Shown: piece by piece, positions 1-36,912 of the stretch
Layout of the letters: every line of letters begins with the position of its first letter
Position numbering within the stretch: the first letter of the stretch is position 1
DNA from: Planctomycetota bacterium
GTDB lineage: Bacteria > Planctomycetota > Planctomycetia > Pirellulales > Pirellulaceae
Length of the DNA stretch: 36,912 nt
Assembly: GCA_024277285.1 (NCBI GenBank)
Contig: JAJRVM010000046.1
Coordinates: 1-36,912 of the forward strand
Direction of reading: 5' to 3'
Translations under genes and position numbers: made by a program
The notes under the pieces: generated by a model
Database searches by the model: none
Seen by the model: only the letters and a program-made list of their open reading frames with translations
Told to the model about the DNA's origin: nothing

Positions 1-1
1 C

Positions 2-49
2 GACATTCGCTTGAAGATCCCGGCGCCGGACCGGCGCGAAGAAGGGTAG
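2..49 (+). CDS. 3' end of an upstream gene (possible)
   Basis: The second plus-strand frame is open from the window edge and ends at a TAG at 47-49, giving 15 residues that finish in RREEG. The charged tail and the repeat-filled non-coding DNA that follows fit the end of a gene running in from outside the window. Only this tail is visible, so no family can be named and the frame could be accidental. Confidence 0.3.
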   Translation, partial: DIRLKIPAPDRREEG

Positions 50-75
50 GGGGAGGCCAGTCGGGAATGTGGCAG

Positions 76-135
76 CCGTTCAGGCCAAGGGCGTTCAGGC
101 CAAGGGCGTTCAGGCCAAGGGCGTTCAGGCCAAGG
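76..135. repeat. Four tandem 15-bp units
   Basis: The unit GCGTTCAGGCCAAGG occurs four times in a row (76-90, 91-105, 106-120, 121-135). The first copy differs only in its first base. The unit length is a multiple of three, so a frame stays open through it, but the peptide is simple sequence and no Shine-Dalgarno (SD) site supports it. I treat it as non-coding. Confidence 0.9.
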
Positions 136-255
136 GCCGTGAACAAATTCGAATGACGAAATACCCAATGACAAATGAATGCCGAAGCACGAATGTCGAA
201 GGGAGTCGATTCCACAGGTTAGTTGCGCGCGTACTTCATTTGGATTTAGACATTG

Positions 256-296
256 GGTAACCGTTCACGCGCTTTGAATTTTGGTAACCGTTCACG
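256..296. repeat. Dispersed GGTAACCGTTCACG motif, two copies
   Basis: GGTAACCGTTCACG occurs at 256-269 and 283-296. A close relative lies at 15117-15138, just upstream of the Pup-like gene; it shares the following GC(G/A)CTTTGA with the first copy. An inverted copy lies at 24136-24151, directly before the UPF0173 start. This pattern fits a short dispersed intergenic repeat. Function is unknown. Confidence 0.75.
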
Positions 297-568
297 GCAG
301 CGCGGACGCGATCGGCACATTCAGGAAGGGACCGCTCATAAACGCGGATCAAGAGCTGCTCCGCCAGGCTTGTCCCGGCTGGGAGCACAACTGGTCGGCT
401 ACCAGCAGCGCGCCCTTGTGTCTTTCGTCGCCCTTGTGTCTTTCATCGGTCGAACGGAAGGTTTTCTATTAACCGTCGCTTTGCTGAGGCCGAATCAAGA
501 CGCGGTTGGCTTGAACCCAGCTTGGGCAGGCAATACCACGGGCAAGAAGGACATGGAGCGTTCTGTTC

Positions 569-668
569 TTTTTTGCCCATCATTTTCTTTGCCCTCCAAG
601 GAGCACCACCAGAACGCCGTCCATGAGCGCAACGGGAGAGAAGGGCAAAGAAAATGATGGGCAAAAAA
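569..668. repeat. Perfect 27-bp inverted repeat (MITE-like hairpin)
   Basis: The arms at 569-595 and 642-668 are exact reverse complements and are separated by 46 bases. Further partial pairing continues outside them (GAGCG...CGCTC). The arm contains GGGCAAAGAAAATGATGGGC. Both copies of the repeat at 11077-11289 carry a diverged version (GGCAAAGAACATCG plus a TTCTTTTGCCC counterpart followed by GGAGC), so this is probably one family of small palindromic mobile-type elements. Confidence 0.8.
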
Positions 669-814
669 CAGCGCTCGGTGGAACGTCTTCCGGTAAGTCG
701 GCGCCTAGCACGCGCCCCCCTGCCGCGTGCTGTCAATGGCTTCATCTCCGCGAACGGGTACGTTTCATTCCATTCGCCGCGATCAATCCTGCTCGGGATC
801 AATTCTGTTCGGGA

Positions 815-1894
815 TCAATTCTGTTCGGGATCGGCGCCGTCTTCATGCTTGCGCAGATGCAACTGCAAGTAGCTGGCTCGCGCGACGTTACGATCGGCGG
901 TATCGAGTTCGATGCCGCGCAGCTTCTGTAGATGGGCCGGCTGGGTGTGGATGAACAACTTGTTAATGGTGGGGATTTCCAGATCGTGGATCAGGCCAAG
1001 GTTAATTCCCATGCGCACGCTCGAAAGCAGATGCATGGTCTCCTCGCTGCTAATCGTCTGTGCGGTGCAGAGGATCCCGTAGGCACGGCTAACGCGGTCA
1101 TGCAGATCTTTTTGGCTTTCGCGCACCAGAAAGTCGCGTGCACGACGTTCATAATCGATCAGCATGGGTACCACGTCGCTGATCTGTGAGATCAGTTCTT
1201 CTTCGCTGCGGCCCAACGTAATCTGATTGCTGATCTGGTAAAAGTCTCCCATAGCCTGGGAACCTTCGCCGTAGAGCCCGCGAACAGCCAGGCTGATCTT
1301 GTGCAAGCTGCGGAACACCTTTTCGATTTGTCGAGTGATCACCAACGCGGGCAGGTGTAGCATGACGCTCACGCGCATCCCGGTGCCGACATTCGTGGGA
1401 CAGGCAGTCAGATATCCCCAGCGTTGGTTGAACGCGTAAGTGACGCGTTTTTCGACCAGATCGTCAATATGGTCGATCTGTTCCCAAGCGGCTTGCAGGT
1501 CCAACCCGCTGTGCATCACCTGAATGCGCAGATGGTCCTCTTCATTGACCATCAAACTGAACGTTTCGCGCGGATCAATCGCGACGGCGCGCGCGCCCTC
1601 GCTTTCGGAATGTTCGCGGCTGATCAGCTGACGTTCGACCAGAAACTGACGATCGACCTCTTCCAGCGAGTCAACATCAACGTAACTCAAGGTCGACCAC
1701 TCGCCCACCTCCTTGATGCGTTCGTGCAGCGTCCGCTCGATTTGGGCGCGATCCTGATCCGTACACTTGCGGATGAAGGGAAATTCGGCCAAATTTCGTG
1801 CGAGGCGAATCCGGCTACTAATGACGATATCGGACTCCGGTCCGGAGCCACGGAGCCATTCGCCGCATTTTCCTGCCAGTTCCTCGAACTTCAC
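815..1894 (-). CDS. mcsB: McsB protein arginine kinase
   Basis: This enzyme phosphorylates arginine side chains on proteins. In Bacillus the mark sends substrates to ClpCP and controls heat-shock repression. The 359 residues match the usual length of about 360. Phosphagen-kinase signatures are intact: SSRIRLARNL at residues 26-35, NEEDH at 117-121, and the catalytic-cysteine motif CPTNVGTG with Cys165. The start ATG lies 62 bases after the mcsA stop on the same strand, so the two are probably co-transcribed and act as the usual activator-kinase pair. No ctsR or clpC is next to them, unlike the Firmicutes operon. Family assignment is firm; the cellular targets are not visible from sequence. 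Confidence 0.95.
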   Translation of the reverse strand: MKFEELAGKCGEWLRGSGPESDIVISSRIRLARNLAEFPFIRKCTDQDRAQIERTLHERIKEVGEWSTLSYVDVDSLEEVDRQFLVERQLISREHSESEGARAVAIDPRETFSLMVNEEDHLRIQVMHSGLDLQAAWEQIDHIDDLVEKRVTYAFNQRWGYLTACPTNVGTGMRVSVMLHLPALVITRQIEKVFRSLHKISLAVRGLYGEGSQAMGDFYQISNQITLGRSEEELISQISDVVPMLIDYERRARDFLVRESQKDLHDRVSRAYGILCTAQTISSEETMHLLSSVRMGINLGLIHDLEIPTINKLFIHTQPAHLQKLRGIELDTADRNVARASYLQLHLRKHEDGADPEQN

Positions 1895-1956
1895 GTTCCG
1901 TTCCCATCCTCTTCCGGCCGGTGGATTGGTAATTGATGAGCGATATCGTCGCCGTC

Positions 1957-2466
1957 TTAATCCTCGTGCTGCGTTTCGAGCTGCCGAATCTCGTCACGAA
2001 TTGCAGACGCGCGCTCGTAATCTTCGCGTTCCACAGCTTCCTTCATCTCACGCCGCAGCTGGATCAGGCGGGTCTGATGATCAGTACCACGCACACCGTG
2101 CTGAGGAGTTTTTCCGACATGTTCGGTCGCACCATGGATATTCATGATCAGCGGCTCAAGCTCTTGGCCGAAACAAATGTAATCATGGGGGCAACCAAGC
2201 CGTCCCGCGTGCCGGAACTCGTAGAACGTCACCCCACAGACCGGACACGACCGTTGGTCCAAACGGGCCAAATCATCGGCCGTTTGCCCCACGTTGAGTT
2301 GTTGTGCCAGTGCACCCGCCAAGCTTGGTGCCGCCTCCTCGACTTCGTCCGACGGCGTCAAATAAAGGCGCGCATGCTCTTCACAGAAATGGAGTTCCAC
2401 CGGCTCATCACCGGTCAACTCGGTAATATGAAAAGTCGCGGGTTTTTCGCAGTATTGACACTTCAT
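1957..2466 (-). CDS. mcsA: McsA-type zinc-finger activator of McsB (UVR domain)
   Basis: This 169-residue protein starts with a CxxC pair (Cys3 and Cys6), followed by Cys28. A second zinc module with CPVC and a later GCPHDY lies in the middle, and a UVR helix pair closes the protein (IQLRREMKEAVEREDYERAS). This is the layout of McsA, which binds zinc and switches on McsB. I chose the ATG at 2466 over an in-frame TTG two codons upstream because the CxxC sits right after the N-terminus in McsA proteins; no strong SD decides it. It is the first gene of the pair with mcsB and is divergent from trpE. Confidence 0.9.
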   Translation of the reverse strand: MKCQYCEKPATFHITELTGDEPVELHFCEEHARLYLTPSDEVEEAAPSLAGALAQQLNVGQTADDLARLDQRSCPVCGVTFYEFRHAGRLGCPHDYICFGQELEPLIMNIHGATEHVGKTPQHGVRGTDHQTRLIQLRREMKEAVEREDYERASAIRDEIRQLETQHED

Positions 2467-2911
2467 GGCCAAAATATCCGTTGCTCGCCCCCGCCTGAGC
2501 CGGGACCGTGAGGCAAATGGGGAAGCCGAAAGTAACTAGGCCGCCGCGCAACCAGCGCTACACAACGACTGAAGACCGAACCGGGCCAACCGAGTCAAGC
2601 ATCAGCCACCACCATCTCATTGCGTCGCAGCGGCAATCGACCTTCTGCCTTTCCGGCGGAAGCTCTGCTTGGATTCTATCAGTCGACCCTATACTGTCAA
2701 GATTGGACGGCAATCGGAGCGATGCGCGCAAATTCTTTGCCGAAAACAAGATAGTGCGGCTGCTGCGGCGCCCGTTGTCGCCGTGCCGACGCACTGCTAA
2801 GCTGTACATACCCCCCCGAAGTCAGGTCCGTTTATTCGCGGGGGGCAACCTCCTGATACTTGGTCCTGGTTCCCGCGAATCAAACGCCGCGAATGCTATT
2901 GCGACACGATC
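2467..2911. other. Divergent spacer between mcsA and trpE
   Basis: These 445 bases separate two divergent genes and must hold both promoters. On the plus strand TTGTCG (2775-2780), a 17-base gap and TAAGCT (2798-2803) give a weak sigma-70-like candidate about 110 bases before trpE. I see no Trp-rich leader peptide with terminator stems. No gene is supported; the open frames here overlap on both strands. Confidence 0.5.
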
Positions 2912-4438
2912 ATGACACATTTGCCCAACTTTGAAACGTTCGCATCCCTGTGTGAACAACACGATTTAATCCCGGTCTACCGGCGTTTGGTCAGCGACAC
3001 GATGACTCCCGTTTCCGCTTTCCATCGCCTTGATGATGGCGGTAGTGCGTGCTTGTTCGAGAGCGTCATCGGGGGGGAGAAGGTCGGACGTTACAGCTTT
3101 CTCGCCTCCGGCCCTTATTTACAACTGCTGGCAAGTGGCGATCAGGTGACAATCATCCGTGACGGTGAAACGACCACGACGACCGTCGCTGATCCACTGG
3201 AACTGCTGCGCGAGCAACTCAATCAAGTGCGCGCCGCCCATTTCCCTGAGCTACCACCTTTCGCGGGCGGCGCAGTCGGATACGCCGGATACGATGTGGT
3301 GCGTTATGTCGAAAACTTACCCGAGCCGCCAGAGGACGACCGCCAACTGCCCGACATGGCGTTCGGATTCTACGATCGCATGGTCGTGTTTGATCACGTC
3401 ACTAAGACGATGTACGTGATCGCCACGGCGCACGTCAAGCAACACGACCATGACGCGCACGCCGCCTACCGAGCGGCCCAGCAGTGCGTCGACCGCATGG
3501 TTGACCAGCTTTCGTCCCCCACCGCCGTTCTTTGTTGCAGCGACATCGATACCGAAGGGGACACTTCGATATCCTATCGAGCGAATTTCCAGCCCCTTGA
3601 TTTCGAAAAGGCGGTGGCAAAGTGTGTCGATTACATTCGCGCGGGAGACATTTTCCAGGTCGTTATCAGCCAGCGTTTGGAGATGGAGATCGCCTGTTCC
3701 CCATTTGAAATCTATCGCAGCCTGCGCATAGTGAATCCCAGTCCGTTCATGTTCTTCTTGCGTTCGCCGGGAGTAACCTTAGTCGGCAGCTCGCCCGAAA
3801 TCCTGTGCCGCGTCATGGACGGCAAAGTCACCGTTCGTCCCTTGGCGGGAACACGTAAACGTGGAGTGACGGAAGAGGAAGACCTCCGGCTGGGTGAAGA
3901 ACTGCTGGCCGATCCCAAGGAACGGGCCGAGCACGTGATGCTGGTCGACCTGGGACGCAATGACGTGGGGCGCGTGGCACGCTATGGCAGTGTCGAGCTT
4001 TCCGATGTGATGGTCATTGAACGGTACAGCCACGTCATGCACATTACCTCCAATGTCACCGGCATCCTGAGTGACGGAAAAGACGCCTTTGATGCGCTGC
4101 GTGCCTGTTTGCCAGCCGGAACGGTATCGGGTGCGCCGAAGGTGCGCGCGATGGAGATCATCGATGAATTGGAACCGCACCGCCGTGGTCCGTACGCCGG
4201 CGCCGTTGGCTATATCGACTATAGCGGTAACATGGACACGTGTATCGCACTGCGTACGATCGTCATCCAGGGGAATCGAGCTTATGTACAGGCTGGTGCG
4301 GGAATCGTCGCGGATAGCGACGCACAAGGCGAATACCAGGAAACGCTGAACAAAGCGCACGGACTCTTGAAAGCAATCGAAATCACCGAGCGGCGTAGTG
4401 CAAAACAGGTTGCTTCACGAGCAGCCGATCCAAACTGA
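2912..4438 (+). CDS. trpE: Anthranilate synthase component I
   Basis: TrpE makes anthranilate from chorismate with ammonia supplied by TrpG, the first committed step of tryptophan synthesis. The 508 residues fit the family. The N-terminal domain has LFES followed by GRYSF, matching the LLES tryptophan-feedback site, so inhibition by Trp is likely. The chorismate-binding domain shows [35 protein letters not shown] and [19 protein letters not shown]. The ATG has no strong SD. No trpG or other trp gene is adjacent. The next gene (ABM monooxygenase) follows after 51 bases and may be co-transcribed without an obvious functional link. PabB is the alternative, but the intact LxES element favours TrpE. 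Confidence 0.93.
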
Positions 4439-4489
4439 CCCGCCGCGTGATAACAGCAGACCAACCACCAGGCAAAGGAGCCAGACACG

Positions 4490-4801
4490 ATGTTATTTGT
4501 AGTGGCAACCATCGAGACTCAACCTGGGCAACGCGACCAAGTACTGGAACAATTCGCACGTATCGTGCCGCTGGTCCGGCAGGAAGATGGATGCCTGGCC
4601 TATACGCCAACGGTCGATCTAGAGACCAACATCGATGCGCAAATTGACTTGCGCGATAACGTTATCACCGTGATCGAGCGGTGGGAAGACACGGCGGCAC
4701 TGGAAGCCCATTTGATCGCTCCGCACATGATCGAATTTCGAGCAGCCGTCAAGGAAAGCGTACGCGACATTGCTCTGCAAATCGTCCAAGAAGCACCATG
4801 A
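4490..4801 (+). CDS. ABM-domain (YgiN-like) monooxygenase
   Basis: This is a 103-residue single-domain protein of the antibiotic biosynthesis monooxygenase superfamily, dimeric ferredoxin-like folds that oxidise quinols or other small aromatics without cofactors. The typical pattern is visible: a first strand MLFVVATIETQPGQRD, a helix with VLEQF, the turn EDGCLAY, the strand ITVIERWED, then a helix with LEAHL and a conserved H. AAAGGAG lies nine bases before the ATG. The substrate cannot be told from sequence. It sits 51 bases after trpE. Confidence 0.8.
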   Translation: MLFVVATIETQPGQRDQVLEQFARIVPLVRQEDGCLAYTPTVDLETNIDAQIDLRDNVITVIERWEDTAALEAHLIAPHMIEFRAAVKESVRDIALQIVQEAP

Positions 4802-4871
4802 CGACCACCTGCCGACCACGTCGACATTGAAGGTCAGGCACCCGACAGTTGCTTCCACCAACTTGGCTTCG

Positions 4872-5076
4872 TTTTAGGCTTCGTCTCAAAACTCGCATTT
4901 ACCACCTTGTGTTTCGCGTAATCTGCTGAAAAGGGCATGGCTTTGCCGCGCGAAAAGACGTTTTGGGACAAAGCCTAGAACTCGATGGAGCCCCTATATC
5001 CAGCCGTTTTCTTCCGTGGTAAGAGCCTGGAATGTGTCGACCCTAGCAGAACGAGACGTTTTAAAACAAAGCCTAG
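4872..5076. repeat. Diverged interspersed repeat, three copies
   Basis: GACGTTTTGGGACAAAGCCT at 4957-4976 recurs as GACGTTTTAAAACAAAGCCT at 5055-5074, both followed by AG. An inverted diverged copy lies at 4872-4892 (TTTTAGGCTTCGTCTCAAAA). The inverted pair can fold into a long imperfect hairpin after the ABM gene. The last copy ends nine bases before the next start codon. No gene is seen in this 284-base spacer. Confidence 0.7.
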
Positions 5077-5085
5077 CACGCAACG

Positions 5086-7686
5086 ATGGATTATTTCAAA
5101 CTCGAAACGAAACTAGCGACGTATCCTGAGGCCCTGCGGCCTGAGTGCGTGCCAGAAACCGAGACGCGAAGACGATTCAGCTCCCTCTCGACTTGGGTCG
5201 TGTTCCTTCTGCTGGTCGGCGGTTTACTCACGGCGCTGCCCGGTTGCAGTGGGTGCCGAAAATCAGAGGAAGGTGCGAAATCGGAAGAGCAGAAGCAGAA
5301 GGAAGCTGCCGAGAAGAAGAAAAAAAAGAAGAAGAAGAAACCCGACTACGAGTTTGGAAAACTGGAAACGATTCCTTCGGATGATTCACTCAACCGGAAC
5401 TACGTCAAACCGGGGCATGCGGTCACCGCCTGGGTACCGGCGCTGGCCAACCACAATGACCTGCGCGCCGAATTCGATACGGCGGTCACCGACATCAGCG
5501 GTCATCCGATACTGGTGCGTGGCACCAACTACCATTTGGTGATGGCGCGGCCGGCCGTCTTGCCCAAGGGGCAAACCAAGTTCCTGGAGTCCACCTTTTT
5601 CATTCCGCCTGAAACCGACAGCAACACGAGCAACCTGTTCCTGCAACACAAACTCCGCGCCGCGCGCGGCGGAGGCGTGGTCCATGAAGACGCGCAAATC
5701 ACTCGCGCCATGCCGGCCAACCAATACGTTCTTGCGGTCCTCAGCACGAATCCCAATCGCTACGGTTACTTGAAGCAACTCGAGTCGGTGCAACCACACT
5801 TCGACCCGTTGCTCGATGAAGAAGGCGAGTTGGTTTACTACCGTGTTGTCTTGCCATCAATTCAACAACGCGTGCCCCTGCCGTCACATCCTTTTGCCTG
5901 GACGATGATCGCCTATGTTCTGTGGGACGGGTTGCAGCCCGGTGCCATGACGCCGGGCCAGCAACAGGTAATGGTCGATTGGTTGCATTGGGGTGGACAA
6001 TTGATTGTCAGCGGACCTGGTTCCATCGACTCCATGGCAGGCAGTTTTCTCGCCCCCTACCTGCCCGCGACAGCCGAAGGTGCGGTGAAACTGACGGCGG
6101 CCGACTTCGCGGACCTGAACCAATCCTGGTCGTTGGTTTCGAAAAAGAGTGGCACACGCCTGGATCTGGTGGTGCCGGCAACGGCACCGATGATGGGCAT
6201 CACGCTGGCACGGCAGCCTGGTTCGGAGTTTATTCCCGGAACCGGCAACCTGGTGGCGGAACGCCGCGTCGGACGTGGGCGCGTGGTGGTAACAGCGTTT
6301 CCAATGACGCATCGTGATATCATCAACTGGCCAAGCTATGACAGTTTCTTCAACGCCTGCATGCTGCGCCGTCCAGCACGCCGTTTCTTGAAGAGTCCCT
6401 TGGGGGCCATTCACCCGGAATGGGTCGACCAGAAAGGGGGACGTAGAAACCCGCGTTACGTCACCGCAACGCGTTACTTTACGCGCGACATCGGGACCTA
6501 TCCCTATGTACCACTGAAATCACACGCAGCCGAAGCGAGCGACTGGCACTGGGACGGGTGCGAACCGCAACCTGGCTCCGGCATGGGGGGCTGGAATGAC
6601 GCGAGCGGAGCGTCCAAGATCGCCCACCAAACATTGAAGGACGCAGCCGGAATCTCGATCCCCAAATCGAGCTTTGTACTTGCCCTTTTGGCCGTTTACT
6701 TGACGGTGTTGGTGCCGGTCAATTGGACCGTATTCAAGTTGCTTGGCCGTGTCGAATGGGCATGGGTCGCCGCCCCCGTGATTGCCATCATCGGTGCCGT
6801 TGCGGTGATCCGACTGGCGCAATTGGATATCGGATTCGTGCGCAGTCGAACGGAAATCGCCGTGCTTGAAATGCATGGCGGATACCCACGCGCTCACCTT
6901 ACCCGGTACACCGCACTCTACTCGTCGCTTTCCTCCAATTACCGGTTGCGATTCGACGATACTTCCGCGTTGGCCCGCCCCTTTCCGCCGACCGACAGCC
7001 CCAACCGAGTATGGCCGGTTACGTACCGCCGCGATCGCGATGTGGAATTGAGTGGTTTCCAGCTCCGTTCCAACACGACCGGGTTCCTGCATAGTGAGCA
7101 GATGTTCGCCACGGGTGGGGCCATTCAATTGATCGGAGACAGTCCTTCACAGTGGCAGGTCCAGAACAACAGCGACCTCGACCTGCATGATGTCGGCGTT
7201 CTTTACCGCGCCCCGGATTTGTCCGTGCGCACCTGCTGGCTTGGCCAGCTTCCTGCGAAGACCTCGTTGCCATTGACATTGGCACCGGCGGCCCAGCCTG
7301 AAGTCCCCTGGTTCGCGCAATGGGAAACAGGGCAGGGGGAGCAGCAAGCGAGTGACGATGCGGCCGACTTGGAGGGACTCACCGAACTGGCCGCGCGAGG
7401 AGCGCAATTGCGCGCGGGCGATATGCGACTCGTCGGCTGGATCGATGGGTTTCTGCCCGGTTTGACCCTCACGCCAAGTGCCTCACAGGCGACTCCCCGC
7501 GGTGTCGTCTTAGTCCACCTGCGCCGCGGGCCGCTACCGCGTCCCGTAGCGGACGAAAACATCTCGGCCGAAGCGCGCGAATTGAGCGCTGCCGAGGAGA
7601 CCGAAACGACCGATGCGAGTGGGGGCAAGAAGAAGACGCGAGCGGGCGTGAAACAGGGACCCAGCATTAAGTTAACACCGCAATAA
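5086..7686 (+). CDS. Large membrane-anchored protein with GATase-like domain, partner of an ABC ATPase
   Basis: This 866-residue protein has a hydrophobic segment near residues 40-52 ending in the lipobox LPGC, then a Lys/Glu run with nine consecutive Lys. A beta-rich domain and a class I glutamine-amidotransferase-like region follow (VDWLHWGGQLIVSGPG and GRGRVVVTAFP). Two membrane helices lie near residues 530-585, then a second beta-rich domain and a charged tail. No catalytic Cys triad is evident. The ABC ATPase starts 41 bases downstream. The 28.4 kb protein has the same order of parts and the same ATPase partner, so they are paralogous modules, perhaps akin to GldG-type ABC auxiliary proteins. 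The ATG lacks an SD; a GTG at codon 22 would give a more normal lipoprotein signal length. Confidence 0.75.
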   Translation: MDYFKLETKLATYPEALRPECVPETETRRRFSSLSTWVVFLLLVGGLLTALPGCSGCRKSEEGAKSEEQKQKEAAEKKKKKKKKKPDYEFGKLETIPSDDSLNRNYVKPGHAVTAWVPALANHNDLRAEFDTAVTDISGHPILVRGTNYHLVMARPAVLPKGQTKFLESTFFIPPETDSNTSNLFLQHKLRAARGGGVVHEDAQITRAMPANQYVLAVLSTNPNRYGYLKQLESVQPHFDPLLDEEGELVYYRVVLPSIQQRVPLPSHPFAWTMIAYVLWDGLQPGAMTPGQQQVMVDWLHWGGQLIVSGPGSIDSMAGSFLAPYLPATAEGAVKLTAADFADLNQSWSLVSKKSGTRLDLVVPATAPMMGITLARQPGSEFIPGTGNLVAERRVGRGRVVVTAFPMTHRDIINWPSYDSFFNACMLRRPARRFLKSPLGAIHPEWVDQKGGRRNPRYVTATRYFTRDIGTYPYVPLKSHAAEASDWHWDGCEPQPGSGMGGWNDASGASKIAHQTLKDAAGISIPKSSFVLALLAVYLTVLVPVNWTVFKLLGRVEWAWVAAPVIAIIGAVAVIRLAQLDIGFVRSRTEIAVLEMHGGYPRAHLTRYTALYSSLSSNYRLRFDDTSALARPFPPTDSPNRVWPVTYRRDRDVELSGFQLRSNTTGFLHSEQMFATGGAIQLIGDSPSQWQVQNNSDLDLHDVGVLYRAPDLSVRTCWLGQLPAKTSLPLTLAPAAQPEVPWFAQWETGQGEQQASDDAADLEGLTELAARGAQLRAGDMRLVGWIDGFLPGLTLTPSASQATPRGVVLVHLRRGPLPRPVADENISAEARELSAAEETETTDASGGKKKTRAGVKQGPSIKLTPQ

Positions 7687-7727
7687 TCGTCTTGCATTCA
7701 ATAGCAAGTAGCAAAGAAAGCTCTGCC

Positions 7728-8654
7728 ATGATCGAGCTCAAAGGTTTCGGCAAGGATTACGGAGACTTCACCGCCGTCGACAGCCTGACACTGACGATCG
7801 AAGCCGGTGAGATGTTCGGCTTTATCGGCCCCAATGGAGCAGGCAAGAGCACTACGATCCGGTTCCTTGCCACATTGCTCAAAGCCTCGCGTGGCGAGGG
7901 AATCGTCAATGGACATAGTGTGAACGAGGACCCCATGGGAGTGCGGCAGAGTGTCGGCTATATGCCCGACAACTTTGGCGTTTATGACGGCATGCGCGTC
8001 TGGGAGTTTCTCGATTTCTTCGCCGTCGCCTACCGGATCAAACGAGCACAGCGTAAGAAGGTCATCTCCGATGTGCTCGAACTGCTTGACCTGGGGCACA
8101 AACGGGATGACTTCGTCAATGGCCTGTCACGCGGCATGAAACAACGCCTCTGCCTTGCCAAGACTTTGGTCCACGATCCACCCGTGTTGATCTTGGACGA
8201 ACCCGCGAGTGGATTGGACCCACGTGCTCGCGTGGAAGTCAAGGCGCTACTGAAAGAGCTGCGCCGTATGGGCAAGACGATCTTAATATCAAGTCATATC
8301 TTGACCGAATTGGCCGACTGCTGCACATCGATCGGGATCATCGAGCGTGGCCAACTGCTCATGCACGGCCCGATTGAAGAAGTTCACCGCCGGATTCGGC
8401 GCAATCGCCAAGTGCTCGTCCAGTTTATGGACAACATGGATGCGGGACTGTCGATCATTCGCAGCTATCCGCATCTGCGTGACCTGCAAGTCGATGACCG
8501 CTCGGCCACGATCGAATTGGAGACGGACGACGCCGGAGTGGCCGAGCTGTTGCGGCAATTGAGCGCCGCCAAGGTCGGCCTGCGCGGCTATTGCGAAAAA
8601 GAACCAACGCTCGAAGATGTCTTCATGCTCGTCACCCAAGGACTGGTAACGTAA
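7728..8654 (+). CDS. ABC transporter ATP-binding protein
   Basis: This 308-residue ATPase has Walker A GPNGAGKS, signature LSRGMKQR, Walker B VLILDEPASGLDPRAR and switch motif SSHIL. It belongs to the export-type subfamily that includes CcmA, NatA and GldA. The ATG at 7728 is preferred over a TTG 12 codons upstream because homologous ATPases begin with an MIEL-type first strand, although its SD (AAAGAAAG) is weak. It follows the 866-aa membrane protein by 41 bases. No separate permease follows, so the membrane partner is either the upstream protein or encoded elsewhere. The substrate is unknown. The DNA coding for its last residues is duplicated just downstream. Confidence 0.9.
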   Translation: MIELKGFGKDYGDFTAVDSLTLTIEAGEMFGFIGPNGAGKSTTIRFLATLLKASRGEGIVNGHSVNEDPMGVRQSVGYMPDNFGVYDGMRVWEFLDFFAVAYRIKRAQRKKVISDVLELLDLGHKRDDFVNGLSRGMKQRLCLAKTLVHDPPVLILDEPASGLDPRARVEVKALLKELRRMGKTILISSHILTELADCCTSIGIIERGQLLMHGPIEEVHRRIRRNRQVLVQFMDNMDAGLSIIRSYPHLRDLQVDDRSATIELETDDAGVAELLRQLSAAKVGLRGYCEKEPTLEDVFMLVTQGLVT

Positions 8655-8885
8655 ACGTAGTGTGACCGGAACGACGCAGTGTGGAACGACGCTCCGCGTC
8701 GTTCGCACCGCCACAAAACTCCCCCTCTGATCAGCTCAAGCTCCGGCCGCAGCGTTAGTGTTCGAGGACGTCTCCATGCTCGTCACCCAAGGACTGGGAC
8801 GCAGTGTGGAACGACGCTCCGCGTCGTTCGCACCGCCACAAAACTTCCCCTCTGATCAGCTCAAGCTCCGGCCGCAGCGTCAGTG
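8611..8885. repeat. Tandem duplication of the ABC gene 3' end and its flank
   Basis: The last codons of the ABC ATPase (8611-8645, LEDVFMLVTQGL) recur at 8761-8796 as FEDVSMLVTQGL. About 90 bases after each copy are nearly identical, including CCTCTGATCAGCTCAAGCTC. The first copy carries about 26 extra bases. Each contains a compact hairpin, GAACGACGC TCC GCGTCGTTC (8684-8704 and 8809-8829), without a T-run. The second copy cannot be translated as a gene and is a relic. The following 140 bases to 9028 show nothing. Confidence 0.85.
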
Positions 8886-9028
8886 ACAATTCAAAATCTG
8901 ACGCGTGGTCACCGTTCACACCGATTCCCGCGCACTTAGCCAATGCCACCCCAACTCGCCTGGCCAGCAAGGGCCAGGCTCCCCATGTCAGTTCTCGTGG
9001 GCAACGCGAACGTGACCACTCGAGAACG

Positions 9029-10906
9029 TTACTGGAACAATCTCGGCGCGTTGCTCGCGATCGGCCGACGTCGTGCTGGCAAGCGGGAACGACGTCGCGA
9101 TTTGCCATCCCACTTGCCGAAGAAGTCGACCGTGTGAGGCGGCGCCGCTAATTCGGCCAATGGCAGCGGAAGGTCAACCTGCGACGTCGCGATGACGTCG
9201 AGCAGTGCGTTGTCCGAAATGGCAACGCTGTAGGTGCCGCTAATGATGCGGCGCTGTTTGACATGCCCCTTGCCGTCGTCAAAACGCAATACCATCGGGT
9301 ACTTGGAAGTATGCTCTTTCTGGTCCTCGGCGGCCAGTGTATAGCTCGTGTTGTTGATGACGTAATGAAAGTCACTGGAATTGCCTGGATTGTTGAGCGT
9401 GATCCTGTATTTTTGACGGTATAGCTCCCAATGATCGTCCGCATATTTGAAGTCGTAGGTCCCTTCTTCAAACGTGTACTTGCGGAATTCCGATTCGCCA
9501 TGCCGGTAGAACTCGATCTTGTCACGTGATCCAGGACGAAACGACTCCATCATACCTGGGGCCAGGCTGTGTCGCTTGCCAGCCACCGTGAATTGCACCT
9601 CGGTTGGACCACGATTGATGACGTACGCACCGCGCGGTATCGGATTGCCGTCATAGGCCGTCGACGGCTCGCCCGAAAACGCGGGCATGCCAAGGACGTT
9701 GCCTGCCGTCCCGTGCGCGATGACGACTCCTTCAGTCGCTCCCTGCGTGCCAACCAATGTGGCACCGCTTCCCAAGTAGATCACCTCTCCTTCGTTCATT
9801 CCGCCGACCAGCACCAGCGTGTCTACAGGACCAACACTGCCGCCCGGCACCGTGGAATTCACAATTTCAGCCAAACCATTGTTCACGTCCAGTTGTTGGA
9901 AGTGGTCCCGCAGTGCTGCTTGCGTGCCCGGAGTCGAAAACCCGCCTTTGACTAACGCATTGTTGAGGTGGGTACGTTGTTTGTCCGTTAGCTCGCCGGC
10001 GATAACCGCATCGTGGACCTCCAGTAACGCATCTTGAGCCGTGGCGAAGTCTCGCAGCGCCTTTGCCTCAGGCGAGTTGTCGCCGAAAGTAGCTGTCGTA
10101 ACAGCATCGATGTCCCCATCCCGCGCATGTTGCAAGATGTCAATCTTTTCTTGCTTGGAATAACCATCGGTACCGCCGGATTTTAGATTGGCTGCGACTT
10201 CGGCCAGCGGGGGCTTCTTTTGATCCATGAGGTCCTGGATGCCACGGACCTCGTCGTCGGTCTTGTTTTCTATCTGGTCGTTTAACGCGTCAAGCAACGG
10301 TTTACCAGCCGTTCGCATCAGACTCAACGGCAACACATTGGGCGTGACTTTGACCGGTTGTGCAACGACTTTGTTGGCCTTCGGTTTCTCCACCGGCGCG
10401 CGAACGACCGAGCGCACGAAGTTGGATTGCGGTTGCGTCACATGCTGCGGCGAATTGGTCACCTGCGCGGGACGAAAGACACGCGTCGGCTGATGATGAT
10501 GGTGTTCGCGTTCGCGGCGATGACGTTCCGCATCCGAGATCGAGTCAATGATCCCCGGAATCGTATGATGGATCGCTCTTTCGAGATCCGACTCCGAATG
10601 CTCGTTGTGGTGGCCACCGCCCCCAAAGAGACCACCGCCGTGATTGTTCCCCCCTCCAAAGAGTCCGCCGCCGTGGTTGCCGTGATTATTTCCGCCGCCG
10701 TGGTTGCCGTGATTATTTCCCCCGCCGAAAATGCCTCCACCTTCATGCCCGTGGTTGCCTCCCCACTGTGCCCAGGTCGATTCTGCGCCCATGGCGATCA
10801 ATAAGCACGTCGCCAACGCCACCAGCCATGTCTTTGCGCCGGGAAAAACCGCCCGCGAAAAGACCGAGGACTTTTTGGGCTGAAAAACTGGTCTGCATGC
10901 TTTCAT
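9029..10906 (-). CDS. Secreted Gly/His-rich protein with paired beta repeats
   Basis: This 625-residue protein has a signal peptide (WLVALATCLLIAMGAESTWAQ, near residues 28-48). A Gly/Asn/His-rich stretch follows at about 50-105, then a short helical segment with a run of His. A helical middle region (about 190-340) precedes a beta-rich C-terminal half. Two similar beta modules are visible there: one from NRGPTEVQFTVAGKRHSL, ending GTYDF, and one from DFHYVINNTSYTL, ending GTYSVAI. AAAGGAG precedes the ATG by eight bases. The His-rich part could bind metal or be a flexible linker. I do not recognise a family; it is likely an exported surface or periplasmic protein. Confidence 0.75.
   Translation of the reverse strand: MKACRPVFQPKKSSVFSRAVFPGAKTWLVALATCLLIAMGAESTWAQWGGNHGHEGGGIFGGGNNHGNHGGGNNHGNHGGGLFGGGNNHGGGLFGGGGHHNEHSESDLERAIHHTIPGIIDSISDAERHRREREHHHHQPTRVFRPAQVTNSPQHVTQPQSNFVRSVVRAPVEKPKANKVVAQPVKVTPNVLPLSLMRTAGKPLLDALNDQIENKTDDEVRGIQDLMDQKKPPLAEVAANLKSGGTDGYSKQEKIDILQHARDGDIDAVTTATFGDNSPEAKALRDFATAQDALLEVHDAVIAGELTDKQRTHLNNALVKGGFSTPGTQAALRDHFQQLDVNNGLAEIVNSTVPGGSVGPVDTLVLVGGMNEGEVIYLGSGATLVGTQGATEGVVIAHGTAGNVLGMPAFSGEPSTAYDGNPIPRGAYVINRGPTEVQFTVAGKRHSLAPGMMESFRPGSRDKIEFYRHGESEFRKYTFEEGTYDFKYADDHWELYRQKYRITLNNPGNSSDFHYVINNTSYTLAAEDQKEHTSKYPMVLRFDDGKGHVKQRRIISGTYSVAISDNALLDVIATSQVDLPLPLAELAAPPHTVDFFGKWDGKSRRRSRLPARRRPIASNAPRLFQ
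10665..10718. repeat. Two perfect 27-bp repeats inside a coding region
   Basis: 10665-10691 and 10692-10718 are identical and encode nine-residue units of the HGNHGGGNN type in the secreted Gly/His-rich protein. Unit length is a multiple of three, so copy number can change without breaking the frame. Confidence 0.9.
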
Positions 10907-11076
10907 CGTCCGACTCCTTTGCTAACTGTCACACTACCATTGCGAGTGCACCCACACCCCTCAATATAAGGTATATACGTGCGAAGCCGAAAGGCGAGGG
11001 GCTTTCTGGCAAGAAATCGAAAAATTGGGTTCGACCGAGAATCCGAGCGACCTGCAATCACACACTAGCAAAGATA

Positions 11077-11289
11077 GGCAAAGAACATCGTCGGCAGAAA
11101 GAGCGCGCCGCAGCACACGCTTGTTCTCTTGCCAGTCATCTTCTTTTGCCCGCCCAAAAGGAGCCGTCGAGACGTCGCCCACTGCGAATCAGCAGCGAAA
11201 GAGGGCAAAGAACATCGCGGGCAGAAAGAGCGCCGCAGCACACGCTTGTTCTCTTACCAGTCATCTTCTTTTGCCCGCCCAAAAGGAGC
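11077..11289. repeat. Two direct copies of an 86-88 bp palindromic element
   Basis: Copy one spans 11077-11164 and copy two 11204-11289. They differ by a few substitutions and a small indel. Each starts GGCAAAGAACATCG, has AGCACACGCTTGTTCTCTT in the middle and ends TTCTTTTGCCCGCCCAAAAG plus GAGC. The ends are imperfect reverse complements, so each copy can fold on itself. They resemble the 569-668 inverted repeat. The pair fills most of the 420-base spacer between the secreted protein and the next gene, where I see no other feature. Confidence 0.85.
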
Positions 11290-11326
11290 GACGATTGCGA
11301 CGCGCGACCAGACGATCGCCTTTGGG

Positions 11327-11863
11327 TCACCCATCGAGGCCCAAGTCGCGATCAACACCCGCAGCCATTTCCCATTCGCGGCGTACTTCGCGCAGGCCGT
11401 AAGCACACATCTCGAACTCGTGGCCCAGACGTTCGAGCACATCGGCGGGCACGGCTGTTTCATCGGCGGTGGGAATCGAGCTGGCAATCAAGTAGGCGTG
11501 TCGGCCGAGCCGGCAGTAATGGGTGAAGCAATCGAGATCGGCCGCCGACTTCGTACGCTGCAACTTCTCGGGAAAGAGCCCGGCCCAGAAGATAGTAAAA
11601 TCACCGATGCGCCGGTGAATACGTCGTCGGGCGATGCCGAATCGCGTCTCCGCCGCTTTCACCAAGAGTCCCAGTTCCTGAAGTGCATGGCCGCGTGAAG
11701 CTCGTACCAGCGGCATCTGATCGGCGCGAACGCATCGAACCAACAGCGTGCTGAGGTAATCGATCAATGGCGGGTCGACGATCCCCAATTTGACGGCGAA
11801 CGTCTGCTCGGCCATCCCGGCAAAGAATCGCTGTAACATCGTCATCGGCTGTTGCGTGGTCAT
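11327..11863 (-). CDS. Small helical protein downstream of the pafA-like gene
   Basis: This protein has 178 residues, is predicted mostly helical, and has no signal peptide or membrane segment. A strong SD (GGAGGTG) sits seven bases before the ATG, so it is probably real. I do not recognise the family. Its middle (LGRHAYLIASSI) and C-terminal half (LERLGHEFEMCAYGLREVRREWE) look like helices of a compact bundle. It lies 320 bases after the PafA-like gene on the same strand, the last same-strand gene of the tagging cluster. Membership is possible but the gap suggests its own promoter. Confidence 0.6.
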   Translation of the reverse strand: MTTQQPMTMLQRFFAGMAEQTFAVKLGIVDPPLIDYLSTLLVRCVRADQMPLVRASRGHALQELGLLVKAAETRFGIARRRIHRRIGDFTIFWAGLFPEKLQRTKSAADLDCFTHYCRLGRHAYLIASSIPTADETAVPADVLERLGHEFEMCAYGLREVRREWEMAAGVDRDLGLDG

Positions 11864-12183
11864 GATGCACCTCCACTACAACTCTACGCCGCACGGCGCA
11901 TGGGTAAAGGCCAATCGGCCCGCAAATTAACGCACATTCTTGCTTGACACACGCGTGTTTTTCGGGCAGGAGCCGCAGTTGATCGGCCGGTTGACGACGT
12001 TTTGTCGAAGGTCGGAAGAGGAGTAGGATTAAGGTGACACTTTGGCCAAATGAAACGGGACGTGCAACGAGGCTTATTGATCGCCCCTCACGGCTTTGCG
12101 CGGTGAGTGCAGAGGTTTATTGGCAGGAGTTTATAGGATTGGGAACGGCGCGTCAAAGCTCGCGAGTCTTGTTCACGTTCCGG
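11864..12183. other. Spacer between the pafA-like gene and the helical-protein gene
   Basis: No gene is seen in these 320 bases. A short imperfect hairpin (CTCACGGCTTTGCGCGGTGAG, 12086 region) and an AT-richer patch near 11925-11960 that could hold a minus-strand promoter are the only notable items. No terminator with a T-run is seen after the PafA-like gene. Confidence 0.4.
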
Positions 12184-14676
12184 CTAGAGTCCCCAAAACG
12201 AATCGGTTTCGCCCGGCAGAGTGCGACCGGCACACCAGAGTCGCCATTGTTCACGAATGCGATAGGCCAGGGGGCAGGAGGCGAGCGCTGGCCGGTCTCG
12301 ACAGATTGCCAAAATTCGCTCGTGCGACTCGCGCGGCGCGTGTTCGTCTCCGTCGACGACGGCGCGCGAGCGGATACGTTCCATCAGCATTCGCGTACGT
12401 GCTTCGCCAACGACGTTCGCATCATCGCGTTGCGTTCGCAAGGCTATGGCAAGTAATTCCCAAGCGTCCTCGAAATCACCTTTGCGCGCCATGACCTTGG
12501 CGCGCTGCGTCAATGTCAGGTCCGCGATATCGCCCTTGTAATTCTCTCGCATCTGAATCTCGTGCGCTTCGTCCAGCAGCGCGAGTGCTTCCTCGAACCG
12601 CCCCAACCAGCGCGCCACGTCGGCTTTTTCGGTGAGAAAACGCGCGTGGACGCGCGGATGCAATTCATCGATCAACTCGCGGCGCAAGCTATCGTGAAAG
12701 GCATCCCACGCTTCAAAGGGACGGCTGAAACAGAGCAGGTCGAAGGCGTGTGTGCTGCGAATCATGGCGACAAAGCGAAGATTGGCGCCGAGTGTGTTGT
12801 CGAGCTGGTCTAGCCCCAGCTGGCACCACGTGTGGTATTCATGGCCAGGCCGCAGTCCCTGAAAGCGGTGGACCTGGACATAGTCGCTGATCATGTCCAA
12901 TGACACCGGTTGTCCCCGGTAGATCGGATCGAGACACTCGGCACCGTCGATATACCCACGGCGTGCTTGGATCCACGCCAGGAACCGATCGCTGTCATGT
13001 GCCGGGTCGTCTGTCCCCACGTCGAGCCACGTCCGCGAGGCGCGCATAAATCGGTGTGCCGTTTCATACTCACCACGATCATAACGTGAAATCGCGTACG
13101 CAAGAGCTCGTTCCATCATTGGGGCATTTCCAGTCGAGCGCGGTTCGAGGCCCGACAACGTGCGCCATTTTTCTTCGCTTGCGAACGGGTCTTCCAAGTC
13201 CAGCACGCGAGGTTTACGCAAGTCCCACACTCCATTCCACTCGCACGCGCCGGGTGTATCTTGCCGAGCGAGCTCTTGGATCACGCGTCCACGCAAACGC
13301 GCTCGTCCCGTACTCGGCGGCTCGACCATCGCCTGCCGGACCCCGTCCACTCCGGGCACCTGATGGTCCAGCCAGCCTTCCGCGTCGAGCGAATTGAAGA
13401 TCCCCTGACTGCCCAGCTGACCAAAGCGGGCATCGAGCTCAAACAGCTCCTGCCGCAATGCCACCACCAACTCCAATTCGCCCCAGTCGAGCTCTGATTC
13501 GGAATCGAGCTTGCCGCGCATGCTGCGCAGCCATGCGAGACGCGAAGCCGAAGGCAGCTCTTGGTAATGAGTCCGCTCATCCACGCAACGCGCCAACCGA
13601 GTAAAGGGCTTGTTCCATTGCTCCAACCGCTCCCACGGCAGCCCCCGACCTGTTGCATAGTTTTGGAACAATTCGAGTTTGACCGCCCAATCGAGACTCC
13701 GCTGCACAGCACCAACGCCTTGCTGCAACCGATCCAGAGTCTCTTCCCACAATCGCAGGCAGTCTGGCAGCCAATCGTTGATAGGCCCTGGCACTCGCAG
13801 ACGCTTCGCCTTGTCAAGCAACTGGCGTTGCATATCGATCGCGGTCAGCCGTCGCCCTTGGTTCGTCAAGACGTTCGCGGTCAGCGTTGGGTCCCGAGCA
13901 ATATTGCGCATCGCGCGTACCGGATTCACCAACTGTAAGCCTGCGCCGGGTGACAATCCAGCTTGTACCATGGCAACAACCACGGCGGTCGTCGCCATTT
14001 TCAACCATTGTGCCCGGATCGACGAGACGTTTTCGCCGCAGATCACGTGCAGACGATGGTACCCCGCCGAGTTCAGCGGCTCGTCCTTCGTATTGAAGAT
14101 TCCTCGTTCCGATTGCGTATTCTCGGAAATGGTCTTTTTCAGACATGCCACTCGTGGTGAAATGAGAAATTCGGTGCCAAGTGAACGGTTGTCGAACCCA
14201 CCCGCACCGGTATAGACAATCCGGCTCACCGCATGCGGTACAAAGCCGCTGGCGATATTCTGGTCGCCGCGATGACTGTACGATTCATGACAAGCCCACG
14301 CATTGGCGTTCCATCCATAACTCACATTGCAGCGGCTCAAGATGATCTGCGTGACCAGCGGATCTTCGTCGATCAATGCGGCGCACACTTCCAGCAGGAT
14401 CTCTTCTCCGGCGCGCGTGTACCGGCAGGCATCCGTCGGGGTAGTGACTTCGGGAGTGGTGATCTCCGGCTTGCCACAGTCAAGATAAAGCCGTGCACCA
14501 TTGCCGAGAAAAATCCCATTCGAGTCGCGGCCCGGAAGGTGAACGAGGCGTTTGCCGGCCACGTCCATAAACTTCCGTAACACCCGTCCCGGACTCACAC
14601 GCTGCATGCTGGCATCGAGCGCCGAAAACGACACTTCAAATTCAAGGCCGAATAAAGGCCGAATGGTTTCGGGCAT
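12184..14676 (-). CDS. PafA-like Pup ligase with TPR-like C-terminal extension
   Basis: PafA joins the C-terminal glutamate of Pup to substrate lysines using ATP, on a glutamine-synthetase-like fold. Residues 10-505 match it: GLEFEV (10-15) for the metal-binding GxExE strand, NGARLYLDCGKPE (59-71) with the catalytic Asp66, HES at 130-132, NTKDEP (195-200) and YHRLHVICG. The C-terminal ligase domain has PPSTGRARLRG near 453-463. PafA normally ends at 450-480 residues; here about 325 more follow. They are helical with TPR-like pairs, for example WLGRFEEALALLDEA and ARKGDFEDAWELLAIAL. The extension may recruit substrates or partners. The NGARLYLD region without a Dop-loop-like insert favours PafA over Dop. 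SD is weak. The gene follows the Pup-like gene by 209 bases. Confidence 0.85.
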   Translation of the reverse strand: MPETIRPLFGLEFEVSFSALDASMQRVSPGRVLRKFMDVAGKRLVHLPGRDSNGIFLGNGARLYLDCGKPEITTPEVTTPTDACRYTRAGEEILLEVCAALIDEDPLVTQIILSRCNVSYGWNANAWACHESYSHRGDQNIASGFVPHAVSRIVYTGAGGFDNRSLGTEFLISPRVACLKKTISENTQSERGIFNTKDEPLNSAGYHRLHVICGENVSSIRAQWLKMATTAVVVAMVQAGLSPGAGLQLVNPVRAMRNIARDPTLTANVLTNQGRRLTAIDMQRQLLDKAKRLRVPGPINDWLPDCLRLWEETLDRLQQGVGAVQRSLDWAVKLELFQNYATGRGLPWERLEQWNKPFTRLARCVDERTHYQELPSASRLAWLRSMRGKLDSESELDWGELELVVALRQELFELDARFGQLGSQGIFNSLDAEGWLDHQVPGVDGVRQAMVEPPSTGRARLRGRVIQELARQDTPGACEWNGVWDLRKPRVLDLEDPFASEEKWRTLSGLEPRSTGNAPMMERALAYAISRYDRGEYETAHRFMRASRTWLDVGTDDPAHDSDRFLAWIQARRGYIDGAECLDPIYRGQPVSLDMISDYVQVHRFQGLRPGHEYHTWCQLGLDQLDNTLGANLRFVAMIRSTHAFDLLCFSRPFEAWDAFHDSLRRELIDELHPRVHARFLTEKADVARWLGRFEEALALLDEAHEIQMRENYKGDIADLTLTQRAKVMARKGDFEDAWELLAIALRTQRDDANVVGEARTRMLMERIRSRAVVDGDEHAPRESHERILAICRDRPALASCPLAYRIREQWRLWCAGRTLPGETDSFWGL

Positions 14677-14742
14677 GGCGCTCGTCCCACAAAAGGAATC
14701 ACAGGTCGCATCAACATCGCTGTCAGACCCAACACGGCGAAA

Positions 14743-14774
14743 CCTGGGCTGAGCTCGCTAGAGCTCAGCCCAGG
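14743..14774. promoter_or_regulatory. Perfect 14-bp stem, 4-nt loop hairpin
   Basis: CCTGGGCTGAGCTC (14743-14756) and its exact reverse complement (14761-14774) flank GCTA. It lies in the 209-base spacer between the Pup-like gene and the PafA-like gene. On the minus strand it is followed by only TTTCG, so it is a weak terminator at best. It could lower read-through into pafA, protect the pup mRNA 3' end, or simply be an interspersed palindrome. Confidence 0.7.
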
Positions 14775-14885
14775 GAAACAAGTCGATCGCCAGCGTCGGT
14801 ACGGTTGAAACCGGTGTGGCCCAATTCTCGACGACTCAGTCGACGACCGTTCTGGCCACAACGGTTTTGGCCACGGCAGCTCCGA

Positions 14886-15068
14886 CTATTGGCCATTCTC
14901 CTGTTCAATCTGCTGATTGAACGCCTCGGAATTCGAGCTGAGCAGGTTGTTGATAAAATCGTCAACTACACGAAAGTAATCGCGTCCTTCGCTGCCGCCA
15001 GCGCCGGCACTTTCGATCGGATCGGCCCTCACGCCAACCTCTTCACGCCGTCGTTGCACTTCCAACAT
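14886..15068 (-). CDS. Pup-like small protein modifier ending in NGQ
   Basis: This 60-residue protein has an N-terminal half rich in Arg, Glu and Gly and likely disordered, then a helix-forming C-terminus. Its last 19 residues, LLSSNSEAFNQQIEQENGQ, line up without gaps with the actinobacterial Pup end (LEENAEDFVRSYVQKGGQ type). Shared are the Leu pair, Asn, Glu, Phe, the Gln before the tail and the final Gly-Gln. A terminal Gln needs deamidation to Glu by Dop before ligation, and a Dop-like gene is next upstream. It contains no lysine, so chains on itself are not possible. GAGGAGG sits seven bases before the ATG. Position between dop-like and pafA-like genes strengthens the call. It could alternatively be grouped with UBact-type modifiers. 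Confidence 0.88.
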   Translation of the reverse strand: MLEVQRRREEVGVRADPIESAGAGGSEGRDYFRVVDDFINNLLSSNSEAFNQQIEQENGQ

Positions 15069-15116
15069 TTCACGCCCTCCTCAAGTGATAAGGTCCTAAA
15101 CAACACACACAAAAAA

Positions 15117-15138
15117 CGTAATCGTTCACGCACTTTGA
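15117..15138. repeat. Copy of the dispersed ACCGTTCACG-type motif
   Basis: CGTAATCGTTCACGCACTTT followed by GA differs at three positions or so from the copy at 256-277. It lies about 50 bases upstream of the Pup-like start codon, within its probable promoter or leader. Confidence 0.6.
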
Positions 15139-15264
15139 GCCGCAAATTAAGCAAGCCGCGTCGTGACGCGAGCTCACCAGATCGGCGGCGCAATGGACAT
15201 TTTGTAACTGTTTAGCCATCTGAAGTGAGACGTGCACTCGAGTTCATTTTCCCTCGGTCGACCC

Positions 15265-15560
15265 CCACCGCCTTGTGCGGTGGAGGATTGGTAGGTTGCC
15301 CGTGACGTCCCATCCCCCCCACATCCACGGCCCCCTTCCCTCCCCGCCGCCGAAGGCGGCGGGGAGGGAAGGGGGGAGAGTAGCTGGCATCGCGGGTAGC
15401 TCACCAGCCGTATTCACCCATGGGACAAGCCCATGGGAGTCTCTTGAAAGCGACATTACTTCATTCGGCTAAACTGTTACGACATTTTCACGTCCGACCG
15501 ACGGCAAAACCGTCGGGTTGCAATCGCTGACCAGTCGGGCTCCCACACCGGGACGAGCCC
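15265..15560. repeat. Array of five different GC-rich hairpins
   Basis: The 530-base spacer between the Dop-like and Pup-like genes holds: CCACCGC CTTGT GCGGTGG (15265-15283); a perfect 21-bp stem with GAA loop (15331-15351 with 15355-15375); CCCATGGG ACAAG CCCATGGG (15417-15437); CCGACGG CAAAA CCGTCGG (15498-15516); and GGGCTC...GAGCCC (15537-15560). None is followed by a T-run on the minus strand. The stems do not resemble one another. I see no gene here. They could insulate the modifier gene from upstream transcription or be insertions of palindromic repeats. Confidence 0.85.
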
Positions 15561-15600
15561 AGTCGGAGCGCTGTTCGTGATCAGCGTCTATTGGCGGTGT

Positions 15601-17190
15601 TTATTGGTGGTTATCAGCGTCCGGCACCGTGACGTCCACAAGATCACGCAACTGCGCGATCAACTGGTCCAAGGGCAGATTCTGGCGAAACAGATGCTGC
15701 GTCATGGCTTTCGTCCACCGGCGTGGGTCTTGCATCCAGAGGTTTTGATAGGTTGCCAGCCCATGGCATCCCGGCAGTCGAAACGTAATCCGATCCCAAT
15801 TGATAAAATTGACACACTCGGCACCCGCGGCACGCAGCAGCATGGCACGTGTCCACGCGCGTGTATCCTCAGGTGGCTCGTACACAAACCGTTCGATCTG
15901 GCTGGGTGTCACCAGTTGCTCGACCAAGCCGGCGCGCTGGTAGCTCCAATAGAGCCCGTCGGTCGGATCAAGGCTGCTGTAAAAATGATCCAGTTGTTTC
16001 AGTTCCGGCGACTCCCAATCCAGGTGCGGATGATTGGCAAGCGCCCGTTCCAGGGAGACTCGTTTGAGGACCCAATCGAGCGATCCGGCGAGTGCCTCAA
16101 AATCCCGCGCGGCCAACTTATCGAGCACGCATCCCCAAGCGTCGATAATCTTCATGGCGTCGGGAACGAACCCGTCGCAGCCTCCCTGCTGCACGAAACG
16201 GCGGGCCTGTTCGTGCAGCATCTGTTGATGCTGCACGGCGGTCACTCTGTTACCGTCGGCCAGGCGTGCGTGACAATGCAGTTCCGGATCGTGGCTCCAG
16301 GCAATCACCGCGTCAACGGGATCGTCAAGGATCAGGCCAACATCAACTTGCTCAGCTTCGATCATCGCCAGGACAATTTGCAAAACCCCGACCTTCAGGT
16401 AGCAAGCAACATGGCACAGATTGCTGTCGTAGAAGATCACATGCAACCGGGCCAGATCGTTTGCGACGACATCCGCTCCCGAGACCGGGCCACACAGCGG
16501 CTCATCGCGCGAGTTAACGATCGGTCGTCGGTACGTCGTCTGCGGCGCGCGAACGGTCTCAAAAAAATCCGCCCGTTGGGACAATTGATAATCGACCTTG
16601 GGAGCCCCATTTTCGGCGCCGACTTTTCCTTGCCCAGTGTAGACAATGCTCGATGCCTGATGCGCGGCCAGGAACAGCAAGTACTGGATCTTGCGATCGA
16701 ACAGGTTGTCGAAGGCCTTACGCGTGACCAATACGTTGCAATGGCTACCGTACGAGTGATCCAAACCGTCGCTATTGTTCGCGAACGTGCGCAGCTGCTG
16801 GTCGACCGGGAGCAGTTCGTTCGCATCGAGCATCGCGCAGCGTGCAATGCGTAACGTCGCGTGCCAGGCGGCCACGAAGTCGATCGCACTCGTCACTTCC
16901 GGGATTGGAAACTCGGCATGGTCCAGATCGATATAGGCACAACCGCCATTACAAGCAAAAAACTTACGCAGCGAATCCTGCGCTAGTCGAATATGACTGC
17001 GTGCAACACCAGGGACTTGAGCGAGCAAGAGTCTTGATGCAGCGTGGCCGGACGGCGCACGCGCGCCGTCAATGAAATTCCCAAACTCGATGTCGGCCCC
17101 AAGCAGCTTCTCGACCTGCCGGCCGACGACGAGCGGGGATGGAAACGAGGTCGCCGGATTGCCGGCGGCTTGGTCTTCGTATACTACCAC
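15601..17190 (-). CDS. Dop-like deamidase/depupylase
   Basis: Dop deamidates the C-terminal Gln of Pup to Glu and removes Pup from substrates. The 529 residues fit Dop (about 500). Visible motifs: LGADIEFG (30-37) for the metal-binding strand, with Asp in place of the first Glu; CNGGCAYIDLDHAEF (80-94) with the catalytic Asp88; NNSDG and SYGSH (138-150); YTGQGKVG; YQLSQRADFFE (201-211); and VNSRDEP (225-231). The last two are typical of Dop. A Cys151 follows SYGSH where actinobacterial Dop has Glu (HEN). Start is a GTG one base after the upstream stop, with GAGG in the upstream gene's last codons, so translation is probably coupled to the ARC-like gene. Confidence 0.88.
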   Translation of the reverse strand: MVVYEDQAAGNPATSFPSPLVVGRQVEKLLGADIEFGNFIDGARAPSGHAASRLLLAQVPGVARSHIRLAQDSLRKFFACNGGCAYIDLDHAEFPIPEVTSAIDFVAAWHATLRIARCAMLDANELLPVDQQLRTFANNSDGLDHSYGSHCNVLVTRKAFDNLFDRKIQYLLFLAAHQASSIVYTGQGKVGAENGAPKVDYQLSQRADFFETVRAPQTTYRRPIVNSRDEPLCGPVSGADVVANDLARLHVIFYDSNLCHVACYLKVGVLQIVLAMIEAEQVDVGLILDDPVDAVIAWSHDPELHCHARLADGNRVTAVQHQQMLHEQARRFVQQGGCDGFVPDAMKIIDAWGCVLDKLAARDFEALAGSLDWVLKRVSLERALANHPHLDWESPELKQLDHFYSSLDPTDGLYWSYQRAGLVEQLVTPSQIERFVYEPPEDTRAWTRAMLLRAAGAECVNFINWDRITFRLPGCHGLATYQNLWMQDPRRWTKAMTQHLFRQNLPLDQLIAQLRDLVDVTVPDADNHQ

Positions 17191-17191
17191 G

Positions 17192-18049
17192 CTACACCTC
17201 GCTCTCTGGTAAGTCCCAATTCGAGACGTCGTCCTGGTTCAACAGCGCATCGGACCGATCGACGCGACGCGCGACAGGTTCGGCGCTGGTGAGTTCGAGG
17301 TCCTGCGGCAGGTCGTGCAGATAGGCACGGGCATTGTGCACGGTCAGCAGAGCCTCCTTGATGGCGTCCAATGCAGCGTACTGACCACCTACCGCGTCGA
17401 CACCCACATCGGGCACCTCGTCCAAAAAATGCCGTTGCGTCACGTTGCGGTCAACCTTTTCCAGCGCCATGAAGGTGTCGCGATTCCAACGCACCAGGTC
17501 ACCTTCTTTGAGCAGAACGTCTTCAAGACGCTGGCCCACTTCGACCACGATTTCGTCGTCGCGCCAACGCAATATCATGCGATCCTCGCTGGTATGCCTT
17601 ACGAACTCAGCTGTTTCGCCGACCGGCGATGTCCCCCACGAAGCGCGCTGCACCAGCAAATTCAGATCGCCATTCAAGAACACATCGTCCCCGCGGCAGA
17701 GCAGCTTCGCGTCCACATCGCGAGCCAATGTGACCAGGCGAGAGGCGCCATTGAAACAGACGACCGCTTGCTGGCTGTCGGGTAAACATTGTCGGAATAC
17801 CGCCACCGGCCAAGGAGGACGCGTGAGGCGTTCGTGCTCGCCATGCAATTCCATCAGGGCTTCCTGCGCTTCGCGCAACCCTTGATTCGTTCGATCTATG
17901 TGCTTAATCAGCTCGCTGTCGATAAAGTCGAACGCGTCCGGCGCCGCGCCACGCACCTCGCGCAATAGCGCCAGCCGCTCCTCCAAACGCGGCGCATCCT
18001 CGCCCATATCCACCGCGCGCCGCATCTTCCTGGCCAGTTCCGATAACAT
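17192..18049 (-). CDS. Mpa/ARC-like coiled-coil and OB protein lacking the AAA+ domain
   Basis: Mpa/ARC is the hexameric ATPase that binds Pup by its coiled coils and feeds tagged proteins to the proteasome. This 285-residue protein matches its front half. A coiled coil runs over about 40-77 and ends ERLTRPPWPVAVF, like the family's RLxxPPSxYGVF. OB-type strands cover about 80-200, with DDVFLNGDLNLL for the family's LNEAL segment. LDEVPDVGVDAVGG (209-222) then matches the linker opening the AAA+ domain. There it departs: no Walker A, Walker B or arginine finger follows, only 63 residues of polar tail to a proper stop. No frameshift is seen, as the Dop-like gene begins one base later. It may be a motor-less Pup receptor. 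GGGAGAG precedes the ATG. Confidence 0.82.
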   Translation of the reverse strand: MLSELARKMRRAVDMGEDAPRLEERLALLREVRGAAPDAFDFIDSELIKHIDRTNQGLREAQEALMELHGEHERLTRPPWPVAVFRQCLPDSQQAVVCFNGASRLVTLARDVDAKLLCRGDDVFLNGDLNLLVQRASWGTSPVGETAEFVRHTSEDRMILRWRDDEIVVEVGQRLEDVLLKEGDLVRWNRDTFMALEKVDRNVTQRHFLDEVPDVGVDAVGGQYAALDAIKEALLTVHNARAYLHDLPQDLELTSAEPVARRVDRSDALLNQDDVSNWDLPESEV

Positions 18050-18259
18050 CGTTTATCTCTCCCACACCGCTCTGTTCCAAAGCCACTGAGACCGGCAGGT
18101 GTCAGACCGCCAGTCGCTCCACTCACACGCTGTCAGCACTCCCTGGGCAGAAAACAGAAAACCACGACCGTAATACTCACGAACGGCTATCGCACACTGT
18201 CCCCTGCCACAAACAACTTGCGCGACACACCACTCCAGCCCCACGTTTGTGATGTTCAT

Positions 18260-18388
18260 GCGATCGGCCGCACGGCAAGCCTCTGGGGCGCAGCCTGCCG
18301 CTTGCCTTGTGCGGGCCGGCCGATCGCAAATCGGTGCGTGGCCGGTTTCCGCGGAGCAACCATTCGGCCCCGCAGGAAACCGCCACGC
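18260..18388 (-). promoter_or_regulatory. Two long imperfect hairpins upstream of the ARC-like gene
   Basis: The first hairpin has arms GCGATCGGCCG...GGCAAGC (18260-18280) and GCTTGCC...CGGCCGATCGC (18300-18327). The second has arms GCGTGGCCGGTTTCC (18336-18350) and GGAAACCGCCACGC (18375-18388), with one unpaired C. Both lie in the 351-base spacer between the ubiquitin-like gene and the ARC-like gene and could form a structured leader, processing site or terminator without a T-run. No gene is seen in the spacer. Confidence 0.6.
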
Positions 18389-18400
18389 GAACGGCATGGC

Positions 18401-18691
18401 CTAGCCAGCCTGAATATTGGGCTGCAAGACAATGTGATCGTTCGGCAATAACACATCGCCAACGATCTCGCTGCCGTGCAAGTGACGGCCTTCACTGTCA
18501 CTGCGGACGTGGTAAGACAACGAGCGTCCTTCCGCGTCCCGTTCGGGTAGGCCCATCTTGGCGGCTAGCCCTTGGACCAATTCCGCCACCGTCATATCAG
18601 CCGGGATGCCAGCGGCACGAACCTGCTTATGGCCCGCAACATCCCCGACGCTCAATGCGAACGCCTCCCTCCAACGTGTTCTTTTCAACAT
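18401..18691 (-). CDS. Ubiquitin-like beta-grasp protein (YukD/Ubl type)
   Basis: This 96-residue protein reads as a beta-grasp fold: two N-terminal strands, the helix TVAELVQGLAAKMGL, a strand around SLSYHVRSD, then LHGSEIVGDVLLPNDHIVLQP, the usual L-x(n)-L-GD-hydrophobic ending of ubiquitin-like proteins. It ends in Ala-Gly, so the terminal Gly is exposed with no processing needed. I chose the ATG at 18691 because the fold starts there; an upstream ATG at 18745 would overlap the previous gene by 16 bases. It sits in the operon of the zinc protein and the 307-aa protein and upstream of the Pup-type genes. Whether it is conjugated or only structural is unknown; no E1 or E2 enzyme is in the window. 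Confidence 0.7.
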   Translation of the reverse strand: MLKRTRWREAFALSVGDVAGHKQVRAAGIPADMTVAELVQGLAAKMGLPERDAEGRSLSYHVRSDSEGRHLHGSEIVGDVLLPNDHIVLQPNIQAG

Positions 18692-18729
18692 CTGCTCGAA
18701 ACCCTTTCTCAAGAAACAACCGACCGAAC

Positions 18730-19653
18730 TCACCGCGAAGAACACCCTCGCAGCAACAGATAGCTATCCGCAATCGACCGGTCGCTCAATGCTTGCAGTT
18801 CGCACGCACTCAAGCGACAGGCAATGGACAGGGCGGAGAGGCCACGGTGAAACAGGTTTTCCGCGGGAAGCCGTGGCCACGCCACTTCCCAGCGGTATTC
18901 GTGTTCGTTGCCGACAGATAACACCACCGTTCGTGCCATGCGCACCACGCGTGCGGCGGTCAGCAGGAACGTTGCTACGGCGTGACGCGATTTGGCCGAC
19001 GCGTCGGCCGGGATCGCCAAGGTCGTGCTCAGTCGAAACTCGTGTTCGCCGACCCCGTGGGCATGAGCCTGACAGAACTGCCCAGGCGTATCGAGCGTAA
19101 TCGCCAATTGCCCGCTGCGGCGCTCGTGATAGGGCCAGCCCGTGGCGTGGCACAGCGAGCGCGTCAACTCGCCAACGTCGTCGTCGGCAGTCAGCGGCGC
19201 ATGCAATCCGGCAAGTGCACTACCATCGCGGGCGGCCCAATCGCTCGGCGCAGTCGCGCGGGTTGAACAGAACGAGTCAAATAATTCTTCAACTTCAAAC
19301 ACCATTCGACTGGTGTCGGTGTCGTGCGCGTGCAATAGCATATCGGCGGCCAGGAACGTGCCCCGGCGGCGAGAATTGATGCAATAGTGCATTCCAGGCG
19401 GCAGAAAAGCGTTCCCTTCCAGCAGCCCCAACGCGCGGCGGGGGCCGGGCAGCACATGCGCACGCCGGCAGGGCAGGGGGGTCTCGAAATGAAGCCACGA
19501 ACCGCCGACCGATGCATGCACCTTCGTTGCGCCGAGTCCGCGACCGGGCAAAGCCCAGGCGTGCGGCGCGACGTCTTCGATCGAACCCGCGCGCCGACGC
19601 AAGGCATCGCGCACCGCCGCCAGGCTCTCTGGTTGCAAATCGCGGAGCGTCAC
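18730..19653 (-). CDS. Protein of unknown family in the Ubl operon
   Basis: This protein has 307 residues and no signal peptide. I do not recognise a family. The C-terminal ~140 residues alternate strands and helices (LCHATGWPYHERRSGQLAI, then FRLSTTLAIPADASAKS, then HAVATFLLTAARVVRMARTV). This suggests a type III chaperone or YbjN-like alpha/beta fold, but only as a guess. The start is GTG and overlaps the upstream stop by four bases (GTGA). Its SD, AAGGAGGTGAT, is a full-length match to the 16S anti-SD, so this gene is probably strongly translated and coupled to the zinc-protein gene. The downstream Ubl gene starts 38 bases after its stop. Confidence 0.65.
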   Translation of the reverse strand: MTLRDLQPESLAAVRDALRRRAGSIEDVAPHAWALPGRGLGATKVHASVGGSWLHFETPLPCRRAHVLPGPRRALGLLEGNAFLPPGMHYCINSRRRGTFLAADMLLHAHDTDTSRMVFEVEELFDSFCSTRATAPSDWAARDGSALAGLHAPLTADDDVGELTRSLCHATGWPYHERRSGQLAITLDTPGQFCQAHAHGVGEHEFRLSTTLAIPADASAKSRHAVATFLLTAARVVRMARTVVLSVGNEHEYRWEVAWPRLPAENLFHRGLSALSIACRLSACELQALSDRSIADSYLLLRGCSSR

Positions 19654-20351
19654 GCATCACCTCCTTCGCCGCCTGCATTGCCGGCTTCGCGTTGCGACTT
19701 GGGATGGCGCAGCTGCTCGGCCTGGCGCACGGATACAACATCTCCCAAAGACAACCCAACACGCGCCAACGATCGTGCCGCGCCGCCCGTACGCAGGACG
19801 CTTGCATCAAGCCATTCCAACGCATGGAATCCGGATACCGCCATCGGCGCGGCACACTTCGGGCACGCCACGGGCACGCGTGCCAGCACGCGGTCAAGCC
19901 AAAGCGATTGGGCACTCGCCTCACCGCACACAGTGCATACCAACCGAGTCACGAACTGCTGACGCGCAACGCGGATCGCCACCGGTGCGGCATCAGCGCG
20001 ACCCACAAGCGACCGCAAGAATGCCTCCATCGTCAGTCGTTCGACCGACACAGGATGCGGCTCGATTTCGACACGACGAAGCTGTACGGCACCCACGTGT
20101 TCGTGGCCTGAGCGACCTGTATCTACTCGCCTGGCACCTTCGCGATTCGTACTCGCCCTGCTGGCCAAAGGGGCTGCCAACTCCTGGACCGGCCCCGCAC
20201 CATGTGGGTCCAATGCCTCGTTCTCCGCCCAAGAATTGGCAGCTTGTGGTGATGCGGCCAGGGCCAGCGTCGGGGCCAACCAAAACGAATCACCGACAAG
20301 AGGCTGGTGGCACCATTGCCCTTTGCTTGACTGAAACCAAATGTGTGCCAT
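19650..20351 (-). CDS. Zinc-binding protein resembling an E1-enzyme C-terminal region
   Basis: This 233-residue protein is the first gene of the tagging cluster. Cys139/Cys142 (CTVC) and Cys163/Cys166 (CPKC) form a zinc site. After it, SLARVGLSLGDVVSVR resembles the ending of ThiF/E1-like proteins associated with bacterial ubiquitin-like modifiers, where a (L)A(x)LG(I/L)PxGD(V/I) segment closes the chain. No adenylation domain (GxGxxG) is present, so it cannot activate a modifier alone. The N-terminal ~90 residues are low complexity. The ATG at 20351 has GAGGAGAG eight bases upstream, better than one nine codons earlier. The E1 link is tentative; it could be an unrelated zinc-ribbon adaptor. 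Confidence 0.5.
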   Translation of the reverse strand: MAHIWFQSSKGQWCHQPLVGDSFWLAPTLALAASPQAANSWAENEALDPHGAGPVQELAAPLASRASTNREGARRVDTGRSGHEHVGAVQLRRVEIEPHPVSVERLTMEAFLRSLVGRADAAPVAIRVARQQFVTRLVCTVCGEASAQSLWLDRVLARVPVACPKCAAPMAVSGFHALEWLDASVLRTGGAARSLARVGLSLGDVVSVRQAEQLRHPKSQREAGNAGGEGGDA

Positions 20352-20419
20352 CTCGCCACTCTCCTCACCAAACCCCACTTGACCAACCTCGGCTGCTGGC
20401 CGGCACTTGCCGACCGGCC

Positions 20420-20499
20420 AAAAAAAAAGAGCGAGTTGGCGAATACCAACCGCGCAACCCGCAGGTTTACGTCAGTTGAAATACGCCAATCTCGCTCTT
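20420..20499 (-). terminator. Long-stem hairpin with T9, terminator or attenuator
   Basis: AAGAGCGAGTTGGCG (20427-20441) pairs with CGCCAATCTCGCTCTT (20484-20499), with one bulged base and a 42-nt loop. On the minus strand the stem is followed by nine T (20428-20420). It lies 326 bases after the apgM stop and 69 bases before the zinc-protein start. It may end the apgM transcript or act as a conditional terminator in the leader of the tagging cluster. A second small stem (GGCCGG...CCGGCC) follows at once. Confidence 0.7.
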
Positions 20500-20824
20500 G
20501 AAGCGTCGATTGATCGCGTTATCTAATTGTCACTCTTGACCCGGCTCGTCGCCAGCGTCCCACCTGGGGGCGCCTCAACAACCTTAGGTCCAGCATTGGT
20601 CCCCGTTTAAGTCTTCACTGGCAACGCCACGCTGTTCGTTCCCTCCATCGTACCGAATGCTTGCAATTGGTCCAGCTAAAAAACAAAAATTTCGATAACA
20701 GTCTTGCCGAGTGCATCCATGCGACTCGAAAGTGCCACTGCATGATCGGACGCGTTTTCCAGGGGCCACGAATCGAAATGGAGTGTCACGCGAACGCGTG
20801 ATAACTCGGGTTCACATGGGCTGC
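20500..20824. other. Spacer downstream of apgM
   Basis: No gene is seen in these 325 bases. TCACGCG AA CGCGTGA (20786-20801) forms a short perfect hairpin 24 bases after the apgM stop. The minus strand shows a T-rich patch around 20675-20690 that could be part of a terminator or an AT-rich promoter for the downstream cluster. Confidence 0.5.
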
Positions 20825-22030
20825 TCAAGCACCGAATTTGCCGAGCCGATCGGCATTGGCCAGCGCCAACGACATCAGGTACTTCGCTTCGAATTGGCCA
20901 AGCCCCCCGGTAACACATTGCCGTTCACTGAATTCTTCGCACGCATCCGGTCGGCATCGATCCGACACCAACAACGTCGGGACCGGGTGCCAGCTGTGGC
21001 CTTGCATGTAGGCGGGCGTGCTATGATCGCCGGTAATGACCAGCACGTCCGGATTCAACGCCGTAACACGAGGGATAATGGCGTCGAACTGCTCGGTTCG
21101 CTTCACCTTCATCTCGAAGTTGCCATCCTCTCCCGTGCTGTCGGTGTATTTGAAATGTACGAAGAAAAAGTCGTAGTCATTCCAGTGTTGCGCGAGCAAA
21201 TCAATCTGTTCGTCCAACGTGGTTGCCGCGCCGACAATATCCATGCCGACCAGCCGTGCCAGCCCTTTGTACATCGGATAGACGGCGATCGCTGCGGCGC
21301 GCAACCCGTATACTTCTTCGTAGGGGGACAAATGCGGTTTCGCCGCAAATCCACGCATCGTCAGATAATTGGCCTTCGGCTGACTTTCCAGTAATTTGCG
21401 TGCCTGGTTCAGAAACTCGATCGCGACCTCTGCCGTCTTTTCACTCGATTCGTCCCCGGCAATTGGATCCAATGGCGGACGCCCGGTCACCTGAGGATCG
21501 GTATCCGCAACATTCCCCCCCAAATCTTCGCCGTGGAAAATGACCACGAACCGATGCTCCTTGACCGGCTCAACGACAATTTTGATGCCAGGAATCGAGA
21601 TCTTTCGCAACGCGATGGCCAGCGGCGCACTCTCCTCGGTCGGAATCCGCCCCGCGCGCCGATCGGAAATATTCCCGTCGGCATCGAGCGTACAGAAATT
21701 GCAGCGTATCGCCACATCGCCTGCCTGTAACTCGTGCCCGACGCCCGTCGCTTCGAGTGCACCACGACCGATCTGGTTCTCGATCGGATCGTATCCGAAC
21801 AATCCCAGGTGTCCGGGGCCACTCCCAGGAGTTATCCCCGGCAGCACCGGAATACTAGCTCCCTGCACGCCGCGCTTGGCCAATGCGTCGAGGTTCGGCG
21901 TGTTGGCGGCCTCGAGCTCCGTTTTCCCGTCGGGGGTTGTGGGCAGCCCACCCAGGCCATCAGCCACCATCATCACGATTTTCTTGTCGTTCTTGGTATG
22001 CAACTGGCGCAAAAGCTGTTGAATATCCAT
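20825..22030 (-). CDS. apgM: 2,3-bisphosphoglycerate-independent phosphoglycerate mutase, archaeal type
   Basis: This enzyme interconverts 3- and 2-phosphoglycerate in glycolysis and gluconeogenesis in the cytoplasm with two metal ions. It belongs to the alkaline-phosphatase superfamily. The 401 residues fit ApgM (about 400), shorter than GpmI (about 510). Visible motifs: MMVADGLGGLP near the N-terminus (metal ligand Asp), TPNLDALAKRG, PGSGPGHLGLFGYDP with the phosphorylated Ser, FFVHFKYTDSTGEDGN for the HxKxxDxxGHD-type site, and VITGDHSTP. ATG at 22030 is preferred over one 16 codons upstream because the family begins with a short lead before the metal motif. It is divergent from pgi, another glycolytic gene. 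Confidence 0.92.
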   Translation of the reverse strand: MDIQQLLRQLHTKNDKKIVMMVADGLGGLPTTPDGKTELEAANTPNLDALAKRGVQGASIPVLPGITPGSGPGHLGLFGYDPIENQIGRGALEATGVGHELQAGDVAIRCNFCTLDADGNISDRRAGRIPTEESAPLAIALRKISIPGIKIVVEPVKEHRFVVIFHGEDLGGNVADTDPQVTGRPPLDPIAGDESSEKTAEVAIEFLNQARKLLESQPKANYLTMRGFAAKPHLSPYEEVYGLRAAAIAVYPMYKGLARLVGMDIVGAATTLDEQIDLLAQHWNDYDFFFVHFKYTDSTGEDGNFEMKVKRTEQFDAIIPRVTALNPDVLVITGDHSTPAYMQGHSWHPVPTLLVSDRCRPDACEEFSERQCVTGGLGQFEAKYLMSLALANADRLGKFGA

Positions 22031-22085
22031 GTCTCTTTTTCTCTCGCTGTCAGAGTTAACTGTGCAGAATACCCTCATGTGTTAC

Positions 22086-22138
22086 CAGAATGACCATTCT
22101 GTACAAGGCACCAGAGGCCGAATTTGTCGGCCTCTGGT
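22086..22138. promoter_or_regulatory. Dyad operator candidate plus hairpin upstream of apgM
   Basis: CAGAATGACCATTCTG is a 7+7 dyad with a two-base centre, a size typical of a dimeric repressor site. It is followed by ACCAGAGGCCGA ATTTG and the matching arm. Both sit where an apgM leader or promoter would be. No regulator gene is nearby and the sites occur once, so function is a guess. Confidence 0.4.
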
Positions 22139-22478
22139 ACCTCGCAAGAGCGGACCACATTGCCCAACAGCAGCGCCCGACCAGACGTGGCTCGAACCGA
22201 GTCTCCGCGAGGCGATATCCGAGTCTTCGCGAGGCGATATCCGGTTCACGCGTCGCTCAGTACGGCTGGCCACCCGTTCCAACGCGGCGCACCACGCCTA
22301 CCCGGCCGGGAAGCCCGCTGGTAGATTCGGCGTTGGTTGGCTAGAACGATGGCGTATTGCTCGTCTATTGCTTGAAGACATGCATTGCTGAAGAGCGAAC
22401 ACCTGGATCCCATCTGCGCGCAATGGGTGTCCTTAGGCATTCGCAAAGCTGGCCACAGCCGAGCGTCAGACGACCAAC

Positions 22479-22534
22479 GCTAGATGACCAACGCTAGATG
22501 ACCAACACTAGATGACCAACACTGGGCGTCCAAC
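22479..22534. repeat. 14-bp tandem repeat, four units
   Basis: GCTAGATGACCAAC occurs twice exactly (22479-22492, 22493-22506), then as ACTAGATGACCAAC and ACTGGGCGTCCAAC. It ends 60 bases before the pgi start. Confidence 0.9.
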
Positions 22535-22594
22535 ACCCGACGCCCCACGACTCCCCCAAATTTCCCTTGCTGCCAACGGACGGAAATCGAAACC

Positions 22595-24022
22595 ATGAGC
22601 ACCCAAGACCCGATACTTCGTTACGATTTCGCCGGCGCCCTATTACCCGACGGTGGGATATCGCGCGGTCAACTCGAACAACTCGGCCCTCAATTGGAAC
22701 AGGCGCGGCGTACGGTCACCGAGGTGGACGTTGCCGAGTTTGCGAACCCAAGCAGCATCGCAGCCGACAAGCTCCCGTTGGATGCGGGCTTTTTCCCGCT
22801 CCCGGAGAACGTCCTGGCCGCCTATCGTGCCGATCGCGATGGCAGTGAATTGGGACGCATCCTGAGCACGGCTAAGCGTTTAGGCGACCTGGTCGACCGC
22901 GTAGTCGTCTTGGGGATCGGCGGATCTTACATGGGCGCGCGTGCATTGATGGACGCTTGCTGTCAGCCCTATTTTAACGAACTCGATCGTGGCCAACGTG
23001 GCGGGCGGCCGCGCACCTATTTTGAAGGCAACAACGTCGACAACGATGCCACGCAAGGCTTGCTCAGCCTGCTCGGCAATGGCAAGCCGGCCGATTCCGT
23101 CGACAACCGATGGGCGATCATCGTGATCAGCAAGAGTGGCGGCACTCTGGAAACAGCGGCAGCTTTTCGACAATTCCTCGCAGCGTTGCGGCAGTCGTGT
23201 GACGACGATGCCGCACTATTGCGTCAATTGGTGGTGCCCGTGACGGGCCAGAGTGGCAAGCTCTTTGATTTGGCCGCCGCATTGGAGTGCCCGGAACTGT
23301 ACCACGTACCCGACGGAGTAGGGGGGCGATTCAGCATTTTGTCACCGGTCGGCCTCCTGCCAGCGGCGATCCTTGGGCTCGACGTGGTCCAATTGCTCGA
23401 AGGCGCAGCGGCAATGAACGAACATTTTCGCACCGCGCCGGTCGCCGAAAACGTGGTACTCCAATATGTGGGGGTCAGCCACTTGATGGAAACCGAGCAG
23501 AACGCCACGATCCGCATCCTGTCGGTGTGGTCCAAAGCACTCGAAGCTACCGGACTGTGGTACGACCAACTGCTGGCAGAGAGCCTAGGTAAACAGGGCA
23601 AAGGCGCAACTCCGATCACCGCCGTTAACACACGCGACCTGCACTCGCGTGCCCAACAACACCAGGAAGGTCGGTTCGACAAATTGCATACCAATCTGAT
23701 CGTCGACCAATGGCGAACAGATCCACTTGAGATCGGCCAGAGCGAATTGAACCAGGATGGCCTGAACAAACACGCCACCAAGACGCTGCCGCAGATCATG
23801 GCGGCGGCCATTGCCGGCACGAACGAGGCATATCGGGAGGGGGGGCGTCCCACGACAGACCTGCACCTGCCGCGAGTCAACGAGTATTGTCTCGGCCAGT
23901 TCTTCCAAATGATGATGCTCGCGACGGTGGTCGAAGGACGTCTGATTGGCATCAATCCGTACGGACAACCGGGTGTGGAAGCTTACAAGAAGAACATGAA
24001 CCGGATATTAGATCAGAGCTAA
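22595..24022 (+). CDS. pgi: Glucose-6-phosphate isomerase
   Basis: The enzyme interconverts glucose 6-phosphate and fructose 6-phosphate in the cytoplasm. The 475 residues fit the shorter bacterial class. Visible: VVVLGIGGSYMGARAL (sugar-phosphate loop), ISKSGGTLET (SIS-domain serine motif), FSILSPVGLLPAAILG, and ESLGKQGKGATPITAVNTRDLHSRAQQ for the catalytic Glu and His region. The chain closes in VEAYKKNMNRIL with the conserved Lys. The ATG has only a weak SD. It is divergent from apgM and may be monocistronic; a 26-bp direct repeat follows it. Confidence 0.95.
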   Translation: MSTQDPILRYDFAGALLPDGGISRGQLEQLGPQLEQARRTVTEVDVAEFANPSSIAADKLPLDAGFFPLPENVLAAYRADRDGSELGRILSTAKRLGDLVDRVVVLGIGGSYMGARALMDACCQPYFNELDRGQRGGRPRTYFEGNNVDNDATQGLLSLLGNGKPADSVDNRWAIIVISKSGGTLETAAAFRQFLAALRQSCDDDAALLRQLVVPVTGQSGKLFDLAAALECPELYHVPDGVGGRFSILSPVGLLPAAILGLDVVQLLEGAAAMNEHFRTAPVAENVVLQYVGVSHLMETEQNATIRILSVWSKALEATGLWYDQLLAESLGKQGKGATPITAVNTRDLHSRAQQHQEGRFDKLHTNLIVDQWRTDPLEIGQSELNQDGLNKHATKTLPQIMAAAIAGTNEAYREGGRPTTDLHLPRVNEYCLGQFFQMMMLATVVEGRLIGINPYGQPGVEAYKKNMNRILDQS

Positions 24023-24027
24023 GCGTG

Positions 24028-24102
24028 GCTGAGCCCTTGGCGGGTCCAGCTACTAGATATTTTGACAGACGCCTCTGCTGAACCCTTGGCGGGCCCAGCT
24101 AC
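24028..24102. repeat. 26-bp direct repeat pair after pgi
   Basis: GCTGAGCCCTTGGCGGGTCC plus AGCTAC (24028-24053) recurs at 24077-24102 with two changes. The 23 bases between are unrelated. The motif GCTGAACCCTTGGCGGG looks like a dispersed intergenic unit. Confidence 0.85.
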
Positions 24103-24165
24103 ATCGTTTTGGGAAAACGAAGCTCACGGCTTGAGACCGTGAACGGTTACCAAAGGAGACTCACA

Positions 24166-24852
24166 ATGGCTACGGAACTCACTTGGTTAGGGCACGGCGG
24201 CTGGTCGCTGCGCATCGGCGAAACGATCGTCTTGCTCGATCCGTTCTTGGACGAATCCCCCACCGCGCCGGTCAAGGCGGCCGACGTGGACGCTCATTAT
24301 ATCCTGGTGTCGCACGGCCATTTTGATCACGTTGCCGATGTCGTGGCGATTGCCAACCGCACCGGGGCAACGGTGATTGCGAATTTTGAAATCACGCAGT
24401 GGCTGACTCACAAGCACCAAGTTGCTAACACGCTGGGGATGAACCTGGGCGGACAGGTCAAAATGCCCTTTGGCACTGTGAAGATGACCGTCGCATGGCA
24501 CAGTTCTCAATTACCTGACGGGTCGGACGGTGGCAGCCCGGGTGGTTTCCTGCTGTCGACCGAGGACGGCATGATCTATTTCGCCTGTGATACGGCGTTG
24601 TTTTCCGACATGAAACTGATTGGAAGCTGCGATGTCGACCTCGCCATACTCCCAATTGGCGACCTATTCACGATGGGGCCGGACGACGCGGTGGAGGCGG
24701 TCAAGCTGATCGCCCCGCAACGCGTGCTCCCCAACCACTACAACACTTGGCCGCCCATCGAGCAGGATGCGCATGCTTGGGCCGAACAAGTGCGTGAACA
24801 GACGTCGGCGCAACCGTTCGTTCTGGAACATGGCGGAACGATGACACTGTGA
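24166..24852 (+). CDS. UPF0173 metallo-beta-lactamase-fold hydrolase
   Basis: This 228-residue protein has the metallo-hydrolase motif SHGHFDHVADV (HxHxDH), an N-terminal strand LTWLGHGGWSLRIG, ACDTALFSDM for the metal-bridging Asp, and NHYNTWPPIEQD near the end, as in the YtkL/UPF0173 family. These bind two metal ions; the natural substrate is unsettled. AAAGGAG lies six bases before the ATG at 24166, which decides the start over an ATG 19 codons upstream in the dispersed repeat region. The gene converges with the Rieske protein gene, whose stop is 18 bases away. Confidence 0.88.
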   Translation: MATELTWLGHGGWSLRIGETIVLLDPFLDESPTAPVKAADVDAHYILVSHGHFDHVADVVAIANRTGATVIANFEITQWLTHKHQVANTLGMNLGGQVKMPFGTVKMTVAWHSSQLPDGSDGGSPGGFLLSTEDGMIYFACDTALFSDMKLIGSCDVDLAILPIGDLFTMGPDDAVEAVKLIAPQRVLPNHYNTWPPIEQDAHAWAEQVREQTSAQPFVLEHGGTMTL

Positions 24853-24870
24853 TGCGGCGTGGCGCTCACA

Positions 24871-25206
24871 TCAGGCATCCGCTTCCGCATCGTTCTCGAG
24901 GGGCGTGCGCACCTGGATTTCGTCACCTTGAACGCGCACGTCGAAGTGGCCGATTTTTATCCGGCGGTTATCGCACCACGTGCCATCGTGCACACAAAAT
25001 CGCCAGGCGTGCCACGGACAGGCAACCGTACCATCCTCGAGAAACCCCTCGGCCAGCGAGGCCCCCATGTGAGGACAACAGTCGTCGATCGCGTAGTATT
25101 GACCGCCGTCATTGAAGACAGCAACCGTCTTGTTACCAACCTGAAACGCCGCACCACGTCCCTCAGGGATCTCTCCTATTTTAGCTACGGTCGTATAATC
25201 AGACAT
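24871..25206 (-). CDS. Rieske [2Fe-2S] ferredoxin
   Basis: This 111-residue soluble Rieske protein has Cys44-x-His46 (CPHMG) and Cys63-x-x-His66 (CPWH), which bind the [2Fe-2S] cluster. The spacing and the flanking DDCCPHMGASL resemble the NirD/BphA3 group of small ferredoxins. It probably donates electrons to an oxygenase or reductase encoded elsewhere, since no such partner is adjacent. The ATG directly follows the TAG of a short upstream frame on the same strand, suggesting coupling if that frame is real. It converges with the UPF0173 gene. Confidence 0.9.
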   Translation of the reverse strand: MSDYTTVAKIGEIPEGRGAAFQVGNKTVAVFNDGGQYYAIDDCCPHMGASLAEGFLEDGTVACPWHAWRFCVHDGTWCDNRRIKIGHFDVRVQGDEIQVRTPLENDAEADA

Positions 25207-25380
25207 CTATGCAGGAACCTCCAGCGTTTTCGTGGTTCGCGTGTTGGCAGTGACCAAGACTTGCTGCCGCAGGTGCTCAAGCGTTGCCAGACAACACGTC
25301 GCATCAGCTTGCCCCGGGGTACGTGTGAATTCCTGGGTCAGCCAACCGGCGCCCGGGAGAACGCCAAACAGGGAAACGAT
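25207..25380 (-). CDS. Possible 57-residue protein with non-standard start
   Basis: On the minus strand a frame with protein-like composition (VSLFGVLPGAGWLTQEFTR... and LATLEHLRQQVLVT) ends in TAG immediately before the Rieske ATG. It is bounded upstream by a stop at about 25395. It has no ATG, GTG or TTG in a suitable place; AGAGGAG lies about 13 bases before an ATC at 25380, which is the best start available. It may be a real small protein with a rare start codon, a decayed gene, or chance. Confidence 0.3.
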   Translation of the reverse strand: MVSLFGVLPGAGWLTQEFTRTPGQADATCCLATLEHLRQQVLVTANTRTTKTLEVPA

Positions 25381-25443
25381 TGTCGCGCGGCAGCTCCTCT
25401 ATGGGTCGGTAAGAAACGGTCGGTAAGAAACGGAGTGTAATCG

Positions 25444-27273
25444 GTGCTCAACAGTAAACTAAAAGACTACCTGACTCGCCACGTGCTGGCAAACGTGCAG
25501 ATGCCAGCCCAATATTTGGGGGGCGAGTTGAACATGGTGCGCAAGAACCACGCCGAGGTTCGTGGCCGACTCTGCATGGCGTTTCCCGACCTTTATACGA
25601 TCGGGACGAGTCATCACGGGCTCCAAGTACTCTATTCACTTATGAATGCGCGTGAGGATTGGTGCTGCGAGCGTGTTTTTGCGCCGTGGGTCGACATGGA
25701 ACAGGCCTTGCGCAAGCACAAACTACCGCTCTACAGCCTCGAAACGTTCACACCTCTGGTACAATTCGACGTTTTGGGATTCTCGCTCCAGTACGAAATG
25801 TCTTGCTCGAATATCCTGACCATGCTGGACCTGGGCGGGATCCCGCTGCGGGCATGCGATCGGACGATGGAGCATCCGCTGGTCATCGCCGGCGGCCCTT
25901 GTGCCCAGAACCCCGAGCCGATGGCGCCGTTCATCGACCTGTTCGTCACCGGCGACGGTGAACCGAGTTTGCCGCGCATCTGCGACCTGTGGCTGGACCT
26001 GAAGAACGATGCGGGGAGCACGCTGGGCGCGGGGCAGGGCAGGGGGGCCAAGGAACAGCGTGAAGAGTTACTGTTGCAATTGGCCACTCAGTTGCCCTTT
26101 TGCTACGTACCACGTTTCTACGAACCGGAGTACCGACAAGGCAAGTTGGTCGCGATGAATCGGCTGCACCCCGAAGTGCCCGAGACGATCGAACCGTCGC
26201 TGCTGCGCGATTTGGATGGCACCCCCTTGCCAACGCGTCCGATTGTTCCCTATGTCGAGTGCGTGCACGACCGCATTGCGATCGAGATCATGCGCGGCTG
26301 CCCATGGCAATGCCGGTTTTGTCAGAGCACGGTCATCAAGCGGCCATTGCGTGTCCGCAGTGTCGACACGATCGTGCAGGGGGCACTCGAAAGCTATCGG
26401 CACACCGGGTTCAACGAGATATCCATTTTGTCGCTCTCGTCAAGTGACTATCCTCATTTTGAAGAACTCGTCCTGAAACTCAAGGAAGTCTTCGGGCCGA
26501 TGGGGGTCAACATCTCGGTTCCAAGCCTCCGCGTGAACGATCAATTACGCAGCATCGCCGAACTGATCGGCAACAAGCGGCGTTCCAGCCTGACACTCGC
26601 TCCCGAAGTGGCGCGCGACGACATGCGCGAACAGATTCGTAAACGCATCAAGAACGACGACCTGTATGAAGGGTGTCGCGTGGCGTTTCGCAACAACTTT
26701 GAAAGTGTCAAACTCTACTTCATGTGCGGCTTGCCGGGTGAACGTCCCACCGATCTGGACGGCATCATCGAGATGGCCGAGACGATCGCGCAGATTGGTA
26801 AGGAAGAGCGTGGACGGTATGCACGGGTTACGGCCAGCGTTTCCAACTTCGTCCCCAAGGCGCACACGCCCTACCAGTGGAACGGCATGCAGACACGCGA
26901 TTATTTCCGTTGGGCACATGAATACCTGTGGCAGAAAAAATCGCTGCGCTGTGTGAAGCTCAAACGCCACGATATCGATACCAGCATGCTCGAGGCCATG
27001 ATCAGCCGGGGGGATCGCCGCGTCGGCGATGCCATCGAGTTGGCCTGGCAACGAGGTGCGCGTATGGACAGCTGGACCGAGCAACTGGACGCCCAACGCT
27101 GGTGGACCGCACTCGCTGACGCGGGTCTCGATTGCGATCAACTGCTACATCAGCCATACGACATCGACGAGCTGTTGCCCTGGGACCACGTGAACGTCAA
27201 ATACGGTCGCACCTTTCTCGAGAAAGAACAGCGGCGCAGTGTCACGCAGTTGGACCAAATGCAAGACCCATAG
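25444..27273 (+). CDS. B12-binding radical SAM protein, TIGR03960-like
   Basis: This 609-residue protein has an N-terminal cobalamin-binding-like region with FPDLYTIGTSHHGLQ and LGFSLQYEMSCSNIL, then the radical SAM core with Cys286, Cys290 and Cys293 (RGCPWQCRFC) for the [4Fe-4S] cluster. SLRVNDQL, TLAPEVARDDMREQI and LYFMCGLPGERPTD are typical of TIGR03960 proteins. Many relatives are fused to or followed by a DUF2344 (TIGR03936) domain; neither is seen here. The reaction is not established; a tRNA or ribosome-related modification is often suspected. Start is GTG with CGGAG upstream. It is divergent from the Rieske gene. Confidence 0.85.
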   Translation: MLNSKLKDYLTRHVLANVQMPAQYLGGELNMVRKNHAEVRGRLCMAFPDLYTIGTSHHGLQVLYSLMNAREDWCCERVFAPWVDMEQALRKHKLPLYSLETFTPLVQFDVLGFSLQYEMSCSNILTMLDLGGIPLRACDRTMEHPLVIAGGPCAQNPEPMAPFIDLFVTGDGEPSLPRICDLWLDLKNDAGSTLGAGQGRGAKEQREELLLQLATQLPFCYVPRFYEPEYRQGKLVAMNRLHPEVPETIEPSLLRDLDGTPLPTRPIVPYVECVHDRIAIEIMRGCPWQCRFCQSTVIKRPLRVRSVDTIVQGALESYRHTGFNEISILSLSSSDYPHFEELVLKLKEVFGPMGVNISVPSLRVNDQLRSIAELIGNKRRSSLTLAPEVARDDMREQIRKRIKNDDLYEGCRVAFRNNFESVKLYFMCGLPGERPTDLDGIIEMAETIAQIGKEERGRYARVTASVSNFVPKAHTPYQWNGMQTRDYFRWAHEYLWQKKSLRCVKLKRHDIDTSMLEAMISRGDRRVGDAIELAWQRGARMDSWTEQLDAQRWWTALADAGLDCDQLLHQPYDIDELLPWDHVNVKYGRTFLEKEQRRSVTQLDQMQDP

Positions 27274-27770
27274 GAATCGAGCCCGAATAGCACTACCGGC
27301 TTCCCTGTGAAGAGTTAGGTCATTTGGCGCATATGGAATGTTGGTGCCACTGCATGCTCGAACGCATTCCCCATCCCGATCAATCTGGCGCTCTTAAACA
27401 TCCAACCAACAGACCGTCGCTCACTGCACGCAGTGCGAACCGGCTGACCGTTTTCCATCTGGCAGCTCGATCGACGCTACGCACGGAAAAGAAGGATAAA
27501 TTTCGACGAAGCATCGACGCGTCGGACCAACCGTGATCGGCGCGAGCTTGACACACCCTACAACTTCGACCGGGCACGGCGCTGCATGTGTTGGATCGAG
27601 CCAAGACGGCAACGGAGTGGAAGGATCCGAGCGAGGGCAAAATTATTTTCACTCGCCGCGGAACAAATGGACTACAATCGCGTAGATAGGTTTAGTGGCC
27701 GTCCCCCCCCGGTTTGTTCAAATTCACTGATTCCGCTGAAGGATAGGCACGAACCTGGCCAGGAGAAGAC
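27274..27770. other. Spacer upstream of the MazG-like gene
   Basis: No gene is supported in these 497 bases; the few open frames lack SD sites and look like chance. TACAAT at about 27672 may be a -10 element for the MazG-like gene, but no well-spaced -35 is seen. An eight-C run lies at about 27703-27712. Confidence 0.5.
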
Positions 27771-28103
27771 ATGAGCGAGCCAAGTCGCGACGGGCGGCGA
27801 GACATCACGCTGGGCGATTTCCAGCAGCTGATTCGCGACATGTACCTGCGCAAGGACGTGGCACGTGGCGTCGACGGCACTTTCATGTGGCTGATGGAGG
27901 AAGTCGGCGAACTTGCGGCCGCGCTGCGCGAGGGGAACCATGAAGACCGCATGGAGGAATTTGCCGACGTGCTGGCTTGGCTCACCACGATCGCCAACGT
28001 GGTGGACGTCGATTTATCCGAGGCCGTGCGGCGAAAATATGGCGACGGCTGTCCTGGCTGCAACCAGTTCGTTTGCGTTTGCGCCGACTCAGGCAAACCA
28101 TAG
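27771..28103 (+). CDS. MazG-like nucleotide pyrophosphohydrolase with C-terminal Cys motif
   Basis: This 110-residue all-alpha NTP pyrophosphatase probably hydrolyses (d)NTPs to monophosphates as a house-cleaning enzyme. The motif EExxE (43-47, EEVGE) and ExxD (63-66, EFAD) supply the magnesium ligands. The end has CPGC and CVC (CPGCNQFVCVC), a Cys cluster that could bind zinc, as in some archaeal and planctomycete MazG-like proteins. AGGAG precedes the ATG. No toxin or phage gene is adjacent. Confidence 0.88.
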   Translation: MSEPSRDGRRDITLGDFQQLIRDMYLRKDVARGVDGTFMWLMEEVGELAAALREGNHEDRMEEFADVLAWLTTIANVVDVDLSEAVRRKYGDGCPGCNQFVCVCADSGKP

Positions 28104-28321
28104 CCCACCCCCCTATTGGTGACACCTAAGGCATGCGTCGCAACCGGCGCGAGTGACAACACCTGGATGCGGACGGAGAGTCCGGATAATGCGGACAGAA
28201 TGGTCGCCGGCGCAAGCAGATTAAGCCGTACAGCGGCAAACAGCCATTCACCAAAGGACCGCGTGGAATTATGCTGGGAGATCCTAGCCGTTTTGCCAAC
28301 TCCGCGCACATTGAACCCACA

Positions 28322-28361
28322 TTTCCAATGACCACTTTCCAATGACCACGTCTCCACAACA
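28322..28361. repeat. Short tandem repeats before the second membrane-protein gene
   Basis: TTTCCAATGACCAC is repeated exactly (28322-28335, 28336-28349) and is followed by two copies of GTCTCCACAA. They lie in the 282-base spacer after the MazG-like gene, about 25 bases before the next start. Nothing else is seen in the spacer. Confidence 0.85.
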
Positions 28362-28385
28362 CGTCTCCACAAGGCTGCCTGCACT

Positions 28386-30629
28386 TTGATTTCCCCACGC
28401 TGCATCACAATCGCAACGCTCCTGCTGCTTGGGCACGGGAGCTTTTTGGCTGCCGGGTCCGCCCCTGCTGACGGGGCGCAAATCGTCGACGTCGAAGTTG
28501 GTCTGGCCGGACATCTCAAAGTCGGCTATTGGGTCCCAGTCCGAGTCACGATCTCCGGTGGTGCAACTGGATTCTCGGGGCATATCGAAATCACCGCCCC
28601 GGATGGTGATGACTTAGAAGCTCGCTTCGTTCCCTCGACGCCCGAGGCGCTGGAAGTAGCGGCGGGCCAGCAATGGGCTGGCTGGCGTTACGTGAAGCTG
28701 GGGCGTGTTCGAGGTGCGGTTCGCATTGCGTTGCGCGACGCGGAGGGGCAGGTTATCGCGAAGCGAACGGCGCGTGACTTGGCCCCACATCCGGCAACTT
28801 GGCAGTGGGTCGTCACCATCGGCACCGACATGGGAGTCCGCGACGCGGCAGTGTTTTTAGCGCGCATGCGCGACGAGCGTGTAGTCTCGAGTGTGTTGAC
28901 CAAAGTGACCGAGTTTCCTGACCAGTGGTTCGGCTACGAGGGTGTCAGTGTATTGTTAGTGCCAACCGGCACGGAGAGTCTGTTAGAACGGTTGAGTGAA
29001 CACCAGTTTGCGGCGCTGATGCAGTGGCTGCGTCTTGGTGGCCGTATGATTCTCTCTGCCGGACACCGGGCGGACAAACTGTTTGCAATCGAGCATCGTT
29101 TCCACATCTTTCGCCCCGGGACGTTCGTCGAGTTTGACGAGTATTGGAAAGCCTCGGGACTGGAGAATTTCGCACATGCAGCGGAGCGCGTGCAGGTGGA
29201 CAAGGCCTCGCCACTGGCCGTGTTCTCGGAGCTTCGCGGGCGCATTCTATGCCTGGAAGGGGCGGGCGGCACCGACGACCGCGCACTCGTGACGCAGTAT
29301 CCCGTTGGATTGGGCAGTGTCACCTACGTTGCATTGGACCTCGATTTGCCCCCTTTGGCCGGTTGGCCAGCGAGGCCTCGGTTGCTCGCACGACTACTAC
29401 AGACCCGAAGTGAAGATGATGGCAGACACAGCGACCAGGACATGAGACAGGTGACGCATGTCGGTTTCAACGACCTTTCGGGACAACTGCGCGCTGCGCT
29501 CGATCAATTCCCGGGGGTCACATTGGTGCACTTTTCCTGGATCGCAGCCCTGTTGGTCGCCTACATTTTGATGATGGGGCCAATTGATTTCTTCGGACTG
29601 CGTCGCCTCGGCCGCCCGCAATGGACTTGGGTCACGTTTCCACTGATCGTGATTTTGTTCTGCGGCATTGCCGTCTGGCTTTCACGGCACCTGAAAGGTT
29701 CCGTATTGGAAGTCAATCATGTTGACATCGTCGATATCGATTTAGCAGATCAGTTGGTGCGAGGCACCACCTGGGCCAGCATCTACAGCCCTGACACAAC
29801 CACTCTGAGTATCGCGGTGAAGCCCGTTCCGACTTGGCCCAAACCCGATGCAACGACCGACCAGCGACACACCGGCGAGGTGCTGTTGTCGTGGCAAGGC
29901 CTTCCCGGATCAGGGCTAGGCGGCATGAACACCACGACGGCGGTCGATGTCCTGCGCGCCGAATACCGAGTGCGTTACCCACGGGCTTCAAACACGATGG
30001 CCGTGGCGAACGGTCCCAAAGGGCCGCAACTGGAAGGGCTGCCGATTCATACGGCCTCATCCAAAGGGATCGTGGCGCGCTGGACCGCCACGACGTCGCT
30101 CCGAGCCGACGGGAAGCTCGTTGCTAATTCGCTCGAACTGCTCGAAGGTGTGGTGACCAATCCGCTTGACGTGAAATTATCCCATTGCCAAGTCTGCTAT
30201 CAGAATTGGGTATACACGCTCGAACGTCCCTTGGCACCCGGCGCGTCGGCTCGATTGGGCAACTCTCAACCGCTGGACCTGCGTTGGCGTTTGACACGAC
30301 GCAGCGTCGTTGGTGCCGAGGAAATTGGCTCAGCATGGCAGACCGACGACCTCTCGGACGTCGACCGCATCCTGGAAATACTGATGTTCTACGGCGCTGC
30401 GGGTGGACGCACTTACACCGGCCTATCACATAATTACCAAGGCTTTGTCGACCTCAGTGGACTTCTACACAGCGGCCGCGCAATCCTGGTCGGGCGCAGC
30501 AAGCAGCCAGCCAGCCAACTGCGACTGACCACAAGCGCGACGGCCGACGATCCGAACCTCGAAGCCGCCGGGAAACAGCGGCATTGGACTTATTATCGTA
30601 TTGTGATTCCCGTCCACGTCCCAGACTGA
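28386..30629 (+). CDS. Membrane protein with GATase-like domain, partner of the second ABC ATPase
   Basis: This 747-residue protein has an N-terminal signal peptide (ITIATLLLLGHGSFLAAGSAPA) and a beta domain. A GATase-like region carries LMQWLRLGGRMILSAGH and GLGSVTYVALDLDLPPL. A membrane helix pair follows (FSWIAALLVAYILMMGPIDFF and WVTFPLIVILFCGIAVWL), and beta domains close the protein. It is a diverged paralogue of the 5.1-7.7 kb protein: both have the GATase-like part, then P-(I/V)-(D/N)-(F/W) after the first helix, a (V/L)GR(V/P)(E/Q)W(A/T)WV linker and a second helix. Start is TTG with a weak AAGG upstream; a later start is possible. The ABC ATPase starts 63 bases after it. Function is unknown. 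Confidence 0.7.
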   Translation: MISPRCITIATLLLLGHGSFLAAGSAPADGAQIVDVEVGLAGHLKVGYWVPVRVTISGGATGFSGHIEITAPDGDDLEARFVPSTPEALEVAAGQQWAGWRYVKLGRVRGAVRIALRDAEGQVIAKRTARDLAPHPATWQWVVTIGTDMGVRDAAVFLARMRDERVVSSVLTKVTEFPDQWFGYEGVSVLLVPTGTESLLERLSEHQFAALMQWLRLGGRMILSAGHRADKLFAIEHRFHIFRPGTFVEFDEYWKASGLENFAHAAERVQVDKASPLAVFSELRGRILCLEGAGGTDDRALVTQYPVGLGSVTYVALDLDLPPLAGWPARPRLLARLLQTRSEDDGRHSDQDMRQVTHVGFNDLSGQLRAALDQFPGVTLVHFSWIAALLVAYILMMGPIDFFGLRRLGRPQWTWVTFPLIVILFCGIAVWLSRHLKGSVLEVNHVDIVDIDLADQLVRGTTWASIYSPDTTTLSIAVKPVPTWPKPDATTDQRHTGEVLLSWQGLPGSGLGGMNTTTAVDVLRAEYRVRYPRASNTMAVANGPKGPQLEGLPIHTASSKGIVARWTATTSLRADGKLVANSLELLEGVVTNPLDVKLSHCQVCYQNWVYTLERPLAPGASARLGNSQPLDLRWRLTRRSVVGAEEIGSAWQTDDLSDVDRILEILMFYGAAGGRTYTGLSHNYQGFVDLSGLLHSGRAILVGRSKQPASQLRLTTSATADDPNLEAAGKQRHWTYYRIVIPVHVPD

Positions 30630-30692
30630 CCCACAGAATCAGACGGATCACTTCAGGCTGGGTGTCGCATCCTCGTGCGGCATACCGACTGA

Positions 30693-31676
30693 ATGCCCCG
30701 AAGTTCCGCAACGCCTTCATCGCAACATGAAAGTGCTCTCGACGTGATAAAAACACACGACTTGACAAAGAAATACGGCGATTCCTACGCGATTCAATCG
30801 ATCGAACTCGAACTTAACGAGGGCGATCTGTTCGGCTTCATCGGGCCCAACGGCGCAGGAAAGACGACCACGATGCGAATCATTGCCACACTGTTGAATC
30901 CGACATGGGGCGAGGCGTACGTTTGTGGAAACTCGATCTACACGCAACCGAAGGAGATTCGCCGCCTGGTTGGTTACATGCCCGATTTCTTCGGCGTGTA
31001 CGATGACATGAAGGTAATCGAGTACCTCGAGTTCTTTGCCGCGGCATATCGCATCAAGGGCCCCGAACGACGCCGCGTCTGCAACGAAAAACTGGAAGTT
31101 GTCGACCTTGATTTCAAACGGGATGCGTACGCCAACACCCTCTCTCGCGGCCAAACCCAACGACTCGGCTTGGCACGCGTACTGCTGCACGACCCGCAGG
31201 TCCTGCTGCTTGACGAACCGCTCAGTGGCCTCGATCCCCGCGCTCGAATCGAAATGCGCAACTTGCTCCGACGACTCGGTGAATTGGGTAAAACCATCAT
31301 TGTGTCGAGCCATATCCTGCCCGAACTGGCCGATATTTGCAACAAGATCGGTATCATCGACAAGGGCGTAATGACGTATAATGCGGAAGTTTCCGAAGTG
31401 CTGCGGAATGTACGCGAGAATATTGTGCTGCGGGTTCGCGTCACCGATCGCACCGACGAAGCCGCGCAGCTGATCCAGGAACACGTGACCGTCGAAAGCG
31501 TACGGATGGATCAACCCACAATCGTGGTCACGCTGAAGAAGGATATCGAAGACCCGAGCGACTTGCCGACCATGCTCATCGCAAAAGGGTTCAAGCTGAT
31601 ATCGTTCAGCGAAGAAGAAGTGAATTTGGAATCGGCATTCATGGCACTCACACAAGGGATGGGCAACAAAACCTGA
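30693..31676 (+). CDS. ABC transporter ATP-binding protein, second module
   Basis: This 327-residue ATPase has Walker A GPNGAGKT, signature LSRGQTQR, Walker B VLLLDEPLSGLDPRAR and SSHIL. It is clearly related to the 7.7 kb ATPase: both have GYMPD(N/F)FGVYD and AAYRIK. It follows the 747-aa membrane protein. No permease lies beside it; the next gene, pcm, starts 31 bases later and is likely on the same mRNA. The N-terminal 17 residues before VIKTHDLTKKYG are not conserved-looking, so a GTG at codon 18 could be the true start. Confidence 0.88.
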   Translation: MPRSSATPSSQHESALDVIKTHDLTKKYGDSYAIQSIELELNEGDLFGFIGPNGAGKTTTMRIIATLLNPTWGEAYVCGNSIYTQPKEIRRLVGYMPDFFGVYDDMKVIEYLEFFAAAYRIKGPERRRVCNEKLEVVDLDFKRDAYANTLSRGQTQRLGLARVLLHDPQVLLLDEPLSGLDPRARIEMRNLLRRLGELGKTIIVSSHILPELADICNKIGIIDKGVMTYNAEVSEVLRNVRENIVLRVRVTDRTDEAAQLIQEHVTVESVRMDQPTIVVTLKKDIEDPSDLPTMLIAKGFKLISFSEEEVNLESAFMALTQGMGNKT

Positions 31677-31707
31677 GTTGCCGAACCGCGGCAGGAGAGC
31701 CACCGCA

Positions 31708-32979
31708 GTGGAGAGCGAACACGCGATGCAATGTGCAACCAACAGACTCATGGCGAGTTGGACGTTTGTCGCCGTGGCGCTACTACTGGCATGCCAAGTG
31801 CCACCTGCCACGGTAACCGCTCAGACGCGCGACCGGTTCGAGCCGGCACGTAAGCGCATGGTGCAAAATGCCGTCGTCAAGTCGGGCGTCAAGAACCGGC
31901 GTGTGATCGAAGCGATGCAGGCGACGCCGCGTCACGAGTTCGTGCCACGACTCTCGCGGCGGTTGGCCTATGAGGACATGGCCCTGCCGATCGGCGACAA
32001 GCAGACGATTTCATCGCCGTTCATCGTCGCGTTCATGACCGAAGCACTTGCTCCACAGCCGAGCGACCGCGTGCTGGAGATTGGCACCGGCAGTGGCTAC
32101 CAGGCAGCCGTACTGAGCCCCTTGGTGCGTGATGTCTACACGATCGAAATCGTCGAATCGCTCGGCCGCTCGGCCAGCAAGACGCTCGAGCGACTCCGTT
32201 ACAAGAATGTACACACGTTGATCGGCGATGGCTTCAAGGGCTGGCCCGAACATGCTCCGTTCGACAAGATCATCGTCACCTGCTCGCCCGAAAATGTACC
32301 CAAACCACTGGTGAATCAATTGCGCGAGGGCGGGTTGATCGTGGTCCCAGTCGGACACCGGTACCAACAGACACTCTACCTGATGCGCAAACGCGACGGC
32401 AGGCTCCAGCAGGAAGCACTGCGTCCCACTCTGTTTGTCCCCATGACCGGCACCGCCGAAGATACACGGCAAGTAAAACCCAATCCCGAGAATCCAACAC
32501 TCGCCAACCGTGGCTTTGAAAAGCCGGCACTCGAGACCGGCTTCGTGCCCGATTGGTACTACCAGCGACAAGCCAAACAGATCGCCGACTCCCAAGCGCC
32601 CGAAGGCCAGCACTATTTGCAAATCAAGAATAGCGAGCCGGGCAAACCAGGTTTGGCGATGCAAGGGTTCCCGATCGCCGGGCGCAAGATCGCGCGTTTG
32701 GAAATCTCCGGATGGGTGCAATACGACAACGTGCGCCGCGGGCGTGGCAAAGACGAATTCGCCGCGATCGTCGTCACGTTTTACGACAGCAACCGCACGC
32801 CGTTGGGCAACCGCTGGATCGGTCCGTTTCAAGGCAGCGAGTCGTGGCATCAGAAGACCGAGGTGATTCGAGTGCCTCCCGAAGCGACCGAAGCGATTCT
32901 GCGTATCGGCCTGTTTGGTGCCACCGGCGAAATCGGCTTCGACCACATCCGCATCCGCCCCGCCAAGCAAACGCCATAA
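31708..32979 (+). CDS. pcm: Exported protein-L-isoaspartate O-methyltransferase with extra C-terminal domain
   Basis: PCMT methylates isoaspartyl residues in aged proteins, starting their repair, with S-adenosylmethionine. Residues from about 45 to 255 carry the family pattern: VIEAMQATPRHEFVP, YEDMALPIGDKQTIS, and motif I VLEIGTGSGYQAAVLSPL. Unusual points: a signal peptide (SWTFVAVALLLACQ...TVTAQ) sends it out of the cytoplasm, and about 165 residues follow the enzyme, with a beta-sandwich look (GWVQYDNVRRGRG, VTFYDSNRTPLGN, LRIGLFGATGEIGFDHIRI), like a carbohydrate-binding module. Usual PCMT is about 210-230 residues; this one has 423. AGGAGAG eight bases before the GTG at 31708 decides the start. 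Confidence 0.88.
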   Translation: MESEHAMQCATNRLMASWTFVAVALLLACQVPPATVTAQTRDRFEPARKRMVQNAVVKSGVKNRRVIEAMQATPRHEFVPRLSRRLAYEDMALPIGDKQTISSPFIVAFMTEALAPQPSDRVLEIGTGSGYQAAVLSPLVRDVYTIEIVESLGRSASKTLERLRYKNVHTLIGDGFKGWPEHAPFDKIIVTCSPENVPKPLVNQLREGGLIVVPVGHRYQQTLYLMRKRDGRLQQEALRPTLFVPMTGTAEDTRQVKPNPENPTLANRGFEKPALETGFVPDWYYQRQAKQIADSQAPEGQHYLQIKNSEPGKPGLAMQGFPIAGRKIARLEISGWVQYDNVRRGRGKDEFAAIVVTFYDSNRTPLGNRWIGPFQGSESWHQKTEVIRVPPEATEAILRIGLFGATGEIGFDHIRIRPAKQTP

Positions 32980-33424
32980 ACGTACGTGGGGTATGCCAAG
33001 CTCGCCTCCCTCCCTCCCAGCCGGCAGATCGACCGACCTGCCAGGCAACGCAGGTGGACTGCCAAAAACTTGCTGATCTGTGGTGGTTCTGCTTATCCCG
33101 TTTTGGTTCCGCGAGCGAGCGGTCGATGTGGGGAGCGCAGGCAAGCAGCCAGCGGGGGAAGTGGGGTATCCTACCCAGCCGGGAAAAGCAGCGCACTTTA
33201 CTTGAATTGCATGCTACGCTTGTTAAACTAGGTCGGTATACATGTTGGGCGGGCCGATTATCCCCCCCGATCGATCTAATCGTCACTTTCAGAGCGGCTG
33301 GCCGGTTTGGTCCGTAGCTGCATGCAAGTGAGTTGTTGACTTTGAGTTGAATGTGACATTGTGGACTTGTGGCCAACGCCGCGCGATTCGCGGCGGGCCC
33401 ATCTTGTTGAGGGGAGCTAAAGAG
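32980..33424. other. Spacer upstream of the TIGR03000 gene
   Basis: No gene is supported in these 445 bases. A lone TTGACT near 33335 could be a -35 element for the downstream gene, but no matching TATAAT lies at the right distance. GAGGGGAG near 33411-33418 serves as the SD for the next gene. Confidence 0.5.
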
Positions 33425-34498
33425 ATGAACCGAGGTACCGTACGAGCGTTACTGCTGGCCGGAGCCATCGCCGGAGTGTTGGCGGTTACGAGCCAAGCCA
33501 ACGCTGGCTGGGGGCATTTTCGTGGACACTACGCCACGCCTTATGTGGGCTGGGCCGGATACAGCTACAGCTACTACGGTGGCTGGGGTGGTGCATACGG
33601 CGGCTATGGTGGTGCATACGGCGGCTATGGTGGTTATGGCTGCTGTGGACCGACCTACACCGCCCACGTCCCAACTTACAGCTATACGTCCTGCTACGAT
33701 CCTTGCTATAGGCCGCGTCACCGTGGTTGCGGACTGCTCAGCCGCTGGGCCTATCGCGCACGCACACATCACTATCGCTACTATTGGGGCGGTTGCGATC
33801 CGTGTGGCGTAACAACCTGTTGTTCGACGTGTGGCAGCTACGATAGTTGCGGCTGCGGACAGAGTGGCGACGTGATCGAGTACGGCACACCACTGTACAG
33901 CACACCTTCCTCGGACCAGACGCCCACGCCGGCTCCCGCTGAGCCGAGCGCGCCGCAGCTGCCCGAGAAGCAAACGTCACTGTCGCGCGACAGCGCCTTG
34001 TTGACCGTCGACGTTCCGAACAACGCGCGCGTCCTGGTCAACGGGATTGCAACGCGCAGCAAGGGCGATCGCCGCCGCTACGTTTCACGTAACCTGACAC
34101 CCGGCTTCGACTACACGTACGAGGTCAAGGCGCAGGTGATGGTCGACGGTACACCCGTCACGCAGACCAAAATCGTCCGTCTTCGTGCCGGGCAACAGGC
34201 ACGTTTGGCGTTCGACATGAACGCTCAGGCTCAGGTTGAAACTGCCTTGACTCTGCACGTTCCCGATGGTGCTAAAGTCTATTTGGCCGGGAATCAGACC
34301 AACGGCAAGGGAACGGTTCGTACGTTCCGCACCAAGCGGCTGGCTGATGGTCAAGCCTGGTCCGACTATGTGGTCCGCGTCGTTGTGAACGAGAATGGCG
34401 TTAACCGCACGAAGGAAGAGAAGATCACACTTCGAGCGGGCGAGCAACGCGAACTGACTTTCGACTTCAACGTCGACAAGATCGCGTCGACCCGTTGA
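33425..34498 (+). CDS. Exported Gly/Tyr/Cys-rich protein with two TIGR03000-like domains
   Basis: This 357-residue protein has a signal peptide ending near QANA. A Gly/Tyr-rich stretch with a repeated GGAYGGYGG follows, then a Cys-rich part with many CC/CxxC pairs. A Pro linker leads to two copies of a beta domain. Each domain has a V(P)(N/D)(N/G)A(R/K)V(L/Y) first strand, a T(K/R)G-type turn with R(R/T)(Y/F), an L-D-Y-V/T strand and an LRAG(Q/E)Q(A/R)-L-FD ending. These match the planctomycete TIGR03000 domain. It is probably a cell-surface or wall protein. The ATG at 33425 follows GAGGGGAG; a strong terminator follows the gene. Confidence 0.85.
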   Translation: MNRGTVRALLLAGAIAGVLAVTSQANAGWGHFRGHYATPYVGWAGYSYSYYGGWGGAYGGYGGAYGGYGGYGCCGPTYTAHVPTYSYTSCYDPCYRPRHRGCGLLSRWAYRARTHHYRYYWGGCDPCGVTTCCSTCGSYDSCGCGQSGDVIEYGTPLYSTPSSDQTPTPAPAEPSAPQLPEKQTSLSRDSALLTVDVPNNARVLVNGIATRSKGDRRRYVSRNLTPGFDYTYEVKAQVMVDGTPVTQTKIVRLRAGQQARLAFDMNAQAQVETALTLHVPDGAKVYLAGNQTNGKGTVRTFRTKRLADGQAWSDYVVRVVVNENGVNRTKEEKITLRAGEQRELTFDFNVDKIASTR

Positions 34499-34579
34499 AA
34501 CGCGTTGAAGAGCAAATTGGCGTTGAACCATTCGCACGATTAGCTTGAGAGACTGAAGCCCTTAGCTTGAGAGACACAG

Positions 34580-34615
34580 CCCTCGCGAGGAAGATTCCCG
34601 CGGGGGTTTTTTTTT
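34580..34615 (+). terminator. Intrinsic terminator after the TIGR03000 gene
   Basis: CCCTCGCG (34580-34587) pairs with CGCGGGGG (34599-34606), one G-T pair. The inner GGAA...TTCC adds four pairs across a bulged A. Nine T follow (34607-34615). This is a canonical rho-independent terminator 80 bases after the stop codon. Just before it, TAGCTTGAGAGAC occurs twice (34541-34553, 34563-34575). Confidence 0.92.
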
Positions 34616-34785
34616 GACTTGCGGCATGGTGCCGAGCAGGGCATCCGGTTGTGCTCTTTGGCCCGAGATCCTTATACTGACCCACGGCTCCCAGGTCACG
34701 GGCGGTGTGGTTCTGGGTTGGACAATTCTGGGTCGAAATGCAAACCCAAACGATGAAATAGGTATTGTTCTGGAGGGTAAGAACC

Positions 34786-35799
34786 GTGTTCGACAGTTTG
34801 GTGGTAGTGGGTGCAACGGGTGCCGTGGGCAGGATCGTGCGATCGCTATTGGAAGAGCGTGTTTTTCCATACAAGCGAATCAAGTTCCTTGCTTCCAAGC
34901 GTTCCGCAGGCACAACGCTCACCTTCCGCGGCGCGTCTCACACGGTCGAATTGCTGTGCCCAGCCGCCTTTGAAGCGGGCGACATCGTGATTAGCAGCAC
35001 GCCCGACGACGTCGCCCGTGACTTCATACCCGATGCCGTAAAACGGGGCGCCGTGGTGGTGGACGAAAGTGGCTATTGGCGTATGGATCCGACGGTCCCG
35101 CTGGTTGTGCCCGAAGTGAACCCCGAAGCAATCGGCCAACACAAGGGGATCATTGCGAGCCCCAACTGTTCGACCACACAGATGGTCGTTGCCATGAAAC
35201 CGATCCATGATGCCGCCCGCATCCGCCGCGTCGTGGTCAGCACCTATCAGGCAACGAGCGGCGCGGGAGTGGCGGGAGAACGCGACCTGGAAGCAGGAAG
35301 CCGAGCGGCGTTGGACGGCAAACCGTATCAATACGAGAGCTTTGCTCATCCGATCGCGTTCAATGTGATACCACAGATCGGAGCGCCCAAACATGAAGGT
35401 TATACGTCCGAAGAAATGAAAATGGTCTGGGAGACACAGAAAATTTTTAACGACGATTCCATCAAGGTTTGCCCCACCTGCGTGCGCGTGCCGGTGACGA
35501 ACTGTCACAGCGAGAGCATTTTGCTGGAGACCGAAAAACCGCTCGCCGTTGACCAGGCACGGGAGTTGTTTGCGGCCACCGATGGCATAACCGTGGTCGA
35601 TGACTTAGCCGCTGGCCAGTATCCCATGCCGCTCGATGATAGTGGCAAGGATGATGTGTTTGTGGGACGTATCCGCCGCGACATTTCCTGTGACAACGGT
35701 CTAACCTTCTGGTGCGTCAGTGACAACTTGCGCAAGGGGGCGGCCACGAACGCGGTCCAGATTGCCGAGCTGCTGGTTGCCCAACAAGCCCGTGCCTGA
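34786..35799 (+). CDS. asd: Aspartate-semialdehyde dehydrogenase
   Basis: Asd reduces aspartyl phosphate to aspartate semialdehyde with NADPH in the lysine, methionine and threonine pathways. The 337 residues fit. NADP loop VVVGATGAVGR at the N-terminus, catalytic cysteine in SPNCSTTQM, substrate-binding STYQATSGAGVAGERDLE, and NCHSES with the active-site His are all visible. The GTG at 34786 has GGAGGG eight bases upstream, better than the TTG seven codons earlier. truA begins 28 bases after the stop and is probably co-transcribed. Confidence 0.95.
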   Translation: MFDSLVVVGATGAVGRIVRSLLEERVFPYKRIKFLASKRSAGTTLTFRGASHTVELLCPAAFEAGDIVISSTPDDVARDFIPDAVKRGAVVVDESGYWRMDPTVPLVVPEVNPEAIGQHKGIIASPNCSTTQMVVAMKPIHDAARIRRVVVSTYQATSGAGVAGERDLEAGSRAALDGKPYQYESFAHPIAFNVIPQIGAPKHEGYTSEEMKMVWETQKIFNDDSIKVCPTCVRVPVTNCHSESILLETEKPLAVDQARELFAATDGITVVDDLAAGQYPMPLDDSGKDDVFVGRIRRDISCDNGLTFWCVSDNLRKGAATNAVQIAELLVAQQARA

Positions 35800-35826
35800 A
35801 TGAACCTCCGCGGAATCTAATCGACC

Positions 35827-36660
35827 ATGCGCACCTATCGCATGACGGTCGCCTACGATGGCACAGCGTACCATGGCTGGCAGGTCCAACTTGGTGCGTC
35901 GACTGTCCAAGAGACACTCGAGGCAGCACTGCAACAAATTGTTGGCCGACCGGTGCGCATGACCGCCAGTGGACGCACCGATACCGGAGTCCATGCGCGC
36001 GGGCAAGTTGTCAGCTTTCGTTGCGCCACGCGACTTGAACCCAACGTGCTTCGTAGCGCGCTCAATGCCAACACTCCGGATGATATCTGGATCCGCCAAG
36101 TATTGGCGGCTGCGGATGATTTTCACGCTATTCGCGATGCGGTATCAAAACACTATCGGTACGTGATTCAAGATGGCCCGAACCGGGATCTCTTCACACG
36201 CGCCTACAGCTGGTACGTTCCACAGACACTGGATGTTGACAAGATGCGTCAGGCTGCCGTATGCCTGATCGGACGGCACGACTTCAGCAGCTTTGAAGCG
36301 GCCGGCGCACCACGCAAGACCAGCGTGCGCACCGTCGCGCGACTGAGCGTGCAACGTGGGAGTGCCCTGGCGCCGCAGCAACCAACTCCGCAGCAACCAA
36401 CGCTCCCGCAAACAGTGGTTCGGAAGCATGAGCTCCAGAGCATTGTCATCGATATTGAAGCCGATGGGTTCCTGTACAACATGGTCCGCAACATTGTCGG
36501 GTCACTTGTGCTCGTCGGAAAAGGGCGGCAAGAGGTCGACTGGATGGCGACGGTGCTGCAAGCCACTGACCGCCAACAGGCCGGTCCCACCGCACCAGCG
36601 CTCGGCCTGACGCTGATGGAAGTTCGCTACGAAAGTAAGGGCAGGGGGGTGAGAGGGTGA
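35827..36660 (+). CDS. truA: tRNA pseudouridine synthase A
   Basis: TruA makes pseudouridine at positions 38-40 of tRNA anticodon arms. The 277 residues include YDGTAYHGWQ at the start, the catalytic Asp in SGRTDTGVHARGQ, FHAIRDAVSKHYRY, and FLYNMVRNIVGSLVLVG. Two oddities: a Gln/Pro insert near residues 178-195 is coded by a 15-bp duplication (36373-36386, 36388-36401), and the last residues (GRGVRG) plus the stop codon come from a GGGTGAGA tandem repeat. Neither affects core motifs. It follows asd closely. Confidence 0.95.
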   Translation: MRTYRMTVAYDGTAYHGWQVQLGASTVQETLEAALQQIVGRPVRMTASGRTDTGVHARGQVVSFRCATRLEPNVLRSALNANTPDDIWIRQVLAAADDFHAIRDAVSKHYRYVIQDGPNRDLFTRAYSWYVPQTLDVDKMRQAAVCLIGRHDFSSFEAAGAPRKTSVRTVARLSVQRGSALAPQQPTPQQPTLPQTVVRKHELQSIVIDIEADGFLYNMVRNIVGSLVLVGKGRQEVDWMATVLQATDRQQAGPTAPALGLTLMEVRYESKGRGVRG

Positions 36661-36809
36661 GAGGGTGAGAGGGTGCGCACAATCCACAAAGACTCTCAGC
36701 TCTTGACTCTTGACTCTTGACTCTTGACTCTCGACTCTTGAATCTTGACTCTCAGCTCTTGACTCTTGACTCTCAGCTCTCGACTCTTGACTCTCAGCTC
36801 TTGACTCTC
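36647..36809. repeat. GGGTGAGA repeat followed by a CTCTTGA repeat
   Basis: GGGTGAGA occurs three times from 36647, with a variant fourth unit to 36678, overlapping the end of truA. From 36691 to 36809 about 17 variants of a 7-bp unit (ACTCTTG, ACTCTCG, ACTCTCAGCTCTTG) run in tandem and fill most of the spacer before the next gene. Confidence 0.9.
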
Positions 36810-36822
36810 CACGCTGGTAGCT

Positions 36823-36912
36823 ATGAAAATTGCACACATTATTACGCGCATGATTGTGGGGGGAGCTCAGGAGAACACGCTGCTGAGCTGCAAGGATGCG
36901 GTCGACATTTAC
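36823..36912 (+). CDS. N-terminus of a GT4-type glycosyltransferase (cut by window end)
   Basis: Thirty codons are visible, starting MKIAHIITRMIVGGAQENTL. The IxTRxxVGGAQENTL pattern is typical of the first strand and loop of GT-B fold glycosyltransferases of family 4, which use nucleotide sugars in polysaccharide or glycolipid synthesis. The gene runs past the window edge, so the substrate and full domain set are unknown. Confidence 0.75.
   Translation, partial: MKIAHIITRMIVGGAQENTLLSCKDAVDIY

What the first reader, a model, noticed from the sequence alone, without database searches (positions are those of the whole stretch)
12184..20351. Pupylation-type tagging cluster in a planctomycete-like genome, joined to a ubiquitin-like operon
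Seven same-strand genes include recognisable counterparts of Pup, Dop, PafA and the front of Mpa/ARC, plus a beta-grasp Ubl and an E1-C-terminus-like zinc protein. Pupylation and Ubl conjugation are normally separate systems. Their linkage here, with close or overlapping genes within each half, suggests a hybrid tagging pathway. Seen: motifs and gene order. Known: Pup/Dop/PafA/Mpa roles in Actinobacteria and related systems elsewhere. Inferred: that the two halves work together.
Basis: partly seen in the sequence, partly recalled or inferred. Interest (0 to 1): 0.95.

Follow-up and report, generated by a model that had tools for sequence, protein, structure and literature searches.

The report
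Reduced copy of dual-tagging operon
A planctomycete-like DNA stretch carries a cut-down copy of a gene cluster, found whole at seventeen other bacterial loci, that puts a ubiquitin-like tagging kit beside a Pup tagging kit in a locus without proteasome genes; the two kits likely feed one shared protein-unfolding motor.

Summary
Confirmed: seven same-strand genes at 12184-20351 encode PafA(+TPR), Pup, Dop, an ARC/Mpa relative, a Ubl, a linker protein U and an E1 C-terminal half. In relatives they belong to one operon, RING-E1-E2-U-Ubl-JAB-ARC-Dop-Pup-PafA, with all ten genes at 17 of 33 related stretches (32 genomes) in eight phyla; many others are cut by contig ends, three lack the Ubl side with 7.8 kb or more in view. 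All 60 canonical Pup loci have proteasome genes and none of the six Ubl-side genes (34 show over 5 kb upstream); the related stretches show no proteasome gene, and their ARC lacks the docking tail. The two ligase-family proteins form their own clades; which is ligase and which depupylase rests on gene order. The window copy is reduced: no E1 adenylation domain, RING, E2 or JAB, and ARC has lost its AAA module in frame. So the linkage is real and widespread, but this copy cannot run the Ubl cascade or unfold proteins by itself. Likely mechanism: two tags converging on one proteasome-free unfoldase, this lineage keeping pupylation. Function is untested; a key 2011 paper could not be read, so priority is uncertain.

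The parts
19650..20351 (-). E1 C-terminal half (zinc ribbon CxxC/CxxC and the GDVVSV terminal domain), 233 aa, behind an N-terminus that resembles the start of the relatives' RING gene by eye; RING domain and ThiF adenylation domain missing
   Evidence: relatives' E1 model without the window 2.1e-20, positions 232-353 of 360; alignment; no ThiF hit, no RING hit; N-terminus MAHIWF beside L107 MAHLWV (by eye only); one other relative in the protein database, a 401-aa protein with a ThiF domain
18730..19653 (-). U, 307 aa: conserved protein between E2 and Ubl in relatives; model shows two tandem CesT/YbjN-type folds
18401..18745 (-). Ubl, YukD-like; open frame from GTG 18745, likely start ATG 18691 (96 aa); ends ..QPNIQAG
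   Evidence: relatives' Ubl model without the window 3.1e-32; AG end shared by 18 of 19 aligned rows
18053..18400 (-). spacer where relatives carry JAB; no gene recognised
   Evidence: flat codon-position G+C; no significant hit to the six models in any frame
17192..18049 (-). ARC/Mpa relative without AAA module, 285 aa: coiled coil and OB domains, then the ARC C-terminal tail in the same frame
   Evidence: PF16450 2.2e-9, no AAA hit; relatives' ARC model 8.2e-68 in two pieces, positions 24-253 and 533-571 of 573; alignment; the two other relatives found have AAA
15601..17190 (-). Dop-type protein (Pup_ligase family), 529 aa, GADIEF signature
   Evidence: PF03136 3.3e-90; depupylase structures 8.3e-62; in the hybrid Dop clade, sister to P0004, 77% identical
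14886..15068 (-). Pup, 60 aa, ends ENGQ
   Evidence: 5.7e-8 to a model of 18 Pups from related loci, first of 726 frames; lies between Dop and PafA
12184..14676 (-). PafA-type protein (Pup_ligase family) with C-terminal TPR extension, 830 aa, GLEFEV signature
   Evidence: PF03136 2.6e-76 and TPR_12 4.9e-7; in the hybrid PafA clade

Best explanation
The window holds a cut-down copy of a conserved proteasome-free operon that combines a RING-E1-E2-U-Ubl-JAB cassette with an ARC-Dop-Pup-PafA cassette, in which both tags likely mark proteins for one shared ARC unfoldase. In intact loci the proposed cycle is: Dop deamidates Pup where it ends in Gln, PafA ligates it to lysine and Dop removes it; E1, E2 and the RING protein attach the Ubl through its C-terminal glycine, with U likely presenting substrates; ARC threads tagged proteins, and JAB, encoded next to ARC, strips the Ubl, as Rpn11 does beside the eukaryotic ATPase ring (analogy from general knowledge). 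With no docking tail and no proteasome genes in the locus, the outcome would be remodelling or release rather than degradation, as described for ARC and pupylated ferritin in Corynebacterium glutamicum. In the window lineage the E1 adenylation domain, E2, JAB and the ARC AAA module are missing; what remains would be reversible pupylation with an ATPase-free ARC stub as a Pup reader, and a Ubl that can be conjugated only if another E1 and E2 act in trans. Shown: gene content, order, clades, missing domains, motifs. Inferred: every functional step, including which of the two ligase-family proteins is ligase and which depupylase.
For: All six Ubl-side genes at 17 of 33 hybrid-type stretches, with ARC, Dop and PafA at all 17 and a Pup recognised beside Dop at all 17 (11 by tail pattern, 6 more by model at 1.2e-7 to 1.7e-17). 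RING-E1-E2-U-Ubl-JAB-ARC run in one direction at all 17, with gaps or overlaps of -29 to 195 bases between the six genes (starts chosen by script). The 17 lie in eight phyla by title or tree label (Gemmatimonadota, Verrucomicrobiota, Omnitrophota, Myxococcota, Hydrogenedentota, Latescibacterota, Acidobacteriota, Planctomycetota). Exclusion: 60 of 60 canonical loci have a prc hit and 0 of 60 any of the six genes, 34 of them with over 5 kb visible upstream; no prc hit at any hybrid-type stretch and none of significance in the whole window. ARC ends in a GQYL-like tail in 50 of 52 canonical frames and 0 of 28 hybrid-type frames. Tree of 177 rows: hybrid Dop (40 rows, support 100), hybrid PafA (30, 100), canonical PafA (47, 99), canonical Dop (60, 94). 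Enzymes in relatives look active: HPN-like motif and Cys in 19 of 19 E2, JAB motif in 21 of 21, ThiF in 18 of 19 E1 rows, the window fragment being one of the 19; the 50 listed PDB matches of the E2 model are E2s or complexes with one. Sample of 267 acidobacterial genomes: hybrid-type Dop (by score) in 5, same-family E2 in 4 of these and in none of the other 262 at that score; one of the 4 (G016) was the known centre. C. glutamicum precedent: PMC12288473 and PMC8223512 (passages).
Against: Neither hybrid clade groups with canonical Dop or with canonical PafA in the tree, and both window proteins are nearer to depupylase than to ligase structures, so the roles rest on gene order; the hybrid Dop signature has Asp for Glu. 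Three hybrid-type stretches with 7.8 kb or more upstream of ARC have none of the six genes (L004, L110, L111), and other Ubl cassettes occur without Pup genes (L152-L158), so each half can stand alone. In three of the 17 loci PafA is on the opposite strand (L012, L018, L019), and the L018 Dop is split over two frames. One genome (G004) has both a hybrid locus and a proteasome locus, so its ARC might feed a proteasome. No experiment shows Ubl or Pup conjugates in such an organism. The window copy lacks the parts on which the dual mechanism depends.
Confidence: 0.5

Rival explanations
1. The window copy is a decaying operon: after loss of the Ubl cascade and the ARC ATPase the remaining genes have no function and are on their way out.
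For: Losses at four places: RING/E1, E2, JAB, AAA; neither the shortened E1 nor the AAA-less ARC has a like relative among the hits in a 5.8-billion-protein database; two close relatives (P0002, P0003) have ARC proteins that look shortened.
Against: All seven frames are open, the ARC pieces are joined in frame, codon-position G+C bias is kept in the genes and absent in the spacer, Dop and PafA keep their signature motifs and the Ubl keeps its AG end.
Confidence: 0.3
2. The two halves are neighbours without functional link, kept together by shared regulation or transfer as one island.
For: Pup-only stretches (L004, L110, L111) and Pup-free Ubl cassettes exist.
Against: Order conserved over eight phyla with overlapping genes; absence from all 60 proteasome-type loci (34 with over 5 kb upstream); a Ubl cassette also sits beside an ARC-like ATPase without Dop/PafA in L158.
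Confidence: 0.1
3. The deletions in the window are assembly errors and the organism has an intact operon.
For: Single contig; no second copy of either junction among the hits; no genome is held for the window.
Against: Misassembly would have to hit four places and leave open frames throughout; a separate stretch (L105, G337) shows another reduction.
Confidence: 0.05
4. The intact operon is an anti-phage defence system in which the Ubl (and perhaps Pup) tags phage proteins, like the Bil system (recalled).
For: In L010 the E1 matches PADLOC E1-E2 models (best 1.6e-11), the JAB matches JAB models (2.8e-6) and the ARC matches AAA models TRIP13 and IetA (9.3e-20, 6.5e-18); sporadic distribution.
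Against: These hits are partial or generic; no PADLOC hit for the L010 RING, E2, U and Ubl or for the three window proteins tested; defence-island context was not tested.
Confidence: 0.08

Closest known systems
Canonical Pup-proteasome locus (actinobacteria and others: ARC-Dop-Pup-PrcB-PrcA-PafA)
   Same: ARC-Dop-Pup-PafA order, Pup_ligase enzymes, Pup tail, OB domains of ARC
   Different: No prc hit, no GQYL-like tail, separate ligase-family clades, Asp in the Dop signature, Ubl cassette upstream
Bacterial E1-E2-RING-Ubl-JAB cassettes (Prok-RING_1 family; comparative genomics by Iyer, Burroughs and Aravind; Bil is a characterised cousin, recalled)
   Same: ThiF E1, E2 with HPN-like motif and Cys, RING-like zinc protein (Prok-RING_1 in 13 of 18 at E <= 0.01; below cut-off where shown), JAB, single-glycine Ubl
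   Different: Linkage to ARC-Dop-Pup-PafA and an added tandem CesT-like protein U
Proteasome-free pupylation of Corynebacterium glutamicum (PMC12288473, PMC8223512, passages read)
   Same: ARC, Pup, PafA, Dop without proteasome core; non-degradative outcome
   Different: No Ubl cassette in the passages read; PMC8223512 calls the missing proteasome genes a likely secondary loss within Actinobacteria
Plesiocystis/Rhodopirellula Pup loci of Iyer et al. 2008 (PMC2588565, parts 1 and 2 of 3 read)
   Same: Pup and Pup ligase in a planctomycete or deltaproteobacterium without linked proteasome genes
   Different: Those ligases carry four transmembrane segments and are linked to a membrane protein gene; no Ubl linkage is described in the parts read

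Membership tests
Pup ligase/depupylase family (PF03136) | Pup_ligase domain over cut-off in both enzymes | tested here: met
   303.6 and 257.8 bits against cut-off 25
Pup ligase/depupylase family (PF03136) | GhExE signature | tested here: inconclusive
   PafA has GLEFEV (met); Dop has GADIEF, Asp for the first Glu, as in 31 of 31 hybrid-type Dop frames with the motif
Pup ligase versus depupylase | orthology of each window protein to PafA or to Dop | tested here: inconclusive
   both hybrid clades lie outside the canonical Dop and PafA clades; both are nearer to depupylase structures
Pup | 50-90 aa, C-terminal G[EQ], gene beside PafA | tested here: met
   60 aa ending ENGQ between Dop and PafA; model hit 5.7e-8
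Canonical Pup-proteasome locus | prcB and prcA in the locus | tested here: not met
   no significant prc match in the whole window (best 2.4) nor at hybrid-type stretches
Canonical Pup-proteasome locus | ARC with AAA module and GQYL-like C-terminus | tested here: not met
   no AAA hit; ends DLPESEV
Hybrid RING-E1-E2-U-Ubl-JAB-ARC-Dop-Pup-PafA locus | Dop and PafA in the hybrid clades | tested here: met
   both window rows inside clades of support 100
Hybrid RING-E1-E2-U-Ubl-JAB-ARC-Dop-Pup-PafA locus | complete Ubl cascade (adenylating E1, E2, RING, JAB) | tested here: not met
   only E1 C-terminal part, U and Ubl found: a reduced derivative
Ubiquitin-conjugating enzyme (relatives' E2) | UBC fold and Cys after an HPN-like motif | tested here: met
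   model pLDDT 89.1, the 50 listed PDB matches are E2s or complexes with one; motif 19 of 19
CesT/YbjN-type fold (U) | the fold, in tandem | tested here: met
CesT/YbjN-type fold (U) | binding of an unfolded partner | not testable with these tools
   needs protein
Hybrid locus | covalent Pup and Ubl conjugates in the cell | not testable with these tools
   needs proteomics

The most novel reading that the evidence does not exclude
A bacterial dual-code machine: two chemically unrelated protein tags, a glycine-ended Ubl and a glutamate-ended Pup, are written by one operon and read by one proteasome-free ARC unfoldase with a JAB isopeptidase at its door, replacing the proteasome; and in this planctomycete lineage the motor was cut out in frame, turning a tag-and-unfold machine into an ATPase-free Pup signalling module.
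Probability: 0.33. Interest if true: 0.95.

Novelty: new variant of a known kind. Interest (0 to 1): 0.85.

Why it matters
Pupylation and ubiquitin-like conjugation are treated as separate inventions. A conserved operon that holds both, lacks proteasome genes and keeps one unfoldase would show that they can share a downstream machine, gives a bacterial model of a JAB enzyme beside an AAA ring, and makes the question of what pupylation does without a proteasome testable across several phyla. The reduced window copy is a natural deletion experiment: it says which parts can be missing while Dop, Pup and PafA stay.

Tried and rejected
Rejected: ORF 18053-18397 as a gene (its CFEM hit at 0.01 is taken as chance). 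Rejected: a non-Pup glutamine-synthetase family for Dop/PafA. Rejected: a 20S proteasome as hidden partner in most hybrid genomes: PF00227 hits in 13 of 17 genomes, but of 16 places classified one is 20S beta (G004), ten are HslV and five are far below the 20S cut-offs or unmatched; three of the 19 places were not classified (two in G004, a weak partial one in G008), and nearly all record titles say metagenome-assembled. Led nowhere: the first genome-contig scan with the single protein and the viral-contig scan; close relatives of the window Dop (60-77% identical) were not found in 392 genomes of the phylum (best 53%), 396 of the order (best 52%) or 241 of the family of the best TrpE match, so whether they share the deletions is open. 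No further gene recurs beside the operon in more than 3 of 27 stretches (BLASTP 1e-6). A strict glycine-loop pattern caught only 7 of 19 E1 rows; the ThiF profile was used instead. Walker A by a strict pattern: 21 of 28 hybrid-type ARC frames, at least three of the rest being cut pieces.

Mended on re-checking: the E-values came from models that had taken in the window rows, so they are replaced by those; Pup was first recognised at 11 of the 17 complete loci by tail pattern and at the other six by model; L014 and L110 are probably two pieces of one locus of G011, so 33 stretches stand for 32 genomes. Because neither hybrid clade is tied to canonical Dop or PafA, confidence in the mechanism was lowered from 0.55 to 0.50 and the decay rival raised to 0.30.

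Literature: ten answered searches listed no paper whose title or abstract start describes the Pup-Ubl linkage; the library is open-licence only. The RING/treble-clef paper of Burroughs and colleagues (2011, recalled), the likeliest place for an earlier mention, is not held, and the UBact paper (recalled) was not seen.
Full report
WHAT IS THERE. On the minus strand of the window, between 20351 and 12184, seven open frames lie in one direction: a 233-aa zinc protein, a 307-aa protein (U), a Ubl, a 285-aa OB-domain protein, Dop, a 60-aa Pup and an 830-aa PafA with TPRs. Dop and PafA are Pup_ligase proteins (3.3e-90, 2.6e-76). The solved proteins closest in sequence to both are depupylases, so the labels Dop and PafA follow gene order and clade, not a proven role. 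Pup has no Pfam or significant PDB match, but a tail-anchored model of 18 Pups from related loci finds it first of 726 window frames (5.7e-8; next 0.86), and the model of 38 canonical Pups also ranks it first, without significance (1.1). Those 18 were picked by their tail pattern, so the model leans toward that pattern. The ORF at 18053-18397 is not counted as a gene.

THE OPERON ELSEWHERE. Fourteen of the 80 had a Ubl match by a single-sequence search. Taking L010 (Latescibacterota, complete chromosome) as seed, models for six upstream genes were built and run on all loci: RING (Prok-RING_1 8.4e-5, below cut-off), E1 (ThiF 5.2e-21), an E2-like protein, U, Ubl and JAB (Prok-JAB 2.6e-6), followed by full-length ARC, Dop, Pup and PafA. 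Five more complete loci came from genome searches of the planctomycete phylum (10 of 392 genomes with a Dop match) and of the order of the best TrpE match (4 of 396). In all, 33 hybrid-type stretches from 32 genomes were counted besides the window (L014 and L110 are probably two pieces of one locus): 17 have all six genes, 2 have five, 2 have three, 1 has two, 2 have one and 9 have none. At all 17 ARC, Dop and PafA are present, and a Pup is recognised beside Dop, at 11 by tail pattern and at 6 by model at 1.2e-7 to 1.7e-17. In L012, L018 and L019 PafA lies on the opposite strand, and the L018 Dop is split over two frames. Left out before the count: L091-L103 and L118-L121 (shorter copies of the same places, or single hits), L109 (same contig as L014), L114 (a PafA hit alone) and L081 (canonical). 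Many incomplete stretches are cut by contig ends; L004, L110 and L111 show 7.8 kb or more upstream of ARC and have none of the six genes there.

CONTRAST WITH CANONICAL LOCI. The other 60 of the 80 loci are of the actinobacterial/nitrospiral type. All 60 have a prc hit and none has any of the six genes; 34 show more than 5 kb upstream of ARC (or of Dop where no ARC frame was found, 8 loci), about the length of the whole cassette. Fifty of 52 ARC frames end in a GQYL-like tail; the exceptions are L037, with masked sequence near its end, and L050. No hybrid-type stretch has a prc hit, 0 of 28 hybrid-type ARC frames have the tail, and the whole window has no significant prc match. A tree of 177 Dop/PafA rows splits into hybrid Dop, hybrid PafA, canonical PafA and canonical Dop with support 100, 100, 99 and 94; several long branches inside the hybrid groups are uncertain, and neither hybrid group joins canonical Dop or canonical PafA. 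The window Dop is sister to P0004, and the window PafA groups with G619 and G788. Hybrid-type Dop has Asp in place of the first Glu of the signature (31 of 31 frames with the motif; 6 without it), while canonical Dop and PafA (106 of 106; 7 without) and hybrid PafA (28 of 28; 3 without) keep Glu. Iyer et al. 2008 called GhExE absolutely conserved (PMC2588565).

PROTEASOME IN THE GENOMES. PF00227 matched in 13 of 17 genomes, but the family includes HslV, as the E. coli control shows. Of 16 places classified, one is 20S beta (G004, in a second, canonical locus), ten are HslV and five are far below the 20S cut-offs or unmatched. Three places were left unclassified, two in G004 and a weak partial one in G008. 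So G004 aside, no genome of the 17 showed a 20S subunit among the places classified.

CO-OCCURRENCE TEST. In 267 acidobacterial genomes, same-family E2 (over 220 bits) occurs in 4 and hybrid-type Dop (over 570 bits) in 5; the 4 are among the 5. One of them (G016) was the known centre of the sample. Reading the places: G1064 has the full order; G1031 has it over two contigs; G1180 has E2-U-Ubl-JAB-ARC-Dop-PafA without a RING or E1 hit in 6.6 kb upstream; G1144 has ARC-Dop-PafA with only 0.2 kb upstream. Two further Dop genomes (G927, G978) are canonical with prc. Seven genomes have weaker E2 matches (37 to 83 bits) in other Ubl cassettes without a Dop hit; in one of these (L158, 8.8-kb contig) an E1-E2-U-Ubl-JAB cassette is followed by an AAA protein similar to ARC (3e-32) with no Dop/PafA in view. 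Each half can therefore stand alone, and ARC-like ATPases occur with either.

WHAT THE WINDOW LACKS. The zinc protein begins, by eye, like the RING gene (MAHIWF; L107 MAHLWV) and ends as the E1 C-terminal part (positions 232-353 of 360); the RING domain and the ThiF domain are absent. E2 is absent between E1 and U, and JAB is replaced by a 348-base spacer. ARC keeps coiled coil, OB domains and its C-terminal tail but lacks model positions 254-532, which hold the AAA module. No significant match to RING, E2, JAB or ThiF was found anywhere in the window. Neither shortened protein has a like relative among the hits; the length filter of that search would hide full-length ARC but not another short one. 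The frames are open and keep codon-position bias. Another planctomycete stretch (L105, G337) has RING and a 65-aa E1 stub next to Dop and PafA, a different reduction on a 5.7-kb contig.

HOW IT LIKELY WORKS. See Best explanation. The nearest experimental precedent is C. glutamicum, where ARC disassembles pupylated ferritin without a proteasome (PMC12288473 and PMC8223512, passages). In the window the ARC stub could bind Pup through its coiled coil (inference) but, without its ATPase, is not expected to unfold anything; Dop and PafA keep their signatures and could still cycle Pup. The Ubl would need E1 and E2 from elsewhere in a genome that is not held.

NOVELTY. Both halves are known kinds. 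The linkage, the absence of proteasome genes, the Asp signature and the in-frame loss of the ARC motor are new relative to what I could read. I saw parts 1 and 2 of PMC2588565, passages of PMC7947786, PMC1779556, PMC11354881, PMC8223512 and PMC12288473, a term search of the held part of PMC7203096 without a hit, and search listings for the rest. The 2011 paper on prokaryotic RING fingers (recalled) may already mention the linkage, so I rate it a new variant of a known kind.

Noticed in passing
hybrid-type Dop, e.g. window 15601-17190: The first Glu of the GhExE signature is Asp in 31 of 31 hybrid-type Dop frames with the motif, but Glu in their PafA partners and in canonical enzymes.
   Followed up: partly
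L006:4479-5603: The E1 of this deltaproteobacterial locus looks circularly permuted: C-terminal part first, ThiF N-terminal part last.
   Followed up: no
L158:1-5628 (G1155, Acidobacteria): E1-E2-U-Ubl-JAB followed by an ARC-like AAA protein, with no Dop or PafA hit on the 8.8-kb contig.
   Followed up: partly
L105:2539-3318 (G337): A second, different reduction in a planctomycete: RING gene and a 65-aa E1 stub directly beside Dop and PafA.
   Followed up: partly
G004 (L006 and L081): One genome holds both a hybrid locus and a canonical proteasome locus.
   Followed up: partly
window 15331-15375: Perfect inverted repeat with 21-base arms and a 3-base loop in the long Dop-Pup spacer.
   Followed up: no
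window 11327-11863: A 178-aa gene downstream of PafA has a relative downstream of PafA in a nitrospirial locus (L056, 4e-20).
   Followed up: no
window 11077-11289: Near-identical direct repeats of 63 and 30 bases, about 125 bases apart.
   Followed up: no
L007:13928-15160, L012:11965-13233, L013:3973-5175: A related protein of about 400 aa lies beside the operon in three stretches.
   Followed up: no
P0002, P0003: ARC proteins of two close relatives of the window (longest-contig lengths equal to those of Dop hits P0010 and P0014) look shortened, which may mean frameshifts or early decay of ARC in this lineage.
   Followed up: partly
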